NCBI GenBank assembly: GCA_003217735.2
Contig: CP031585.1
Span: forward strand, 5,039,501-5,103,500
Reading direction: 5' to 3'
Source: Marinibacterium anthonyi
GTDB lineage: Bacteria > Pseudomonadota > Alphaproteobacteria > Rhodobacterales > Rhodobacteraceae
DNA: 64,000 nt
This document shows positions 1 to 64,000 of the stretch, piece after piece; positions within the stretch are counted from its first letter, which is position 1, and each line of letters begins with the position of its first letter. Made by a program: the position numbers and the translations under genes. The notes under the pieces were generated by a model. The model searched no databases. It worked only from the letters and a program-made list of their open reading frames with translations, and was not told where the DNA came from.

Positions 1-279
1 GGTGGTGGACCGTACCGCCGCCGCATTGCCGCCAAGGGCCGCGACCGCATCGGCGTCGGGTGTCGGATCCGTCCGGTTCGCGCCACCCGGGGTGGGCGCC
101 GGCAGGAAGGTGTAGCTATCGGGTTCCTGAAGCGGTTTGGACGGCAGGACCTTGAATTCGTCCGGGCCACGCGGCGGCCTGTTCAGTTGGCGCAGGCCGT
201 CATTGCCGGAACAGGCAGACAGCACCAGTCCAAGGCCAAGACCCAGTCCGATCCCCCTAAGAATGCGCTGCGGATTCAT
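1..279 (-). CDS. DUF3035-type outer-membrane lipoprotein (3' part missing)
   Basis: The frame runs off the left edge, so only the first 93 residues are seen. The N-terminus is a hydrophobic Gly/Leu-rich segment ending in the lipobox LSAC with the lipidated Cys at residue 23, followed by a Pro-rich polar stretch. A small lipoprotein directly downstream of lspA is the usual place of the DUF3035 family in Rhodobacteraceae, which Pfam links to BamF of the beta-barrel assembly machine. GGGAG lies about 7 nt before the ATG. Last gene of the rsmB-heparinase-purH-lspA run. The lipoprotein nature is seen; the family call is inferred from position and composition. Confidence 0.6.
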   Translation of the reverse strand, partial: MNPQRILRGIGLGLGLGLVLSACSGNDGLRQLNRPPRGPDEFKVLPSKPLQEPDSYTFLPAPTPGGANRTDPTPDADAVAALGGNAAAVRSTT

Positions 280-326
280 CCAGTTCTCCCGTGCTTGCGT
301 CTGTCTAGCCGATCGTTCGGGCGAGG

Positions 327-854
327 TCACGCGCCCTTTTTCCGCCCCCTGCCCCGGGATCCGGAGCGGGGTTCGAACAGCGCCAGGCCGATGGCGCCGG
401 CAAAGATGAAGACGTCGGCGATGTTGAAGACGTAAGGGTTGTCGAAGCCGCAGCAGGACATGTTGAGAAAGTCCAGCACGTAGCCGTAAAGCACCCGGTC
501 CAAGGCATTTCCCATCGCGCCGCCCACCAGGAACCCGGCCGAGACCAGCATCGGGATCGCCTTGGCATGACGCCGCGTGACCCACAGGACGACGGCGATG
601 GATATCACCACCGAAAGGCCGATCAGAACCCAGGGCATCGCCTCGGAATAGCCGTTGAACAGGCCAAAGTTGATGCCCCGGTTCTCGCCATAACGGAAGC
701 GGACAAGGGGGGGCAGCGCATCGATCTGCCCCGCGATGTCCAGCCGCATGCGGCGGATCACGATCCACTTTGTCACCTGGTCCACCACGAAGGCAACCAG
801 CGCCGAAATCAGCAGCGGATACAGCCAGATCGGCCGGGAGGACGGACGTGCCAT
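327..854 (-). CDS. lspA: Lipoprotein signal peptidase II
   Basis: Inner-membrane aspartyl protease that cuts the signal peptide of prolipoproteins in front of the lipidated cysteine. The 175-residue product has the expected length and four hydrophobic segments. The two catalytic aspartates are in GNALDR (D119) and NIADV (D147), each in its family motif. It lies 12 nt after purH and 47 nt before a lipoprotein gene that would itself be a substrate. The C-terminus is Arg/Gly-rich and cytoplasmic in character. Start ATG at 854. Confidence 0.96.
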   Translation of the reverse strand: MARPSSRPIWLYPLLISALVAFVVDQVTKWIVIRRMRLDIAGQIDALPPLVRFRYGENRGINFGLFNGYSEAMPWVLIGLSVVISIAVVLWVTRRHAKAIPMLVSAGFLVGGAMGNALDRVLYGYVLDFLNMSCCGFDNPYVFNIADVFIFAGAIGLALFEPRSGSRGRGRKKGA

Positions 855-866
855 GCGGTTGTGCCC

Positions 867-2453
867 TTAGTGGCGGAAGTGGCGCATGCCGGTGAAGACC
901 ATCGCCAGCCCGGCCTCGTCGGCGGCGGCGATGACCTTGTCGTCACGCATCGACCCTCCCGGCTGGATCACCGCCGTGGCGCCGGCCTCGGCTGCGGTCA
1001 GCAACCCGTCGGGGAACGGGAAGAACGCATCCGATGCCACCACGGATCCTTGGGTCAGCGGCGCGTCGAGGCCAAGCGCATCAGCCATGTCCTGCGATTT
1101 GCGGGCGGCGATGCGGGCGCTGTCGACGCGGCTCATCTGGCCGGCGCCGATGCCGACGGTGGCACCGTTCTTGACGTAGACGATGGCGTTGGACTTGACG
1201 TGCTTGCCGACCTTCCAGGCGAACAGCAGGTCGGCGATTTCCTGCTCGGTCGGCTGGCGTTTCGTCACCACCTGCAGGTTCTCGGCCATGATCCGGCCGC
1301 TGTCGCGGTCCTGCACCAGGAAGCCGCCCGACACCTGCTTGATCACCCGGCCCGGCGCCATCGGATCGGCGAGGCCGCCGGTGGTCAGCAGCCGAAGGCT
1401 GGGCTTTTTCGCGAACACGGCGCGGGCCGCGTCATCGGCTTCGGGCGCGATCACCACCTCGGTGAAGATGCCCGCGATTTCTTCGGCGGTTTCGGCATCC
1501 AGCGGCTTGTTCAGCGCGATGATCCCGCCAAAGGCCGACGTCTGGTCGCACTGGAAGGCCCGGGTATAGGCGTCTTTCAGGGTCGCACCGGTCGACACGC
1601 CACAGGGGTTGGCGTGCTTGATGATGGCGCAGGCGGGCGCGTCGGTGCCGAATTCCGACACCAGTTCGAAGGCGGCGTCGGTGTCGTTGATGTTGTTGTA
1701 GGACAGTTCCTTGCCCTGGTGCTGCACGGCCGTGGCCACGCCCGGACGGGTCGATCCGTCGCGGTAGAAGGCCGCCGTCTGGTGCGGGTTCTCACCATAG
1801 CGCAGGGTCTGGGCCAGGGTCCCGGCCACCACCCGGCGGCGCGGCGCGGGCGTGTCCAGCGCGTCCGCCATCCAGGTCGACACGGCGGCGTCATAAGCCC
1901 CGGTGCGGGCATAGGCGGTCTGGGCCAGGCGCTGGCGGAAGGCATAGGTGGTCTGCCCGTCCATGGCGTCCATCTCGGCCAGCAGCGCCGCGTAATCCTC
2001 GGTATCCACCACGACGTTCACGAAGGCGTGGTTCTTGGCCGCCGCGCGGATCATCGCCGGGCCGCCGATGTCGATGTTCTCGATGCAGGTCTCGTAATCG
2101 GCCGCCGCGGCGACGGTCGCCTCGAACGGGTAAAGGTTCACCACCAGCAGGTCGATCGGCGCGATGTCGTGATCTTCCATCGCCTTCACATGGTCCGCAT
2201 TGTCCCGCAGCGCCAGCAGCCCGCCGTGCACGCCCGGGTGCAGCGTCTTGACCCGGCCGTCCATCATTTCCGGGAATCCGGTAACCTCGCTCACGTCCTT
2301 CACGGTCAGGCCCGCGTCGCGCAGGGCCTTGGCGGTGCCGCCGGTCGACAGCAGTTCGACGCCACGCGTCGCAAGCGCCTTGCCCAGGTCAATCAGGCCG
2401 GTCTTGTCGGAAACGGAAAGCAGCGCGCGGCGCACGGGGGCGAGATCGTTCAT
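867..2453 (-). CDS. purH: Bifunctional AICAR formyltransferase / IMP cyclohydrolase
   Basis: Carries out the last two steps of de novo purine synthesis: formylation of AICAR with 10-formyl-tetrahydrofolate and closure of FAICAR to IMP. The 528-residue protein has the standard length. The N-terminal cyclohydrolase (MGS-like) domain has SVSDKTGL and [13 protein letters not shown]; the C-terminal transformylase domain includes the KHANPCGV segment and ends in the family-typical [12 protein letters not shown] good SD (AAGGGAG) stands 8 nt before the ATG. It sits 19 nt downstream of the heparinase-like gene, in the order common in Rhodobacteraceae. Confidence 0.97.
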
Positions 2454-2472
2454 TCGGAACTCCCTTCAGGGA

Positions 2473-4215
2473 TCAGTCGGCAGCGAACAGGTCGTCCATT
2501 GCCAGGTCCCGGACCGCCACAGCGGTGTCCTGGGCCTTGGCCAGCGACCAGCGGATTCGCGTGGCATATCCCATGGCCCGGCCGGAAAGTACAATCTGTT
2601 TCGTCGCACGCGGTTTCAGCCGCCCGGTTTCCAGGTAGACCGAGGGTTCCAGTTTCAGCGCATGCTTGCCGTCGTGCCGAAAGATCCAGATCTCGCCGCT
2701 TTTCAGCGCCATCGAAACCGCCGCCCCGCCCATGTCGATTTCGGCGTCGACGTCCGGATGCAGGTGAAACCGCACATCATAGGCGATCCCGGCCAGTTTC
2801 GCGGCATCCATCGCCTTGTCGAACCGCCGTTTCTCGGCGTCCTCCATGGCCAGCAGCATGTCCTCGCCCGACAGGCCGCGCCCGTCGACCGTCAGGTCCA
2901 GCGTGCGGGCATGGGTCAGCCCGTGGCTTAGCACATAGCCGTCATGCCCGCCCTGAAAGCGCAGCCCGTCGGCCATGTCGCTGATTTCCACCGGCACGGT
3001 TGTCGGCCCCTCGATCATCGCCTCGCGGTGCATGCTGCGGGTCGGCGGGCTGAGCCGCGCGCTGGAATACCCATCCAGGCACAGCACCGAATGCGACGGC
3101 GTCGCCCGGCCCGCCCGGCGCCAGTCGGCGCCGAACGCCGTGCCCGCGCCGCAACTGACGATCACCGGGCGGCGCCCCGACGTCAGTTCGAACGCCAGGG
3201 TCGAGGCATGGGCGTTGTAGGATGCCGCCCCCGACGGCGGCGGCGCCGCGTCGATGATGACCGATGTGCGCCGGGACGACAGGCGCGCATAGCCCATCGC
3301 CAGCCCGTCGGAATGGCGCTTGCGCACGGCGGATGTCGCCAGCGCCAGGTCCAGCCGGCCGTCCATCCCGCGCCCGCCGCCATGGAACCGCGCCAGCCCG
3401 CCGTCGGAATGGCGCAGGGTGCGCAGGGTCGGCGCGATGCGGTCGATGGCGTCCAGGTGGGCGTCGGGCGTGGTCCGCCCGGCCTCGGCCAGCGCGGTGG
3501 CGGCCCAGGTCAGCAGCGTGAAAACCTCAAGCAATTCCTCGGGGTTGCGGGTCGGCAGACCGCCTTGGCGGTCGATCTGCAGGTTGCATTCATGGGCCAG
3601 CGCGACGATCGCCGGATCGGCCAGCGCCTCTTTCCCCTCAAGCGAGAAGCCGGCGTAGACAAGGCCTGTCAGCGCCTCGAACCGGGGCAGGCCCGGTGCC
3701 GCGGCGCGCCAGCGGCGGGCCAGGAACCAGGTCTGCGCGGCCAGCGCCCGGTAGAAGGCGGCGCTTTGCGCGGCATCGCGGCCGCGCAAAAGGAAGATCG
3801 CGTGGCTGATCCAACGGATCAGCCGGCGCCCCGACAGATCCGGCGTCCAGCCCGGCCCCTGCCCGCGCCCATAACGGTCGATCCAGCCCCACAGCCAGAC
3901 CTGCGCGCGCGCCCGCGCGGTCACGTCCCCAACGGCGGCCAGGTCGTCGAGCCAGGCAAACCCGTGGCGGGCGGCGTCGAAGGCGGGATCGGGGGCGGGA
4001 ATGTCCCACAGGTCGGTGTCCGGGGCTTCCACGAAATGGCCGGCCAGGATGATGTTGCCGGCCAGAAGCTGGCGGCCACGGGCAAAGGATCCGACGGTGC
4101 GGGGTTCGGGCTGCGAGACAAAACCCGTCGCCGCCCGTTGGTGCGTGCTGCGTCGCGCGGCGTGCCTGTTCAGCACCCGCGTGCGCCACCGATCAAGGGG
4201 ATCCCGACTGGCCAT
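2473..4215 (-). CDS. Heparinase II/III-family protein
   Basis: About 580 residues. The N-terminal part is a helical alpha/alpha-toroid-like region with RWIGQ-like aromatic/basic segments (WDIPAPDPAFDAARHGFAWL); the C-terminal half is a beta-rich domain beginning near GGGRGMDGRLDLALA, as in heparinase II/III-like lyases. This subfamily is usually found between rsmB and purH in Rhodobacteraceae, and its substrate is unknown to me. A GTG at 4284 would add 23 residues, but the ATG at 4215 has an AAGG SD 8 nt upstream and gives the usual N-terminus (MASRDPLDRW), so it is preferred. No signal peptide is evident, which is odd for a polysaccharide lyase. Confidence 0.8.
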   Translation of the reverse strand: MASRDPLDRWRTRVLNRHAARRSTHQRAATGFVSQPEPRTVGSFARGRQLLAGNIILAGHFVEAPDTDLWDIPAPDPAFDAARHGFAWLDDLAAVGDVTARARAQVWLWGWIDRYGRGQGPGWTPDLSGRRLIRWISHAIFLLRGRDAAQSAAFYRALAAQTWFLARRWRAAAPGLPRFEALTGLVYAGFSLEGKEALADPAIVALAHECNLQIDRQGGLPTRNPEELLEVFTLLTWAATALAEAGRTTPDAHLDAIDRIAPTLRTLRHSDGGLARFHGGGRGMDGRLDLALATSAVRKRHSDGLAMGYARLSSRRTSVIIDAAPPPSGAASYNAHASTLAFELTSGRRPVIVSCGAGTAFGADWRRAGRATPSHSVLCLDGYSSARLSPPTRSMHREAMIEGPTTVPVEISDMADGLRFQGGHDGYVLSHGLTHARTLDLTVDGRGLSGEDMLLAMEDAEKRRFDKAMDAAKLAGIAYDVRFHLHPDVDAEIDMGGAAVSMALKSGEIWIFRHDGKHALKLEPSVYLETGRLKPRATKQIVLSGRAMGYATRIRWSLAKAQDTAVAVRDLAMDDLFAAD

Positions 4216-4287
4216 CTGCTCTGCCTTCTGACGCTCTTTGCAGCGCTTTTTCGCCACCTTACCCAAAGCGCCCCGGCAAGTCACCGC

Positions 4288-5565
4288 TTATTGCGCCGCA
4301 ACGGGATCCTTGCGCAGAAAAGCCATGTAGAATCCGTCCATTCCACCCTGATCGGCCCAAAAGTCGGGCCTCAGCCGCAGCCCGCCCTCGGCGGAGATCC
4401 ACGCAGGGTCGATGCCGGGACGGGCCAGCGCGTCGCGGTCGACGGCGACCCCGGGCAGACGGTCAAGCGCCGCGGTGATCTGCGCCTCGCCCTCTTCGGG
4501 CAGCAGCGAACAGGTGCAGAAGACCAGCCGCCCGCCGGGGGCCAGCAGGGTCCAGGCATGATCCAGCATCTCGGCCTGCAGGGGGACAAGCGCGGTCAGT
4601 TCGGACACGGGCTTGATATGCGGCAGGTCGGGGTGGCGCCGGATCGTGCCCGTGGCGGAACAGGGCGCGTCAAGCAGGATCGCGTCATAGGTCCCCTGGT
4701 GCGCGCGGGCATCGCCGGTGACGATATCGGCGGTCAGCCCGGTGCGGGACAGGTTTTCCGTCAGCCGCCCAAGGCGCGCCTCGGACAGATCGAGCGCGGT
4801 GACCTTTGCCCCGGCGGCGGTCAGTTGCAGGGTCTTGCCGCCGGGCGCGGCACACATGTCCAGCACCCGTTCCCCCGGCTGCGCATCCAGGATCCGCGCC
4901 GGCAGCGCGGCGGCGGCGTCCTGAACCCACCAAAGGCCATCGTCGTACCCCGGCAGGGCCGAGACCTGGCCCGGATCCTCGAGCCGCACCGATCCGGTGG
5001 GCAAAAGGACACCGCCCAGCCGTTCGGCCAGTTCCGCGCCATCGGTCCGCGGCGTCAGGTCCAGCGGCGGACGCATGGCGTGCACCGCCTCCATCCCCGC
5101 CACGGCGTCGGCGCCCCATGTCCGGACCAGCCGGCTGCGCAGGGGTTTCGGCAGGCGGGGCGCTTTCAGCCCGGCCCAGACAGCCGGGCCTTCTTCGGCC
5201 ACCTTGCGCAGGACGGCATTGACCAGCCCCTTGAGCTTGCCGTGCTTGCGATGCGCGCCGACGATGGCGACAAGGTCGCTGACCACGCCATGGGCGGCGC
5301 CCCCGGTACACAGCTCCATCGTGCCAAGGCGCAGGGCGTTCAGCACGAAACGGGCCGGACGGCGGTCAAGGTAGCTGTCGACGATCCGATCGGCGCGCCC
5401 GAGCGATCGCAAGGTTTCCGTCGCCAGTCGCTGGGCGCGGGCGCGGCTGGCCGGGTCCAGCCGGTCGATCAGGGACAGGCTGTCGGACAGCATCCGCCGC
5501 TCGGCCAGAACGGACCCCAGCAGCATCACGGCCCCGCGCCGCGCATCAGTTCCGGTGGCCGCCAT
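4288..5565 (-). CDS. rsmB: RsmB/NOP-family 16S rRNA (cytosine-C5) methyltransferase
   Basis: Methylates a cytosine of 16S rRNA with SAM. The N-terminus (about residues 1-140) is a NusB-like RNA-binding domain, followed by a Rossmann methyltransferase with the SAM loop DMCAAPGGKTLQL. The two catalytic cysteines lie in LLDAPCSATGT (motif IV) and FCTCSLLPEEGE (motif VI). The frame is open upstream to 5679, but ATG 5565 has an AGGGA SD and gives the normal start. First gene of the minus-strand run to lspA and divergent from the small SDHAF4-like gene. Confidence 0.92.
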   Translation of the reverse strand: MAATGTDARRGAVMLLGSVLAERRMLSDSLSLIDRLDPASRARAQRLATETLRSLGRADRIVDSYLDRRPARFVLNALRLGTMELCTGGAAHGVVSDLVAIVGAHRKHGKLKGLVNAVLRKVAEEGPAVWAGLKAPRLPKPLRSRLVRTWGADAVAGMEAVHAMRPPLDLTPRTDGAELAERLGGVLLPTGSVRLEDPGQVSALPGYDDGLWWVQDAAAALPARILDAQPGERVLDMCAAPGGKTLQLTAAGAKVTALDLSEARLGRLTENLSRTGLTADIVTGDARAHQGTYDAILLDAPCSATGTIRRHPDLPHIKPVSELTALVPLQAEMLDHAWTLLAPGGRLVFCTCSLLPEEGEAQITAALDRLPGVAVDRDALARPGIDPAWISAEGGLRLRPDFWADQGGMDGFYMAFLRKDPVAAQ

Positions 5566-5634
5566 TCCCTGCCTCTGCCTTGCTTCAAGCGAAGGCGCGC
5601 GTATATCAGGGGGCAGCCGGCAAAGGAACCCGTC

Positions 5635-5820
5635 ATGAGCGACCCCGAAGACAGATCCCACCTGCCCCCCGCGGCCCAACGCGCCCTGGCCGAGGCCGAC
5701 GCGCGCCGCAAGGCCGCCGCCGAACAGACGCCGCTGGCCAAGGAGCTTGGCGGCCGCGACGGGCCCGAGCCCGTGCGCTATGGCGATTGGGAAAAGAAGG
5801 GCCTGGCGATCGACTTCTGA
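5635..5820 (+). CDS. DUF1674 / succinate dehydrogenase assembly factor 4-like small protein
   Basis: A 61-residue protein with an Ala/Glu/Arg-rich N-terminal half and the diagnostic C-terminal signature KELGGRDGPEPVRYGDWEKKG ending in a terminal Asp-Phe. This tail is the hallmark of DUF1674, the bacterial relative of mitochondrial SDHAF4, which binds flavinylated SdhA during assembly of succinate dehydrogenase. AAAGGAA stands about 8 nt before the ATG. It is divergently placed from rsmB, whose start is 70 bp away, so the two share a short promoter region. No sdh gene is in the window. Confidence 0.85.
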   Translation: MSDPEDRSHLPPAAQRALAEADARRKAAAEQTPLAKELGGRDGPEPVRYGDWEKKGLAIDF

Positions 5821-5841
5821 CGCGGCCCGCAGGCCAGCCCG

Positions 5842-6201
5842 TCAGTTCAGAGTGAAGACGGCGGATTCGCCCGCGCCCCGGTCCGAGGTAAAGCGCACCT
5901 TGCGCCCGTTCACCCTGACCTCCTGGCAATTGTAGCCCAGGTCATCGCCGCCCCAGGCGAGATCGCGGCAGAAATAGCCGTTCTGCCAGCTCCAACGCCC
6001 CGTCACGTCCCAGGTCATGCCGCGCCCGCTGATCGCGCCCTGGGGCGATACCTGCAGACGGACCATCGGCCGGGTCAGGGTCTTGCCGGTGACCAGGCGG
6101 CGGAAATCGGTTTCGGTGTCGATCTTCTGGAATTCGGCCAGAACAGGGCTCGCCGCGCAGAAGAACGCTGCGGTTGCCGCAAGTGCCAGTCGCATCAGCA
6201 T
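5842..6201 (-). CDS. Small secreted hypothetical protein
   Basis: 119 residues with a clear Sec signal peptide (basic MLMRLAL, hydrophobic core, cleavage near SPVLAEF). The mature part is beta-rich with FRRLVTGKTLTRP, two cysteines (YFCRDLAW, GYNCQEVRV) that could form a disulfide, and a WSWQNGYFCR motif. I do not recognise a named family. The SD GGGAGG lies 6 nt before ATG 6201, so the longer frame to 6258 is not needed. It is downstream of dapB, separated by two tandem palindromes, and convergent with the SDHAF4-like gene. Confidence 0.75.
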   Translation of the reverse strand: MLMRLALAATAAFFCAASPVLAEFQKIDTETDFRRLVTGKTLTRPMVRLQVSPQGAISGRGMTWDVTGRWSWQNGYFCRDLAWGGDDLGYNCQEVRVNGRKVRFTSDRGAGESAVFTLN

Positions 6202-6268
6202 CGTGATCCTCCCGTTGCCTTTCGGGAGTCCTACGGATGCCGGCCGATCGCGGATCACATTCGATCAA

Positions 6269-6316
6269 GAAAATTCGCGGAATTTTCGTGGGGGCGAGAA
6301 AATTCGTCGAATTTTC
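6269..6316. repeat. Tandem pair of identical-arm palindromes
   Basis: Two perfect copies of GAAAATTC-N3-GAATTTTC (6269-6287 with spacer GCG, 6298-6316 with spacer GTC), centres 29 bp apart. They lie directly after the dapB stop and 68-115 bp before the next start. This could be a dyad operator, a REP-like 3' element or a weak processing signal; the AT-rich arms without a T-tract are unlike a standard terminator. Confidence 0.8.
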
Positions 6317-6321
6317 TTTGG

Positions 6322-7134
6322 CTACGTCAGGCCCAGCACGTCGATCATGTCGTAAAGCCCAGGCCCCTTGTCCTGCCCCCACAGCGCCGCCTTCAGCGCC
6401 CCGCGCGCAAAGATCGCCCGGTCCGTCGCCATGTGCCGCAGGATCAGCCGTTCGCCCATGCCGGCAAAGATCACGTCGTGTTCCCCGACGATATCCCCGC
6501 CCCGCACGACCGAAAACCCGATATCCCCACGCCTGCGCGCCCCGGTGATGCCGTCCCGCGCCCGCGCCTCGACGTCGCGAAGCGCGACGCCGCGCCCCGC
6601 GGCCGCCGCCTCGCCCAGCATCAGGGCCGTGCCCGAGGGCGCGTCGACCTTCTGGTTGTGATGCGCCTCCAGCACTTCGATGTCGAAATCCTCGTCCAGC
6701 GCCTGGGCCACCTTGCGCGTCAGCTGCGTCAGCAGGTTCACGCCCAGGCTCATGTTGCCGGCCTTCACGATCACCGCGTGCCGCGACGCGGGTTCCAGCA
6801 GGGCCGTCTGTTCATCCGTCATGCCGGTGGTGCCGATCACGTGCACCGCCCGCGCCTGCGCGGCCAGCGCCGCGAATTCCACCGTGGCCGCCGGCGCCGT
6901 GAAATCGATCACCGCCTGGGCCGTGGCAAAGGCCTCCAGCGGGTCGTCCGTCACCGCGACACCCATCGCCGCGCCGCCCATCGCGGTGCCGATATCCTGC
7001 CCGATCCAGTCATGTCCCGGCCGAACCACCGCGCCGACCAGCTTCGCTTTCGGGCTCTCCGAAACGATCCTTGCAAGCATCCGGCCCATCCGGCCCGACG
7101 CTCCGGTGATCACGATTCCAGGCACTTCCGTCAT
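6322..7134 (-). CDS. dapB: 4-hydroxy-tetrahydrodipicolinate reductase
   Basis: NAD(P)H-dependent reductase of the diaminopimelate/lysine pathway. The 270-residue product starts with the Rossmann motif [13 protein letters not shown] and has the substrate signature [16 protein letters not shown] with the catalytic His and Lys. C-terminal [16 protein letters not shown] is also typical. The start at 7134 follows the SD AGGAGG by 7 nt; the frame is open 19 codons further without support. Divergent from rbfA. Confidence 0.96.
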
Positions 7135-7219
7135 GTTCAGCCCTCCTGACGCGGCATCACCCCTCCTAGCCCCAAGTGCGCCGCTTGGCAAAGCCCCGGC
7201 AACGGCCTAAATGTGGGCC

Positions 7220-7615
7220 ATGGCCAAGAACAAGTTTCATGACGGCCCCGGTCCGTCCCAGCGACAACTCAGGGTAGGGGAATTGATCCGCCGCACGCTC
7301 TCCGAGGTGCTGGCGCGCGGTGACGTGCACGATCCCGATCTGAACCGGCTGTCGATCACCGTGGGCGAAGTCCGCATGTCCCCGGATCTCAAGATCGCGA
7401 CCGCCTATGTCCTGCCGCTTGGCGGCCAGGGCCAGGAAGACGCCGTGCCCCTGCTTGCCCGCAACAAGCATGAACTGCGGCGCACGGTCGGCAAGAAATG
7501 CGGTCTGAAATATGCACCCGACCTGCGGTTCCAGATCGACGAGACCTACGACCGCATGGATGAAACCCGCCGCATGCTCGACCAGGACGCGGTGCGCCGC
7601 GATCTCGATACGTGA
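7220..7615 (+). CDS. rbfA: 30S ribosome-binding factor A
   Basis: Binds the pre-30S subunit and helps mature the 16S rRNA 5' end. The 131-residue protein has the RbfA KH-like fold signatures [17 protein letters not shown] and [24 protein letters not shown]. The family usually begins MAKNKF, which favours ATG 7220; an in-frame ATG at 7211 would add three residues and neither has a strong SD. First gene of a rbfA-glycosidase-truB-DUF1643 run; its TGA overlaps the next start. Confidence 0.94.
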
Positions 7616-8352
7616 TACGCCTCCTGTCCGCTCTGCTTGCCCTGGGCCTCGGCTCCGGAGCCGCCACAGCCGCGACCTGCCGCGACCTGGCGCATGATGG
7701 CAACCGCTACACGGTCTGCGAGATCGACCCGACGTCCGAGGACCTGCGCCTGTTCCTGTATCGCCCCGACGGGTCACCCTATGGCCAGTTCAGCGCGATA
7801 GACGCCGCGCTGCGTCCCGAAGGCCACCTGGTCTTTGCGATGAACGCCGGCATGTACCACGACGACCGGTCCCCGGTGGGCCATTACGTCGAGGACGGGG
7901 AAGAGATCATGCGGGTCATCCCCAACGCGGGCCCCGGCAATTTCGGCCTGCTGCCCAACGGGGTGTTCTGCATCCGCGACGGCCGCGCCGACGTGTTCGA
8001 GACGCTGGATTACATCGACCGCAAACCCGAATGCCGCTTTGCCACGCAATCGGGCCCGATGCTGGTGATCGATGGCGAAATCCATCCGCGGTTCCTGCCC
8101 GACAGCACCTCGCGCTATGTGCGCAACGGGGTGGGCACGTCGGCCGATGGCAAACGGGTGGTCTTTGCGATCTCCAACAACACCGTCACCTTCCATGAAT
8201 TCGCCCGGCTTTTCCGCGACGAGCTGGGCCTGCCCAACGCGTTGTACTTCGACGGCAATGTCTCGCGTCTTTTTGCGCCCGACATCGGCCGCAACGATCC
8301 CGGCTTCAACCTGGGCCCCATCGTCGGCGTGGTCGAACCCAACGGGTCCTGA
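7612..8352 (+). CDS. Phosphodiester glycosidase-like (NAGPA/DUF2233) secreted protein
   Basis: 246 residues starting with GTG inside the end of rbfA (GTGA overlap), so translation is probably coupled. A signal peptide ([18 protein letters not shown]) is followed by a single beta-rich domain with [34 protein letters not shown] and [11 protein letters not shown], the conserved signatures of the NAGPA/DUF2233 family (lysosomal 'uncovering enzyme' relatives and SpoIIP-like proteins). An exported glycosidase or phosphodiesterase acting in the periplasm is likely; the substrate is not known. Confidence 0.85.
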
Positions 8353-8427
8353 CCGCCCCTGCCCCATTGACCCGTGACCGGGATTGCGGCTAAGGACGCG
8401 GCCTCTTCACTGACATCGGGACATTTC

Positions 8428-9333
8428 ATGGCACGCAAGGGACGCGACATTTCGGGTTGGCTCGTGGTGGACAAACCCGCGGGGCCGACATCGACCGCCG
8501 TGGTGAACAAGGTTCGCTGGGCGTTCGGCGCCAAGAAGGCCGGCCATGCCGGCACGCTGGATCCCGAAGCCACCGGCGTACTGGCCGTGGCCCTGGGTGA
8601 GGCGACCAAGACCGTGCCCTACATCACCGATGCGCTGAAGGCCTATACCTTCACCGTCCGCCTGGGACAGGCGACCAACACCGACGACGCCGAAGGCGAG
8701 GTGATCGCGCAAAGCGATACGCGCCCCAGCGACGACGAGATCAAGGCCGCGCTGGGGGACTTCCTGGGCGACATCATGCAGGTCCCGCCCAAGTTCTCGG
8801 CCGTCAAGATCGACGGCCAGCGCGCCTATAAACTTGCCCGCGACGGCGAGGATGTCGAGATCGCGGCGCGCCCGCTGTGGGTCGATGAACTGTTGCTGGT
8901 CGACCGGCCCGATGCGGACCATGTCGTTCTGGAAATGACTTGCGGCAAAGGCGGTTACGTGCGCGCCGTGGCCCGCGACCTGGGCGAGAAGCTGGGCTGT
9001 TACGGGCATGTCGTGTCACTGCGCCGGGTATGGTCGGGCCCGTTCGAGGCGGCGGACGGCATCACGATGGACAAGGTCGAGGAACTGGCGCGGACGCCGG
9101 AACTGGACGCTTTCCTGCGCCCGCTCGAAGAAGGGCTGGCAGACCTGCCCGAGCTGAAATGCACGCCCGAGGGCGCGGCGCGCCTGCGCAATGGCAATCC
9201 GGGCATGGTGCTGGCGTCGAACGTGGAATACGGCGACGAGGCCTGGGCGAGCTTTGACGGCAAGGCCGTGGCCGTGGGCATCTACAAGGCGGGCGAGCTG
9301 CACCCGAGCCGCGTGTTCAACCACACGTCGTGA
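8428..9333 (+). CDS. truB: tRNA pseudouridine(55) synthase
   Basis: Converts U55 of the T-psi-C loop to pseudouridine. The 301-residue protein shows the TruB signatures [14 protein letters not shown] and [15 protein letters not shown] with catalytic D45, then the [20 protein letters not shown] motif and a C-terminal PUA-like region. The frame is open 18 codons upstream, but [11 protein letters not shown] is the expected N-terminus. Overlaps the next start by 4 bp. Confidence 0.96.
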
Positions 9334-9857
9334 CGGGGCTGGTCACACGGACCCATTCAAAGGGGGATGCGGATTCGACCGCGGTCTATTCCCCTTGCGA
9401 TTCATATCGTTACAGCCTGACCCGGGTCTGGGAGCCAGAGGCGCGCGGACTGCTTTACATCATGCTGAATCCGTCGAAAGCCACGGAAATCCAGAACGAT
9501 CCGACGGTCGAACGCTGTGAACGCCGGGCGCGCGCTCTGGGGTACGGCGGCTTTCGGGTGACCAATATCTTCGCCTGGCGCGAAACCGATCCCAAGGCGC
9601 TGCGCGCCGCGGCGCATCCCGTCGGACCCGACAATGACGCGGCCATCGCCGAAGGGCTTGCCTGGGCCGACACCGTCATCGCCGGCTGGGGCGCGCATGG
9701 TGAGCATATGGGAAGGGGACGCGCCGTTGCCGACCTGCTGTGCCGCGCGTCCCGCGACATTCATCACCTGGGGCTGACCAGGGCGGGCCACCCGCGCCAC
9801 CCGCTGTACATCGCCTATGCACAGGCGCCGGTCCGCTGGGCGTTCGAACCCCGTTAA
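9330..9857 (+). CDS. DUF1643 domain protein
   Basis: 175 residues, GTG start overlapping the truB stop (GTGA). The DUF1643 signatures are plain: [51 protein letters not shown], then an Ala/Asp segment and the [13 protein letters not shown] and RHPLYIAYA motifs. The biochemical role of the family is not established. Translational coupling to truB suggests co-expression. No signal peptide or membrane segment. Confidence 0.88.
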
Positions 9858-9942
9858 CCATTGATTCCATTCAGCTTTGACGGATGAGCCCGCGCGTGGC
9901 CCTATGCGCGTTGGTGGGCAATTCAATGAGTGGAGTGGCGGG

Positions 9943-10923
9943 ATGCTGATGCTGGCCGGCCTTCTTGGGGTGATGGCGATGGGCGCCTTTGCCTTCGTCG
10001 GGGACGATGAATCCACCGATGACGATATGTCGGATGACATGTCCGAAAACGATAGCTCCGTGGACGAAAGTTCAGGCGGCGGTGCCGTCCAGAGCGGGGA
10101 AACCGAGGACCAGACCGAAGCGTCGATCGTGGTCGGCGACGCTGCGGACGAGGTGCTGCAGGGCGGTGCGGAGAACGACCAGATCAACGGGTATGACGGC
10201 GCCGACACGATCGACGGGGCCGGCGGGGACGACGTTCTGGATGGCGGCGAAGGGGACGATTTGGTGTCGGGCGGGGATGGCGACGACATCGTTCACGGCG
10301 ATGATGGCGACGATATTCTTTATGGGGATCAAGGGGATGATGAGATTTACGGCCACAACGGCGACGATGTTCTAAGCGGCGGGGACGGCGACGACACCCT
10401 GCAGGGATCGGAAGGCGACGACGTGGTGATGGGCGATGCGGGCGACGACAACGTGTCGGGCGGGCTGGGCGACGATGTCGTCACCGGCGGCGCGGGGTCG
10501 GATACGTTGATGGGCGGGGACGGCGACGACGTGGTGTCGGGCGTGGCGATGGATGGCGCGGACGGGACGGATTACGTCAACGGCGGCGATGGCGACGACC
10601 AGTTGATCGGCGATGACGGGGACATCATGACGGGCGGCGACGGGGCGGATGACTTTTACATCGCGGGCGACGAAGATCAGGAATCCCCCATTGAAATCAT
10701 GGACTTCGACCAGGACGAGGACAGCATGATCGTGGTCTGGGACACCGTTTCCGACCCCGACGCGGCCATCGACCTGGTGCCGGACGACGACGATCCCGAC
10801 CTGACGCACGTGATGATCGGCGACACCGAGGTGGCGCAGCTTTACGGGGCCGAGGGGCTGAGCGCGGATGATTTCGTGATCATGAGCCAGGAGGATTTCG
10901 ACGCCACGGGACTGGCGGCCTGA
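9943..10923 (+). CDS. RTX-like acidic calcium-binding repeat protein
   Basis: About 326 residues: a short N-terminal hydrophobic segment (LAGLLGVMAMGAFAF), then a very acidic Asp/Ser linker, then a long run of GGxGxD nonapeptide-type repeats (about residues 70-230, for example GGDGDD, HGDDGDDILYGDQGDD) that would form a Ca2+-filled beta roll. The C-terminal non-repeat domain has alternating acidic strands. A cell-surface or exported protein is likely. ATG 9943 has a GGAG SD 7 nt upstream; TTG 9877 and ATG 9904 in the same frame lack one. No type I secretion genes are nearby. Confidence 0.85.
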   Translation: MLMLAGLLGVMAMGAFAFVGDDESTDDDMSDDMSENDSSVDESSGGGAVQSGETEDQTEASIVVGDAADEVLQGGAENDQINGYDGADTIDGAGGDDVLDGGEGDDLVSGGDGDDIVHGDDGDDILYGDQGDDEIYGHNGDDVLSGGDGDDTLQGSEGDDVVMGDAGDDNVSGGLGDDVVTGGAGSDTLMGGDGDDVVSGVAMDGADGTDYVNGGDGDDQLIGDDGDIMTGGDGADDFYIAGDEDQESPIEIMDFDQDEDSMIVVWDTVSDPDAAIDLVPDDDDPDLTHVMIGDTEVAQLYGAEGLSADDFVIMSQEDFDATGLAA

Positions 10924-10932
10924 CCGGGCTGC

Positions 10933-10950
10933 GCCGGATCCGGCTTTTTC
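10933..10950 (+). terminator. Possible terminator of the RTX-like gene
   Basis: Self-complementary GCCGGATCCGGC followed by five T. The loop would be very small, so this is a weak candidate. Confidence 0.35.
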
Positions 10951-10952
10951 CT

Positions 10953-10980
10953 TTGCACGGTGGACGTTTTCGCGTATCAG
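10953..10980 (+). promoter_or_regulatory. Candidate sigma-70 promoter of rpsO
   Basis: TTGCAC and TATCAG separated by 16 bp, about 110 bp upstream of rpsO and just after the RTX-like gene's end. Judged by eye only. Confidence 0.35.
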
Positions 10981-11091
10981 CCTGCGATCCGGCCCGGAAT
11001 CAGCGACGATATCGGGCGGATACCTCCATGGGCCTGTGCTGGACGACATCCCGGCTTGCGCCATAACCCTTTGTTCCGAAAGGAGATCCCG

Positions 11092-11361
11092 ATGTCGATC
11101 ACGCCCGAAGTCAAAGCTCAGTTGATGAAGGACTATGCAACCAAGGAAGGCGACACCGGTTCGCCGGAAGTCCAGGTTGCGATCCTCAGCTCGCGTATCG
11201 CGACGCTGACCGAGCACTTCAAGACGCACAAGAAAGACAACCACGGCCGCCGCGGTCTTCTGAAAATGGTTGCTCAGCGCCGCAAGCTGCTGGACTACCT
11301 GAAAGCCAAGGACCAGGAGCGTTACGCGACCCTGATCCAACGCCTGGGCCTGCGCCGCTAA
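11092..11361 (+). CDS. rpsO: 30S ribosomal protein S15
   Basis: 89-residue primary 16S rRNA-binding protein of the 30S platform. The whole sequence is typical: [28 protein letters not shown], the [29 protein letters not shown] rRNA-contact region and the end QRLGLRR. A strong SD (AAAGGAGA) lies 5 nt before the ATG. In many bacteria pnp follows directly; here it is 3.3 kb away behind an accessory block. Confidence 0.98.
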
Positions 11362-11369
11362 GGACTTTC

Positions 11370-11414
11370 GTCCGTTTTGTACAAAATCTGAACGGTCTTT
11401 TGTCCGTTTTGTAC
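11370..11414 (+). repeat. Two direct repeats after rpsO
   Basis: GTCCGTTTTGTAC occurs at 11370-11382 and 11402-11414. The first copy extends into the palindrome TTTTGTACAAAA (11375-11386). It stands between the rpsO stop and the terminator stem. Confidence 0.75.
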
Positions 11415-11440
11415 GCCCGCCATCTGGCGGGCGTTTCGCG
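11414..11440 (+). terminator. Rho-independent terminator of rpsO
   Basis: Perfect 8-bp stem CGCCCGCC / GGCGGGCG with loop ATCT (11414-11433), followed by a T-rich run. It would end the rpsO transcript before the convergent thioesterase gene. Confidence 0.8.
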
Positions 11441-11486
11441 TTTTCGGGGGTGTGGTCCCCTTCGGCGCGATGGGGCGCCCCCTGCC

Positions 11487-11876
11487 CTAGGACGTGTAGA
11501 GATGGCTTGACGTCAGTTCGATCAGAAGCCGGTCGTCGGCGCCGCGCACTTCGGTCCGGACGGTGGCCATGGTGCGTCCGCGGCGGACGATGCGGGCCGT
11601 CGCCGTCAGCAGGCCGTCGCGCTGGTTCGCCAGAAGGATCGTCGTGAGGTTCGTCGCCAGGGGAAAGCCCTTGCCGTCGGGGGTGATCGTGGCGTCACCG
11701 ATGGCGCAGGCCGTGGCGACCACGTCGGCGAACCAGACCATCGCGCCGGCATGGATCACGCCGAAGGGGTTCAGCATCGAACCCGTCACCGGCATTTCGG
11801 CGCGGATCTGGTCCGGGTCCTGTTCGGTGATGCGGAAGGCCAGCGCGCCGTCATAGGTTACGCCCGTGAAATCCAT
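11487..11876 (-). CDS. PaaI-family hotdog thioesterase
   Basis: 129-residue hotdog-fold protein. The PaaI signature is NPFGVIHAGAMVWFADVVATACAI, with the conserved N...HGG-like segment (here HAG) and the ATNLTTILLANQRDGLLTATARIVRRGRT strand pair. It would hydrolyse acyl-CoA thioesters, often aromatic or hydroxylated ones. SD AAAGGA lies 9 nt before ATG. It diverges from the HxlR regulator and shares the 149-bp intergenic region carrying two GTTCC palindromes, so it is a probable target of that regulator. Confidence 0.85.
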   Translation of the reverse strand: MDFTGVTYDGALAFRITEQDPDQIRAEMPVTGSMLNPFGVIHAGAMVWFADVVATACAIGDATITPDGKGFPLATNLTTILLANQRDGLLTATARIVRRGRTMATVRTEVRGADDRLLIELTSSHLYTS

Positions 11877-11960
11877 GATCCGTCCTTTCCCGGCATCCGG
11901 TCGGAAAGACCCGGCGCCGCAAGTGCCGAAACTCCGTCGCGCAGACCCCTGCCCGAGTCG

Positions 11961-11999
11961 GTTCCCTTTTGGAACTGATATTGAGTTCCTTTTCAGAAC
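11961..11999. promoter_or_regulatory. Twin operator between thioesterase and HxlR genes
   Basis: GTTCC-CTTTT-GGAAC (11961-11975, perfect) and GTTCC-TTTTC-AGAAC (11985-11999, one mismatch), starting 24 bp apart. The second lies 27 bp before the HxlR start. Spacing and symmetry fit a dimeric winged-helix repressor bound twice; assignment to the adjacent HxlR protein is inference. Confidence 0.65.
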
Positions 12000-12025
12000 C
12001 CGTCAAGCGCGGGTATACTGCGCCC

Positions 12026-12487
12026 ATGAAATGGAATGCGCTCAGATCCGAATCCTGTCCCGTTGCGCGCGGCCTGTCGGTCATCGGCGACCGCTGGACG
12101 CTGCTGATCCTGCGGGAATGTTTTTTCGGGGTCCGCCGCTTTGACGATTTCCAGCAGCGGCTGGGCATCACCCGCCACGTTCTGGCCGAACGGTTGCGCC
12201 ACCTGGAAGACACCGGCGTGTTGCGGCGCGAGGTCTACCAGGACCGGCCCCTGCGCCATGAATACCGGCTGACCGAGGCCGGGCTGGCGTTGAATGCGGT
12301 GCTGGTGACGCTGATCGACTGGGCCGACCGGTATGCACCCGATGACACGGGGTCTTCGGTCACCTTGGTGGCCAGCGACACCGGGGCGGCGGTGCAGCCG
12401 CTGCTGATCGACGCCGCGACCGGGCAGCCGATCACCGCGCGCACCGTCAGGGCCGTGCCGCGGGAGGACCCCGGCGGCGCGGACTGA
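12026..12487 (+). CDS. HxlR-family transcriptional regulator
   Basis: 153 residues. The N-terminal MarR-like winged helix is typical of HxlR: CPVARGLSVIGDRWTLLILRECFFGVRRFDDFQQRLGITRHVLAERLRHLEDTGVLRRE, with the hallmark near-N-terminal Cys. An extra C-terminal segment of about 50 residues beyond the wing could take part in dimerisation or ligand binding. ATG 12026 gives the usual N-terminus; a longer frame to 11969 would run through the operator repeats. Divergent from the thioesterase gene and probably autoregulated. Confidence 0.9.
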   Translation: MKWNALRSESCPVARGLSVIGDRWTLLILRECFFGVRRFDDFQQRLGITRHVLAERLRHLEDTGVLRREVYQDRPLRHEYRLTEAGLALNAVLVTLIDWADRYAPDDTGSSVTLVASDTGAAVQPLLIDAATGQPITARTVRAVPREDPGGAD

Positions 12488-12577
12488 CGGCCGGCCGTCA
12501 TCTTCCTGCGCCAGCGAATCGGCAGGTCTGCTAGACTTGGCCCGGGGGGGAGGTGTGCCCCCGGGGGGATCAGTTGA

Positions 12578-13330
12578 ATGCGGTTCATCGGTATGGGAAT
12601 TGGGAGGGGCATCGCCCTTGGGGCCGCGATGGCGGCCAGCGCGGCGGCGGCACAGGACTGGAGCTATACGGTCACGCCCTACCTGTGGGCGGCCGGGCAA
12701 TCGGGCACGGTGGGCGTGCTGCAGGGGGTTCCGCCGGCCAACCTGGACCTGTCCTTCGGCGATATCTTCGACGACCTGGACGGGTCCTTCATGGTGACCG
12801 GCCGGGCGACGCGGGGGCGGTTCGCGATCACGGCGGATTTCGAATACATCCGCACCAAGGACACGGGCGACACGCCGGGCACCGACTACGGCACCGCGAC
12901 GGTGCGCACCGAGACGGTGATGGCGTCGCTTATGGCCGGCTACCAGATCACGGCCAGCCCCACGAGCGAGCTGTGGGGCGACATCGGGCTGCGGTACTGG
13001 AGCGTCGAGAACGAGGTGAACCTGGGCGCGGGAACCCAGCCCGCGACGACGGTGAAGGGGGACGGCCAATGGGTCGACCCGATGCTGGGCTTCCGGGGAT
13101 CTTACGAATTCGCGCCGAACTGGACGGCACGGGGCTGGGCGTATATCGGCGGTTTCGGCGCCGGATCGGACCTGATGACCGACATCTTCGGCGGGCTGAG
13201 CTATGCGTTCAACGACCGTTTCGCGGTCGTCGGCGGCTGGCGCTACATGACGGTGGACCGGACCGACGGGGCATTTGTCTACGACGTCAGCCAGAACGGC
13301 CCGATCCTGGGCCTGGCGATCAGCTTCTGA
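12578..13330 (+). CDS. Outer-membrane beta-barrel protein
   Basis: 250 residues with a signal peptide (GIALGAAMAASAAAAQD) and a body made of alternating strands with aromatic girdles (YTVTPYLWAAGQ, WGDIGLRYWSVEN, FRGSYEFAPNW, FAVVGGWRYMTVDR), ending in Phe (LAISF), the C-terminal signature used by the BAM complex. This is a general small porin/surface-antigen architecture; the function is not identifiable. Convergent with the DUF1254 gene, only 7 bp apart. Confidence 0.8.
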   Translation: MRFIGMGIGRGIALGAAMAASAAAAQDWSYTVTPYLWAAGQSGTVGVLQGVPPANLDLSFGDIFDDLDGSFMVTGRATRGRFAITADFEYIRTKDTGDTPGTDYGTATVRTETVMASLMAGYQITASPTSELWGDIGLRYWSVENEVNLGAGTQPATTVKGDGQWVDPMLGFRGSYEFAPNWTARGWAYIGGFGAGSDLMTDIFGGLSYAFNDRFAVVGGWRYMTVDRTDGAFVYDVSQNGPILGLAISF

Positions 13331-13337
13331 AGCGGTT

Positions 13338-14381
13338 TCAGTCCATCGCCTGCACCGAAGGGAAGGTCCAGGTTCCGTCCAGGATCGCGGACCCCGGTTG
13401 ATACATGCGCACGGCGTAGTTCCAGCCCGGCATGATCGGCAGGCAGTTCACGCGGCCATCGTCGCAGGCGCCCAGGTGGACGATCATGGACTCGTCGGCC
13501 TCGCGCTTGCCGGTGACCGAGTTGACGGAATAGGCGCCAAGCGCGTTCTGCTGGAAATAGCCGTCGGCGTTGTAAAGGCTGACCGACCAGAAGGCGCCGA
13601 CCGGGACCTTGGCGGGCACCTCGATCCTGTAGGCGCCCACGGGCAGGCCCGGATCGACGTTCAGGTAGAAGGCTTCGGTTTCGGGCAGGCCGCCCCAGCC
13701 GTAGGCGGTGCCGATGAAATGGCGGATCGGGTCGACCTGGGCCTTGGATCCGAAGGTGCGGGCGCTGTCGGGGATCGACCGGGCGAGTTCGAGCGTGGTT
13801 TTCAGGATATGTTCGAAATCGTCGTGGTTGTATTCGGGCGCGTCGAAGGGATCGTCGGCCGCGACCTGCAGCGTCATGGCGTCCTGGATGTCGTTCACCG
13901 CCTTGATGTCGGCCGGATCGGCGGCATCCACAAGGGTGCGCATGACGGCGATGACGAAGGGCGTGTCGAACGTGGCCTGGTCGAGCGTGTAGGCGCCGCC
14001 GCCGTGGAACACCTTGTTGATATAGTGATCCTGGTTGACGATCATGACCGAAAGATACCGCGTGCCGACATCCGGAACGGTCAGGGTCGCGCCCCCGGTC
14101 ACGTCGATCACCGCCATGGAATACAGCGTGTCGCGGTTCATGCGGATGGTCGGCTGATGGTCGACCGGGGTGGGCTGGCGCACATGGGCCAGCCGGTTCA
14201 TGCCGCCGGCGATCTTGAGGTACTTCTCCATTTCGATGTTGGTGGCGGCGCGGACGAAATTGTCGACCGTGACGGGCACTTCGGTCACGCGGACGGACCT
14301 GGAAAAGGCGTCGCCGGCGGGTTGGGCGATGGCCGTCGTGCCGGCCAGCAGGATGGGGATGGAAACAAGGGATCGGAACAT
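13338..14381 (-). CDS. Secreted DUF1254/DUF1214-type protein
   Basis: 347 residues with a signal peptide (LVSIPILLAGTTAIAQ). Conserved elements of the DUF1254 fold are seen: NFVRAATNIEMEKYLKIAGG, PTIRMNRDTLYSMAVIDVTGGATLTVPDVGTRYLSVMIVNQDHY, and later YGWGGLPETEAFYLNV and FWSVSLYNADGYF of the companion DUF1214 part. A catalytic role is not known. ATG 14381 has a strong AAAGGAGG SD 9 nt upstream; the longer frame to 14402 is not supported. Divergent from pnp. Confidence 0.82.
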   Translation of the reverse strand: MFRSLVSIPILLAGTTAIAQPAGDAFSRSVRVTEVPVTVDNFVRAATNIEMEKYLKIAGGMNRLAHVRQPTPVDHQPTIRMNRDTLYSMAVIDVTGGATLTVPDVGTRYLSVMIVNQDHYINKVFHGGGAYTLDQATFDTPFVIAVMRTLVDAADPADIKAVNDIQDAMTLQVAADDPFDAPEYNHDDFEHILKTTLELARSIPDSARTFGSKAQVDPIRHFIGTAYGWGGLPETEAFYLNVDPGLPVGAYRIEVPAKVPVGAFWSVSLYNADGYFQQNALGAYSVNSVTGKREADESMIVHLGACDDGRVNCLPIMPGWNYAVRMYQPGSAILDGTWTFPSVQAMD

Positions 14382-14578
14382 GACTGGGCCCTCCTTTGCC
14401 ACGAAGTCGTGAACTGGCTACAACCTTCGGCAAATCCGGCAATGACGCAGATCAACCGGTGCGGTGAAAGTCGTGTGCGATTTATCCCTGTTTCCAAATG
14501 CCCCGATATCCTGTATGCGCGGCGCATCTGAGACGTGACGCCAAGGCCCCGGCGTCGTGAAAAAGGATGACAGGGGTC

Positions 14579-14627
14579 GGCGGCAATGGGGCCGCCACAT
14601 AAATCGGGAGACCCGGCAGGGGCCGGG
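14579..14627 (+). promoter_or_regulatory. Hairpins in the pnp 5' leader
   Basis: Two stems precede pnp: GGCGGC-N6-GCCGCC (14579-14596) and CCCGGC-AGGG-GCCGGG (14612-14627). In enterobacteria a leader hairpin is cut by RNase III and used for PNPase autoregulation; the same role here is inference. Confidence 0.4.
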
Positions 14628-14651
14628 AGTGCTCCCTTGAGGATACGACAC

Positions 14652-16799
14652 ATGTTTAACGTTACGACGAAATCCATGCAGTGGGGCGAGGAAACGCTTA
14701 CACTGGAAACGGGCAAGGTTGCCCGTCAGGCGGATGGCACCGTGATCGCCACGCTGGGCGAAACCAGCGTGATGGCGAACGTGACCTACGCCAGGGCACA
14801 GAAAGAGGGCCAGGATTTCTTCCCCCTCACCGTTCACTACCAGGAAAAATATTACGCGGCCGGCAAGATCCCGGGCGGCTTCTTCAAGCGCGAAGCGCGG
14901 CCGACCGAAAAGGAAACGCTGACCGCACGTCTGATCGACCGTCCGATCCGCCCGCTGTTCGTCCCCGGCTTCAAGAACGAAGTCCTGGTGATGTGCACCG
15001 TGCTGAGCCACGATCTGGTCAATGACCCCGACATCGTCGCGATGATCGCCGCCTCGGCCGCGCTGACGCTTTCGGGCGCTCCGTTCATGGGCCCGATCGC
15101 CGGCTGCCGCGTGGGCTACGAGGATGGAGAATACATCCTGAACCCGACCGTCGACGACATGCAGGGCCTGCGCCTGAACCCGGATCAGCGCCTGGACCTG
15201 GTGGTTGCCGGGACCAAGGACGCCGTGATGATGGTGGAATCGGAAGCCTACGAGCTGACCGAAGCCGAAATGCTGGGTGCCGTGACCTTTGCGCACGAGC
15301 AGATCCAGCCGGTCATCGACCTGATCATCTCGCTGGCCGAATCCGCCGCGAAAGAGCCGTTCGACTTCACGCCGCCGGATTATTCCGAGCTGTCCGCAGC
15401 CGTGAAGGCCGCCGGTGAAGACAAGATGCGCGCCGCTTTCGCGATCAAGGACAAGCAGGAACGCGTGGCCGCCGTTGGCGCCGCCCGCGAGGCCATCCTG
15501 GCCGCGCTGACCGAAGAACAGGCCGCCGACAAGAACCTTGGTTCGGCGCTGAAGAAGCTGGAAGCGTCGATCCTGCGCGGTGACGTGGTCAAGGGCGGCA
15601 CCCGGATCGACGGGCGTTCGACCACCGACGTGCGTCCGATCGAAGCCGAAACCGGCCTGCTGCCGCGGACCCACGGGTCGGCGCTGTTCACCCGGGGTGA
15701 AACCCAGGGCCTGGTCGTGACCACGCTGGGCACCGGCGATGACGAACAGTTCATCGACGCGCTGCACGGCAACTTCAAATCGAACTTCCTGCTGCATTAC
15801 AACTTCCCGCCGTATTCGGTCGGTGAAGTGGGCCGCGTCGGGTCGCCGGGTCGCCGTGAAATCGGCCACGGCAAGCTGGCATGGCGCGCGCTGCAGGCGG
15901 TTCTGCCCGCCCCGACCGACTTCCCCTACACGATCCGCATCGTGTCCGAGATCACCGAATCCAACGGCTCGTCCTCGATGGCGTCGGTCTGCGGTGGGTC
16001 GCTGTCGATGATGGACGCGGGCGTTCCGCTGAAATCGGCGGTTGCCGGTGTGGCCATGGGCCTGATCCTGGAAGACGACGGGTCCTACGCGATCCTGACC
16101 GACATCCTGGGCGACGAAGACCACCTGGGCGACATGGACTTCAAGGTCGCGGGTACGGAAAACGGCATCACGTCGCTGCAGATGGACATCAAGGTCGCGG
16201 GCATCACGCCCGAGATCATGGAGAAAGCCCTGGCGCAGGCCAAGGACGGCCGGATGCACATCCTGGGCGAGATGTCCAAGGCCCTGTCGGAAACCAAGGG
16301 TTTCAGCGTCCACGCACCGCGCATCGAAACGATGACCATCCCCACCGACAAGATCCGTGAAGTGATCGGGTCCGGCGGCAAGGTCATCCGCGAGATCGTG
16401 GAAGTGTCGGGCGCCAAGGTCGACATCAACGACGACGGCGTGATCAAGATCGCTTCGGCCGACGGTGACGCGATCCAGAAGGCCTATGACATGATCTACG
16501 CGATCGTGGCAGAGCCGGAAGAAGGCCAGGTTTACACCGGCAAGGTCGTGAAGATCGTCGATTTCGGCGCCTTCGTGAACTTCTTCGGCAAGCGCGACGG
16601 CCTGGTGCACGTGTCCCAGATCATGAACAAGCGCCTGAACCATCCTTCGGACGTTCTGAAGGAAGGCCAGGAAGTGAAGGTCAAGCTGCTGGGCTTTGAC
16701 GATCGCGGCAAGGTTCGCCTGTCGATGAAGGTCGTCGACCAGGAGACCGGCGAAGAGATCGTCGAAGAGAAGAAACAGAAGGAAGAAGCCGAGGAGTGA
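14652..16799 (+). CDS. pnp: Polyribonucleotide nucleotidyltransferase
   Basis: Phosphorolytic 3'-5' exoribonuclease of the RNA degradosome. 715 residues with all parts in order: first RNase PH core ([24 protein letters not shown]), helical linker, second RNase PH core ([30 protein letters not shown]; the catalytic FMDGPI-like region), KH domain ([20 protein letters not shown]) and S1 domain ([32 protein letters not shown]). The ATG at 14652 follows GAGG by about 9 nt. A strong terminator follows. Confidence 0.98.
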
Positions 16800-16822
16800 T
16801 CCTGCGTCTTTCCTGAAGATCG

Positions 16823-16852
16823 GGCCCCGGTGGAAACACCGGGGCCTTTTTT
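16823..16852 (+). terminator. Rho-independent terminator of pnp
   Basis: Perfect 10-bp stem GGCCCCGGTG / CACCGGGGCC with loop GAAA (16823-16846) and six T. Textbook intrinsic terminator 24 bp after the pnp stop. Confidence 0.93.
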
Positions 16853-16860
16853 GTTGGGGG

Positions 16861-17460
16861 TCAGGGGCGCCCTGCCCTCTCTCGCGTGGCCTCGTCCACG
16901 AGTGTGCGGATCTGGCGCAGCAGCGGGTGGCGGGCGGTTTGCGCCGTGCCGTAGGTCAGGTTGAAGGCATAGTCGAAATCGGGGGCGTTGCGGCCCAGCA
17001 CGTGCTGCAGCATGGTTTCCAGCTTGTCGAAGCCCTTGGCCATGACCGCCTCGGGCGTCCGGGCGTCCGCGTATTCGTCCCAAAGCGCCATCATCGACGC
17101 CTGCATGTCGGGCGGCAGCGGGTCGCACAGGCGCTGCATGTCGCGCCGTTCGCGGGCCTGGCGGTTGTCGTCGGGGGTCTGTCGGGTGGCCGGAACGTCG
17201 CCCGAGATCGCCTCGCCCAGGTCGTGGACCAGGCACAGCTTGAGCAGCCGCAGCATGTCGATGCCGTCCAGGTCGTCTTCGAACAGGCAGGCCATCAGGC
17301 ACAGGCGCCAGCTGTGTTCGGCCGTGCTTTCCGCGCGTCCCTGCGAGGTCGCGCCGCTGCGCAGGGTGTCCTTGAGGCGTTCGGCGTCCTGCAGGAAGGC
17401 GAGGATCGCGCGCAGGCGCGCGTCGGATGGGGGTGCGGATGGAGTCTCGGATCGGGTCAT
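16861..17460 (-). CDS. HD-domain hydrolase (YfbR-like)
   Basis: 199 residues. Metal-binding HD-fold pattern: H49 in STAEHSW, H79-D80 in LVHDLGEAISGDVPAT and a distal Asp in the following helices. HD proteins of this size and with the EHSWR...HDLGE order are 5'-nucleotidase or (d)NMP phosphohydrolases of the YfbR type. The frame extends far upstream through low-complexity repeats, but the family start is MTRSETPS at 17460. Convergent with pnp. Confidence 0.85.
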   Translation of the reverse strand: MTRSETPSAPPSDARLRAILAFLQDAERLKDTLRSGATSQGRAESTAEHSWRLCLMACLFEDDLDGIDMLRLLKLCLVHDLGEAISGDVPATRQTPDDNRQARERRDMQRLCDPLPPDMQASMMALWDEYADARTPEAVMAKGFDKLETMLQHVLGRNAPDFDYAFNLTYGTAQTARHPLLRQIRTLVDEATRERAGRP

Positions 17461-17828
17461 GGGTCTATTGGTAGGACCGGCCGCGCGGCGCTGCAACGCG
17501 GGGCATGTTTTATGCCCGATCCGGCCCGTTTCGGGGCATGGGCTTGACGGATGGGCCCGGCGCCGGTTCGGTGCTGTTCCAGGCGGGTGTTGTCGGGCCG
17601 GACGTGGTGAGGGATCTGGTGAGGGACATGATGGCGGACACGGTGGCGGACACGGGCTGGATCGCGACACTGCGTTCGAACGTGATCGCGCCGGTTCCAC
17701 GTGGTCGATCCGGCGGGCAAGCTGGTGAATGTCCGGGCACACGACGGGGCACACGAGGGGGCACTCGGGGAGGCACACGAGGGGCCGCACGGGTGATTTA
17801 CCCGGGGATTGCGGTGTAAGGTCCGGAC
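17461..17828. other. Repeat-rich spacer without a credible gene
   Basis: 368 bp between the HD and ATPase genes. It holds a small hairpin (GGGCAT / ATGCCC, 17501-17517), two copies of a TGGTGAGGGA unit and two copies of TGGCGGACACGG near 17605-17655, and the GGCACACGA array at 17734-17791. Open frames through it on both strands are low-complexity products of the repeats. Confidence 0.6.
17734..17791. repeat. 11-13 bp tandem array upstream of the ATPase gene
   Basis: Five successive imperfect units around GGGGCACACGA: 17734-17744, 17745-17756, 17757-17767, 17768-17780 and 17781-17791. The array ends 38 bp before the ATPase start codon. Confidence 0.75.
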
Positions 17829-19052
17829 ATGCGGCGTTTGCGTAGAAGAAACCCTTTCGATCCCGCCCATGCGGCCCGGCCCGATATCTTTCGCGGCCGC
17901 GAGGACGAGATCGGGGACGTGGCCGAAGCGCTGAGCGCGGCCAGCTACGGCGATCCGGTCGAACATATCCTGGTGACCGGCGAACGCGGGATCGGAAAGA
18001 CCTCGCTTCTGGAGATCTGCGCGCGGATCGCGCAGGACGACATGCCGGGCACGCGGACCGGCTTCGATTTCCTGGTGGTGTCGATTTCGCTGACCGGCGT
18101 GACCGACATGTTCCAGATCACCCAGCGCGTCGCCAGCGCCATCCGGGACGAGCTGGACCGCCGCAAGGTGGCCAACCCGGGCCTGCGGTCGGTGGTCCAG
18201 TTCCTGCTGAACTGGGAGATCCTTGGCGTGCATTATCACCGGCCCGACAGCGCGGTCAGCGACGACCAGGCGATGGGCCTGCTGGTCGAGCAATGCGTGC
18301 GGATCGAACGGACGGGGCATTTCCAGGGGATCCTTGTCATCATGGACGAGGCCGACGATCCGCCGGCCTCGGCGCGGCTGGCGACCTGGTGCAAGACCTT
18401 CACCGAACGCTTTGGCCAGGCCGAAGGCGCACGGCTGGTGCTGTGCCTGGCCGGCCAGGTCGAGCTGACGGCGAAGCTGCGCCAGGATCACCAATCGGCG
18501 CTGCGGCTGTTTCGGGAATGCACCCTGCCGGTGCTGTCGCGGGCGGAATGCGAACAGATCCTGCGCGCCGGGATCGCGCTGTCGAACGGGTCGTCGGATG
18601 AAAAGACCGAATTGCGCGACGACGCGGTGGCGCTGCTGACCGACCTGGCCGAAGGCTATCCCTATTTCCTGCAGGTCTATGCCCGGGCGGCGTTCAAGGC
18701 CGATCGGGACAACGTGCTGGACGGGGCCGACGTGCAGGCGGCGCAGGTCGGCGCGACCGAGGAGATCGGCCAGAAGTTCTTTCGCGGGATCTACGACGCG
18801 GTGGCCACGTCCGACAATTACCGCGCGGTGCTGCGCGCCATGGCACCCTTTGGCAACCGGTGGGTCGGCCGGCAGGAGATCCTGAAGGCGGCCGAGGGCG
18901 TGAGCGAGGCCAACGTGAACAACGCCCTGCGCAAGCTGCGCGACGGGGCCGTGGTGGAACTGCACCCCGACCGGCCCGGCACCTACCGGCTGCAGACCAA
19001 TGCCTTTGCCGCCTGGCTGTCGACCCGTGACGCCGGGTCTTCGACGGCCTGA
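17829..19052 (+). CDS. Orc1/Cdc6- or STAND-like P-loop ATPase with C-terminal winged helix
   Basis: 407 residues. N-terminal FRGREDEIGDVAEAL, Walker A GERGIGKTS (51-59), Walker B ILVIMDEAD (168-176) and an RxxE sensor-like region, followed by a helical domain with GYPYFLQVYA, typical of the ATPase domains shared by archaeal Orc1/Cdc6-type and STAND proteins. The last 90 residues (NRWVGRQEIL...SEANVNNALRKLRDGAVVELHPDRPGTYRLQ) form a winged-helix DNA-binding domain. AAGG lies 7 nt before the ATG. Stands alone as a transcription unit with tandem repeats on both sides, so the ATPase may act on that DNA. The role is not known. Confidence 0.85.
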   Translation: MRRLRRRNPFDPAHAARPDIFRGREDEIGDVAEALSAASYGDPVEHILVTGERGIGKTSLLEICARIAQDDMPGTRTGFDFLVVSISLTGVTDMFQITQRVASAIRDELDRRKVANPGLRSVVQFLLNWEILGVHYHRPDSAVSDDQAMGLLVEQCVRIERTGHFQGILVIMDEADDPPASARLATWCKTFTERFGQAEGARLVLCLAGQVELTAKLRQDHQSALRLFRECTLPVLSRAECEQILRAGIALSNGSSDEKTELRDDAVALLTDLAEGYPYFLQVYARAAFKADRDNVLDGADVQAAQVGATEEIGQKFFRGIYDAVATSDNYRAVLRAMAPFGNRWVGRQEILKAAEGVSEANVNNALRKLRDGAVVELHPDRPGTYRLQTNAFAAWLSTRDAGSSTA

Positions 19053-19072
19053 CCGGGCGGGCCACGTCTGGC

Positions 19073-19132
19073 CATTACGGTTCATTACCTGTCATTACGC
19101 ATCATTGCACGGCATTGCGCGGCATTGCGGCC
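19073..19132. repeat. Six 10-bp CATTRC repeats
   Basis: Six units of exactly 10 bp, each beginning CATTAC or CATTGC: 19073, 19083, 19093, 19103, 19113 and 19123. The first three read CATTAC, the last three CATTGC; the other four positions vary. The array starts 21 bp after the ATPase stop. Confidence 0.9.
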
Positions 19133-19175
19133 CGGTCCCAACCGCCTGGCCGGCGGCAAGTCGGGACGGGGAGCC

Positions 19176-19235
19176 CATTAGCGGTCATTACCGGTCATTA
19201 CCGGCCGCTACGGATCATCAAGGCCCATGTCCCGT
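19176..19235. repeat. Second 10-bp phased array
   Basis: Units CATTAGCGGT, CATTACCGGT, CATTACCGGC at 19176, 19186 and 19196, then decayed ten-mers beginning CGCTAC, CATCAA and CATGTC to 19235. Same period and same core as the array at 19073, 43 bp further on. Confidence 0.75.
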
Positions 19236-19382
19236 CACGGCCCCTGCCCTTGATCCATCGGCATGAACCGGCGCGCGGCCAGGCCCCTGGATGGCAATCC
19301 GCAATCCACAGCATACATACCACCCCGAGACGCGCCAGATCCGGCGCCAAGGTTGCACAAGACTGGAACGGAGAGTTTTCCC

Positions 19383-20150
19383 ATGGATTTCAAGGACAAG
19401 GTCGTCCTGATCACCGGCGCTGCCGGAGGCATCGGCATCGCCACGGCACGCAAGTTCGCCGCCGCAGGGGCAAGGCTGGCTTTGGTGGACCTGAAGCTGG
19501 ACGCCCTGGAAGTCGCCGCCGCCGGGCTGGAAAGCGCGCTTTTGCTGTCGGCCAACGTGGCCGACGAGGCGGATGTGAAGACCTACGTCGACAAGACCGT
19601 CGAAACCTTCGGGCGGATCGACGTCTTCATCAACAACGCCGGCATCAACGGCGACTTCAAGCAGATCACCGACCAGAGCGCCGAGAACTACCGCAAGGTG
19701 CTGGACGTCAACGTGATCGGCGTGGCGATGGGGCTGAAACACGTGGTCGCCCGGATGAAGGCGCAGGGCGACGGCGGGGCGATCGTCAACATGGCGTCCA
19801 ACGGCGGCTTGCTGGGCGCACCGGGGATGAGCGCCTACGTGGCGTCCAAACACGCGGTGATCGGGATCAACAAGTCGGTGGCCCTGGAAGTGGCCAAGGA
19901 CGGGATCCGGGTGAACGCGGTCTGCCCGTCGGGCGTGGATACGCAGATGATGAAATCGATCGAAACCAACGCCATGCCGGGCCAGGAGGACGACGCGCGC
20001 AAGTCGTTCGAAGCCGCCGTGCCGCTGGGCCGGTACGCCGAACCCGAGGAAATCGCCGACCTGATGATGTTCCTGGCGTCCGACAAGGCCAGCTTCATCA
20101 CCGGGGCCTATTACCGGATCGACGGGGGCGGCGGCGCCGTATCCGTCTGA
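19383..20150 (+). CDS. SDR-family NAD(P)-dependent oxidoreductase
   Basis: 255 residues of classical short-chain dehydrogenase. Cofactor motif TGAAGGIG near residue 12, NNAG (INNAGIN), active-site Ser in NMASNGG and the YxxxK pair in SAYVASKHAV, then the PSGVDTQMM loop and the C-terminal YYRIDGGGGA segment. The acidic residue after the second strand (LVDLKLD) suggests NAD(H) preference. ATG 19383 matches the family start. The substrate is not predictable; its only neighbour on the strand is the ATPase gene. Confidence 0.9.
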   Translation: MDFKDKVVLITGAAGGIGIATARKFAAAGARLALVDLKLDALEVAAAGLESALLLSANVADEADVKTYVDKTVETFGRIDVFINNAGINGDFKQITDQSAENYRKVLDVNVIGVAMGLKHVVARMKAQGDGGAIVNMASNGGLLGAPGMSAYVASKHAVIGINKSVALEVAKDGIRVNAVCPSGVDTQMMKSIETNAMPGQEDDARKSFEAAVPLGRYAEPEEIADLMMFLASDKASFITGAYYRIDGGGGAVSV

Positions 20151-20198
20151 TCGAACCCGTCGAGGGGAAGAGCGCCCCGCGCAGGGGGCGCTCTGGTC

Positions 20199-21596
20199 CT
20201 ATTCGGCCATGATGGAGGCCGGCGGCGTGCCGGTGTCCAGCCAGCTTTCCATCGCCGCCGTGGGATCCAGCGCGGCGGCGTTGATGCCGCCCGGTCCCGG
20301 CAGGATGCCGCAATGATCCAGCCCCGGGACCATGAACAGCGCGACATTTTCCTTCAGCGCATCCGCGCCGCCCGCAATCGCCGCGGCCTTTTCGTACCAG
20401 TCGACGGTCTTGTAGGGGGTGACGATGGAATCCGCCCAGCCATGGTAGACGATCATCTTGCCGCCCGCCGCGCGGAAGGCCGATATGTCGGGATTGTCGC
20501 CGTTGTAGACCGCCGATGCCACGCTCATCCGTGCCGGGTCGGTTTCAAAGTCGAAATCCAGCGGCGACCAGGAAGCGCCGGGATCCGGGTCGAACGCCAT
20601 GTACTGGCCAAAGCCCAGCCCGAACAGCGGCACCAGCGGAACGCTGCCCTTGCCGTCGCCCGTCAGCCACAGGAACCAGAACGGTTCCGACCCTTCGGGG
20701 ATGCCGCCGGGGTACAGCTGTTCTCCGGCCGCGTTGCGGGCGCCTTCGCGCCACTTGCCCAACGTGTCCAGCTGCTGGTTGGTCAGGCCCAGGCCGGAGT
20801 AATCCACCTTGCACTGGCGCGGATCGGCGATCAGCCCGTCTTCGGTCCCGTCGGTGGCGTCGCACTGGGCGATCACGGCGTCGCCGATGACCTTGGCGGC
20901 GTCGGCGTCGATGATCCGGCTGCCGTCCTCGGCGGTGTTGGCCTGCACCACCCAGGCGATCGAGGTCGCCACCAGCCCCGGGTAATCCATTGCCGGGGCG
21001 CCGGAAATGATGCCGTCGAACATCTCGGGGAAGCGCACGGCGGCCACGTGGGCCATGCGGCCCCCGGTGGAACACCCCTGAAAGATCGCCTGGTCCGAGG
21101 CGTTGCCGTAGAAGGTTTCGATCATCAGGTTGGCGACGCGGTTGGTTTCCGAAATCGACCGGTAGCCCCAGTCGCGTTCCGCATGCGGGTTGTTGTAGGC
21201 CCAACCGCCATCGACCACCGACAGCGCATGGTGCCCGCTGTCGGACGTCGCGGTGGCGTAACCCCGCTGCAGCCCCGGCGCCATCGCGTTGACCCACCCG
21301 CCCGAGGCATCCGCCCGGCCAAGGATCCCGCAGAAACCGCCACAGCCGGCCTGGTAGAACTTGCCGTTCCAGCCATCCATCGGCAGGCGCACCTCGATCG
21401 AGATGGCGGGCAGCGCGGTGGCGCGGACCTCGCAATAGGCGGGCGCCGGATCGGCGGCGGGCATCACCCGGGCCGAGGTGACGTAGCCGCCCGGAAATAC
21501 CGTGTTGCGCAGCGCGGTGCAGTCGGCGTCGCCCTGCTGGGCCAGCGCCGGCAGGCCCGGCGCAAGCAATACGGCGGCCGCTAGAAGTCGTTTCAT
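20199..21596 (-). CDS. Tannase/feruloyl-esterase-family hydrolase (exported)
   Basis: 465 residues with a Sec signal peptide (LLAAAVLLAPGLPALAQ). The family CS-D-HC signature is present: nucleophile in FQGCSTGGR, an acid in the GWADSIV region and GLDHCG near the end, where the two cysteines form the disulfide that joins Ser and His loops. Conserved GCGGFCG and GYATATSDSGHH also fit. It would cleave phenolic esters such as feruloyl or galloyl esters in the periplasm. Divergent from the glycosyltransferase; no regulator adjacent. Confidence 0.9.
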   Translation of the reverse strand: MKRLLAAAVLLAPGLPALAQQGDADCTALRNTVFPGGYVTSARVMPAADPAPAYCEVRATALPAISIEVRLPMDGWNGKFYQAGCGGFCGILGRADASGGWVNAMAPGLQRGYATATSDSGHHALSVVDGGWAYNNPHAERDWGYRSISETNRVANLMIETFYGNASDQAIFQGCSTGGRMAHVAAVRFPEMFDGIISGAPAMDYPGLVATSIAWVVQANTAEDGSRIIDADAAKVIGDAVIAQCDATDGTEDGLIADPRQCKVDYSGLGLTNQQLDTLGKWREGARNAAGEQLYPGGIPEGSEPFWFLWLTGDGKGSVPLVPLFGLGFGQYMAFDPDPGASWSPLDFDFETDPARMSVASAVYNGDNPDISAFRAAGGKMIVYHGWADSIVTPYKTVDWYEKAAAIAGGADALKENVALFMVPGLDHCGILPGPGGINAAALDPTAAMESWLDTGTPPASIMAE

Positions 21597-21818
21597 GACA
21601 GGTCTCCTCCCACGTTTCCTCGTCGTGGAATTTTATTTCGCGCGCGGCCCGATCAGGCAAGTGCGGATATCCCCGGCTTGACGCATGGTCGCCTTTCAAA
21701 GCGTCTTTCGCGGGGGATTTCCGTCCGCCTCGGCGCTTCTGCTACAGTGCGGATAATTCGCGTCGAAGGGGGGTTGTCCTTCGTTGCGAAGGCGCGGGGC
21801 ATCGGCAAAGGTGCGCTC

Positions 21819-22865
21819 ATGCGCTCGGACGACATATCGGTCATTGCACCCAACCTGAAGAAACGCTGGTCAGGCGTGACGTCGACCGTTTTCCGCCTTG
21901 TTCCAGTGCAGAAACAGCAGATCAACATCGCCTGCACGGGGCCGAACCTGCCCCGCGACCTGCCGCGAATCACCCTGCTGGGGCTGATCTTCATGCGGGC
22001 CCGGACGCCCCGGGTCTGGCATGCGCGGCGCAACACCGAAATGCTGGCGGGACTGGCGCTGAAATGGCTGCTGGGCAAGAACCTCAAGCTGGTGTTCACA
22101 TCCGCCGCCCAACGCGACCACAGCCCTTACACCCGGTTCCTGATCCGCCGGATGGACCGGGTCGTTGCCACCTCGGCCCGCGCGGCCGCCTTCCTGAAGG
22201 TCCCGCACGAGGTCATCATGCATGGCGTCGACAGCGACCGGTTCCGCCCCGCGGCGCACAAGCGCGACGTCAAGGATGCACTGGGCCTGCCCGCCGATCA
22301 CTGCCTGATCGGCTGTTTCGGGCGGATCCGCCACCAGAAGGGCACCGACCGTTTCGTCGAGATCATGATGCGGCTGGTCAAGCGCCATACCGACGTGACC
22401 GCGGTGATCACCGGGGGCACCACCGTCGACAACCGCGGGTTCCTCGATGACCTGTCGGGCCGGGTCACCCGGTCGGGCATGGGCGGGCGGATCCTGTTCA
22501 TGGGCGAACAGCCCGACGGCAAGGTGCCGGAATTCTTCCGCGCCATGGACATATTCGTCGCCCCCCAACGCTGGGAAGGCTTCGGCCTGACCCCTCTCGA
22601 GGCGATGGCCTCGGGCGTGCCGGTGGTCGTCACCCGCGCCGGCGCCTTCGAGGAAATGGTCGTGCCGGGCCAGACCGGCATCGTCGTCGACACCGAAGAC
22701 GACGAGGCGCTGGAAGCCGCGATCGAGGAACTGGTCGCCGACCCCGACCGCCGGGCCGAGATGGGGCGCATCGCCCGCGCCCACGTTCTGAACAACTTCG
22801 CGCTGGAAACCGAAGCCTCGGCGCTTACCCGGCTCTACCGCGAATTGCTCGACGCAGACGCCTGA
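21819..22865 (+). CDS. GT4-type glycosyltransferase
   Basis: 348 residues, GT-B fold. The C-terminal Rossmann half has LIGCFGRIRHQKGTDRFVEIM, VTAVITGG and the donor-binding EGFGLTPLEAMASGVPVV loop with the E-x7-E pair of GT4 retaining enzymes. The N-terminus (SDDISVIAPNLKKRWSGVTSTV) resembles family members that act on lipid A or capsule sugars, which remains unproven. The open frame begins at 21678, but ATG 21819 has an AAAGG SD 7 nt upstream. Its last 41 bp overlap a small antisense gene. Confidence 0.9.
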   Translation: MRSDDISVIAPNLKKRWSGVTSTVFRLVPVQKQQINIACTGPNLPRDLPRITLLGLIFMRARTPRVWHARRNTEMLAGLALKWLLGKNLKLVFTSAAQRDHSPYTRFLIRRMDRVVATSARAAAFLKVPHEVIMHGVDSDRFRPAAHKRDVKDALGLPADHCLIGCFGRIRHQKGTDRFVEIMMRLVKRHTDVTAVITGGTTVDNRGFLDDLSGRVTRSGMGGRILFMGEQPDGKVPEFFRAMDIFVAPQRWEGFGLTPLEAMASGVPVVVTRAGAFEEMVVPGQTGIVVDTEDDEALEAAIEELVADPDRRAEMGRIARAHVLNNFALETEASALTRLYRELLDADA

Positions 22866-22947
22866 GCAGGGGCCAATCGCGGCCCAGCGCGTAAAAATCG
22901 TCCTCGGACAGTTTCGGCATGGGAATCGGATAGACTAGGGGCATCAT
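22825..22947 (-). CDS. Small basic hypothetical protein (40 aa)
   Basis: Short frame starting MMPLVYPIPMPKLSEDDFYALGRDWPLL and ending in an Arg-rich tail. The ATG at 22947 is preceded by a good SD (GGAAAGG, 8 nt), and the sequence is not low complexity, both of which favour a real gene. It overlaps the glycosyltransferase 3' end tail-to-tail by 41 bp. The longer frame to 23019 has no SD. I do not recognise the family. Confidence 0.45.
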   Translation of the reverse strand: MMPLVYPIPMPKLSEDDFYALGRDWPLLRRLRRAIRGRAG

Positions 22948-23033
22948 GCGGGCGCCTTTCCTTTGCATCAGGGAAAGACTACCTTTCACATGACCACCCA
23001 TCTGCCCGTGTTTCCGCAAAGAGCTTTTCAGGA

Positions 23034-23915
23034 ATGAAAGACCTCAGCTGGGATGACCTTCAGATCTTTCTGCACGTGGCCGAGACCGGCGGCCTGTCGG
23101 CGGCGGCCCGCGCCACCGGGCTGTCGGCCCCCACGATCGGGCGGCGCATGCTGGCGCTGGAACAGCAGACCGGCCAGCAGCTCTTTGTCCGTGCCCAGAC
23201 CGGCTATACCCTGACCGCCACCGGCGCGGCGCTGCACCAACGCGTCCGCGCCATGCGCGCCGCCGCCCAGCCGGTTCAGGCGCTGCTGTCGCCTGCCACC
23301 GAAACACCCTGGATTCGCCTGTCCGCCGGCACCGCCACGGCGAATTTCATCGCCGACAACCATGCCAGGCTGATCCGTCCCGGCGACGATTTCCGCCTGA
23401 ACTTCGTCACCTCCGAGGCCGTTCTGGACGTCGCCCACCGCGAAATCGACCTGGGCATCCGCAACCGCCCGGCCGAAACGGGCAATGTCGCCACGCTGAG
23501 GCTGGGCAGGCTGGCCCATGCCCCCTACCGCAGCCAGGGCGCGGGGCCAGACCTGACGTCCTGGGTGGCGATGGACCCGGCCCATGCCCGCCACCCGGCG
23601 GCCCATTGGGTGCACCGCCAGAACCTGTCCATCCGCGCCTTCGCCGGCACGGTGGCCACGGTGCAGGACCTGGTGCGCGCCGGCGTGGGCATCGGGGTGA
23701 TCCCCTGCCTGGTGGGCGACCGCGACCCGTCGCTGACCCGCGCCGGCCCGCTGATCGACGAGCTGGAAGAAGTCCAGTACCTGGTCATGCACGCCGACGA
23801 CCGCCACCGCCCTCCGATCCGCCGCCTGATCGACCGTATCCGCCACCTTTACCGCGACAACGCCGACCTGCTGGCGGGCCTGCGCCCGCTGCGCGGCGCA
23901 GCCAAAGACGACTAG
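23034..23915 (+). CDS. LysR-family transcriptional regulator
   Basis: 293 residues. N-terminal LysR winged HTH: DDLQIFLHVAETGGLSAAARATGLSAPTIGRRMLALEQQTGQQLFVR. The effector domain is short and Arg/Ala-rich with GVGIGVIPCLVGD, as in subgroups that repress neighbouring or distant catabolic genes. It lies 170 bp upstream of the sulfide operon in the same direction, with its own end element between. It may control that operon or the divergent small gene; neither is shown. Confidence 0.88.
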   Translation: MKDLSWDDLQIFLHVAETGGLSAAARATGLSAPTIGRRMLALEQQTGQQLFVRAQTGYTLTATGAALHQRVRAMRAAAQPVQALLSPATETPWIRLSAGTATANFIADNHARLIRPGDDFRLNFVTSEAVLDVAHREIDLGIRNRPAETGNVATLRLGRLAHAPYRSQGAGPDLTSWVAMDPAHARHPAAHWVHRQNLSIRAFAGTVATVQDLVRAGVGIGVIPCLVGDRDPSLTRAGPLIDELEEVQYLVMHADDRHRPPIRRLIDRIRHLYRDNADLLAGLRPLRGAAKDD

Positions 23916-23938
23916 CGCCGGACGAAACACCGCGCCCC

Positions 23939-23963
23939 TGCTTCTTTCTCTTCAAAAATACCC
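23939..23963. repeat. CTTCTT...AAAATACC intergenic element (half)
   Basis: CTTCTTTCTCTTCAAAAATACC just after the LysR stop. A related half element is at 46323-46346 and a full inverted pair at 28826-28890, so this is a recurrent 3'-end element. Confidence 0.6.
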
Positions 23964-24011
23964 AATCCCGCCAAGGACATCCCACGCGCCCGCGGAAAAT
24001 CGGGCGCCTTT

Positions 24012-24026
24012 GGTGACCTTGTCACC
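24012..24026. promoter_or_regulatory. Candidate operator of the sulfide operon
   Basis: Perfect palindrome GGTGAC-CTT-GTCACC, 60 bp upstream of the DUF2892 start, where a repressor site would lie. The cognate regulator is not identified; no BigR/ArsR-type gene is adjacent. Confidence 0.5.
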
Positions 24027-24085
24027 GTGGCTCTGGCCCAACCTGTGTCAGAACCCGTCAGAACCTGATTCCAAGGAGGCACATC

Positions 24086-24295
24086 ATGCCCGTGAACATG
24101 GGAAAAGCCGACCGGGCCATCCGCATCGCGGTCGCCCTGGTCCTTCTGTACCTGGCCTTCGCCACGACCGTGGCCGCCGCCGGGCTTCTGCACTGGATCG
24201 CCATCGCCGTGGCGGCGGTCTTCATCCTGACCTCGCTCGTGGGCGTCTGCCCGCTCTACAGCGTCATCGGCCTGAAAACCTGCCGGACCCGCTGA
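24086..24295 (+). CDS. DUF2892 small membrane protein (YgaP C-terminal-like)
   Basis: 69 residues with two transmembrane segments (IAVALVLLYLAFATTVAAAG and IAIAVAAVFILTSLVGVCPLY) and the DUF2892 features N-MGKADRAIRI and CPLYSVIGLKTC with two cysteines. In E. coli YgaP this module follows a rhodanese domain and takes part in sulfur handling in the membrane. Very strong SD (AAGGAGG). First gene of the sulfide operon, 20 bp before the MBL gene. Confidence 0.92.
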   Translation: MPVNMGKADRAIRIAVALVLLYLAFATTVAAAGLLHWIAIAVAAVFILTSLVGVCPLYSVIGLKTCRTR

Positions 24296-24315
24296 CCCAT
24301 TCCGAGGAGAACGAC

Positions 24316-25200
24316 ATGACCTGCAAAGTCCACATGGACGTCAAACCCGATGTCCACGCCGTCTTCGACCCGGCGACCAACACCATTTCCTACGTGGTCA
24401 AGGATCCGGGCAGCAATGCCTGTGCCATCGTCGATTCCGTCATGGACATCGACTATGCCGCCGGGCGCATCAGCTATGATCACGCCGACCAGCTGATCGA
24501 ATACGTGCAGTCCAACGGGCTGAAGCTGGAATGGCTGATCGAAACCCATGTCCATGCCGACCACCTGTCCGCCGCGCCCTATATCCAGGGCAAGCTGGGC
24601 GGCAAGCTGGGCATCGGGCGCAACATCACCGTGGTGCAGGACACCTTCGGCAAGGTCTTCAACGAAGGCACCGAATTCCAGCGCGACGGTTCGCAGTTCG
24701 ACCGGCTGTTCGACGATGGCGACACCTACATGGTGGGCGGCATGGAATGCCTGGCGATCCACACCCCCGGCCATACGCCCGCCTGCATGACCCATGTGAT
24801 GGGCGACGCGGCCTTCGTGGGCGATACGCTGTTCATGCCCGATGGCGGGTCGGCGCGGGCCGATTTCCCGGGCGGGGATGCGGCGACGCTGTACGATTCG
24901 ATCCAGAAGGTGCTGGCCCTGCCCGATCAGACCCGCCTGTTCATGTGCCACGACTACGGGCCGAATGGCCGCGACATCCAGTGGGAAACCACCGTCGCCG
25001 ACGAAAAGGCGCACAACATCCATGTTGGCGCCGGCAAGACCAGGGAAGACTTCGTCAAGTTCCGCACCGAACGCGATGCCCAGCTGGACATGCCCCGGCT
25101 GATCATCCCCTCGCTGCAGGTGAACATGCGCGGCGGCGACCTGCCGCCGGCCGACGACAGCGGCAAGCGCTTCCTGAAGGTGCCCGTGAACGGTCTGTGA
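24316..25200 (+). CDS. MBL-fold persulfide dioxygenase-like hydrolase
   Basis: 294 residues. Metallo-beta-lactamase fold with the metal motif H78-x-H80-x-D82-H83 (ETHVHADHLSAAPYI), HTPGHTPACMTHV and CHDYGPNG. The size and the C-terminal extension with DMPRLIIPSLQVNMRGG match the Blh/ETHE1-type enzymes that oxidise glutathione persulfide to sulfite. The gene order with DUF2892 upstream and an SQR fusion downstream fits conversion of sulfide through persulfide to sulfite. Mono-iron dioxygenase chemistry is inferred from the family. Confidence 0.9.
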   Translation: MTCKVHMDVKPDVHAVFDPATNTISYVVKDPGSNACAIVDSVMDIDYAAGRISYDHADQLIEYVQSNGLKLEWLIETHVHADHLSAAPYIQGKLGGKLGIGRNITVVQDTFGKVFNEGTEFQRDGSQFDRLFDDGDTYMVGGMECLAIHTPGHTPACMTHVMGDAAFVGDTLFMPDGGSARADFPGGDAATLYDSIQKVLALPDQTRLFMCHDYGPNGRDIQWETTVADEKAHNIHVGAGKTREDFVKFRTERDAQLDMPRLIIPSLQVNMRGGDLPPADDSGKRFLKVPVNGL

Positions 25201-25272
25201 CCCCACGGGCACGCCCCGGCCCGGAAGCGGAGGAGGCTTCCGGGCCCTTTACCCTTTGCGGGAGGTTCCCCC

Positions 25273-26952
25273 ATGGACATCAAGACAATCGCCCCCGGCC
25301 TGTCGGTCAGCCCCCAGTTGCTGCCGTCGGAGATGGACCAGATCCGGGCCCAGGGCTTCCGGTCGGTCATCTGCAACCGCCCCGACGCCGAGGGCCCCGA
25401 CCAGCCCGGCCATGACGAGATGCGCGCCGCCGCCGAAGCCGCGGGCCTGCAGTTCCTGTATCTTCCGGTCACCCCCGGCATGGTCACGGACGAAACGGCA
25501 GACGCCTTCGGCACCGCCCTGACCCAATTGCCCGGCCCGGTGCTGGCCTATTGCCGCACCGGCACGCGGTCGGCCACGCTGTGGTCGCTAAGCCAGGCGA
25601 AGACGCGGGCGCTGCCCGATATCCTGGCCGCCACGGCCGCTGCCGGCTACGACATGAACGGCGTCGCGCGGCGCATCGCCAACGGGGGCAAGACGCCGAC
25701 CGACACGGGCGATGCGCATTACAAGGTGGCGATCGTCGGCGCGGGCGCGGGCGGCATTTCCGTCGCCGCCAGCCTGAAGGCGCGCAAGCCGGATCTTGAA
25801 ATCGCGCTGATCGATCCGGCCGACATCCATTATTACCAACCCGGCTGGACTATGGTCGGCGGCGGCATCTTCGAGGCGCAGGACACCGCCAAGACCATGG
25901 GCTCGCTCATCCCGCGCGGCGTGCACTGGATCAAGGCCGCCGTCGCCGCCTTTGAACCCGCCAACAACGCCGTCGTCCTGGATGGCTGCCGGGTGGTGAC
26001 CTATGACCGGCTGATCGTCTGCCCGGGGCTCAAGCTGGACTGGGCCCGCGTCGAAGGGCTGGAAGAAACACTGGGGCGCAATGGCGTCACGTCGAACTAC
26101 CGCTACGACCTGGCGCCCTATACCTGGGACCTGGTGCAGGGGCTGAAGAAAGGCACCGCGATCTTTACCCAGCCGCCGATGCCGATCAAATGCGCCGGCG
26201 CGCCGCAAAAGGCGATGTACCTGTCCGGCGACCACTGGTTCCGCACCGGCGTGCTGAAGGACATCGACATCCGGTTCAACACTGCCGGCGGCGTGCTGTT
26301 CGGCGTGAAGGATTACGTGCCGGCGCTGCAGACCTACGTGAAGAAATACGGTGCCGCGCTGAACCTGTTCCACAACCTGGTGGCGGTCGACGGCCCGGCC
26401 AAACGGGCGACGTTCGAGGTGAAGAAACCCGACACGGCGCCGGAAACGGTGACGATGGATTTCGACATGATGCATGTCTGCCCGCCGCAGACCGCGCCGG
26501 ATTTCATCCGCGTGTCGCCGCTGGCCGATGCGGCCGGCTGGATCGATGTCGACCAGGCCACCCTGCGCCACAAGTCATATGACAACATCTGGTCGCTGGG
26601 CGACGTGATGAACGCGCCCAACGCCAAGACCGCCGCCGCCGCGCGCATGCAGGCCCCGGTGGTGGCCGACAACGTCGTCGCCGATATCGAAAACCGGTCG
26701 CCCACCGCCGTCTACAACGGCTATGGCTCCTGCCCGCTGACGGTGGAACGGGGCAAGATCGTGCTGGCCGAATTCGGCTATGGCGGCACGCTGCTGCCGT
26801 CCTTCCCGAAATTCCTGCTGGACGGGACGAAACCGACCCGCGCGGCCTGGCTGCTGAAGGAAAGGATCCTGCCGCCGATCTACTGGAAGGCCATGCTGCG
26901 CGGACGCGAATGGATGGCGAAGCCAGAACCGCTTAAGGTGGTCGGCGAATAA
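25273..26952 (+). CDS. DUF442 phosphatase-like domain fused to sulfide:quinone oxidoreductase
   Basis: 559 residues in two parts. Residues 1-140 are a DUF442 (TIGR01244) domain with the phosphatase/rhodanese-like loop YCRTGTRS (C94). Residues 150-559 are a type II SQR-like flavoprotein: FAD motif GAGAGG (156-161), and C307 in PIKCAGAPQKAMYL, which corresponds to Cys201 of human SQOR. The second redox cysteine expected in the GDC(T)N loop is missing here: the loop reads SLGDVMNAPNAKTAAA (residues 441-456). It oxidises sulfide and passes electrons to quinone at the membrane; the fusion is known in related bacteria. Confidence 0.9.
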   Translation: MDIKTIAPGLSVSPQLLPSEMDQIRAQGFRSVICNRPDAEGPDQPGHDEMRAAAEAAGLQFLYLPVTPGMVTDETADAFGTALTQLPGPVLAYCRTGTRSATLWSLSQAKTRALPDILAATAAAGYDMNGVARRIANGGKTPTDTGDAHYKVAIVGAGAGGISVAASLKARKPDLEIALIDPADIHYYQPGWTMVGGGIFEAQDTAKTMGSLIPRGVHWIKAAVAAFEPANNAVVLDGCRVVTYDRLIVCPGLKLDWARVEGLEETLGRNGVTSNYRYDLAPYTWDLVQGLKKGTAIFTQPPMPIKCAGAPQKAMYLSGDHWFRTGVLKDIDIRFNTAGGVLFGVKDYVPALQTYVKKYGAALNLFHNLVAVDGPAKRATFEVKKPDTAPETVTMDFDMMHVCPPQTAPDFIRVSPLADAAGWIDVDQATLRHKSYDNIWSLGDVMNAPNAKTAAAARMQAPVVADNVVADIENRSPTAVYNGYGSCPLTVERGKIVLAEFGYGGTLLPSFPKFLLDGTKPTRAAWLLKERILPPIYWKAMLRGREWMAKPEPLKVVGE

Positions 26953-27028
26953 CACCCCTCCGCTGGCCGCAAGTCCCGCGCGCGGGGCCGTCCGGGCCCC
27001 GCCGCATCCGTTTCGGAAAGGCACCCTC

Positions 27029-28771
27029 ATGACCTCTGTGCTGCGCCGCTACCTGCCCATCCTCGACTGGGGACGGAGCTATGACCGCAACGCGTTTTCC
27101 AATGACATGATCGCCGCGGTGATCGTGACGATCATGCTGATCCCGCAGTCGCTGGCCTATGCGCTGCTGGCGGGGCTGCCGCCCGAGACGGGGATCTATG
27201 CCTCGATCGCGCCGATCATCCTGTACGCCATCTTCGGCACCAGCCGGGCGCTGGCGGTGGGGCCGGTGGCGGTGGTGTCGCTTTTGACGGCGGCGGCGGT
27301 CGGCGAGGTCGCGCAGCAGGGCACGATGGGCTATGTCACCGCCGCGCTGACGCTGGCGTTCCTGTCGGGCGCCTTCCTGCTGTTGCTTGGCGTGTTCCGG
27401 CTGGGCTTTTTGGCCAATTTCCTCAGCCATCCGGTGATCGCGGGGTTCATCACCGCATCCGGCATCCTGATCGCGGCCAGCCAGCTGAAACATATCCTGG
27501 GCATCAAGGCCGGGGGTAACACGCTGATCGAACTGGTGGACTCCCTGGTCACACACCTGCCGGAAACCAATGTGATCACGCTGATCATCGGCGTGTCGGC
27601 CACCGCGTTCCTGTTCTGGGTCCGCAAGGGGCTGAAGCCGCTGCTGATGGGCTTCGGCCTGTCGAAGAAGGCCGCCGAGATCGCGCAAAAGGCCGGCCCC
27701 GTCGTCGCCGTCGTCGCCACCACGGTCGCGGTCTGGGCCTTTGGTCTGGACGCGCGCGGCGTGTCCATCGTCGGCGACGTGCCCCAGGCGCTGCCGCCCC
27801 TGACCCTGCCGTCGCTGTCGCCCGACCTGGTGGGCGTGCTGATCGTGCCGGCGATCCTGATCTCGGTCATCGGCTTCGTGGAATCGATCTCGGTCGCCCA
27901 GACATTGGCCGCCAAGAAGCGCCAGAAGATCGACCCGGACCAGGAACTCATCGGCCTCGGCGCCGCCAACCTCGGCGCGGCCTTTTCCGGGGGTTACCCG
28001 GTCACCGGCGGCTTTTCCCGGTCCGTGGTCAACTACGACGCGGGCGCCGAAACGCCGGCGGCTGGCGCCTATACGGCGGTTGGCCTGGCGATTGCCGCCG
28101 TTGCGCTGACCCCGCTGATCTACTTCCTGCCCAAGGCGACGCTGGCGGCCACGATCATCGTCGCGGTCCTCAGCCTCGTGGATTTCGGGATCCTGAAAAA
28201 GACCTGGGGCTATTCCAAGGCCGATTTCGCCGCCGTCGCCGCGACGATCCTGCTGACGCTGGGCATGGGCGTGGAAACCGGCGTGTCGGCGGGCGTCATC
28301 CTGTCGATCCTGCTGCACCTGCACAAGACCGCGCAACCCCACGTGGCCGAGGTCGGCCTGGTCCCCGGCACCCAGCACTTCCGCAACATCACCCGCCACA
28401 CGGTGATGACCGACCCGACGCTGGTGACGCTGCGCGTGGACGAAAGCCTGTATTTCGTGAACGCCCGCTTCCTCGAGGACCTGGTGCTGACCCGGATCGC
28501 CAATTGCCCGCAGATTCGCAACGTGGTGCTGATGTGCTCGGCGGTGAACGAAGTCGACTTCTCGGCGCTGGAAAGCCTGGAGGCGCTGAACGAACGGTTG
28601 AGCGAATTGGGAATCGGGCTGCACCTGTCCGAGGTCAAGGGCCCGGTGACGGACCGCCTGCGCAAGTCGCATTTCCTCGATCAGCTGAACGGCAAGGTCT
28701 TCCTGTCGCAATACGACGCCTGGGTCGCGCTGACGACGGCGCCTGTACCGCACGCCAAAGCGGCCGAATAA
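27029..28771 (+). CDS. SulP-family anion transporter with STAS domain
   Basis: 580 residues. Membrane domain of SulP type with the signature MIPQSLAYALLAGLPPETGIYAS and further hydrophobic helices to about residue 410, followed by a cytoplasmic STAS domain (residues ~435-560, TLVTLRVDESLYFVNARFLEDLV, NVVLMCSAVNEVDFSALESLE). As last gene of the sulfide operon it could export sulfite/sulfate made by the MBL and SQR proteins, or import sulfate or bicarbonate. An inverted-repeat terminator follows. Confidence 0.93.
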   Translation: MTSVLRRYLPILDWGRSYDRNAFSNDMIAAVIVTIMLIPQSLAYALLAGLPPETGIYASIAPIILYAIFGTSRALAVGPVAVVSLLTAAAVGEVAQQGTMGYVTAALTLAFLSGAFLLLLGVFRLGFLANFLSHPVIAGFITASGILIAASQLKHILGIKAGGNTLIELVDSLVTHLPETNVITLIIGVSATAFLFWVRKGLKPLLMGFGLSKKAAEIAQKAGPVVAVVATTVAVWAFGLDARGVSIVGDVPQALPPLTLPSLSPDLVGVLIVPAILISVIGFVESISVAQTLAAKKRQKIDPDQELIGLGAANLGAAFSGGYPVTGGFSRSVVNYDAGAETPAAGAYTAVGLAIAAVALTPLIYFLPKATLAATIIVAVLSLVDFGILKKTWGYSKADFAAVAATILLTLGMGVETGVSAGVILSILLHLHKTAQPHVAEVGLVPGTQHFRNITRHTVMTDPTLVTLRVDESLYFVNARFLEDLVLTRIANCPQIRNVVLMCSAVNEVDFSALESLEALNERLSELGIGLHLSEVKGPVTDRLRKSHFLDQLNGKVFLSQYDAWVALTTAPVPHAKAAE

Positions 28772-28786
28772 AACGACCCATGGGAT

Positions 28787-28817
28787 GGGGGCGCTGCCCC
28801 CGTCCTCCGCTGGAGGA
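28787..28817. repeat. Double-stem intergenic element
   Basis: GGGGGCGCTGCCCCC (28787-28801) followed by TCCTCC-GCT-GGAGGA (28803-28817). An almost identical block is at 39884-39914 after the AI-2E-type gene. Confidence 0.85.
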
Positions 28818-28825
28818 CTCCCCCG

Positions 28826-28890
28826 GAGGTATTTTTGCCAAGAAGAAGACAGGGGCGCGTCCTTATGCTTCTTCTTGGCTCAAATACCTC
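28826..28890. terminator. Bidirectional hairpin between SulP and DUF1028 genes
   Basis: Inverted repeat with 23-bp arms (28826-28848 and 28868-28890; 21 of 23 positions pair) around a 19-bp loop. The arms are the GAGGTATTT...AAGAAGAAG motif and its reverse. Located between convergent genes, so it probably ends both transcripts. Confidence 0.7.
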
Positions 28891-28931
28891 TTCGGACCAT
28901 CGACCCACGTGCAACGCTGTATATGAGCGGC

Positions 28932-29597
28932 TCAGTCCAGAACCCGCATCGGATCATCCAGGCAGGGCACCTGGCGCGCCCAATCGCCATAGTCTCCACT
29001 GGTCGCCCGCGCGTGAAGCTCTTCAAGCGCGCCGATCGGATCGCTTTCATGAAAGTCGATCCGAAGCGTCAGCGGCGCGTGATCCGGCCGCAGAACCAGC
29101 AGTGCCGCCGAAAACAATCCCCGCATATCGCTGCCCGCCGCCTGTGCCGCCCGCAACGCACCCAGCAGGCGACGTTCAAAGCTGCCTTCCGAGGCGAGGA
29201 AGGTATTCGCCAGCACCTCGACCACCTGCTTGGAGGCCAGCATGTTGCCCGCCGCGACCCCGCCATCGAAGGTGCGGCTGTGCATCTGGGGCGTGTTGCT
29301 GATGCCGGTAAAGGCCGCCCCTGCCCCGGTCATGTCCATCGCCGACAACTGACGCCATTCCCGTCCGGTGTCCGGCCCGGTCACGCGGGTCACCGCCGTG
29401 CCGGCATCCGTGCCCGAGGCCATGGCGTCCAGCACATCCTCGCCCCAGAAGGTCGACGGCGCGGCGCCCTGGCTGGCGGACATGCCGGCGTCAAGGCGAC
29501 CGCGCAGGACCCAACCGCCGACGCAAAGGGACCCGGTCGCGGCCACGCCTCCGATCGCGCCTGTGTCTGAATCTTTGGCAAGCAGTGAAAAAGTCAT
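28932..29597 (-). CDS. DUF1028 Ntn-hydrolase-like protein
   Basis: 221 residues of the DUF1028 family: MTFSLLAKDSDTGAIGGVAATGSLCVGGWVLRGRLDAGMSASQG at the N-terminus, LDAMASGTDAGTAVTRV, QLSAMDMTGAGAAFTG and AAGNMLASKQVVEVLANTF. The fold is Ntn-hydrolase-like, but the reaction is not established. These genes often sit beside oligopeptide-type ABC transporters, as here, where it diverges from the SBP gene across a 103-bp region with two TTATC palindromes. Co-regulation by the operon's GntR protein is likely. Confidence 0.88.
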   Translation of the reverse strand: MTFSLLAKDSDTGAIGGVAATGSLCVGGWVLRGRLDAGMSASQGAAPSTFWGEDVLDAMASGTDAGTAVTRVTGPDTGREWRQLSAMDMTGAGAAFTGISNTPQMHSRTFDGGVAAGNMLASKQVVEVLANTFLASEGSFERRLLGALRAAQAAGSDMRGLFSAALLVLRPDHAPLTLRIDFHESDPIGALEELHARATSGDYGDWARQVPCLDDPMRVLD

Positions 29598-29621
29598 GGG
29601 TCTTCCTGTGATTTCAGCGCC

Positions 29622-29666
29622 AATTTATCATGAAAAATTGACCGGTTCAAATTATCACGATAAATT
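29622..29666. promoter_or_regulatory. Twin operator upstream of the ABC operon
   Basis: Two 18-bp imperfect palindromes with consensus AATTTATCNNGATAAATT at 29622-29639 and 29649-29666, starting 27 bp apart, between divergent DUF1028 and SBP genes. The likely binder is the FCD-GntR protein encoded at 35145, which is inference. Confidence 0.6.
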
Positions 29667-29700
29667 CCCCATCAAACAAAGTCCAATCGGGAGCCTGAAC

Positions 29701-31278
29701 ATGAGCCTTCTTCACCTGACGCGCCGGACCCTGTTGGCCGCCGCGACCTCCACGCTGGCGCTGGCGGCCGGGATCGCGCCTGTCGCCGCCCAGACTCCGC
29801 CCGGCGTTCTGATCGTCGGACAGATCGCCGAGCCAAAGGCGCTGGATCCCGCCGCCGTCACCGCGGTGAACGATTTCCGCATCCTGGTGAACCTTTACGA
29901 AGGCCTGGTGCGCTACAAGCCCGGCACGCTGGAGGTCGAACCCCAGCTGGCGACCGACTGGGAGATTTCCGAGGACGGCACCGAATACACCTTCAAGCTG
30001 CGCGAGGGCGTGACGTTCCACGACGGCACGCCGTTCAATGCCGAGGCGGTGAAGTTCAACTTTGACCGGATGCTGGACGAGGGCCATCCGTTCCACGACA
30101 CCGGCCCCTTCCCGCTGGCCTTCTTCTTCTCGTCGGTGGAGAAGACCGAAGTGGTCGACGACATGACGGTGAAATTCACGCTCGGCGCGCCTTATGCGCC
30201 CTTCCTGTCGAACCTGGCCTATCCGACTGGCCTGCTGGTGTCGCCCACCGCCGTCGAGGCCAGCGGCGCCGATTTCGGGCGCAACCCGGTGGGCACAGGT
30301 CCGTTCAAGTTCGCCGAATGGCGGTCGAACGAGGCGGTGGTGATCGAGAAGAACCCCGATTACTGGGGCGACCCCGCCGGCACCGACGCCGTCGTCTTCC
30401 GGCCGATCACCGATGCGAACACCCGCGTGGCCGAGATGCTGGCAGGCGGCATCGACATGATGGTCGAGGTCCCGCCCACCGCGCTGAGCCAGTTCCAGGG
30501 TGACAGTTTCAAGGTGGTGGAACAGGCCGGGCCGCACGTCTGGTTCCTGATCCTGAACGCCAAGAGCGGCCCGTTCGCCGACAAACGTGTCCGCCAGGCC
30601 GCCAATTACGCGATCAACAAGGACGCGATCGTGAACGACGTGCTGGAAGGCACCGCCGAGGTTGCCGCGGGCCCCACCCCGCCGGCCTTCGCCTGGGCCT
30701 ATGACGGCAGCCTCGCCCCCTATCCCTATGACCCCGAGAAGGCCAAGGCGCTGTTGGCCGAGGCGGGCGCCGAGGGGGCCGAGCTGACGTTTTACGTGAC
30801 CGAAGGCGGGTCCGGCATGCTGGACCCGATCCCGATGGGCACCGCGATCCAGGCCGACCTGAACGCCGTGGGCTTCGACGTGAAGATCGAGACCTATGAA
30901 TGGAACACGTTCCTGGGCGAGGTGAACCCGGGCCTGGACGGCAAGGCGGACATGGCCGAGATGGCCTGGATGACCAATGACCCCGACACCCTGCCCTACC
31001 TGGCGCTGCGGTCGGACGCCTGGCCGGACAAGGGCGGTTTCAACTCGGGCTATTATTCCAACCCCGACGTCGATGCCCTGCTGGAAGAGGCCCGCACCGC
31101 CACCGACCAGGCCAAGCGCGCCGATCTTTACAAGAAGATGCAGAAGATCGTGCAGGATGACGCGCCCTGGGTCTTTGTGGCGAATTGGAAGCAGAATGCG
31201 GTCACCAGCGACCGGGTCGAGAACTTTGAACTTGAGCCGTCGTTCCTGCTGCAGCTGTCGTCCGTGGTGAAGAACTGA
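29701..31278 (+). CDS. ABC transporter substrate-binding protein, family 5
   Basis: 525 residues. Twin-arginine-type signal (LTRRTLLAAATSTLALAAGIAPVAAQ) and the family 5 pattern: GQIAEPKALDPAAVTA, YEGLVRYKPGTLEVEPQLATDWEISEDGTEYTFKLREGVTFHDGTPFNAEAVKFNFDRM. Periplasmic binding protein for a peptide-like or other amphiphilic ligand. First gene of the ABC operon, separated from the permease by 132 bp of hairpins that could give the higher expression usual for binding proteins. Confidence 0.93.
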   Translation: MSLLHLTRRTLLAAATSTLALAAGIAPVAAQTPPGVLIVGQIAEPKALDPAAVTAVNDFRILVNLYEGLVRYKPGTLEVEPQLATDWEISEDGTEYTFKLREGVTFHDGTPFNAEAVKFNFDRMLDEGHPFHDTGPFPLAFFFSSVEKTEVVDDMTVKFTLGAPYAPFLSNLAYPTGLLVSPTAVEASGADFGRNPVGTGPFKFAEWRSNEAVVIEKNPDYWGDPAGTDAVVFRPITDANTRVAEMLAGGIDMMVEVPPTALSQFQGDSFKVVEQAGPHVWFLILNAKSGPFADKRVRQAANYAINKDAIVNDVLEGTAEVAAGPTPPAFAWAYDGSLAPYPYDPEKAKALLAEAGAEGAELTFYVTEGGSGMLDPIPMGTAIQADLNAVGFDVKIETYEWNTFLGEVNPGLDGKADMAEMAWMTNDPDTLPYLALRSDAWPDKGGFNSGYYSNPDVDALLEEARTATDQAKRADLYKKMQKIVQDDAPWVFVANWKQNAVTSDRVENFELEPSFLLQLSSVVKN

Positions 31279-31284
31279 GACTGG

Positions 31285-31313
31285 CGCGGACCGGGGCCTG
31301 GCCTCGGTCCGCG
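31285..31313 (+). promoter_or_regulatory. Intercistronic hairpin after the SBP gene
   Basis: Perfect 9-bp arms CGCGGACCG (31285-31293) and CGGTCCGCG (31305-31313) right after the SBP stop, followed by the paired palindromes at 31318. It may block 3' decay or partly terminate, favouring SBP over permease. Confidence 0.65.
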
Positions 31314-31317
31314 GGTC

Positions 31318-31364
31318 AAAACTTTCCCCGAAAGTTTTGCAAAGACTTTTCCTGAAAAGTCTTT
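31318..31364. repeat. Pair of adjacent palindromes
   Basis: AAAACTTTC-CCC-GAAAGTTTT (31318-31338) and AAAGACTTTTC-CT-GAAAAGTCTTT (31341-31364), two bases apart, both perfect. Same design as the pairs at 6269 and 37134. Confidence 0.85.
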
Positions 31365-31410
31365 CAAACGGCACGGTCCCGCAGGGGGCCCAGCGGAGGT
31401 TTGAAGACAG

Positions 31411-32358
31411 ATGGGGTCCTATATCCTCAAGCGGCTGATCTCGGCGATCCCGGTGCTGTTCGGCATCACGGTCATCGTCTTCCTGATCATGGCCATGATC
31501 CCCGGCGACCCGGCCACCGCCATTCTCGGGTCCTACGCGACGCCCGAGAATGTCGAAAAGCTGAACCGTGACCTCGGTCTCGACAAGCCATTGGTCCAGC
31601 GGTACTTCATCTGGCTGGGCAACATGCTGACGGGCGATTTCGGGCGCTCCTTCAGCCTGAACCGCCCGGTGCTGGACGAGATCCTCGACCGGTTCCAGGC
31701 GACGCTGATCCTGGCGGGCGTGTCCTTTGTGCTCTGTTCGATCCTCGGCATCCTGGCCGGTGTCGTTTCGGCCGCGCGGCAATACGGGTTTGCCGACAAG
31801 GCGATCACCTTCACGGTGCTCATCGGTATTTCCATTCCCAGCTTCTTCCTTGGCATGATGATGATCCTGCTGTTCGCCGTAAAGCTGCGCTGGCTGCCCG
31901 TGTCCGGCATGTACGCGATCTATGGCGGCGGGGATCTGCCCGACCTCGTCAACCACCTGATCATGCCCGCGCTGGCGCTGGCCGCCGTGGCCACGGGGGT
32001 CATCGCCCGGCTGTCGCGGTCCGCCATGCTGGAGGTGCTGCGCCAGGATTTCATCCGCACCGCCCGGGCCAAGGGCGTGCCCGAACGCCGCGTGATCTAT
32101 GGCCATGCGCTGCGGGCCGCGATGGTGTCGATCATCCCCGTGCTGGGCATCCAGGCGGGGTTCGTCCTGTCGGGCGCGGTCTATATCGAGATGGTGTTCC
32201 AGTGGCCCGGCATTGGCCGGATGCTGGTCGACGCGATCCTGAAACGCGACATCCTGCTGGTGCAGGGCGGGGTGGTCTTTGTCGCCGCCGCCTACGTGAT
32301 GTTCAACATCGCCGTGGACGTCTGCCAAAGCCTGCTGGACCCGAGGATCAAGACATGA
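31411..32358 (+). CDS. Oligopeptide-type ABC permease (DppB/OppB family)
   Basis: 315 residues with six predicted membrane helices. The N-terminus MGSYILKRLISAIPVLFGITVIVFLIMAMIPGDPA is the DppB signature; the EAA-type coupling loop is DFIRTARAKGVPERRVIYGHALR. Ends LLDPRIKT as usual. Its stop overlaps the next start by ATGA, so the two are coupled. Confidence 0.95.
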   Translation: MGSYILKRLISAIPVLFGITVIVFLIMAMIPGDPATAILGSYATPENVEKLNRDLGLDKPLVQRYFIWLGNMLTGDFGRSFSLNRPVLDEILDRFQATLILAGVSFVLCSILGILAGVVSAARQYGFADKAITFTVLIGISIPSFFLGMMMILLFAVKLRWLPVSGMYAIYGGGDLPDLVNHLIMPALALAAVATGVIARLSRSAMLEVLRQDFIRTARAKGVPERRVIYGHALRAAMVSIIPVLGIQAGFVLSGAVYIEMVFQWPGIGRMLVDAILKRDILLVQGGVVFVAAAYVMFNIAVDVCQSLLDPRIKT

Positions 32359-34220
32359 GCGCCTTTCTCAAGCTCCTCTTCCGCAATCGCCTGGCCGCCC
32401 TTGGCGCTGTCGTCCTCGGCCTGATCCTGCTGCTGGTGCTCCTTGTGCCGCTGCTGCCGCTGGCCGATCCGGATGCCACCGCCACCGCCGACCGGTTCAA
32501 GCGTCCCTTTGCCGAAGGTCACCTGCTGGGCACCGATCACCTTGGCCGGGACCTGCTGTCACGGCTGCTGTACGGCACGCGCCTGTCGCTGGCGGTGGGC
32601 TTTGCCGCTGCCGTCGTCGCCGCGACGCTGGGATCCGCCATCGGGATCGTCGCCGGTTATGCGGGCGGGCGCACCGACAACCTGATCATGCGCGGCGTCG
32701 ACATGCTGATGGCCTTTCCCTACATCCTGCTGGCGCTGGCCATCGTCGCCGCCCTTGGCCCCGGGCTGATGAACGCGCTGATCGCCGTGGCCGCCGTCAA
32801 CATCCCCTTCTTCGCCCGCAATATCCGGGGCATCACCGTGTCGCTGGCGGGGCGCGAATTCATCGATGCCGCGCGGCTGGCCGGCAAGGGCCATGTCCGC
32901 ATCATCCTGACGGAACTGCTGCCCAACGTCCTGCCCGTCATCGTCATCGCCATGTCGACAACGGTCGGCTGGATGATCCTGGAAACCGCCGGGCTGTCCT
33001 TCCTTGGGCTGGGGTCTCAGCCGCCGCAGGCCGATCTTGGCTCCATGCTGGGCGAGGCGCGCGCGGCGCTGATCACCGCGCCGCATACATCCGTCGTGCC
33101 CGGCATCATGATCTTCCTCATCGTGATGAGCGTGAACCTTCTGGGCGACGGTGTCCGCGATGCGCTGGATCCGCGGCTGAAATCCGGCGCGCTCAGCCGG
33201 CCCCGGGCCACCACGCGGGTCGACCGGACATCCGTCCCGGACCTGCCCCAGCAAGGCGTTCTGGACCTGCAGGACCTGCAAACGCAATTTCACGTCGGGC
33301 CCCGCATCTACAAGGCCGTGGGCGGCGTTTCGATCAATGTCGCGCCCGGCGAATGCCTTGGGATCATTGGCGAAAGCGGCTCGGGCAAGTCGGTCACGGC
33401 GCTGTCGGTCATGGGTCTGGTGGCCTCTCCGCCCGGCGTGATCACAGGCGGCGCGGTGAAGTTCGACGGCGAGGATCTGCTGTCCGCCCGCTACGAGAGC
33501 CTGCGTAAAAAGCGCGGCGACCGGGTGGCCTATATCTTCCAGGATCCGCTGGCCACGCTGCACCCGCTGTACCGCGTCGGCGAGCAGATGGTCGAGGCGA
33601 TCCAGGTCCACCACAAGATCTCCAAAAGCAAGGCCCGCGCCCGCGCGCTGGAGTTGTTCAATGCGGTCCGCATCCCCAATGCGGAAAGCCGGCTGGACAA
33701 TTACCCGCACGAGATGTCGGGCGGGATGCGCCAGCGGGTCGGCATCGCGATGGCCATGGTCAACGATCCCGACGTGATCATCGCCGACGAGCCGACCACC
33801 GCGCTGGATGTCACCGTGCAGGCGCAGATCCTGGCGCTGCTGGATGATCTGCGCCGCGAACGCGGGCTGGCGATCATCTTCATCACCCATGATTTCGGTG
33901 TCGTCGCGCAGCTGTGCGACCGCGTCGCCGTCATGTACGCCGGCCGCATCGTCGAGGAAGGCCCGACGCAAGCCGTGCTTGACGCCCCCGCGCACCCTTA
34001 CACGAAACGCCTGATCGCCTGTGTGCCCGAACTGGGCGGCGGGCGGCGGCGGTTGGAGGCCATTCCCGGCCTGCCCCCCGTGGTCGACAAGCTTCCCCTA
34101 GGCTGCGCCTTTGCCCCGCGCTGTGAGAAAGCCACGCCTGAATGCCAGCGTGGCGAGATCGACCTGAAAGGCGGCGCGCGGGCCGTCCGCTGCATCCATC
34201 CCGAGGAGGCCATCGCATGA
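32355..34220 (+). CDS. Fused ABC permease (DppC) and ATPase (DppD)
   Basis: 621 residues in one uninterrupted frame. Residues 1-280 are a DppC-type permease with [22 protein letters not shown] and the coupling loop [27 protein letters not shown]. After a short linker (about 281-300) comes an ATPase: Walker [10 protein letters not shown]-loop [16 protein letters not shown], signature [15 protein letters not shown], Walker [15 protein letters not shown], and a C-terminal [15 protein letters not shown] Cys motif of the OppD type. Coupled to the neighbours by ATGA on both sides. This fused arrangement is known in some proteobacterial Dpp/Opp systems. Confidence 0.95.
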
Positions 34221-35176
34221 CCACCGCGCTCAGGGTGACCGACCTGTCCAAGACCTTTCCGCTGGCCAAGCCCCTGTTCAGGCCCGCGCCGCCGGGCGTG
34301 CGCGCCGTGCGCCCCATGAGCTTTGACGTGCCCAAGGGCGAAACCCTTGGCATCGTTGGGGAATCCGGTTGCGGGAAATCGACGTTGGCGCGGATGCTGG
34401 TGGGGCTGCTGACGCCGTCCACCGGCAATATCGAAATCGCCGGGGCCAAGCCCGACCTGGGCGATCCGGCGGCCTTTGGCAGGCTGATCCAGTACGTGTT
34501 CCAGGACCCGATATCGTCCCTGAACCCGCGCAAGACGATCCGCCAGATCATGGAAGCGCCGTTGAAACAGCTCTACGCCATGGGCAAGGCGGATCGCGAC
34601 AAACGCATCGCCGAGATCTTCGCATCGGTGAACCTGCGCGAGGAATTCCTGGACCGCTATCCGCATGAATTTTCCGGCGGGCAGGCCCAGCGGATCGGCA
34701 TTGCCCGGGCGCTGGCGGCCAGTCCCGAGATCATCGTGCTGGACGAACCGGTGTCGGCGCTGGACGTGTCGGTGCAGGCGCAGGTGCTGAACCTGCTGGC
34801 GGATCTGCGCAAGCAGTTCGGGCTGACCTACCTGTTCATCAGCCACGACCTGGCGGTGGTCGAAGCGGTCAGCGATCGCGTCGTTGTGTTGTACTTTGGC
34901 GCCGTCGTCGAAATCGGTCGGGCCGAGACGATTTTCAACGCGCCCAAACATCCTTATACGAAATTGTTGGCCGACAGCGCCCCCGTCGTCGGCCGCCCGC
35001 TCACGGCACCTGAACAAAAAGGCACCGAGCTGCCCGACCCGTTGAACCCGCCGCCGGGCTGCGCCTTTGCCGGGCGTTGTCCGCGGGCCACCGATATCTG
35101 CCGGACGGACGATCCGGCGCTGACCCGCATGGGAGAAGACCAGCTTGCCGCCTGCCACCACCCGATCCAAGACTGA
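34217..35176 (+). CDS. Oligopeptide-type ABC ATPase (DppF/OppF family)
   Basis: 319 residues. Walker A GESGCGKST, Q-loop VFQDPISSLNPRKTIRQI, signature FSGGQAQRIGIARAL, Walker B IIVLDEPVSALDVS, switch His in ISHDLAVVEAVSDRV, and the C-terminal GCAFAGRCPRATDICR motif of the oligopeptide subfamily. The start ATGA overlaps the fused gene's stop. The last 32 bp are also read by the GntR gene in another frame. Confidence 0.95.
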   Translation: MTTALRVTDLSKTFPLAKPLFRPAPPGVRAVRPMSFDVPKGETLGIVGESGCGKSTLARMLVGLLTPSTGNIEIAGAKPDLGDPAAFGRLIQYVFQDPISSLNPRKTIRQIMEAPLKQLYAMGKADRDKRIAEIFASVNLREEFLDRYPHEFSGGQAQRIGIARALAASPEIIVLDEPVSALDVSVQAQVLNLLADLRKQFGLTYLFISHDLAVVEAVSDRVVVLYFGAVVEIGRAETIFNAPKHPYTKLLADSAPVVGRPLTAPEQKGTELPDPLNPPPGCAFAGRCPRATDICRTDDPALTRMGEDQLAACHHPIQD

Positions 35177-35909
35177 ACCGCGGCTGAGCCGACCGGCCCG
35201 GGTGGCCGAGGAAATCAAGGACTGGGTTGTCGAACAGGGCCTGCAGCCCGGCGACCGCCTGCCCAACGAGACCGAGATGATGGCCCGTTTCGGCATGGCC
35301 AAGGGCACCATCCGCGAAGCGATGCGCATCGTCGAGGCGCAGGGGCTGATCAAGACGCGCACCGGTCCCGGCGGCGGGTCCTTCGTGCATGAAGTGTCGC
35401 GCGCACGCGCCAAGGCGCTGCTGGGAAACTACTTCTATTTCAAGGACCTGACGATCGGCGACATCTACCAGCTGCGCCGCGCCCTGGAACCGGAACTGGC
35501 CGCGTCGCTGGCCGGGGAGCTGTCGGAAGAGGCGCTGCAGCGGCTGGAAGACCACATTGCCCTGTACGGCGAACCGGCGACCAACCTGGACGAGGAACGC
35601 CAGCAGCACGTTGAATCGCTGAAGTTCCATGCCATCCTGGCCGAACAGGCCGACAATTCGCTGCTAAGCTTCATCATCGACTTCATGGTCAACCTGCTGA
35701 CCGACCTGACCGTCTATCGCAAGCTGTACGAACCGATCAACACCGAGCTTTGGGCCAAGGGCCGCGATTACCACGCGCGGCTGGTGATGGCCCTGCGCGC
35801 AGGCGACAAGGGCGCCGCCCACGCCGTGATGACCGCCCATATGGAAACCGCCTGGCGGCTGATGCGCGGCCAGGAGGTCGAGATGATGAAGCGGTTCATC
35901 GACGAATAG
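35145..35909 (+). CDS. FCD-domain GntR-family regulator of the ABC operon
   Basis: 254 residues. N-terminal GntR winged helix (RVAEEIKDWVVEQGLQPGDRLPNETEMMARFGMAKGTIREAMRIVEAQGLIKTRTGPGGGSFV) and a C-terminal all-helical FCD ligand domain with the metal/ligand His and Asp positions in LKFHAILAEQADN and ARLVMALRAGDKGAAHAVMTAHM. The best start is TTG 35145, inside the ATPase gene, with GGAGAAG 8 nt upstream. Last gene of the operon, so it probably senses the imported compound and binds the palindromes at 29622-29666. Confidence 0.9.
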   Translation: MPPATTRSKTEPRLSRPARVAEEIKDWVVEQGLQPGDRLPNETEMMARFGMAKGTIREAMRIVEAQGLIKTRTGPGGGSFVHEVSRARAKALLGNYFYFKDLTIGDIYQLRRALEPELAASLAGELSEEALQRLEDHIALYGEPATNLDEERQQHVESLKFHAILAEQADNSLLSFIIDFMVNLLTDLTVYRKLYEPINTELWAKGRDYHARLVMALRAGDKGAAHAVMTAHMETAWRLMRGQEVEMMKRFIDE

Positions 35910-35915
35910 TCAGGG

Positions 35916-36986
35916 TCAGCCCATCTGGTAGTTGGGCGTCGACAGCGAAATCGCGGTTTCGTCCTCGTCCATGCCTTCGGGGATCGCCTCGAACAGGGGC
36001 GTCGACATGTAGCGTTCGCCGGTGTCGGGCAGCATCGCCAGGATCTTCGATCCCGGCGCGGCTTTTTCCGCCACCTTCATCGCCACCGCAAAGGTCGACC
36101 CGCCGGAAATGCCGGTCAGGATGCCTTCGTGCCTGGCCAGCTTGCGCGCCCAGTCCATGCCCTCGGGGCCCGCAACGGGGATGAGGTCGTCGTAATAGCC
36201 GCCGTCGATGGCCTCTTGCAGGACATACGGGATGAAATCCGGCGTCCAGCCCTGGATCGGGTGCGGTTCAAAGGCCGAATGGCTGACGGCGGGGCTGTGG
36301 TCCGGCGCGCGGTCCTGGGCGATGCCGGATGCGACGATGGCCGCGTTGGCGGGTTCGGTCAGGATGATTTTCGTATCCGGCATCTCGCGGCGCAGCACGC
36401 GGGCCACGCCGGTCACGGTGCCGCCCGTGCCGTAGCCGGTGACAAAGTAATCCAGACCCTTGCCCTTGAAATCGGCAACGATTTCAGGGCCGGTGGTGGC
36501 CTCGTGGATATCGGCATTGGCCTGCGTCTCGAACTGGCTGGCCAGGAACCATCCGTTCTTCTCGGCCAGCTCCTTGGCCTTGTGATACATGCCGAACCCC
36601 TTCTGGGCCTTGGGCGTCAGGATCACCTTGGCCCCCAGCATCCGCATCAGCCGCCGCCGTTCGACCGAAAAACTCTCGGCCATCGTGATCACCAGCGGAT
36701 AGCCCTTCTGGGCGCAGACCATGGCCAGCCCGATGCCGGTGTTGCCGGAGGTCGCCTCGACCACGGTCTGGCCGGGCTTCAGGTCGCCCGAGGCTTCGGC
36801 CGCCTCGATGATCGACAGCGCCAGCCGGTCCTTGACCGATGCCGCGGGGTTGAAGAATTCCGCCTTCACGTACAGCTCGACGCCCTCGGGCGCGAGGGTG
36901 TTGATGCGGATCACCGGCGTGTTGCCGATGGTGTCGAGAATGGAGCCGTAAAGGCCGGGCGTCCGCCCCGGTTGCGTGCTGGTCAT
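35916..36986 (-). CDS. cysK: Cysteine synthase (O-acetylserine sulfhydrylase)
   Basis: PLP enzyme making cysteine from O-acetylserine and sulfide. 356 residues. PLP Lys52 in NPAASVKDRLAL, the TSGNTGIGLA substrate loop, the GTGGTVTGVARVL phosphate-binding loop and the C-terminal GISGGSTFAVA. About 30 residues longer than E. coli CysK because of the tail PLFEAIPEGMDEDETAISLSTP. ATG 36986 has an AGGGA SD; the frame is open to 37115 without support. Convergent with the GntR gene, 6 bp apart. Confidence 0.95.
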   Translation of the reverse strand: MTSTQPGRTPGLYGSILDTIGNTPVIRINTLAPEGVELYVKAEFFNPAASVKDRLALSIIEAAEASGDLKPGQTVVEATSGNTGIGLAMVCAQKGYPLVITMAESFSVERRRLMRMLGAKVILTPKAQKGFGMYHKAKELAEKNGWFLASQFETQANADIHEATTGPEIVADFKGKGLDYFVTGYGTGGTVTGVARVLRREMPDTKIILTEPANAAIVASGIAQDRAPDHSPAVSHSAFEPHPIQGWTPDFIPYVLQEAIDGGYYDDLIPVAGPEGMDWARKLARHEGILTGISGGSTFAVAMKVAEKAAPGSKILAMLPDTGERYMSTPLFEAIPEGMDEDETAISLSTPNYQMG

Positions 36987-37133
36987 TCCCTGTCTCCCGA
37001 TAAATGTGTCGTGGGGTAAATCTATAGCGTTTGGCCGGGAATTGCGCGGGGGTGCCCGGAAAAAGGACAGGGTTGGCCCAGGGGCAGCCCGGGTGCGGGT
37101 TTCGTCCCGGTCCAAAGCCCGGTTGCGGGATCT

Positions 37134-37180
37134 GTTTTCCGAAACGGAAAACGGGCCGGAATTTTGGAAAATTCCGGCCC
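37134..37180. terminator. Two adjacent perfect hairpins between aminotransferase and cysK
   Basis: GTTTTCCG-AAA-CGGAAAAC (37134-37152) directly joined to a 13-bp-arm hairpin (arms GGGCCGGAATTTT at 37153-37165 and AAAATTCCGGCCC at 37168-37180). Downstream of the minus-strand aminotransferase, so terminator or 3' stabiliser is likely. Confidence 0.75.
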
Positions 37181-37214
37181 GGTGTCGGATGTTACGCGAA
37201 AGGCGCCGCGGGGA

Positions 37215-38597
37215 TCAAAGGAACCCTTCGGCCTTGGCCCATGCCAGACCTTCGTCCAGCGCCTTGCCCAGCCGTTCGCCGATGCGCGCGATGTCGTCCT
37301 CGGTGATGATCAGCGGCGGGCACAGCGCCACGGTCTCGTAGACCGCGCGGCAGATCAGCCCGTTGTCCTGCGCCGCCTTGGCGACCGCCGCCGCGACCTT
37401 GCCCACCGGCGAGAACGCGGTTTTCGACGCCTTGTCCGCCACCAGTTCCAGACCCGCCATCAGGCCGGTGCCGCGCACTTCGCCCACCAGCGGGTGATCG
37501 GCAAAGCGTTGCACCATCGCCTGGAAGGGCGCTTCCATCCGGGCGGCGTTGCCCATCAGGTCCTTTTCCTCGATGATCTTGAGGTTTTCCAGGCCCACGG
37601 CACAGGCGACGGGGTGACCCGATCCGGTGAAGCCATGACCAAAGGTGCCCAGCTTGGCCGAATTGTCGGCGATGGGGTTGTAGACCTTGTCGTTCACCAC
37701 GATGGCGGCCAGCGGCATGTAGGACGAGCTCAGCTGCTTCGAGGTCACCAGGATGTCCGGTTCGAACCCGTATTTCTGGCAGCCGAACGGCGTGCCCAGC
37801 CGGCCAAATCCGTTGATGACCTCGTCCGAGACCAGCAGGATGTCGTATTTCTTGCACAGCGCGGCAATGCCCGGCCAGTAGCCTTCCGGCGGGGGCATCA
37901 CGCCACCGGCGCCCATGACCGGCTCGCCGATGAAGGCGGCGATGGTCTCGGGGCCCTCGGCCAGGATCGTGTCTTCGGCTTCCTTCAGCAGGCGCGCGGT
38001 GAACTCGGCCTCGGTTTCGCCTTCCTCAGCCCATTTCCAGAAATGCGGGCAGGTCAGGTGGGTGACCGGGATCGCCGGCAGGTCGAAATCGACGTGGTTG
38101 CCGGGCAGGCCGGTCAGCGAACCGGACGCGATGGTGATGCCGTGATAGCCCTTGTTGCGGGCCAGGAATTTCTTCTTCTCGGGCCGGCCAAGCGCGTTGT
38201 TCAGGAACCAGACCATCTTGATGACGGTGTCGTTGGCTTCGGACCCCGAGTTGGTGAAGAACACCCGGTTCAGCCCTTCGGGCGTCATCTCGACGATCTT
38301 CTCGGCCAGCTGGATGGCGGGGGCATGGGCCTTGTGGGCGAAGGAATGGTAATACGGCAGCTCAAGCATCTGCTTGTACGCAGCCTCGGCCAGCCGGGTT
38401 TCGGAAAAGCCCACGGCGACAGACCACAGGCCGGCCATGGCTTCGATGTATTCCTTGCCTTCGCTGTCGTAGACGTGGATGCCGTCGCCCTTGGTGATGA
38501 TCATCGGCCCCTGCTTCTCGTGCAGGCGCATGTTCGTGTAGGGATGCATGCTGTGCGCGATGTCCGAGGTGTGGAGCGAGTTCGGGATGCGGTTCAT
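37215..38597 (-). CDS. Class III (omega) aminotransferase
   Basis: 460 residues of fold type I PLP enzyme. PLP-contact segment FFTNSGSEANDTVIKMVW, Asp in LLVSDEVINGFGRLG and internal-aldimine Lys287 in VTSKQLSSSYMPL. Close in pattern to diaminobutyrate/beta-alanine/taurine and polyamine aminotransferases of Rhodobacteraceae that use pyruvate or 2-oxoglutarate. The actual amine donor is not predictable. Divergent from the AI-2E-type gene. Confidence 0.92.
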   Translation of the reverse strand: MNRIPNSLHTSDIAHSMHPYTNMRLHEKQGPMIITKGDGIHVYDSEGKEYIEAMAGLWSVAVGFSETRLAEAAYKQMLELPYYHSFAHKAHAPAIQLAEKIVEMTPEGLNRVFFTNSGSEANDTVIKMVWFLNNALGRPEKKKFLARNKGYHGITIASGSLTGLPGNHVDFDLPAIPVTHLTCPHFWKWAEEGETEAEFTARLLKEAEDTILAEGPETIAAFIGEPVMGAGGVMPPPEGYWPGIAALCKKYDILLVSDEVINGFGRLGTPFGCQKYGFEPDILVTSKQLSSSYMPLAAIVVNDKVYNPIADNSAKLGTFGHGFTGSGHPVACAVGLENLKIIEEKDLMGNAARMEAPFQAMVQRFADHPLVGEVRGTGLMAGLELVADKASKTAFSPVGKVAAAVAKAAQDNGLICRAVYETVALCPPLIITEDDIARIGERLGKALDEGLAWAKAEGFL

Positions 38598-38822
38598 GTC
38601 TTTCGGACCTCCGGCTGAGTTACGGGACGGCCGGGCGGCGTACGCGGGGCCGATTCGGAAGGACTATGCCGGGATCGGGAGGGCAGCGGCAATGGGGGAA
38701 GCGACCAGATTGCCCGGATCGGACGGAATGCCGCCATGTGCCGCGCGCCCTGACGGACCTGCGGGCGTTGCGAAGGAACGCTGCGCGTGCAACATCTTGG
38801 CCGATCCCAAACGGAGACACCG

Positions 38823-39872
38823 ATGAAGGACTCCCGCCTGCTCAATCTGGTCCTGTCGCTGATCCTGGTCCTGGTGATCGGGTACTTCCTGGTGATCGGG
38901 CGGTCGATCCTGGTGCCGATCGTGACGGCGGTGATCTCGGTCTACCTGATGGTCTCGGCGACCGAGGGGCTGCGCCGCCTGCCCCTGTTGGACAGGTTCC
39001 CCGGCGCCGTTCTGCGCATGCTGGTGCTGATCGTCTTCGCCGCGGTGGTCTATGTCTTTGCCGTCGTTGTCGCGGCCACGGTCAGCGACATCGCGGCGGT
39101 GGCCCCGACCTACCAGCAGAACATCGAGGCCCTGCTGAACCGGATCGAACTGCGCTTCGACGTGGACAGCCGCGAGATCATCAACGACGCCTGGACGGTG
39201 ACCTTCGGCCAGCTGGACCTGCGGTCGATGATCCTGTCGGTGCTGGGCAGCTTCACCATCGTCGGCATGTCGATCTTCCTGATCGTGGTCTACGCCGGCT
39301 TCCTGATGGCCGAACGCGACAGCTTCGCCGCCAAGATCTCGGCCGCCATGGTCGATCCGGACCGGACCGAGCGAATGACGCGGATCATTTCGGACATCAA
39401 CAACCGGATCGGCGAATACCTGACCGTCAAAACGGTGATCAACCTGATCCTGGGCGCGATCTGCCTGGCGATCCTGCTGTTCTTCGGCGCCGATTTCGCC
39501 TTCTTCTGGGCCATCGTGATCGCGCTTCTGAACTACATCCCATACGTCGGATCGCTTCTGGCGGTGGCCTTTCCGGTGATGCTGTCGCTGGCCCAGACCG
39601 GCTCACTCTGGCACACGATCGGCCTTGGCGCCTGCCTGATCACGGCCCAGGTGGTCGTGGGCAACTGGCTGGAACCCCGGATGATCGGCCGCCAGATGAA
39701 CCTCAGCCCGTTCGTCGTGCTGGTCGCCCTGTCGGTCTGGAGCGCGATCTGGGGCGTCCCCGGCGCGATCCTTGCGGTTCCCATGACGGCCATGATCGCC
39801 ATCGTCCTGGGCGCATTTCCGGAAACGCGGTTCATGGCGGTGCTGCTTGCCGCACGGGTGGACGAGGAGTGA
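38823..39872 (+). CDS. AI-2E family transporter (PerM/TqsA-like)
   Basis: 349 residues with about eight membrane helices in the AI-2E family arrangement: two N-terminal helices (LLNLVLSLILVLVIGYFLVIG and the next), a soluble segment (residues ~80-130), then paired helices with the conserved YLTVKTVINLILGA, LNYIPYVGSLLAV and GNWLEPRMIGRQMNLSP. Family members export AI-2, ions or other small solutes. GGAG 7 nt before ATG 38823. Confidence 0.9.
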   Translation: MKDSRLLNLVLSLILVLVIGYFLVIGRSILVPIVTAVISVYLMVSATEGLRRLPLLDRFPGAVLRMLVLIVFAAVVYVFAVVVAATVSDIAAVAPTYQQNIEALLNRIELRFDVDSREIINDAWTVTFGQLDLRSMILSVLGSFTIVGMSIFLIVVYAGFLMAERDSFAAKISAAMVDPDRTERMTRIISDINNRIGEYLTVKTVINLILGAICLAILLFFGADFAFFWAIVIALLNYIPYVGSLLAVAFPVMLSLAQTGSLWHTIGLGACLITAQVVVGNWLEPRMIGRQMNLSPFVVLVALSVWSAIWGVPGAILAVPMTAMIAIVLGAFPETRFMAVLLAARVDEE

Positions 39873-40143
39873 GAACGCGGATTGGGGGCGCTGCCCCCGT
39901 CCTCCACAGGAGGACACACCCGAGGGTCATGCTTGCGGCATTGTCTCGGCTTTTCGCGATGGGGAAGGTAGAGGCAGTCGGTTTCCGGCACGGCCATCCC
40001 GGGAACCGGTGACGGGCGGACGGCCCCAAGAAACGGTCCAACATACGGTCGCAAAATATCGTGCCACGCATCACATTTTCCAGGCCATTCAAACGGTGGA
40101 AGGGCCTGAGCGGTCGTGCAAGATCAAGGATAACGACAAGAAT
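39873..40143. other. Intergenic region before the IS110 remnant
   Basis: 271 bp without a gene. It contains the double-stem element at 39884-39914 and then about 150 bp that could be the left-end noncoding part of the IS110-type element. No intact end or bridge-RNA structure was recognised by eye. Confidence 0.45.
39884..39914. repeat. Double-stem intergenic element, copy 2
   Basis: GGGGGCGCTGCCCCC (39884-39898) and TCCTCC-ACA-GGAGGA (39900-39914); the same double stem as at 28787-28817 except for the loop. Confidence 0.85.
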
Positions 40144-40861
40144 ATGCGCAGAAATGTCCAAGAGGGACATCGCACGAACATCATTGCGTTTGAAGGTGTC
40201 AAAGCGAGCCTGACCGTCCACAGCCTGCCCGACGAGCGGCAGGCCGCAATCCCGAACACCGCGCCCGCGATCAGGCGCTTGCGCAAAGCAAAGAGGATCG
40301 GCGGCGCAGCTCCCGTTATCTGCGAGGCATCAGGTGAACATCAGCGCCATGTTCTGAATTGCGCCGTCGAGGTGGGTTTTTCTGCCCATCGGGCGCATGG
40401 GACGCGGACACGAAACTTCGTAAATTTCCTGGGGCTCTCTGCCAGGACAGACGCGGCCTGCCCGGCTTGTCTTCGAGAACAGGGGTCGCTGACCAAGGAT
40501 GAGGCTGCTTCGATCATCGGCCATGCCCCTGATGCCCAGGATCAAGCACAGGATTCAGGCACAGGATTCAGGGACGCTGAAAGGACGACGCCGCATTTCA
40601 GGGGGCAGGCTTGAGATCCGGTCGGGCCTCTGTATGGCGGCATTGACTGCCCTCCGCGTCGATCCCGCGATACAGGCCTTCGCGCGCCGCCTGTAAGACC
40701 TTGGCAAGCCCGCGAAAGTGGTCATCACCGCAATCATGCGCAAGCTCGCCGTGATCCTGAACCCGGTGGTCAAGACTGAAGAACCTGCGCGTCGAACCCA
40801 TCCGGCATGGCGACTGCGGACCTTCGCTGAAAAGCGTGCGAACGGGAAAGTTACGGGATGA
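40144..40861 (+). pseudogene. IS110-family transposase, degenerate
   Basis: Conceptual translation shows an IS110 N-terminal DEDD domain (FEGVKASLTVHSLPDERQ, CEASGEHQRHVLNCAVEVGFSAHRAHGTRTR, LSARTDA) joined after an internal deletion to the C-terminal part (LTKDEAASIIGHAP, DSGTLKGRRRISGG, GLCMAALTALRVDPAI, LGKPAKVVITAIMRKLAVILN). Three lesions are visible: the first catalytic Asp region is shortened, a 13-bp tandem duplication of GCACAGGATTCAG (40546-40558 and 40559-40571) shifts the frame by one, and TAA at 40694-40696 interrupts the last domain. The restored frame ends at TGA 40861. Cannot be active. Confidence 0.88.
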
Positions 40862-41110
40862 AACCGCCATTCGCAGGCTCTGTGGTATGGACTGCTTTGA
40901 GCCTCAGAACAGTGTGACGTCGTGTGCGAAATATAAGGTGTCACTCGGGCGCGAAGAGGCCGAAAACGGAGGTATGGCAACCTTGTCTCTATGGCAACGC
41001 CTGCGATCCTTCCGCTGCTTGGACGGCCTCCTTTGTCATTACGCTTCGATGACGAACCGCTTTCCAACGGCCCGTCGAGTGCCGCAAGGGACGCATCGCA
41101 CCATCTGGCG
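40862..41110. other. Spacer after the IS110 remnant
   Basis: About 250 bp up to the stop of the MDR gene. No gene or clear right end of the insertion element is seen; base composition is mixed and less GC-biased than the neighbours. Confidence 0.4.
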
Positions 41111-42118
41111 TCAGGATCGGCGGGCGGGGTCTGGATCAATTTCCAGCAGCACCTTTCCGACGACAGTTCCCTCCTCCTGGGCCGCATGGGCCTGTGCGAT
41201 CTTGTCCAGCGGGACCGTCAGCCCGATGACGGGCTCGTAAGCGCCACTGGCGACACAGTCCGACACCTCCCGCACCGCCTGGCGCAGAGCGTCGTCCGGG
41301 ATGGTATAGAAGAACACGAAGCGGAAGGCATAGCCGCCGAACATCGTCTTCAGGAACGGCATCGAAAGCCGGACGCCCGGATCTTCGGTCGCATAGGCCG
41401 TGACGACGCCGCTGGGGGCCAGGCAGGCGATGTCGGTATCTATATTCGCGGCCAGATCGACATCGACGATGCGCTCGACACCCTTTGCGCCGGTCCAGTC
41501 GCGGATCTTCGCGGCAATGTCCTCGGTGCGCCGGTTGATGACCAGCTCCGCCCCGGCCCTGCGCGCCGCTTCGGCTTGCTCGGGCCTGCTGACCGTGGCG
41601 GCAACCCGCGCGCCCGCCCATTTGGCAAGCAGGATTGCGGCCGTGCCAACAGCCCCGCCGCCACCCTGGACCAGCACGTGCCGCCCGCGCAGATCACCGT
41701 CCGCGAACAGGCAGCGGTGCGCCGTGATCGCCGCGATCCCAAGCGTGGCGCCAACCTGAAAAGAGGCGGCATCGGCGAGCGGGACCGCCCGGTCGGACGG
41801 AAGGGTGACATATTCGGCCGCGGTGCCGAAGGCCTGCCCGGTCTGCGCCATGTAAAGCCAGACCCGCTGGCCAATACGATCGCCCGAAACACCCGGCCCC
41901 ACCTTGTCGATGATCCCGGCACCGTCCTGGTGCGGCACGATGCGCGGAAATGGCATGGGCGCCCCGGCAAAGCCGGTCCGGGTTTTCAGATCCGACGGAT
42001 TCAGGCCAGAAAAGGCCAGCCTGACACGGACCTGGCCGGCACCCGGCTCCGGATCGGGCAACTCGCCCAATACCAGCACGTCGGTGTTCCCCTGGTGATC
42101 GTAGAATGCCGCTTTCAT
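41111..42118 (-). CDS. MDR-family NADPH:quinone reductase-like oxidoreductase
   Basis: 335 residues of zinc-independent MDR type. N-terminal GroES-like part (MKAAFYDHQGNTDVLVLGELPDPEPGAGQVRVRLAFSGLNPSDLKTR), the DGAGIIDKVGPGVS loop and a Rossmann half with VQGGGGAVGTAAILLAKWAGARV. No structural or catalytic Zn cysteines are seen. Strong SD (AGGAGA). Divergent from an HxlR regulator with a GTAC-N5-GTAC site between, the arrangement known for quinone- or aldehyde-responsive HxlR pairs. Confidence 0.9.
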   Translation of the reverse strand: MKAAFYDHQGNTDVLVLGELPDPEPGAGQVRVRLAFSGLNPSDLKTRTGFAGAPMPFPRIVPHQDGAGIIDKVGPGVSGDRIGQRVWLYMAQTGQAFGTAAEYVTLPSDRAVPLADAASFQVGATLGIAAITAHRCLFADGDLRGRHVLVQGGGGAVGTAAILLAKWAGARVAATVSRPEQAEAARRAGAELVINRRTEDIAAKIRDWTGAKGVERIVDVDLAANIDTDIACLAPSGVVTAYATEDPGVRLSMPFLKTMFGGYAFRFVFFYTIPDDALRQAVREVSDCVASGAYEPVIGLTVPLDKIAQAHAAQEEGTVVGKVLLEIDPDPARRS

Positions 42119-42196
42119 CGTAAATCTCCTGTCGTTGCCCGGGCAGGTAGCGGGCCTTGATGCCATATTGCAAGCAGGCAACATTTTTGCATATAG

Positions 42197-42209
42197 GTAC
42201 ATAAAGTAC
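42197..42209. promoter_or_regulatory. HxlR operator candidate
   Basis: GTACATAAAGTAC, i.e. GTAC-N5-GTAC, between the divergent MDR and HxlR genes, 17 bp before the HxlR start. GTAC-type inverted repeats are usual for HxlR/HypR-like regulators. Confidence 0.6.
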
Positions 42210-42225
42210 ACCATTGGAGGATCGG

Positions 42226-42558
42226 ATGGCGAAGGACAGCTACAATTGCCCCGTGGAAGCGACCGTCGACGTCGCGGGCGGCAAATGGAAACCGCTCATC
42301 ATCTATCACCTCATGGACGGACCCAAACGCTTTGGCGAGCTGCGCCGCTTGACCGGCGATCCCAGTCAGCGGTCCATCACCCAGCAGCTTCGTCAGCTGG
42401 AAGCGGATGGCATCGTGCACCGAGAGGTCTTTGCGCAGGTGCCGCCCCGGGTCGACTATTCGCTGACCGAGTTCGGGGCCTCTCTGGGCCCCGTGTTGCG
42501 CGCGATGAAGGACTGGGGCGATGCCTTCATCGCGCGATCCGGTGCAAGGCTGCCCTGA
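42226..42558 (+). CDS. HxlR-family transcriptional regulator
   Basis: 110 residues: CPVEATVDVAGGKWKPLIIYHLMDGPKRFGELRRLTGDPSQRSITQQLRQLEADGIVHREVFAQVPPRVDYSLTEFG, a complete HxlR winged helix with the redox-sensor-type N-terminal Cys. The SD GGAGG precedes ATG 42226 by 5 nt; TTG 42214 in frame is less likely. Probably represses the divergent MDR gene. Convergent with the GH1 gene. Confidence 0.92.
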   Translation: MAKDSYNCPVEATVDVAGGKWKPLIIYHLMDGPKRFGELRRLTGDPSQRSITQQLRQLEADGIVHREVFAQVPPRVDYSLTEFGASLGPVLRAMKDWGDAFIARSGARLP

Positions 42559-42564
42559 GCCGCC

Positions 42565-44028
42565 TCAGGTCCGGGCAGCGCAGTCCGGTTCGGTCACGGG
42601 TTCGCCGCGGATGATGCGCGCATAGACCTCGGCGCTCAGCTTGGGGGTGCGGGCCTGGATATCCCAGTCGACGTGGATCATTCCGAACCGGCTGGCATAA
42701 CCGCTGAGCCATTCGAGGTTGTCGTGGCTGGACCAGACGTAGTAGCCGCGCACATCGGCGCCGTCGTCCATCGCGGACCTCATCGCGTCGATATGGGTGA
42801 CGATGTACCGGCAGCGCTGGATGTCATCGACCTTGCCATCCACCATCACGTCCTCGCCCGCGAAGCCGGCGCCGTTTTCGGTGATGTAGATCGGCGGGTT
42901 GCCGTAATCGTCCTTCATGCGCTCAAGCAGCGCCTTGAACGTGTCGGGCCGGACGGCACCGTTGAAGGCGGAATAAACATCCTTCGGCAGGAACTGCTCT
43001 GCCAGCGCGTCCAACGGGCTTGCCCCGTGGCGGACATACATCGGGGAATAGAAGTTGATGCCAAGATAGTCGAAATGCGCCTGGCCGATGGTCCGGGCGT
43101 CTTCCGGCTGCACGTCGATATCCAGACCCCGTGCCGCGGCCATGTCCAGCACGTCCCGGGGATAGGACCCCTTGTACATCGCATCCAGGAACCAGCGGTT
43201 CAGCACCCCATCCGCCAGAACGGCAGAGGCCTTGTCGGCATCGCTGGCGCCGTCCTGCGTCAACGTGGGGAACAGCGGCAGCGCCAGCCCGACCTGGCCC
43301 GCATAGCCATGTGCATCGAAGCTTTCCTTCGCGGCGGCGGCGGCCAGCAGGATGTGGTTGTAGGTCTTCAGGGTGATGGCCATGTGGTCGGCATCTGGCA
43401 GGATCTTGAACTGGCCCTTGCCGGTGGCGCGGATGTCTTCGGCCAGCGTCTTGGTCGCGCGCTCGACCGAGGGTTCGTTGACCAGCACGAACAGGTCCAC
43501 CTGGTCGTGAAAGGCCTCGAACACCACCTCGGCATAGCGCTTGAACCATGTCACGGAATCGCGGTTCTCCCAGCCGCCCGCCGCCTCCAGCGACTCAGGC
43601 ATGTCCCAGTGATAGAGGGTCAGCATCGGCTTGATGCCCGCGGCCTTCAGGTCATCGATGAACTGGCGGTAATGCGCGACCCCGGCGGGGTTCACCGGAC
43701 CCAGACCGTCGGGGATGATACGCGGCCATGAGATCGAGAAGCGGTAGCTGGTCAGGCCCAGTTCCTTGAACAGCGCGATGTCCTTCAGATACTGGTCCCG
43801 GTCATAGAAATTGATGGCCACCGCGCCCGAGACGCCCGGCCCCGCCAGATGGTCACGATCAAGGTAGTTGTCCCAGACCGAGCGTCCCTTGTTGTCGGCC
43901 TGCGGTGATCCCTCGACCTGGTAGGCCGCCGAGGCGGCCCCCCATTGGAAAGCGTCCGCTGCGGACACAGGCGATGTGGACAGGGCCGTCAGGGTCGCGA
44001 GGATACCGGTCATGATTGTGCGCGCCAT
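42565..44028 (-). CDS. Exported GH1 beta-glucosidase
   Basis: 487 residues with a signal peptide (MTGILATLTALSTSPVSAADA). Full GH1 (beta/alpha)8 barrel: FQWGAASAAYQVEGS, YRFSISWPRIIPDG, acid/base E185 in VLVNEPS and nucleophile E384 in YITENGAGF, plus the aglycone/sugar-site WSSHDNLEWLSGY and RFGMIHVDW. Export is unusual for GH1. It starts 4 bp after the PhlG-like gene's stop, so both products are probably made and sent to the periplasm together. Confidence 0.94.
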   Translation of the reverse strand: MARTIMTGILATLTALSTSPVSAADAFQWGAASAAYQVEGSPQADNKGRSVWDNYLDRDHLAGPGVSGAVAINFYDRDQYLKDIALFKELGLTSYRFSISWPRIIPDGLGPVNPAGVAHYRQFIDDLKAAGIKPMLTLYHWDMPESLEAAGGWENRDSVTWFKRYAEVVFEAFHDQVDLFVLVNEPSVERATKTLAEDIRATGKGQFKILPDADHMAITLKTYNHILLAAAAAKESFDAHGYAGQVGLALPLFPTLTQDGASDADKASAVLADGVLNRWFLDAMYKGSYPRDVLDMAAARGLDIDVQPEDARTIGQAHFDYLGINFYSPMYVRHGASPLDALAEQFLPKDVYSAFNGAVRPDTFKALLERMKDDYGNPPIYITENGAGFAGEDVMVDGKVDDIQRCRYIVTHIDAMRSAMDDGADVRGYYVWSSHDNLEWLSGYASRFGMIHVDWDIQARTPKLSAEVYARIIRGEPVTEPDCAART

Positions 44029-44032
44029 CCGA

Positions 44033-45007
44033 TCACCCCTCGCCGAATTGCGAAAACAGCGCGGGCAGAATGCCGGCCAGGTGGTTGAATTCGATCATGT
44101 CGTGCACCGCCAGTTCATAGGCGGTCATCTCGGCGACCTGGTCGTTCCAGCCGATCTGCGAAAGCATCGCCTCGGCCTTCTCGGCACCGTCGAACCGGCG
44201 CAGTTCGGGGTGGGCGCCGATCCAATAGCGGCTGACAAGCTCCATCCCGCCGTCGATGTCGCGGGCGATATGCACCATCAGCGAATTCACCACATCGGGC
44301 GCCTGGGCCGGGCTGACGATGCCGCTTGCATTCGCGGTGAAGCCCGCGCGCTTGAACGCAGCAGGATCGAAACCGATCTTGGCCGGATCGCTGAACCTGA
44401 TCAGCAGTTCCATGGCCTGCGGGCCGACCAGCTCCTTGACGTGGTTCGGGTTGTCGTAAAGCCGATCCTCGTAGCTGAGGCTGGTATTGGCCAGCCGCGC
44501 GGGGTCCTGCACCGAATTCTCGATATGCGCTTGCGGGAACCAGAGCATGTAGCGCTCTTTCTCGATCGGGTGCCAGGTGAACCACCAGCGCAGCATTTCG
44601 GCGGTGGCGCCGGGGAAGAACAGGCTGTTCTGGACATAGACGGTCGAACCATCCAGCACCGCGTAGCCCTGTTTCGGGGTCTTGTAGGACGGGTCGAGCA
44701 GCCGGTTCAGGTCGCGCACGCTCGGCGTCAGGCAGTCCGCCTTGTCCAGCGGCCCCATCTGCAGCGCGAGGGCATCCTCGGTGGGGACCATGAGGTGCGG
44801 ATCGAAATAGCTCTCATAGGGTTTGCCCGCCAGCAGGGGCCGGTTTTCCTTCAGCTGCCTTTGCGCCGCGACCGGCAGATAGGTGACGGAACTGGTGTCG
44901 TGGGCGGGGGCGGTCTGTGCGGTCACCGAGGGCGCGCGCAGCATCGCGGCGCCCGCGGCAAGCGCGGGGATCCCCGCAAGAAGGGTTCTGCGTCCGAAGG
45001 ATGTCAT
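44033..45007 (-). CDS. PhlG/phloretin-hydrolase-like protein (Tat-exported)
   Basis: 324 residues. Tat-type signal (SFGRRTLLAGIPALAAGAA). The body matches the DAPG hydrolase family: FFPGATAEMLRWWFTWHPIEKERYMLWFPQAHIEN, LSYEDRLYD, and a C-terminal VHDMIEFNHLAGILP with H302 and E306 in HxxxE spacing, the arrangement of the zinc site in PhlG; H146 or H161 may complete it. Members cleave the aryl-ketone C-C bond of 2,4-diacetylphloroglucinol or phloretin. The upstream partner of the GH1 gene in one operon. SD AGGAGA 7 nt before ATG. Confidence 0.8.
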   Translation of the reverse strand: MTSFGRRTLLAGIPALAAGAAMLRAPSVTAQTAPAHDTSSVTYLPVAAQRQLKENRPLLAGKPYESYFDPHLMVPTEDALALQMGPLDKADCLTPSVRDLNRLLDPSYKTPKQGYAVLDGSTVYVQNSLFFPGATAEMLRWWFTWHPIEKERYMLWFPQAHIENSVQDPARLANTSLSYEDRLYDNPNHVKELVGPQAMELLIRFSDPAKIGFDPAAFKRAGFTANASGIVSPAQAPDVVNSLMVHIARDIDGGMELVSRYWIGAHPELRRFDGAEKAEAMLSQIGWNDQVAEMTAYELAVHDMIEFNHLAGILPALFSQFGEG

Positions 45008-45049
45008 GGGTTTTCTCCTGCAATTCATGGATTGCAACCTAGCCGCCCC

Positions 45050-45089
45050 GATAATATCAATCCAACAGATGGGGTTTCTTTATATTATC
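45050..45089. promoter_or_regulatory. LysR operator candidate
   Basis: Perfect inverted repeat GATAATAT (45050-45057) and ATATTATC (45082-45089), 24 bp apart, filling the 92-bp region between the PhlG-like and LysR genes. Confidence 0.55.
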
Positions 45090-45099
45090 AGTGAGGCAG

Positions 45100-46026
45100 A
45101 TGACCGGTCTGGATCTCAACCTGCTCAACAGCCTGCACGCGCTGCTCGAAACCGGCAGCGTGACGCGGGCCGCGGATCGGCTGGGGATCAGCCAGTCGGC
45201 CATGAGCTACAATCTCGCACGACTGCGAAAGGCCATGGGGGACGAGCTGTTCACCCGCACCGCCGGCGGCCTCGACATGACGCCCTACGCGCGCACGCTG
45301 GGCGATCCGTTGTCACGGATCATGACCGACATCGACCGGCTCGTCAGCCGGTCGGTCGCATTCGATCCCGCCTCGGCCGAGCGGACCTTCACCATTGCGC
45401 TCCCGGATGCGTCCGAAGTTCTGATCGTGCCGGAAATCCTGCGGCGCCTCGGCATCGAAGCGCCGGGTATCCGGCTGGTGCTGCGAAATGTCGAAGACAT
45501 CGATGTGCTTCTGGGCCTCGACACCGCCAGTCTGGACATGGCCATAGGCGTGTTTTCGGAGGGACAACTCCACCACAAGCGGAAGCTGCTGCACAAGGAT
45601 GACTACCTGTGCCTCTTCAATCCGCTGCTTCTGGACCTCGGAAGCCCGATCAGCATGGAAGAATATCTCGGGGCACGCCACGTTGCCCTGTCGGGCAAGA
45701 TGGCGCGCAACGATATCGTGGGAACGCATCTGGCCCTGCGCGACACGAAGCGGACGGTCGCCATGACAACCGAACATCTGCTTTCCATTCCCCATATCGT
45801 CCATCAGACGCCGGTTCTGGCCACCGTACACGGCCGATTGGCGCGCTATTTTGCCCGCCAGCTCGGCCTGAGAACGTCATTGCCACCGTTCGATGTGCCG
45901 CCGTTGCCGATTTCGCTTCTTTGGCACAGCTCGAATGACCCGGATCCCGGACATATGTGGATGCGGGACCTGATCTATCGGGCATTGAAGACGGTCAAAT
46001 CTCGGGAAAAAGACACCAAAATATGA
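45100..46026 (+). CDS. LysR-family regulator of the PhlG/GH1 operon
   Basis: 308 residues. HTH TGLDLNLLNSLHALLETGSVTRAADRLGISQSAMSYNLARLRKAMGDELFTR is of the NodD/NahR-like type (LDLNLL start, SQSAMS), a group that often responds to aromatic compounds and flavonoids. The effector domain has LDMAIGVFSEGQLHHKRKLLHKDDYLCL. Divergent from the operon. GTG 45091 in frame is an alternative start, but MTGLDLNLL is the usual N-terminus. Confidence 0.9.
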   Translation: MTGLDLNLLNSLHALLETGSVTRAADRLGISQSAMSYNLARLRKAMGDELFTRTAGGLDMTPYARTLGDPLSRIMTDIDRLVSRSVAFDPASAERTFTIALPDASEVLIVPEILRRLGIEAPGIRLVLRNVEDIDVLLGLDTASLDMAIGVFSEGQLHHKRKLLHKDDYLCLFNPLLLDLGSPISMEEYLGARHVALSGKMARNDIVGTHLALRDTKRTVAMTTEHLLSIPHIVHQTPVLATVHGRLARYFARQLGLRTSLPPFDVPPLPISLLWHSSNDPDPGHMWMRDLIYRALKTVKSREKDTKI

Positions 46027-46525
46027 GTGTCAGGCGAAATGGCACGGTCGCGGTTCGACTGCCGGCAAGACGGCCAAGGCGTCCGCTTCCCTGCGCTTGG
46101 CAAACATTCATGTCGCACGCGGCATCTGGCGGCATCGGCTCCGCGCCGCCGTTCGCCGCGCGATTCATGAACGGCAGCTCCGTGAAATCCGCAAGGGCAT
46201 CGAGCCTTCCGATATTTGGTGCCTCCACGCTCGAAGCCCTGGCTGACCTCCGTCCGGGACGTTGACCGAAGCCACACGGTAGATATCTGAAAAGACAAAG
46301 CAGCAGCAATAGCGCAGGTCTGCTTCTTTCTGGCTCCAAATACCCGGCCCGGGATGGACACCGGGCGCACCGATCCGGAAAGGGGCACAAATCAGCATGT
46401 CACCGCCTTCCTCATCCGGCCCCCGGCCCGGATGGCCGGCGCGGGGGGCTCGATGCCCCCTGTGACGGCGCCCCCGTTGACCGGGCGATGCCCGCACCAC
46501 ATGTCACAGGCGAAGGAGCCCGCCG
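46027..46525. other. Intergenic region, no gene seen
   Basis: 499 bp between the LysR and GST genes. It holds a CTTCTT...CCAAATACCC half element at 46323-46346 and GC-rich short hairpins near 46415-46465. Open frames here look like noise. Confidence 0.55.
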
Positions 46526-47182
46526 ATGCCCGATTACACACTCTATTACTGGCCGATCCCCTTCCGGGGCCATTTCATCCGCTTCACGCTGGCCCGGGCA
46601 GGTGCGATCTGGGACGAAGCGGGGACCGACGGCACCGTCACCGCCATGACCGCGCCCGTCGGCGGCCAGCCCTGTCCGTTCATGGCCCCGCCGCTGCTCC
46701 ACGATCACGCCAACGACCGATGGCTGCCCCAGATGCCGGCCATCGTGATGCATCTTGCACGGCGCCACGGGCTTTCATCCGATCCCGACCTGGAACTGCG
46801 CCTGCTGTGTGATGCCAACGACGTGCTCTTCGAGATCACCCGCTACCACGGCGCCATGATGTGGGACCGCGACAGCTGGCAGACCTTCCGCGATGACCGC
46901 CTGCCCCGCTGGATGCAGATCCACGAAGCGATGCTGTTCGCAGAGACCGAGGATCCGACGCTGGCCGACATCATCCTCACCGCCCTCTGGCACACGATGA
47001 TCGACCGGCTGCCGCCCTTGCGTCCCCTGCTGACCCGACACGCCCCGAAGCTCGAAGCCCGCGTCGACCACGTCGCCGCGACCCCGGCCATCGCCGGGGT
47101 GCTGCGCGACTGGGCCGACCGCGAACCGCGTTACTGCGCGGGCCAGATCGAGGCGTCGCTGCTGGAGATGCTGAGGGGCTGA
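46526..47182 (+). CDS. Glutathione S-transferase-like protein
   Basis: 218 residues: thioredoxin-like N-terminal domain (YTLYYWPIPFRGHFIRFTLARAGAIWDE, cis-Pro-like APPLLHD, QMPAIVMHLAR) and an all-helical C-terminal domain. The N-terminal site has Tyr/Arg rather than a catalytic Cys. Such orphan GSTs often detoxify aromatic or epoxide compounds. A GAAGGAG SD lies 8 nt upstream. Convergent with the OYE gene, 4 bp apart. Confidence 0.88.
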   Translation: MPDYTLYYWPIPFRGHFIRFTLARAGAIWDEAGTDGTVTAMTAPVGGQPCPFMAPPLLHDHANDRWLPQMPAIVMHLARRHGLSSDPDLELRLLCDANDVLFEITRYHGAMMWDRDSWQTFRDDRLPRWMQIHEAMLFAETEDPTLADIILTALWHTMIDRLPPLRPLLTRHAPKLEARVDHVAATPAIAGVLRDWADREPRYCAGQIEASLLEMLRG

Positions 47183-47186
47183 CGGG

Positions 47187-49220
47187 TCAGATACATTTCA
47201 CCAGCCGCAGTGCATCGTAGATCGCCGCGTGGGTGTTGCGCGCCGCAACCGCGTCGCCGATCCGGAACAGCTGAAACCGGCCTGCGGGGTTGCACGCCAC
47301 GTCCTGCGGGCGGCCGTCGATGAAGGCGGCGTAATCGACCTCGCCCAGGTTCACCGACACCGGCTTCAATTCGAAGTAGATCTCGTCCAGAGGCCGGGTC
47401 CCGGCGTTCACCACCACCTGGTCGACCCTGCGTTCCCGGGTGAACGCGCCGAAATCGCTGCCCAGCCGCGCCACCAGTTCGTTGCCCTCCCGCGTGACGC
47501 CATCGACCTTCCAGCCCACGGTGAAGGTCACGTCCTGCTGTTGCAACTGCCTGAAGGACGGCGTCAGCGACATCGCCATGACCTCGGACGAAACCATCCG
47601 GTCGCGCGTCACCATCTCGACCCTGGCGCCGGTCGCGGCAATCGTCTCGGCCGCCTGCAGCGCCGCATGATCCCCCGCGTCATCGAAGATCAGCACGTTG
47701 GTTCCGGGCCGCACATCCCCCGCGATGATGTCCCAGGCCGATACGACCAGGTCCTCGCCGTCCAGCACCCCGGTATGGGGCATCCCCCCGGTGGCCACGA
47801 TCACCACCTCCGGATCCTCGCCCATCACCGTCGCACCGTCGGCATAGCTGTTGAAGTGGAACTGCACGCCCAGCCGTTCGCATTCCGCGTAACGCCAGTC
47901 GATGACCGAAATCATCTCGGCCCGGCGCGGCGTCTGCGCCGTCAGCCGGATCTGCCCGCCGGGATCGTTGGCCGCCTCGTGCACGATCACCTCGTGCCCC
48001 CGCAGCGCCGCCACCCGCGCGGCTTCCAGGCCCGCCGGACCGGCACCGACGATCACCACGCGGCGGCGGGTATCGCCGGGCAGGATCTCCTGCGGCTCCT
48101 CCAGTTCGCGCCCCGTCGCCGGGTTGTGCAGGCACAGCGCCATGCCCCCCTGGTAGATCCGGTCGAGGCAATAGTTCGCGCCGACACAGGGCCGGATCCG
48201 GTCTTCCTCGCCCCGCAGGATCTTGGCGACGATATGCGGATCGGCAAGGTGCGCGCGGGTCATCCCCACCATGTCCAGCTTGCCCGCCGCAATCGCATGG
48301 CGCGCCGTCGCCACGTCCTGGATCCGCGCCGCGTGGAAGGTCGGGAATTGGGTCGCCGTGCGCAATTCGCCCGCGAAATCCAGGTGCGGCGCGCTGCGCA
48401 TGCCCTGCACCGGGATCACGTCGGTCAGCGCGGCATCGGTGTCGATATGCCCGCGCGTGACGTTCAGGAAATCCACCATCCCGCTGTCCTTCAGCCGGCG
48501 CGAGATCTCGAACCCGTCGTCCCTGGTCAGCCCCCCGGCCATCACCTCGTCGCCGGAATAGCGCACACCGACGATGAATTCCGGGCCAACCCGGTCCCGG
48601 ATCGCGCCCAGCACGTCGAAGGTGAACCGCATGCGGTTGTCCAGCGACCCGCCGTATTCGCCATCCAGCTGGTTCGTCGCCGGCGACCAGAACTGGTCCA
48701 TCAGATGCCCGTAGGCCTCCAGCTCGATCCCGTCGAGCCCGGCGGCCTTCATCCGTTCCGCCGCATCGGCGTAATCCCGGACGATCCGGTCGATATCCCA
48801 GTCCTCGACCAGCTTCGGGAAAGCCCGGTGCGCCGGTTCGCGGTCCCCGGTCGACGACAGAACCGGCAGCCAGTCGCCCTGGTCCCACCGCGTCCGCCGC
48901 CCCAGGTGCGTCAGCTGGATCATCACCGCCGCGCCATGGTCGTGGCATTCGTCCACCAGCTGCTTCATCCAGCCCACCACCTCGTCCTTCCAGACGAGGA
49001 TGTTGTTGAACGCCGGGGGGCTGTCGCGCGACACCGACGCCGACCCCGCCGTCATCGTCATCGCCACGCCCGCCTTCGCCCGTTCCGCGTGATAGGCCCG
49101 ATAGCGCGCCTTGGGCATGCCGTCCTCGGCATAGGACGGTTCGTGCGAGGTGATCATCAGCCGGTTGCGCAGGGTCAGGTGCTTCAGCTGGTAGGGCTGA
49201 AGAAGCGGGTCTTGGGCCAT
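47187..49220 (-). CDS. OYE/TMADH-like FMN/FAD oxidoreductase (dienoyl-CoA-reductase type)
   Basis: 677 residues in three parts as in trimethylamine dehydrogenase and 2,4-dienoyl-CoA reductase: an FMN TIM barrel (to ~370, AVMIQLTHLGRRTRWDQG, GLDGIELEAYGHLMDQFWSPATNQ), a 4Fe-4S loop (CVGANYCLDRIYQGGMALCLHNPATG, about 395-420), then FAD (VVIVGAGPAGLEAARVAALRGHEV) and NADH-binding domains. The loop shows only three clear cysteines (CVGANYC and CLHN); the usual motif needs four. The substrate is not predictable. The long frame to 49385 runs through 11-bp repeats; ATG 49220 has an AGGAGAG SD. Confidence 0.9.
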   Translation of the reverse strand: MAQDPLLQPYQLKHLTLRNRLMITSHEPSYAEDGMPKARYRAYHAERAKAGVAMTMTAGSASVSRDSPPAFNNILVWKDEVVGWMKQLVDECHDHGAAVMIQLTHLGRRTRWDQGDWLPVLSSTGDREPAHRAFPKLVEDWDIDRIVRDYADAAERMKAAGLDGIELEAYGHLMDQFWSPATNQLDGEYGGSLDNRMRFTFDVLGAIRDRVGPEFIVGVRYSGDEVMAGGLTRDDGFEISRRLKDSGMVDFLNVTRGHIDTDAALTDVIPVQGMRSAPHLDFAGELRTATQFPTFHAARIQDVATARHAIAAGKLDMVGMTRAHLADPHIVAKILRGEEDRIRPCVGANYCLDRIYQGGMALCLHNPATGRELEEPQEILPGDTRRRVVIVGAGPAGLEAARVAALRGHEVIVHEAANDPGGQIRLTAQTPRRAEMISVIDWRYAECERLGVQFHFNSYADGATVMGEDPEVVIVATGGMPHTGVLDGEDLVVSAWDIIAGDVRPGTNVLIFDDAGDHAALQAAETIAATGARVEMVTRDRMVSSEVMAMSLTPSFRQLQQQDVTFTVGWKVDGVTREGNELVARLGSDFGAFTRERRVDQVVVNAGTRPLDEIYFELKPVSVNLGEVDYAAFIDGRPQDVACNPAGRFQLFRIGDAVAARNTHAAIYDALRLVKCI

Positions 49221-49247
49221 GGGGCTCTCCTGAGGCGGGTCTTGAGC

Positions 49248-49324
49248 GATCCGGGTACGGGCCGGGTACGGGCCGGGTTCGGGCCGGGTTCGGGCCGATT
49301 TGGGGCCGGGTTCGGGCCGACACT
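49248..49324. repeat. Seven 11-bp tandem repeats upstream of the OYE gene
   Basis: Units of exactly 11 bp with core GGGCCGGGTWC: 49248, 49259, 49270, 49281, 49292, 49303 and 49314. The first and last are degenerate. It lies 28-104 bp before the OYE start codon, in the likely leader or promoter. Confidence 0.9.
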
Positions 49325-49396
49325 GCCCGCCTTCGCGTCGCAAAAGCCGTTCGAAGGCGACTCTCTGCATGGTCAGCTGCGACACGCGAAGTCGCG

Positions 49397-50266
49397 TCAG
49401 AACCGGTAAAGCCGCCGCGCCGTGTCGTGGAACAGGCTGCGCTGTGCCATCGCCGGCCAGTCACGGGTCACGCGTTTCATCAGCGCCAGCGCCTCGGGCG
49501 CGGGGCAATGGCGGTCGTGCACCGGCCAGTCGGTGCCAAAGGCCATCCGTTGCGCCCCGAAGGCCCGGCGCAACCGTTCGACGACGCCCGCCATGTCCCG
49601 GTCGGTCGGCACGTCGAACAGGCAATGCAGGGCCGACACCTTCACATGACACCCCGGCAGCGCCGCCAGCCGGCTGATCCCCTCGCCCCAGGTGCGCAGC
49701 CCGTCGGCCGTGCGGTCATGCGGCGCGCCGCAATGTTCCAGCGCGACGGTCAGTCCCGGCACCTGTTCCAACAGCTCCGCCGCCCGCGCCATCTGCCGGG
49801 GCCGCAGCATCAGATCAAAGCACAGCCCCCGCCGCGCCAGTTCCGCCAGCCCCCGCGCAAACCCGGGCCGGTCCAGCAGGTCCGGCGCGCGGGCAAAGGA
49901 CGGCGCGCCCGGTTGATACGCCACGATATCGCGGATCCCCCGCAAGGCCGGGCTGATCGCCTGCAGCCGGTCCAGCCGCGCGGGCAGGTCCGGCGCGTCC
50001 AGATCGGCATGGGCAATCAGCACCGTGCACAGCCTCCCCTCACGCGCCACCCGCACCGCCTCGGCCCGCACCAGCTCGGCCTCCGGATCGGCGGCCACGG
50101 CTTCGATCCAGACGGTCCCGGCAAGGCCCGCGCCCAACACCGCCTCATGCGCCGCCACCACGCCCGAGGCCCGTAATGCCGCATCCCCGTCCAGCCACGG
50201 GATCTGCCCCGCCACGTCGTCCCACAGGTGGTGATGCGCGTCGATGATCGGCCCGGTGTACGGCAT
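49397..50266 (-). CDS. TIM-barrel amidohydrolase (PF04909-type)
   Basis: 289 residues of the amidohydrolase-2 family: metal motif IIDAHHHLWDD at the N-terminus, VALEHCGAPHD, VKVSALHCLFD, and the C-terminal MAFGTDWPVHD Asp ligand. Family members hydrolyse lactones or cyclic amides or act as decarboxylases. Its start overlaps the Gfo/Idh/MocA stop by one base (TGATG), so it is coupled in the minus-strand run. Confidence 0.88.
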   Translation of the reverse strand: MPYTGPIIDAHHHLWDDVAGQIPWLDGDAALRASGVVAAHEAVLGAGLAGTVWIEAVAADPEAELVRAEAVRVAREGRLCTVLIAHADLDAPDLPARLDRLQAISPALRGIRDIVAYQPGAPSFARAPDLLDRPGFARGLAELARRGLCFDLMLRPRQMARAAELLEQVPGLTVALEHCGAPHDRTADGLRTWGEGISRLAALPGCHVKVSALHCLFDVPTDRDMAGVVERLRRAFGAQRMAFGTDWPVHDRHCPAPEALALMKRVTRDWPAMAQRSLFHDTARRLYRF

Positions 50267-51297
50267 CAGCCCACGGGCCCCTGCGGCTGCCCGCTCGCCA
50301 ATGCCCGCTCCGCCGCCTCAAGCAGCGCAACGGCGCGGCGCGCGTCCCGCAGTGTCACGGCGGGCGTCGTGCCGGTGTCGCAGCAGGCCAGGAAATGCTC
50401 CACCTCGGCCCTCAGCGCCCCGCGCACCCGGCCATGCACCACCGGCTGATGCCGGATCCCCGCCGCGCGGAACCCTTCCGCCCCGGCAAAGGCGACCAGC
50501 GGCTGCATCCTCAGCCCCATATCGTTGGACACGAACCCCTCGGCGCCAAAGACCTCCAGCCGGTTGTTCCCGGCCCCCTGCCAGCCCTCGGGGCTGTTGA
50601 AATCGGCATAGGACGGCGGCAGGGTCCAGCCGCTTTCCACCATCGCCATGGCGCCGTCGGCAAAGCGGATCGTGGTCGCCACGTGGTCATCCATTCCGCA
50701 GCGCGCATGGATCGCACCCCGTCCCGCCACCGCGTGCACCGCCTCGATCGGCGCGGGATGGACCCAGCGCACAAGGTCGAAATCGTGGATCGCCAGGATC
50801 CTCAGTGTGGAAGACGTGCCCGCGAACCGCTCGACACCCCCGGGCGAAAATTGCCGCCGCGCCATGATGGTCGACACCTGCCCCGCAATGCCCTGTTCGA
50901 CCGCATCCACCAACCCGACCGACCCCGGCTCGAACCGCTCGACATGGGCGGCCATGGCGATGATCCCGGCGGATTTCACGACCTCCTGCATCGCCGCGAC
51001 CTGTGCCACCGACGTCGCCACCGGCTTTTCCACCAGCACATGCAGGCCCTTTTCGGCGGCCGCTTTCACCTGATCCAGATGCGCGGCCTCGGGCGTGGCA
51101 ATGACGACGGCCTCCATTGGCGTCGCGAAAAACGCATCTTCATCGGTGAAAACCTGCGCGCCCCAGGCATGCGCCTCCGCCCGTTCCGCATTGTGATCAC
51201 AAACCGCGACCAGGTCCGCCTGCGCCGTTTCGGACAGGATCCGCGCATGCCAGGCGCCGATGGCCCCGCAGCCGATCAGCCCGACGCGGATCACCAT
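50266..51297 (-). CDS. Gfo/Idh/MocA-family oxidoreductase
   Basis: 343 residues. Rossmann N-terminus VIRVGLIGCGAIGAWHARIL, the EKP motif in HVLVEKPVATS, and a C-terminal alpha/beta domain with AIHDFDLVRWV and the usual His/Asp catalytic region. It oxidises a sugar or polyol-like hydroxyl with NAD(P). It starts inside the last 7 bp of the dihydroorotase-like gene, so both are coupled. Confidence 0.9.
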   Translation of the reverse strand: MVIRVGLIGCGAIGAWHARILSETAQADLVAVCDHNAERAEAHAWGAQVFTDEDAFFATPMEAVVIATPEAAHLDQVKAAAEKGLHVLVEKPVATSVAQVAAMQEVVKSAGIIAMAAHVERFEPGSVGLVDAVEQGIAGQVSTIMARRQFSPGGVERFAGTSSTLRILAIHDFDLVRWVHPAPIEAVHAVAGRGAIHARCGMDDHVATTIRFADGAMAMVESGWTLPPSYADFNSPEGWQGAGNNRLEVFGAEGFVSNDMGLRMQPLVAFAGAEGFRAAGIRHQPVVHGRVRGALRAEVEHFLACCDTGTTPAVTLRDARRAVALLEAAERALASGQPQGPVG

Positions 51298-52709
51298 GGG
51301 CGCGCCCCGGGTTCAAGGATCGCCTCGGTCGTGGTCGCGGTATTGCGCGGCGCGGGCACCGGCATCTGGGGCCGCACCATGCGCCCGCACCCCGCCCCGC
51401 CCACCGCTTCGCCATCCAGCGCAACGGTCTGCCCGCGCACCATCGTCCGCACCACGGTGCCATTCACCTTCCACCCGTCATAGGGCGTCAGCTTGCCCCG
51501 CGAGGCCAGCCCTTCTTTTGTGATCACATGGGGTTTTTCCGGATCCACCAAGGCGATATCCGCCTCGGCCCCGACCCTTATCACCCCCTTGCGCCCATAC
51601 AGCCCAAAGGCCTTTGCCGGCGCGACGCTCATCACCCGGACCACGTCTTCCAGCGCCATCCGCCCTTCGGACACGGCGTGCAGCATCAATGGCAACGACG
51701 TCTGGACCCCCGGAAACCCGCAAGCCATGTCCCAGATCGTGTCACCGTCCTTTTCGTCCACCCCGTGCGGCGCGTGGTCGGTGGACACCATGTCGATCGT
51801 CCCGCCCAGCAGCGCCGCCCAGATCGGTTCCTGGTGCGCCTTCTGCCGGATCGGCGGGTTCATCCGCAGGATATGCCCGCCCGGTTCCAGCATCTGTTCG
51901 GCCGACAGGTACAGGTATTGCGGCAGCGTCTCGACGGTGATGTCGACGCCGCGCGACTTGAACCACCGGATGTAGGGGATCGAGGCGGCGCAGCTTTCAT
52001 GCACGATATGGATCCGCGCGCCGGTCCATTCGGCCAGGACACCGGACCGCGACAGCGCCTCGACAGCCACCACGTCCGTCCGCGCCGCCAGGTGCGCGTA
52101 AGCGTCGACACGCCCCGCCGCCTTCATCCGGTTCTGCCGCCAGAACAGGATCGGCGAGTTTTCCGCATGGATCGAACAGCGCAGGCCCAGTTTCGCCAGG
52201 ATCTCGAACCCTTCCAGCACGGCGCCATCGGACGGGCACGGCAGATCGCCCGTGGTGTTGCCCAGGAACAGCTTGAACCCGATCACGCCCGCTTCGGCCA
52301 GGGGGCCCAGCTGGTCCAGGTTATGTTCCCCCAGCAGCCCGTAGATCCCGTAATCGACGATGCACTTCGCCTGTGCCTGATCCGCCTTCTGGCGGAAGTG
52401 ATCCACCGTATCGACCGGCGGCACGGTGTTGGGCATGTCGAACACCGTCGTCACGCCGCCAAGGGCCGCGGCCTGGCTGCCGGTCAGCCAATCCTCCTTG
52501 TGGGTCATGCCGGGGTCGCGGAAATGCACGTGAACGTCGATCACACCGGGCAGCGCATGCAACCCGTCGGCGGCGATCACCTCGTCGCCGCTCAGGCTGC
52601 CGGCTTCGCCGATGGCGGCGATGATCCCGTCGCGGATCAGGATGTCGGCGACCTGGCGGCCGTCGGCGTTCACGATCGTGGCGCCGGTGATAAGGGTCGA
52701 TGCGGTCAT
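51291..52709 (-). CDS. Dihydroorotase/hydantoinase-like cyclic amidohydrolase
   Basis: 472 residues of the cyclic amidohydrolase family. Metal ligands H60-x-H62 in GVIDVHVHFRDPGMTHKEDW, carboxylated Lys K146 in GVIGFKLFLGNTTGD, H181 in SIHAEN and the Asp in VSTDHAPHG. DHOase/allantoinase/dihydropyrimidinase are all possible; being in a catabolic cluster far from pyr genes argues against biosynthesis. SD AGGAAAG before ATG 52709. First gene of the run to the TIM-barrel hydrolase; divergent from the GntR gene. Confidence 0.88.
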   Translation of the reverse strand: MTASTLITGATIVNADGRQVADILIRDGIIAAIGEAGSLSGDEVIAADGLHALPGVIDVHVHFRDPGMTHKEDWLTGSQAAALGGVTTVFDMPNTVPPVDTVDHFRQKADQAQAKCIVDYGIYGLLGEHNLDQLGPLAEAGVIGFKLFLGNTTGDLPCPSDGAVLEGFEILAKLGLRCSIHAENSPILFWRQNRMKAAGRVDAYAHLAARTDVVAVEALSRSGVLAEWTGARIHIVHESCAASIPYIRWFKSRGVDITVETLPQYLYLSAEQMLEPGGHILRMNPPIRQKAHQEPIWAALLGGTIDMVSTDHAPHGVDEKDGDTIWDMACGFPGVQTSLPLMLHAVSEGRMALEDVVRVMSVAPAKAFGLYGRKGVIRVGAEADIALVDPEKPHVITKEGLASRGKLTPYDGWKVNGTVVRTMVRGQTVALDGEAVGGAGCGRMVRPQMPVPAPRNTATTTEAILEPGARPW

Positions 52710-52829
52710 GGGTCTTTCCTGTCTAATTCCGGGCGTCCGCCGCCGCGCTTGGCGGTGAGGCGCGTCCCGGGTCGGCCGAACCTTGCATTTCGCCCTTTTT
52801 GAGGGGAAACCGGATGGAACGGCAATGAT

Positions 52830-53564
52830 TTGGGTAATCGCGTGGCGCAGGACGAGGCGGAGATCCCGAAAACGGGGATGGAGGCGGGCGGCGCATTGCT
52901 GGCCAGCGACCATGCCTATGCGGTGATCCGGCGCGACATCCTGCTGGGCATCTTCGCCCCCGGCACCAACCTGCGCTTTGCCGACCTGCGCAAGCGGTAC
53001 GACATCGGCGCCAGCCCCCTGCGCGAGGCGCTGTTTCGCCTGAGCTCCGAACACCTGGTGCTGCAGGAAAGCAACCGCGGCTTCCGCGTGCCACAGCTGA
53101 GCCGGTCGGAATGGTTCGACGTGGTGGCGATGCGGCGGCGGCTGGAACCGCCCGCCGCCGAGGCGTCTATCCTGAACGGGTCGGAAACCTGGGAGGAAGA
53201 ACTGCTGCTGGCCCATCGCCGGCTGAAACGGCTTGGGCCGCCATCGCAGCTGGTGCGGCCGCTGGCGCCCGCCGGCAAGGCCGCCCAGTGGGAGGATTAT
53301 CACCGCGCCTTCCACGCCCGGCTGATCAACGCCTGCGGATCGCCCTGGACGGTGCGCTTCATCTCGCTGCTGTCGGACCAGTTCGACCGCTACCGCCGCT
53401 TTGCCATGCCCGCCGCGCAGGTGCAGGAGGTTTTGGCCGCCCAGCATGACGCCATGCTCGAAGCCGCGATGGCCCGCGAAGGCTGGAAAGCCCGCGAGAT
53501 CCTGGACGCCCATGTCCAGCTGACCGGCGAAGCCGTCGGCGAGGCGTTGGAACGAATTCTCTGA
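52830..53564 (+). CDS. GntR-family regulator (FCD type)
   Basis: About 244 residues. The winged helix is AYAVIRRDILLGIFAPGTNLRFADLRKRYDIGASPLREALFRLSSEHLVLQESNRGFRVPQLSR and the C-terminal helical part carries FCD-like WEDYHRAFHARLINACGS and QHDAMLEAAMAREGWKAREILDAHV. The start is uncertain: TTG 52830, GTG 52842 and ATG 52878 are all in frame and none has a clear SD. Divergent from the dihydroorotase-like gene and convergent with the SDR; probably the local regulator of the catabolic island. Confidence 0.85.
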   Translation: MGNRVAQDEAEIPKTGMEAGGALLASDHAYAVIRRDILLGIFAPGTNLRFADLRKRYDIGASPLREALFRLSSEHLVLQESNRGFRVPQLSRSEWFDVVAMRRRLEPPAAEASILNGSETWEEELLLAHRRLKRLGPPSQLVRPLAPAGKAAQWEDYHRAFHARLINACGSPWTVRFISLLSDQFDRYRRFAMPAAQVQEVLAAQHDAMLEAAMAREGWKAREILDAHVQLTGEAVGEALERIL

Positions 53565-53594
53565 AATAAGACAATGTCTCATTATTGGGTCATG

Positions 53595-54383
53595 TCAGAG
53601 GATCGTGCCTCCGTCGATCAACAGGTCCTGCCCGGTGATGTTGCGCCCGCCCGGCCCCATCAGGTATGCCACCGCCAGCGCGACATCGGTGTCCGTGCTC
53701 ATCTGTCCCAACGCGGTCGTGGCGCGGAACCGGTCATAGGCGGCTTCGGCGCTGATCCCGTCCCGCTGCGCCTCTTCCCCCAGTTGCCGGAACAGGCGCG
53801 GCCCGTCGACGCCCCCGGGCGACACCATGTTGACCCGCACGCCATATTCCCCCGCCTCAAGCGCCGCGGACTTGGTCAGACCGCGCAGCGCCCATTTCGT
53901 CGACCCATAGGCGGCGGCCCGGCGCACGCCCTTGAACCCGAAGGTCCCGCCGATGTTGACCACCGCGCCCTTGCGCTGCGCGATCATCACCGGAAGCAAG
54001 TGCTTCATCGTCAGGAACGGGCCGGTGACGTTGACGGCATAGACGTCCTCGAATTCGCCAAGCGTATGGTCCCACAGCGTTTTCCCCGAAGGCCCGGTGC
54101 CCCCCGCGATGTTCACCAGCCCCCAGTGACCGGCCCCCGCCATCGCCTGCTGCGCTTCGGTCACGGCGGTCGCGACGGACCCTTCGTCGGTCACGTCGCA
54201 AAAGACCACCGCCGCCCTGCCCCCCATCACCCGCACCTCGCGCGCGACCTCTTCGCAGGTGGCGGTGTCGCGGCCGGCCAGTACGATATCGGCGCCGGCG
54301 CCGGCCAGTTCCTTGGTGATCGACCGGCCCATGCCCTTGGCCGCGCCAGTGATGAATATCGTCTGTCCGCCAAGGGCCATCAT
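53595..54383 (-). CDS. SDR-family oxidoreductase
   Basis: 262 residues: cofactor motif TGAAKGMG, NIAGG, catalytic Ser in VVNIGGTFGF (replaced: Gly-Thr) and the YxxxK pair in AAYGSTKWALRG, ending in LIDGGTIL. The usual Ser before the Tyr is not obvious, which may mean altered activity. Overlaps the upstream permease by ATGA, so it belongs to the ABC operon. Confidence 0.88.
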   Translation of the reverse strand: MMALGGQTIFITGAAKGMGRSITKELAGAGADIVLAGRDTATCEEVAREVRVMGGRAAVVFCDVTDEGSVATAVTEAQQAMAGAGHWGLVNIAGGTGPSGKTLWDHTLGEFEDVYAVNVTGPFLTMKHLLPVMIAQRKGAVVNIGGTFGFKGVRRAAAYGSTKWALRGLTKSAALEAGEYGVRVNMVSPGGVDGPRLFRQLGEEAQRDGISAEAAYDRFRATTALGQMSTDTDVALAVAYLMGPGGRNITGQDLLIDGGTIL

Positions 54384-55177
54384 CGTGCCATTCTCCGTTC
54401 CGCCCAGGTGGTCAGCGCAAAGAAGGCGACCGCCGAGATCACCGAGGTCACCACCCCCGCCCACATCAGCGGCAGGTCGCGAAAGGACGACGCCTGCAGG
54501 ATCAGCGTGCCGATCCCCGGCGCGCCCGACAGCCATTCGGCCAGCATCGCCGACAGCACCGCCCCGGCCGAAGCAAGGCGGATACCGGTGAAAAGATAGG
54601 ACAGCGCGTAAGGCAGGCGCACCTTGAGGAAGGTCTGCATCCAGGTCGCCCCGGCGACGCGCATCAGTTCCAGCGCGTTGGGCGGGGTCGATCCGAACCC
54701 CTTGGCCGCGTTCACCATGATCGGGAAGAACGACACCAGCACGACCACCGCGATCGACGTCGCCAGACCCCGGCCGAAGATCAGGATGAGGATGGGCGCG
54801 ATGGCCAGGACGGGCGCGGTGCGCAGCATGATGATCAGCGGCAGCAAGGCCCGCGATACCAGCGGCGACAGGGTGAAAATGCCCGCCAGGATCACCGCCA
54901 GGACCAGCGCGATCCCCATGCCCAGAAGGACGGATCGCAGGGTCCAGGCAATGGCAGGGATAATGTCCCATATATGGGACACAAAAGCGACGACCACGGC
55001 GCCCGGCGTGGGGGCGATGAAGGCGGGCACGGCGTAAAGCGTGATGATCGCCTGCCACACGATCACGACGGTCGCGACGCCCAGGGCAATCCTGGCCGCA
55101 CCGATCAGCGCGTGGCGCATCGCCGGTGACAGGCCGGGCCGCGTTGCCCGTGGCGCGTCCGACATCGTCTCAGCCAT
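54380..55177 (-). CDS. ABC permease, NMT1/SsuC type
   Basis: 265 residues with six membrane segments (ALGVATVVIVWQAIITLYAVP and following). The EAA loop is NALELMRVAGATWMQTFLKVRLPYALSYLFTGIRLA and the fold is that of TauC/SsuC/ThiX-like permeases. Overlaps the next gene by ATGA and the preceding one by 8 bp. It pairs with the second permease to form a heteromeric channel. Confidence 0.93.
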   Translation of the reverse strand: MAETMSDAPRATRPGLSPAMRHALIGAARIALGVATVVIVWQAIITLYAVPAFIAPTPGAVVVAFVSHIWDIIPAIAWTLRSVLLGMGIALVLAVILAGIFTLSPLVSRALLPLIIMLRTAPVLAIAPILILIFGRGLATSIAVVVLVSFFPIMVNAAKGFGSTPPNALELMRVAGATWMQTFLKVRLPYALSYLFTGIRLASAGAVLSAMLAEWLSGAPGIGTLILQASSFRDLPLMWAGVVTSVISAVAFFALTTWAERRMAR

Positions 55178-55946
55178 CTGCGCCCCCGTCCGTCACCCCA
55201 TCGGCGTCCCATGTGATCACACGCGATTCGGCGAAGGCGATCAACCCGTAAGCCAGCGCCGACAGGGCGCAGACCGTCAGGATCGTCAGCCAGACCAGCG
55301 GCACGTTGAAGGAAAACAGCGCATAGATCATCATCGCGCCCAGGCCCCGTTCCGCCCCGATCCATTCGGCGATCAGCGCGCCAAGGATGGCCAGCGGGGC
55401 GGCGATCTTCATGGCCTGGAAGATGTAGGGCAGCGCGGCGGGGACCGACAGCAGGCGCAGGCGTTGCCGCGGCGACGCCGCCATGACGTGGAACAGCTGG
55501 CGGGTGTTTTCGTCGGTCGCCTTGAAGCCTTTGACCGTGCCCAGCAGCAGCGGGAAGAACGACGCGATGCCGGCCAGGACCACGTGCAACAGCACCCCCT
55601 GCCCCAGCCAGATGACGAATATCGGCGCCAGCGCGATCAGCGGAAAGCAGTCGACCAGCAGCCCGAAGCTGACGATCGGGCGTTCGGTGATGTGGAAGCG
55701 CAGGGCGATGGACGCCAGAGCCCCGGCGACGACCCCGGCGCAAAGATACCCCAGCACCGCCGACAGCAACGTGCCGCTGCCGTGGTAAACAAGATCCGCG
55801 AATTGCTGCGGGATGACGGCGATCACCTGGCTGGGCGCCGGGATCGTGATGGGCAGAAGGTTGGCGGCCTTCGCGGCCTCCGTCAGCAGCGCGACCGCCA
55901 CCAGCACCAGCACGGGCGGCAGGGCAGTGCGCAGCGCGGGGGTCAT
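55170..55946 (-). CDS. ABC permease, NMT1/SsuC type
   Basis: 258 residues with membrane helices [34 protein letters not shown] and others; coupling loop [48 protein letters not shown]. Same family as the neighbour but distinct in sequence, as expected for a heterodimer. The C-terminus is acidic ([12 protein letters not shown]). Overlaps the ATPase stop by 4 bp. Confidence 0.93.
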
Positions 55947-56710
55947 GCGGCGGACCTTTCCCCGCTGAACAGCGCGGCGCGGACGGCGTTTTCCAAGGCG
56001 TTGAAGGCGGGATCCTGCATCAGCTCCAACGCGCGGGGGCGGGGCAGGTCGATGTCGATGCGGTCCGCCACGCGGCCCGGATGCGCCGACAGGACCAGCA
56101 CCCGGTCGGCCATGAAGACCGCTTCGCTGATCGAATGGGTAACAAGGATCGCGGTGGTGCCGGTGTCGGCCCAGATGCGCAGCAGTTCGATGTTCATCTT
56201 CTGGCGCGTGATTTCATCCAGCGCGCCAAAGGGTTCGTCCATCAGCAGCACCTTGGGATCCAGCGCCAGCGCCCGCGCGATGGCCACGCGCTGCTGCATG
56301 CCGCCTGACAGCTGCGACGGGCGCGCGTTTTCGAACCCCTTGAGGCCAACCAACTCGACCAGCTCCTCCGGCGCGCGGGCGGCGGGCTGGCCGGCGACCT
56401 CGATCGGCAGGCGGATGTTGTCCAGAACACTGCGCCAGGGCAGCAGGGTCGGGTCCTGGAAGACGAAACCGATCTCGTGCCGCTTGCGGGCGACGTCCGG
56501 TGCGCTGTCGCCGATGCGGATGGTGCCCGACGACGGCGGCATCACGTCGGCGATAAGGCGAAGAAGGGTGGATTTCCCACATCCGGACGGACCGATCAGC
56601 GCGGTAAAGGAGCCCGCGGCAAGGTGTTCGTCGATGCCATCCAGCGCGGTGATCGTGCGTGTCCCAATATTGAAGGTCTTGCTCACTTTTGAGAGGACAA
56701 TTCCGGTCAT
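55943..56710 (-). CDS. ABC ATPase, nitrate/taurine/NMT1 type
   Basis: 255 residues. Walker [11 protein letters not shown]-loop [16 protein letters not shown], signature [15 protein letters not shown], Walker [14 protein letters not shown] and switch His in [10 protein letters not shown]. This is the SsuB/TauB/ThiZ class, which drives uptake of sulfonates, nitrate or pyrimidine-like compounds. Overlaps the amidohydrolase stop by ATGA. Confidence 0.95.
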
Positions 56711-58161
56711 GCCTTCTGCCTTTCGCGCGGCCCCGTGCAGTGGCAGCCGCTGCCGTAATAGTGTCGTTGCGCGGCCTCGATCCGGGCCGTGGCATCAGTG
56801 TCGATGTCGGTAAGGTTGGCCCGGGCCTCGGCCAGAAGCGCCGCTTCGGCGGCGGGCAGGTCAAGGCCGGTGAGGCGGTGGTTTTCGACCACCGGGCGGC
56901 CGGCGACGTACAGCGCTTCGACGTCGGCCTTGGCGGCCCGGGTCAGGAAGATGTCGCGCACGTCCGCGCGCCCAGGCATGACGTCGTGCATCATCCGAGA
57001 GGTGTTCACCACCATGAGGTCGGCGGGCGCGCCCGGGGTGATTTCGCCGCCTGCGTCGGGGCCCAGGATGGCGCGGCGGCCGTCCGACAGGACCGCCTGC
57101 CAGAGGCGGTCGGGATCCATGACATCGTCCAGCCCGAAACCACGGTGAAGCTGCCAGAGCAGGCGGAGTTCGCGCAGCGCGTCCTCGTCATCGTCAAAGG
57201 CCATGCCGTCAAGGCCCAGGCCCCAGCCGACGCCCGTTTCGAGGAAGGTCTTCACCGGGGCAATGCCGGACCGCAGGCGCAGGTTTGACGAGGTGTTGAC
57301 CGATACCATGGCGCCGCGCGCCGCCAAAAGCGTGCAATCCTCGGGGCTTAGCCAGACTCCGTGAGCGACAGTCAGGCGGGAGGACAACAGGCCCAGCGTA
57401 TCCAGATGGCGCACCAGCCCGCCGGGATAGGCGTGATCGGCCCAGTCGCGTTGGGCCTGCGTTTCATACAGGTGCATGTGCACGCGGCGGTCCAGCCGGT
57501 CCGACCGTTCGGCGATGTCCGCCAGCACGTCGTCGTCCACCCATTGCGGGCCGACCGGCCCGTATTGCGGCAGGAACCAGGGCGAAGCGAGGTCAAAGAT
57601 CGCCTCGGCGTCGTCAAGCTGCTGATCCCAGGGGCGAACGCGATCCGCGCGGGCGGCCTGGGCCGCGGCAAGGTCGGGCGGCAGGGAGTCGAGAAAGGCG
57701 GACGGGTCGCCGTAGGTGATCGGGTTGCGGCCCATGATCGGCACGGCGAATGCGACGCGGATGCCGACGTCCTGCGCGGCGCGGGCCACGGCGCGGGCTT
57801 CGTCCAGCAGCGCCTTTGGGTCGGCGGTGTTGTGGCAATGGTTCAGCACGCCGATGCCCGACAGGGCCATGCGCCCAAAGGCGACGGCGGCGCGCAGGTA
57901 GGGATCAGTTTTGGGCTCTTGTCCCAGTTTCGAGATCCAGAGTTCCAGCGTGTCATCGCCCGCGCCGAAGGCCACGGTGCGCATGCCGCGCCCGTGATCG
58001 TGGGCATTGCACAGCGCGGGCAGGATCAGGCGGCCGGTGTCGCCGGTGCCGCCGGGATCAACCGACAGCACCGTTTCGGAAAAACTCACCCGGCCCGGAC
58101 CGCCATGACCGCCGCCGCGGATCAGGGCGTCGTGGGCCAGGGTGACAGGCGTGAGGGACAT
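56707..58161 (-). CDS. Deaminase-type metal-dependent amidohydrolase (AtzB/TrzN-like)
   Basis: 484 residues. Metal site NAHDHGRG (H54, H56), [15 protein letters not shown] (His) and the terminal [12 protein letters not shown] Asp, with a composite beta-sandwich formed from both ends, as in hydroxyatrazine/cytosine/guanine deaminase relatives. HDH rather than HxH spacing is normal with Asp as x. Couples to the SBP by a one-base overlap (TGATG), which suggests that the imported compound is its substrate. Ends in a Cys/His-rich tail ([11 protein letters not shown]). Confidence 0.88.
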
Positions 58162-59204
58162 CAGGAAAGCGACTCGTGTGCCTGCCTGATCAGATCCTGG
58201 GTCATCACGTCATCCACGGTGATCGCGCCGTCGTCGATCTCACCTGCGGCGACGATGGAGGCGATGCCTTCTTCGAAGACGTTGGGGTTGATCCAGAGAA
58301 GGCCGTTTTCGGCGGCATCTCCAACCGGCACGAAATCCTTCATCATCCGGGATTCGGCGGTCTGCGCGGTCAGGTCCAGGCCGCGCTGGCCGTATTTGTC
58401 GACCATCAGTTGCGCCATCTCGTCGGGGTGATCCAGGTGCCATTGCCAGCCCTTGATCTCGGCCCGAAGCCAGCGGATCAGCAGGTCGGGATCGGTTTCG
58501 ACCTGTTCCTTTGAGGCGATCAGAACGCCGGCATAGCCCGGCACGCCAAGGTCGTTCATGTAGGCGACTTCGATATCCACGCCGCGGGTCTGCAGCATCA
58601 CGCCCTGGTTGGTGGCCCAGCCGTAATAGCCATCGACCTGACCGGCGGCCAGGATGCCCGGATCGGTGCCGACGGGCACGTAGGTGACCGAGGACGGGTC
58701 GATCCCTGCCGCCTCGAGCAGGCCGGACATCTGCGGGCGGACACCGTCGGGCAGCGCGATGGTCTTGCCGGGGAAATCCTGAAGCCCCTTGATCGGGTTG
58801 GAAGCCAGCGACATCACCGCGCCGGGCGCCTTCTGCATGATGGCCCCGAAGGCGATGACCGGAACGTCGCGGATGTTGGCGCGGATCACGCCCTGCACGT
58901 CGGTGTCCGATGTCGTCGCCTGCCCCGAGGCCACGGCCACGTCGGACCCGATGCTGTTGGGACCGCCCGACAGGAATTCGGCCTCGATGCCCTCGTCGGC
59001 GAAATAGCCCTGTTCGATGCCGGCGAAATGGCCGCCGAACTGAATGGATTTGATCCAGCCCAACTGATGGGTGACCTTGTCCATGCCTTCGGCCATCGCC
59101 CGTCCGGGCAGGCCCATGGGCAGCAGCATCACGCCCGTGGCGCCGGCGGCGGATTTCAGCAGGTGGCGGCGAGACAGGCGCGGGGAGGAGTGAAGCTTGG
59201 TCAT
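58161..59204 (-). CDS. NMT1/THI5-type ABC substrate-binding protein
   Basis: 347 residues. Tat-type signal peptide (RLSRRHLLKSAAGATGVMLLPMGLPGRAMA). SsuA/THI5-like core: KVTHQLGWIKSIQFGGHFAGIEQGYFADEGIEAEFLSGG, VASGQATTSDTDVQGVIRANIRDVPVIAFGAIMQKAPGAVMSLASNPIKGLQDFPGKTIALP. This family binds aromatic N-heterocycles (ThiY, HMP precursors), sulfonates and similar. First gene of the six-gene minus-strand operon; its 5' side faces the Pcp-like gene. Confidence 0.92.
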   Translation of the reverse strand: MTKLHSSPRLSRRHLLKSAAGATGVMLLPMGLPGRAMAEGMDKVTHQLGWIKSIQFGGHFAGIEQGYFADEGIEAEFLSGGPNSIGSDVAVASGQATTSDTDVQGVIRANIRDVPVIAFGAIMQKAPGAVMSLASNPIKGLQDFPGKTIALPDGVRPQMSGLLEAAGIDPSSVTYVPVGTDPGILAAGQVDGYYGWATNQGVMLQTRGVDIEVAYMNDLGVPGYAGVLIASKEQVETDPDLLIRWLRAEIKGWQWHLDHPDEMAQLMVDKYGQRGLDLTAQTAESRMMKDFVPVGDAAENGLLWINPNVFEEGIASIVAAGEIDDGAITVDDVMTQDLIRQAHESLS

Positions 59205-59478
59205 GGCTTGGCCTTTTCGGAACGTCTGCGGCAGGGACGCCGGGTGCACCGGCGGCGGACGGCAAGCGCCCGGTCGATCAGAGCCAAGCATCGGATCGGC
59301 GACAGACAAAGCACGGGACTCGGGGCGGGGCGCAGGATTTTCGATAATCCAAGCTTTGTCGATCATTTCGCCCAAACCGGCCGCAACTGCACAGATGTTG
59401 CGCAAAGCGCGAATTGGCGCGGCGGGCGGACGATGGACCGATGGACGCTGCGGGATGGAAAGAGGGAGGGATCTGAAC
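59205..59478. promoter_or_regulatory. Divergent promoter region, SBP operon and Pcp-like operon
   Basis: About 270 bp without a gene between divergent operons. It is GC-rich in the first 130 bp and has a more AT-rich section near 59335-59420 with TTGCGCAAAGCGC. No riboswitch pattern (TPP or purine) is seen. It probably carries both promoters and a GntR site. Confidence 0.45.
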
Positions 59479-59556
59479 ATGACGATGCGAATCGAACTCG
59501 GGACCGGGATCGGGATTGGGATCGGGATTGGGCCGCGAACGGAGGGCGACTGCTGA
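59479..59556 (+). CDS. Possible 25-aa leader peptide with Gly-Ile repeats
   Basis: ATG 59479 is preceded by an excellent SD (GGGAGGG, 8 nt) and opens a 25-codon frame (MTMRIELGTGIGIGIGIG, then PRTEGDC) ending TGA 59554-59556, which overlaps the Pcp-like start as TGATG. The repeats come from the 12-bp unit GGGATCGGGATT twice (59506-59529). It may be a real coupled leader, or just a translated repeat. Confidence 0.4.
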   Translation: MTMRIELGTGIGIGIGIGPRTEGDC

Positions 59557-60233
59557 TGGGTACTCTTCTTGTGACCGGGTCCAAGCCGTTTGCCGGCCTG
59601 CCCGACAGCCCTTCGCAAAAGCTGCTGGGCCAGGTCGACTGCATGCAGGTGGGCGATCACCAGGTGGTGGCCGTGGCGACCGAGGTGCAGTTGGCGAAGG
59701 TGGCGGGCAACATCCGGCGGCTGATCGCGCAGCACCGGCCGGTGGCCTTCGTGGCGCTGGGTCTGGCGCCGGGCGAACCGGTGCTGCGCTGCGAGACCTC
59801 GTCGATCAACCGGCTGGATTTCGGCGTGGCGGACAATTACGGCGACCGGCCCACCGATGGACGGGCGATCGAACCGGGCGGTCCCGATGGGCGGCTGGCC
59901 ACCTGGAATGCCGGGGCGCTGGTGCGGGCGATGCGGGATGGCGGCTATCCCGCCCGGGTGTCGCATTTCGCGGGCACGCATCTGTGCAACGCCACGCTGT
60001 ACTGCGCGCTTGGCGCGATGGAGGCCGAAGGGCTGTCCGGCCCCGCCGGGTTCTTCCACCTGCCCTACCTGCCGGAACAGGTGGTGCGGTTCCTGGACGA
60101 TGCCCCGCCCGGCGGAGACCTGGCGCCGATGACGCCGCGCGCCCTGCCTTCGATGTCGCTGGCGGACCAGTCGGCCGCCCTGCGCATCCTTCTTGAAACA
60201 CTCGTACACCAAGCCCCGGGAGGCACACGATGA
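59556..60233 (+). CDS. Pyroglutamyl-peptidase I-like (C15 family) hydrolase
   Basis: 225 residues. The catalytic triad of C15 peptidases is complete: E80 in LRCETSSINRLDFGVADNYG, C144 in GTHLCNATLYCAL and H168 in GFFHLPYLPEQV, at the canonical positions. It cleaves N-terminal pyroglutamate or, given the neighbours, another cyclic amide. SD GGAGGG 9 nt before ATG 59556. Overlaps the oxygenase by ATGA. Confidence 0.9.
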   Translation: MGTLLVTGSKPFAGLPDSPSQKLLGQVDCMQVGDHQVVAVATEVQLAKVAGNIRRLIAQHRPVAFVALGLAPGEPVLRCETSSINRLDFGVADNYGDRPTDGRAIEPGGPDGRLATWNAGALVRAMRDGGYPARVSHFAGTHLCNATLYCALGAMEAEGLSGPAGFFHLPYLPEQVVRFLDDAPPGGDLAPMTPRALPSMSLADQSAALRILLETLVHQAPGGTR

Positions 60234-61234
60234 CCGACCCCGACATTCCCGCCGCCTACACCCAGGCGCGCGGCATCGACCTGACCGAGATCCCCGTGAT
60301 CGACCTGCACCCGTTCCGGACCGGCGGGCTGGCGGCGCGCCAGAAGGTGGCGCGCAAGATCGCCGAGGCCTGCCGCCACGTCGGGTTCTTTTACATCTGC
60401 GGTCACGGGATCAGCCAGGCGCTGATCGACGACGCCTTCGGGGCCAACAAGGCGTTCTTTGACCAACCGTTTGAAAAGCGGATGGAAAGCGCGGCGACCC
60501 GGGACCATTGGCGCGGCTATGTGCCGTCCAAGCTGGAAGGCGAAGGCGGTGCGGTGGGCGGGTCGATCCAGACCTTCCGGCTGATGCTGGACCTTGCGAA
60601 AAACGATCCCGACGTGCTGCTGGGCAAGCCGATGCACCTGCCCAACCGATGGGTCGACCACCTGCCCGGCTTCAACGAGACGGTGCAGACCTACATGGCC
60701 GAGATGGAGGTGCTGTCGAACGTGCTGCGCCGGGCCTTCGCGCTGGGGCTGGACCTGCCGGAGGAGTTCTTTGAGCCGTATTATCGCCGTCCGCTGATTC
60801 AGCAGAGCCTGCTGTATTATCCGCCCGCCGCCCGTCCCGAAGAGGTCAAGATCGGCGCGGGCGAACACCGCGACACCGGGGCCTTCACGATCCTGATGCA
60901 GGATGACACCGGGGGCCTTGAGGTCGGGCACCTGGAACACGAATGGGTGGCGGCGCCGCCGATCCGGGGCACCTACGTGATCAACATCGGCGACATGATG
61001 ATGCGCTGGACCAACGGGCGGTTCGTGTCGACGATGCACCGGGTGGTGAACCGGGCGACGACGGCGCGCTATTCGATGCCCTATTTCGCCAATCCCGATT
61101 ACGAAGCGATCATCGCCCCGATCCCCCAGTTGGTGGAACCGGGGACCGAAGCCGCCTATCCGCCCATCCATTTCGGCCAGTACATGGACGATTTCTACAA
61201 GATGGGCATGGCCTACCTGGATCGCGCGGCCTGA
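60230..61234 (+). CDS. 2-oxoglutarate/Fe(II) oxygenase (isopenicillin-N-synthase-like)
   Basis: 334 residues of the IPNS/gibberellin oxidase class. Iron ligands H213 and D215 in AGEHRDTGAF, H270 in FVSTMHRV; the 2-oxoglutarate-binding R280-x-S282 in ARYSMPYF. The N-terminal IPVIDLHPF...GFFYICGHGI segment is the DIOX_N domain. Thymine hydroxylase belongs to this superfamily, which fits an N-heterocycle pathway. Last gene of the divergent operon. Confidence 0.92.
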   Translation: MTDPDIPAAYTQARGIDLTEIPVIDLHPFRTGGLAARQKVARKIAEACRHVGFFYICGHGISQALIDDAFGANKAFFDQPFEKRMESAATRDHWRGYVPSKLEGEGGAVGGSIQTFRLMLDLAKNDPDVLLGKPMHLPNRWVDHLPGFNETVQTYMAEMEVLSNVLRRAFALGLDLPEEFFEPYYRRPLIQQSLLYYPPAARPEEVKIGAGEHRDTGAFTILMQDDTGGLEVGHLEHEWVAAPPIRGTYVINIGDMMMRWTNGRFVSTMHRVVNRATTARYSMPYFANPDYEAIIAPIPQLVEPGTEAAYPPIHFGQYMDDFYKMGMAYLDRAA

Positions 61235-61266
61235 AGATCGGGCCACGCACGTTCCACTTCTTCGGG

Positions 61267-61289
61267 CCGCGGCAGCGATGCTGCCGCGG
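61267..61289 (+). terminator. Hairpin after the oxygenase gene
   Basis: Perfect 10-bp arms CCGCGGCAGC / GCTGCCGCGG with loop GAT, between the convergent oxygenase and DUF1127 genes. No T-tract, so termination may be Rho-assisted. Confidence 0.6.
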
Positions 61290-61335
61290 ACGGGGTGGAT
61301 CAGATGCGCCATGATCGATGTCACCCGGACAGGAT

Positions 61336-61542
61336 TCAGCGCCAGAAACCACCGCGCCGCGCGTCGATATCGGCGCGGGTCACACCGACGTCGTCCAGAA
61401 TGCGATTGGGCTGCTGGCTAAGGTAATCGTACTGGCGCATGTGGCGAATATGCCGGACAAGGCGCCCGAGCGGGCCGGGCCGTCGGGTGCGATAGGCAGG
61501 TGCAAGGCCGATGAAGGCCGCAATCAGGTTATAGGTCGTCAT
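61336..61542 (-). CDS. DUF1127 small regulatory-type protein
   Basis: 68 residues with the DUF1127 core GRLVRHIRHMRQYDYLSQQPNRILDDVGVTRADIDARRG. DUF1127 proteins of about 50-70 residues are common in Rhodobacteraceae and are linked to small-RNA and phosphate or stress physiology in Agrobacterium and Rhodobacter. The start at 61542 gives the usual length; a longer frame to 61737 is not supported. Confidence 0.85.
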   Translation of the reverse strand: MTTYNLIAAFIGLAPAYRTRRPGPLGRLVRHIRHMRQYDYLSQQPNRILDDVGVTRADIDARRGGFWR

Positions 61543-61781
61543 GGAATGAAACTCCGGGTCAATGTCTTTTTCAAACGTGCCGGGGCCAGGGCTGGCCCGC
61601 CCCAAAACGGGCAGCGGCGGTGTGTTTTGGCCGGCGGAACCGACGAACGTCTTGTGGCGCCCCGTCTCGCGGGGCAGCATTGACGTACTGCCGAAAGGGA
61701 CCGGCCGAACAGGTCCGACCCCTCTCTGACCTGGCATATGGTTCGGCGGCGTGGTGGCGAGCGTTGTAATGCCAGTGGTAT

Positions 61782-61794
61782 TTCGAATATCGAA
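61782..61794. promoter_or_regulatory. Candidate operator upstream of the SARP-hydrolase gene
   Basis: Perfect palindrome TTCGA-ATA-TCGAA in an AT-richer stretch, 52 bp before the preferred GTG start. Position suits autoregulation. Confidence 0.4.
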
Positions 61795-61845
61795 CCGTTT
61801 AATTTCGTCAGATACCCTATATCTGTCGGTGCTCCGTCAAGGGGT

Positions 61846-63387
61846 GTGGAGACGCAAGAATTGACCAGTGACACCATCCAGAACATCCAGGTCTCGCTTC
61901 TGGGCGAGTTGCGCGTGTGGCGTGACGGGCAGGAAGTCCCGCTGCCCGCTTCGCGCAAGTCCCGCGCATTGCTGGCTTTTCTGATCGCCACCGAACGCCC
62001 GCACCGGCGTGAACGGCTGTGCGAATTGTTCTGGGACCTGCCCGACGACCCCAAGGCCGCGCTGCGCTGGTCGCTGAGCAAGCTGCGCAAGGTGCTGGAT
62101 TCGCCCGACCGGCCGCGCATCCTGGCCGACCGGGAACGGGTGACGCTGGACCTTGACAGCGTCAACGTCGACATGCGCGAGATCCGGGCGCAGCTGCGCG
62201 ATGACCCCCAGGGGCTGCCGGTTGCGACGCTCAAGACGATGGCCCGGCAGATGGACGCGGTGCTGTGCGACGGGCTGGACGGCGCCGGGGACGACGGGTT
62301 CGACACCTGGCTTTATTCCGAACGCGCAGATGCGCGCACCGCCCAGGTCCAGATCCTGCGCGCGCTGGCCCTGCACCCGGACCTGCCCGCGATCGAAACC
62401 GACAAGTGGCGCCGTCTGTGGTCCGATGTCGATCCCGAGGGCGCTTCGGCCGCGCCCGTCCGGCCCCCCGCGCCGCCGCGCGACACCGGGGCGGAAACAG
62501 GGGCGGAAATCGGGGCCGAAATCGGGGCACAGACGGGGCTGCGCAGCCAGCGGATCGGCTTCTGCGAGGCGCCTGACGGGGCAAAGATCGCCTATGCGCG
62601 GGTGGGCACGGGGCGGCCGCTGCTGAAGGCGGCGAACTGGCTGACGCACCTGGAATTCGACTGGACCAGCCCGATCTGGGGCAAGTCCTTTGCCGAGATG
62701 GCGCGCGGGCGGACCTTCATCCGCTACGACGAACGGGGCTGCGGCCTGTCGGACTGGAACGTGAAAGACCTGGGCTTCGACGCCTTTGTCGAGGACCTGG
62801 AGCTGGTGGCCGACAAGCTGGGGCTTGAGCGGTTTCCGCTGCTGGGGATCTCGCAGGGGGCGGCGGTGTCGATCGAATATGCCGTGCGCCACCCCGAACG
62901 GGTGTCCGGCCTGATCCTGCTTGGCAGCTATGCCGCGGGCTGGATGCACCACGCCAGCCCCGAGGAAAAGGCCCGCCGCGAGGCCGTGCAGACCCTGACG
63001 CGGGTCGGCTGGGGCACCGACAACCCCGCGTACCGGCACATCTTTTCCCAGACCTTCATGCCCGATGCCGAACCCGGCGAACTGGCTTGGTTCGACGATT
63101 TCCAGAGGCTGACGACCTCGGCCGAAAACGCCGCCCGCTTCCAGGAGGCGTTTGGCACCATCGACGTGCGCGACAAGCTGGCCCAGGTCCGGGCGCCGAC
63201 GATCGTGCTGCATTCACAAGAGGACCAGCGCATTCCACTGGCCGAGGGGCGCGCCGTGGCGTCGGGCATTCCGAACGCGGAATTCGTGCCGCTGGACAGC
63301 CGCAACCACGTGCTGGTCGATTATGAACCGGCCTGGCAGACCTGCATCGCCGCGATCCGGGATTTCCTGGCCGACAACGATATCTGA
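61846..63387 (+). CDS. SARP-type winged helix fused to alpha/beta hydrolase
   Basis: 513 residues from GTG 61846. Residues 12-110 are an OmpR/SARP-like winged helix (VSLLGELRVWRDGQEVPLPASRKSRALLAFLI, LFWDLPDDPKAALRWSLSKLRKVL), then a helical BTAD-like part to ~200. The linker 213-231 is a four-unit repeat of G-A-E-T/I from a 12-bp minisatellite (62488-62535). Residues 235-513 are an alpha/beta hydrolase with nucleophile S336 (GISQG), D460 and H488. Such proteins may be one-component regulators whose hydrolase fold senses a ligand. ATG 61738 and TTG 61861 are other possible starts. Confidence 0.87.
   Translation: METQELTSDTIQNIQVSLLGELRVWRDGQEVPLPASRKSRALLAFLIATERPHRRERLCELFWDLPDDPKAALRWSLSKLRKVLDSPDRPRILADRERVTLDLDSVNVDMREIRAQLRDDPQGLPVATLKTMARQMDAVLCDGLDGAGDDGFDTWLYSERADARTAQVQILRALALHPDLPAIETDKWRRLWSDVDPEGASAAPVRPPAPPRDTGAETGAEIGAEIGAQTGLRSQRIGFCEAPDGAKIAYARVGTGRPLLKAANWLTHLEFDWTSPIWGKSFAEMARGRTFIRYDERGCGLSDWNVKDLGFDAFVEDLELVADKLGLERFPLLGISQGAAVSIEYAVRHPERVSGLILLGSYAAGWMHHASPEEKARREAVQTLTRVGWGTDNPAYRHIFSQTFMPDAEPGELAWFDDFQRLTTSAENAARFQEAFGTIDVRDKLAQVRAPTIVLHSQEDQRIPLAEGRAVASGIPNAEFVPLDSRNHVLVDYEPAWQTCIAAIRDFLADNDI
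62488..62535. repeat. 12-bp in-frame minisatellite
   Basis: Four 12-bp units (62488, 62500, 62512, 62524), GGGGCGGAAAYM-like, coding Gly-Ala-Glu-Thr/Ile in the interdomain linker. Confidence 0.85.
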
Positions 63388-63391
63388 CCGC

Positions 63392-64000
63392 TCAGCGGCC
63401 GATGACGCTCAGCCTTGTGGGCATCCGCAGCCTGGGCAGCGGCAGCCGGCGGGTTTCATGGCGCAGCTTTGGGCCATCGTCCGCGCCGCCTGCCCCGCAA
63501 TAGCGCGCATAGACGAAACGCCGACCGTCCGGCGCCCAGCACGGCGCGTTCAGCGATCCCTGCCCGCCGAAGGCACAGCGCATCACCCGCGGCGCGCCGC
63601 CGTCCGCGGGGATCACCCGCAATTCGACCTCGCGCCCGAAGGGGTGGCCCCGGGTGCGGCGCGGATAGGTCAGGTAACAGACGTGGCGCCCGTCGGGGGA
63701 CGGATGGGGGAACCAGTCCTGCCCGTCCGAACAGGTCATCCGCTGGGCATCCCGACCGTCGGGGCGCACCCGCCACAGCGACATCCCCTGCCCGCGGTCC
63801 GAGTTGAACCAGATCCATTGCCCATCGGGCGAGAATTCCGGCGCGTCGTAATGATGCCCGCTGCCCGGTTCGGCCTGAATCACGATCTGTTCCGGCATCC
63901 CGCCCAGGTCGCGCCGCGCAATGGTCCAGAGCCCTTCGCGCACGCAGGAATAGACGATCGACCGGCTGTCCGGCGCCCAGCCATGGAACCATGACGGCGT
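63392..64000 (-). CDS. TolB-like beta-propeller protein (5' part missing)
   Basis: The frame reaches the right edge; the last 202 residues are seen. PD40/TolB-type propeller repeats are clear: GWAPDSRSIVYSCVREGLWTIARRDL, APEFSPDGQWIWFNSDRGQGMSLWRVRPDG, PHPSPDGRHVCYLTYP, APCWAPDGRRFVYARYCG. The motif (x-SPDG-xxI-x-F) with conserved Asp-Gly turns is usual for WD40-like propellers. Seven cysteines are scattered. Function unknown; convergent with the fused regulator gene, 4 bp apart. Confidence 0.85.
   Translation of the reverse strand, partial: TPSWFHGWAPDSRSIVYSCVREGLWTIARRDLGGMPEQIVIQAEPGSGHHYDAPEFSPDGQWIWFNSDRGQGMSLWRVRPDGRDAQRMTCSDGQDWFPHPSPDGRHVCYLTYPRRTRGHPFGREVELRVIPADGGAPRVMRCAFGGQGSLNAPCWAPDGRRFVYARYCGAGGADDGPKLRHETRRLPLPRLRMPTRLSVIGR

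Follow-up and report, generated by a model that had tools for sequence, protein, structure and literature searches.

Directly behind a gene for an ORC/STAND-type AAA ATPase lies an array of DNA units with a period of exactly 10 bp, and this pairing of gene and array is real and conserved. The period, place, phase and register of the units are kept in seven loci, which are patchily distributed and occur in varied genomic settings. The locus described here belongs to the window, which is the whole stretch of 64,000 nucleotides that was analysed (G000:C1:5039501-5103500 of a 6.8-Mb genome). A mechanism that joins gene and array is plausible. We put at about even the chances that the protein is a mobile accessory ATPase, similar to both ORC/Cdc6 and STAND proteins, which docks via its winged helix on its own 3' 10-bp array for anchoring or self-control. 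An earlier note on this DNA had proposed that the gene forms a self-contained DNA-binding locus with short-period arrays on both of its sides; this first interpretation is partly supported.

The ATPase and its flanking arrays in the window

The ATPase gene (17829..19052, forward strand) encodes a protein of 407 aa and was assigned from its open reading frame, Pfam, an AlphaFold2 model and PDB matches. The protein scores above the cut-off of the Pfam model AAA_16 (PF13191; 45 bits, cut-off 32.6), under that of the nSTAND1 model (18.8 bits, cut-off 27.1) and well under that of the Orc1/Cdc6 model TIGR02928 (29 bits, cut-off 181.3). The AlphaFold2 model, built from six sequences (mean pLDDT 83.6), predicts an ORC-like fold. 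At its C-terminal end it has what looks like a winged helix (helices at residues 329-341, 348-354 and 360-372), so that the predicted structure has the ORC arrangement of an AAA module and a winged helix; residues 360-372 (18906..18944, forward strand) are the predicted recognition helix according to the secondary structure of the model. The closest PDB folds found by Foldseek are archaeal Cdc6/Orc1 proteins (1fnn, 2v1u, 2qby and 1w5t; best E 5e-11), with TM scores, normalised by query length, of at most 0.60. Model and matches agree with the earlier description of the protein as an Orc1/STAND-like ATPase with a C-terminal winged helix. The EGYP motif, presumably linked to STAND proteins, does not vary among the ATPases compared, and phrog_6841 (function unknown) matches all three members scanned.

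The 3' array has two blocks, both of which had been seen earlier and are present. The first (19073..19132, forward strand), separated from the stop codon by 20 bases and conserved in place, consists of six units of exactly 10 bp, CATTACNNNN then CATTGCNNNN, with CATTAC three times and then CATTGC three times at 19073, 19083 and so on to 19123. The second (19176..19211, forward strand) has the 10-bp units CATTAGCGGT, CATTACCGGT and CATTACCGGC and then decays. None of 1000 shuffles matched the lag-10 score of the stretch downstream of the window gene, and a threefold CATTRC(N4) pattern with at most one mismatch has five matches in the 6.8-Mb genome, all of them at this locus.

On the 5' side, the GGGCACACGAGG array (17735..17791, forward strand) is also present. 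Its period had been given as 11-13 bp; it is a constant 12 bp without indels, and the last base of the array lies 37 bp before the ATG. A second 12-bp noncoding array, GGACACGGTGGC-like, is found at 17600..17655 on the same strand. The 12-bp arrays were considered as part of the conserved unit and rejected. Given that the genome is rich in short-period arrays, and that none of the six other array-bearing ATPase loci has an upstream array within 200 bp, the 5' array is probably outside the gene-array unit. In sampled noncoding DNA, arrays with lags of 9-12 number 22 in 98 kb of G000 (four of them at the window locus), as compared with 4 in 77 kb of G344 and 3 in 89 kb of the genus mate G001. 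The abundance is thus specific to G000 relative to its genus mate. The many 9-12-bp tandem arrays in the noncoding DNA of G000 (window 17600-17791 and loci L021-L038) have unrelated units.

A genome full of unrelated short-period noncoding arrays is what would be expected if the 3' array, too, were a neutral product of slippage and functionless. We consider this highly improbable, because seven loci share the period and the place of the array, the consensus units of six loci share a register, and the sampled noncoding DNA of G344 and G001, genomes of the same family, contains one and zero lag-10 arrays, respectively.

Array-bearing relatives and the register of their units

The ATPase gene is patchily distributed and mobile. 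A close homologue is missing from both of the other genus genomes searched. In larger samples, in which up to four candidates per genome were scored and members may thus be missed, a close homologue was found in at least one of 393 family genomes besides its own (G344, 36%; E<=1e-10), with matches at 24-29% identity in at least eight further genomes, and the ATPase was found in at least one of 389 genomes of the order (G640, E<=1e-30) and at least one of 384 of the class (G871, E<=1e-40). It is absent from four genus mates of G640. A scan of genome contigs with a two-sequence alignment returned 77 relatives from many phyla, and searches of plasmids and of phages gave distant relatives or none. 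Viral contigs yielded six relatives, of which one (L146) has the array and five have no lag-10 array; repeat searches added none.

In a first test, the stretch downstream of each gene was compared with 200 shuffles at lags of 7-15, and lag 10 at p<=0.02 was scored as an array. This covered 78 loci (77 and the window), of which 73 have at least 150 bp of downstream DNA and five were too short. A lag-10 array is present in seven: the window, L050, L051 (Fertoeibacter niger, whose ATPase agrees with that of G344), L073, L074 (Brevundimonas alba), L096 (Camelimonas lactis) and L065 (Verrucomicrobiales). All belong to the 31 closer loci, versus none of the 42 more distant ones; in four closer loci (L055, L060, L063 and L089) another lag was best at p<=0.02. 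Since no such array was found at p<=0.02 in 66 of the 73 testable loci, the window being one of the 73, the AAA ATPase family as a whole can do without it. Homologues lacking the arrays, which the earlier note held to speak against its reading, are therefore the majority, but six relatives do bear one. The array of L065 (p 0.005) may be a case of its own or, with 25 other closer loci, a chance result. L065 was left out of the final seven, to which L146 was added.

The test was repeated with lags of 8-14 and 1000 shuffles on the window, L050, L051, L073, L074, L096 and L146. Lag 10 was the best downstream lag in all seven (p<=0.002 each), and an upstream array within 200 bp exists in the window alone. 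Thus, the expectation that the arrays travel with the gene and keep their 10-bp phase holds for the 3' array in six other loci and fails for the 5' array. The first unit begins 7-76 bp past the stop codon. The six loci other than the window were picked by protein similarity alone, their ATPases being 34-37% identical to that of the window. As a control, a lag-10 array starting within 130 bp follows three of 874 gene 3' ends, including that of the window ATPase, in 464 kb of G000, 400 kb of G344 and 400 kb of G001, where genes were called by a simple script. At that score, the array behind the ATPase is the sole one of lag 10 in the DNA examined of L040 (20 kb), L050, L073, L132, L074 and L096.

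The grouping of the seven loci is post hoc, because L076, with the same 34% identity to the window as L146, has no lag-10 array and because the array-bearing rows of the tree are not one clade. The window is a long branch beside L050 and L051, which are close to each other and not independent. L101 (Micavibrio) has no array, and G640, whose ATPase copy is broken after 131 aa near a contig edge, was left out of the count. A threefold CA[G/T]TA[C/G](N4) pattern occurs in five of 385 genomes, at ATPase loci in two and elsewhere in three. The idea of the array class as a general alphaproteobacterial feature was rejected, as the reversed-pattern control occurs in 14 of the 385 genomes, in some many times. 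Given this lack of enrichment over the control, the bare pattern means little without its place.

In all seven loci the units lie on the gene strand past the stop codon, where the array might act in RNA, as a terminator, stability element or decoy in the 3' untranslated region. The L074 stretch indeed folds strongly (z -3.65), but six other folded stretches, two of them from the window and none from L146, have z values of -0.53 to -1.32, and flanking inverted repeats reach p<0.05 in L074 and L096 only, of six loci tested. Moreover, a constant 10-bp step would be a signature of the DNA helix rather than of RNA. An action in RNA is, thus, quite improbable. Inverted repeats forming a general hairpin around the array were rejected on the same counts. 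At L073, L074 and L096, three of the seven loci, the next gene is convergent, so the array there is not a promoter of the neighbour.

The consensus units are CGTCATTACG in the window, CTTCAGTAGC in L051, TTTCAGTACC in L073, GTCCATTAGG in L074, CTACAGACGG in L096 and ACTTACTACC in L146. The units of these six loci differ and align in one register, roughly TCA[G/T]TA[C/G], with an alignment score reached by one of 200 letter shuffles. Base 3 of the unit tracks residue 364 of the ATPase (codon 18918-18920 of the window, forward strand), which lies within the predicted recognition helix: Asp goes with G, and Asn or Thr with T or C. Accordingly, L050, L051, L073 and L096 combine CAG units with Asp364, and the window, L074 and L146 combine CAT or CAY units with Asn or Thr at the position of window residue 364. 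Three of 398 gap-free columns (183, 198 and 364) are fixed in the CAG group and absent from the other group, and 364 is the only one of them within the recognition helix. A column in residues 360-372 that separates the two groups exists for the real split alone among the 35 possible 4/3 splits. Although L073 and L074 sit side by side in the tree (support 93/88), they differ in both unit and residue 364. This covariation, drawn from seven proteins of which two are close to each other, and with a column chosen post hoc, would favour direct binding by the winged helix.

Genomic settings of the gene and its array

The settings of the ATPase gene comprise the 3' side of pnp at four sites (one with a broken copy), a tRNA-Gly island and two phage settings. 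In the window, pnp (polynucleotide phosphorylase by Pfam; 14586..16799, forward strand) is followed by a gene for an HD-domain protein (Pfam HD_3; 16861..17460, reverse strand), and the ATPase starts 1029 nt past the pnp stop. The corresponding distance is 83 nt in L051, 85 nt in L050 and 87 nt for the broken copy of G640. Two genus mates have different genes 3' of pnp, and then the same glycosyltransferase gene. The interval between pnp and the glycosyltransferase gene (window 16867-21677) holds different genes in each of three genus genomes, and appears as a variable spot.

In L050, a 224-bp stretch of the pnp 3' end occurs on either side of the ATPase and array; the two copies are 92% identical, and the second (7312-7535) is still an open frame and directly adjoins the array. 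In L074, the tRNA-Gly 3' end is present as perfect 46-bp repeats at a distance of 2873 bp. They enclose the ATPase, the array and two further genes; the interval encodes an HNH protein and an HTH_3 regulator. The remaining five of the seven loci showed no significant flanking direct repeat. The ATPase of L096 lies behind prophage head and tail genes. That of L146 is part of a phage contig and has repressor-like and exonuclease-like genes nearby, and that of L073 is flanked by a DUF484 gene and a gene for a rhodanese-domain protein.

These settings bear on the chief rival explanation, in which the array would consist of arm-type sites of a tyrosine recombinase, as part of an attachment site, and the ATPase would be carried by small elements without an integrase of their own, which would be moved in trans into gene 3' ends (pnp, tRNA-Gly). 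The array of L050 lies at the duplication junction, the tRNA-Gly repeats of L074 surround both ATPase and array, similar 10-bp arrays are found near integrase-like genes (4 bp behind the gene in L201, at a distance of 0.9 kb in L214), and the attP of a known ICE contains five arm motifs of 10 letters, according to an excerpt of PMC11963761. However, a motif search of ORFs of at least 100 aa found no integrase-like ORF in the DNA examined around six of the seven loci; the one near DUF484 at L073 (L132) reads by eye as XerC. L218, which covers the L146 ATPase with 10 kb of upstream and 9.7 kb of downstream DNA, has none, and integrase-like ORFs are present in only two of 23 viral-contig stretches with such arrays. 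In addition, the array of L074 is more than 1.3 kb from either repeat, five loci have no significant flanking repeat, and the covariation with the recognition helix of the ATPase is left unexplained. We therefore regard arm-type sites as unlikely, though the most serious competitor. If they were correct, a set of very small integrase-less elements would be exposed, some of them at pnp.

Further sequence features were observed near an integrase-like gene and at relatives of the ATPase. At L201 (10890-12020), the TCATTAG-type 10-bp array that follows the integrase-like gene is, by eye, beside a flavodoxin-like gene, and may itself be an arm site. An attC-like sequence was seen by eye 3' of the ATPase gene in L063, L067, L068, L070, L072 and L075, which is suggestive of integron cassettes that may have attC in the place of the array. 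A simple attC motif test matched ten of 37 loci, against about 8% of letter shuffles; three of the six loci picked by eye are among the ten, and none of the seven array loci is. In the distant relatives L009, L010 and L011, short direct or inverted repeats (TTTATC-like, ATAGTTATA-like) lie just upstream of the ATPase gene, and are perhaps operators.

Similar arrays without a nearby ATPase relative exist in G973, G955 and G922, as might be expected if the array were a site for some other protein, such as a host or phage regulator or a nucleoid protein, and were kept near the ATPase for its regulation. Given that the array follows the ATPase into settings as unrelated as pnp, a tRNA island and prophages, and that it covaries with the recognition helix of this very protein, we give such a role little credence. 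By eye, the array of G973 is upstream of a Fic-like gene, that of G955 upstream of an HTH gene, and that of G922 at the end of a transporter gene. In L145 (5011-5084), a Fic-like gene is preceded by ATTACGACAC in seven 10-bp units. By eye, the product of this gene has an apparent N-terminal winged helix; this is perhaps another winged-helix protein with a 10-bp array.

A proposed docking mechanism and its known counterparts

In the docking mechanism that we favour, the array of 10-bp sites would travel directly behind the ATPase gene and offer its sites to the C-terminal winged helix, with one protomer per helical turn and all protomers on one face of the DNA. The array might then seed an ordered, ATP-dependent oligomer. 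The most likely use of such an assembly would be the anchoring and self-control of the ATPase, i.e., holding the protein or limiting its expression. Against this reading, a regulatory site behind its own gene is unusual, and within 200 bp upstream of the ATPase the units have no forward match and one reversed match (L074). Since the ATPase is carried by prophages and islands, it is possibly a defence or superinfection gene. This role is a guess from the carriers only, because a PADLOC-DB 2.0.0 scan of four ATPases gave no clear match to a defence model and partial matches throughout (best E 0.0087 for the window, 0.00066 for L051, 0.028 for L074 and 0.0013 for L065).

It is tempting to extend docking to a new self-contained mobile module, in which an ORC/STAND-like ATPase and a helically phased 3' landing array, co-evolving with the recognition helix, repeatedly insert at gene 3' ends (pnp, tRNA) or in prophages, and in which a filament seeded by the array controls or arms defence or superinfection functions. 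This fuller reading is tentative and somewhat doubtful. No description of an ATPase with such an array was found in the open-licence literature, among the matches listed and as far as their titles and the openings of their abstracts indicate. If the ATPase binds its own array, then site spacing, winged-helix specificity and AAA assembly could be changed separately in a compact natural system, for which several natural variants would already be paired with different units. Initiator-like ATPases would then serve as mobile accessory genes in bacteria.

With archaeal Orc1/Cdc6 proteins the window ATPase shares, in its predicted structure, an AAA module followed by a winged helix; that its nearest known structures belong to DNA-binding proteins speaks for docking. 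An excerpt of PMC5333045 describes repeated binding boxes at archaeal origins and one cdc6 gene adjacent to its origin. In contrast to the archaeal proteins, the window ATPase is far under the TIGR02928 cut-off, bacterial and mobile, and the short units of its locus follow the gene directly, with a spacing of one turn. It resembles STAND and AAA_16 proteins in exceeding the AAA_16 cut-off, in its phrog_6841 match and in having distant plasmid relatives named 'ATP-binding protein'. Unlike STAND proteins, it has no large sensor domain within its 407 aa, and the descriptions of this group that were found contain no cognate 3' array.

Arm-type sites of attP are similar in being short direct repeats near recombination junctions (L050; L201), but the array described here follows an ATPase gene, and the DNA examined at six of the seven loci revealed no integrase-like ORF. 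RdfS and BldC are winged-helix proteins that, to our knowledge, have no ATPase module. The excerpt of PMC11963761 describes DNA binding by both at roughly one molecule to every 10 bp or every turn, with no apparent consensus motif in the case of RdfS. This spacing, of about one winged helix for every 10 bp or turn of DNA, is the same as that proposed here for the ATPase on the window array.
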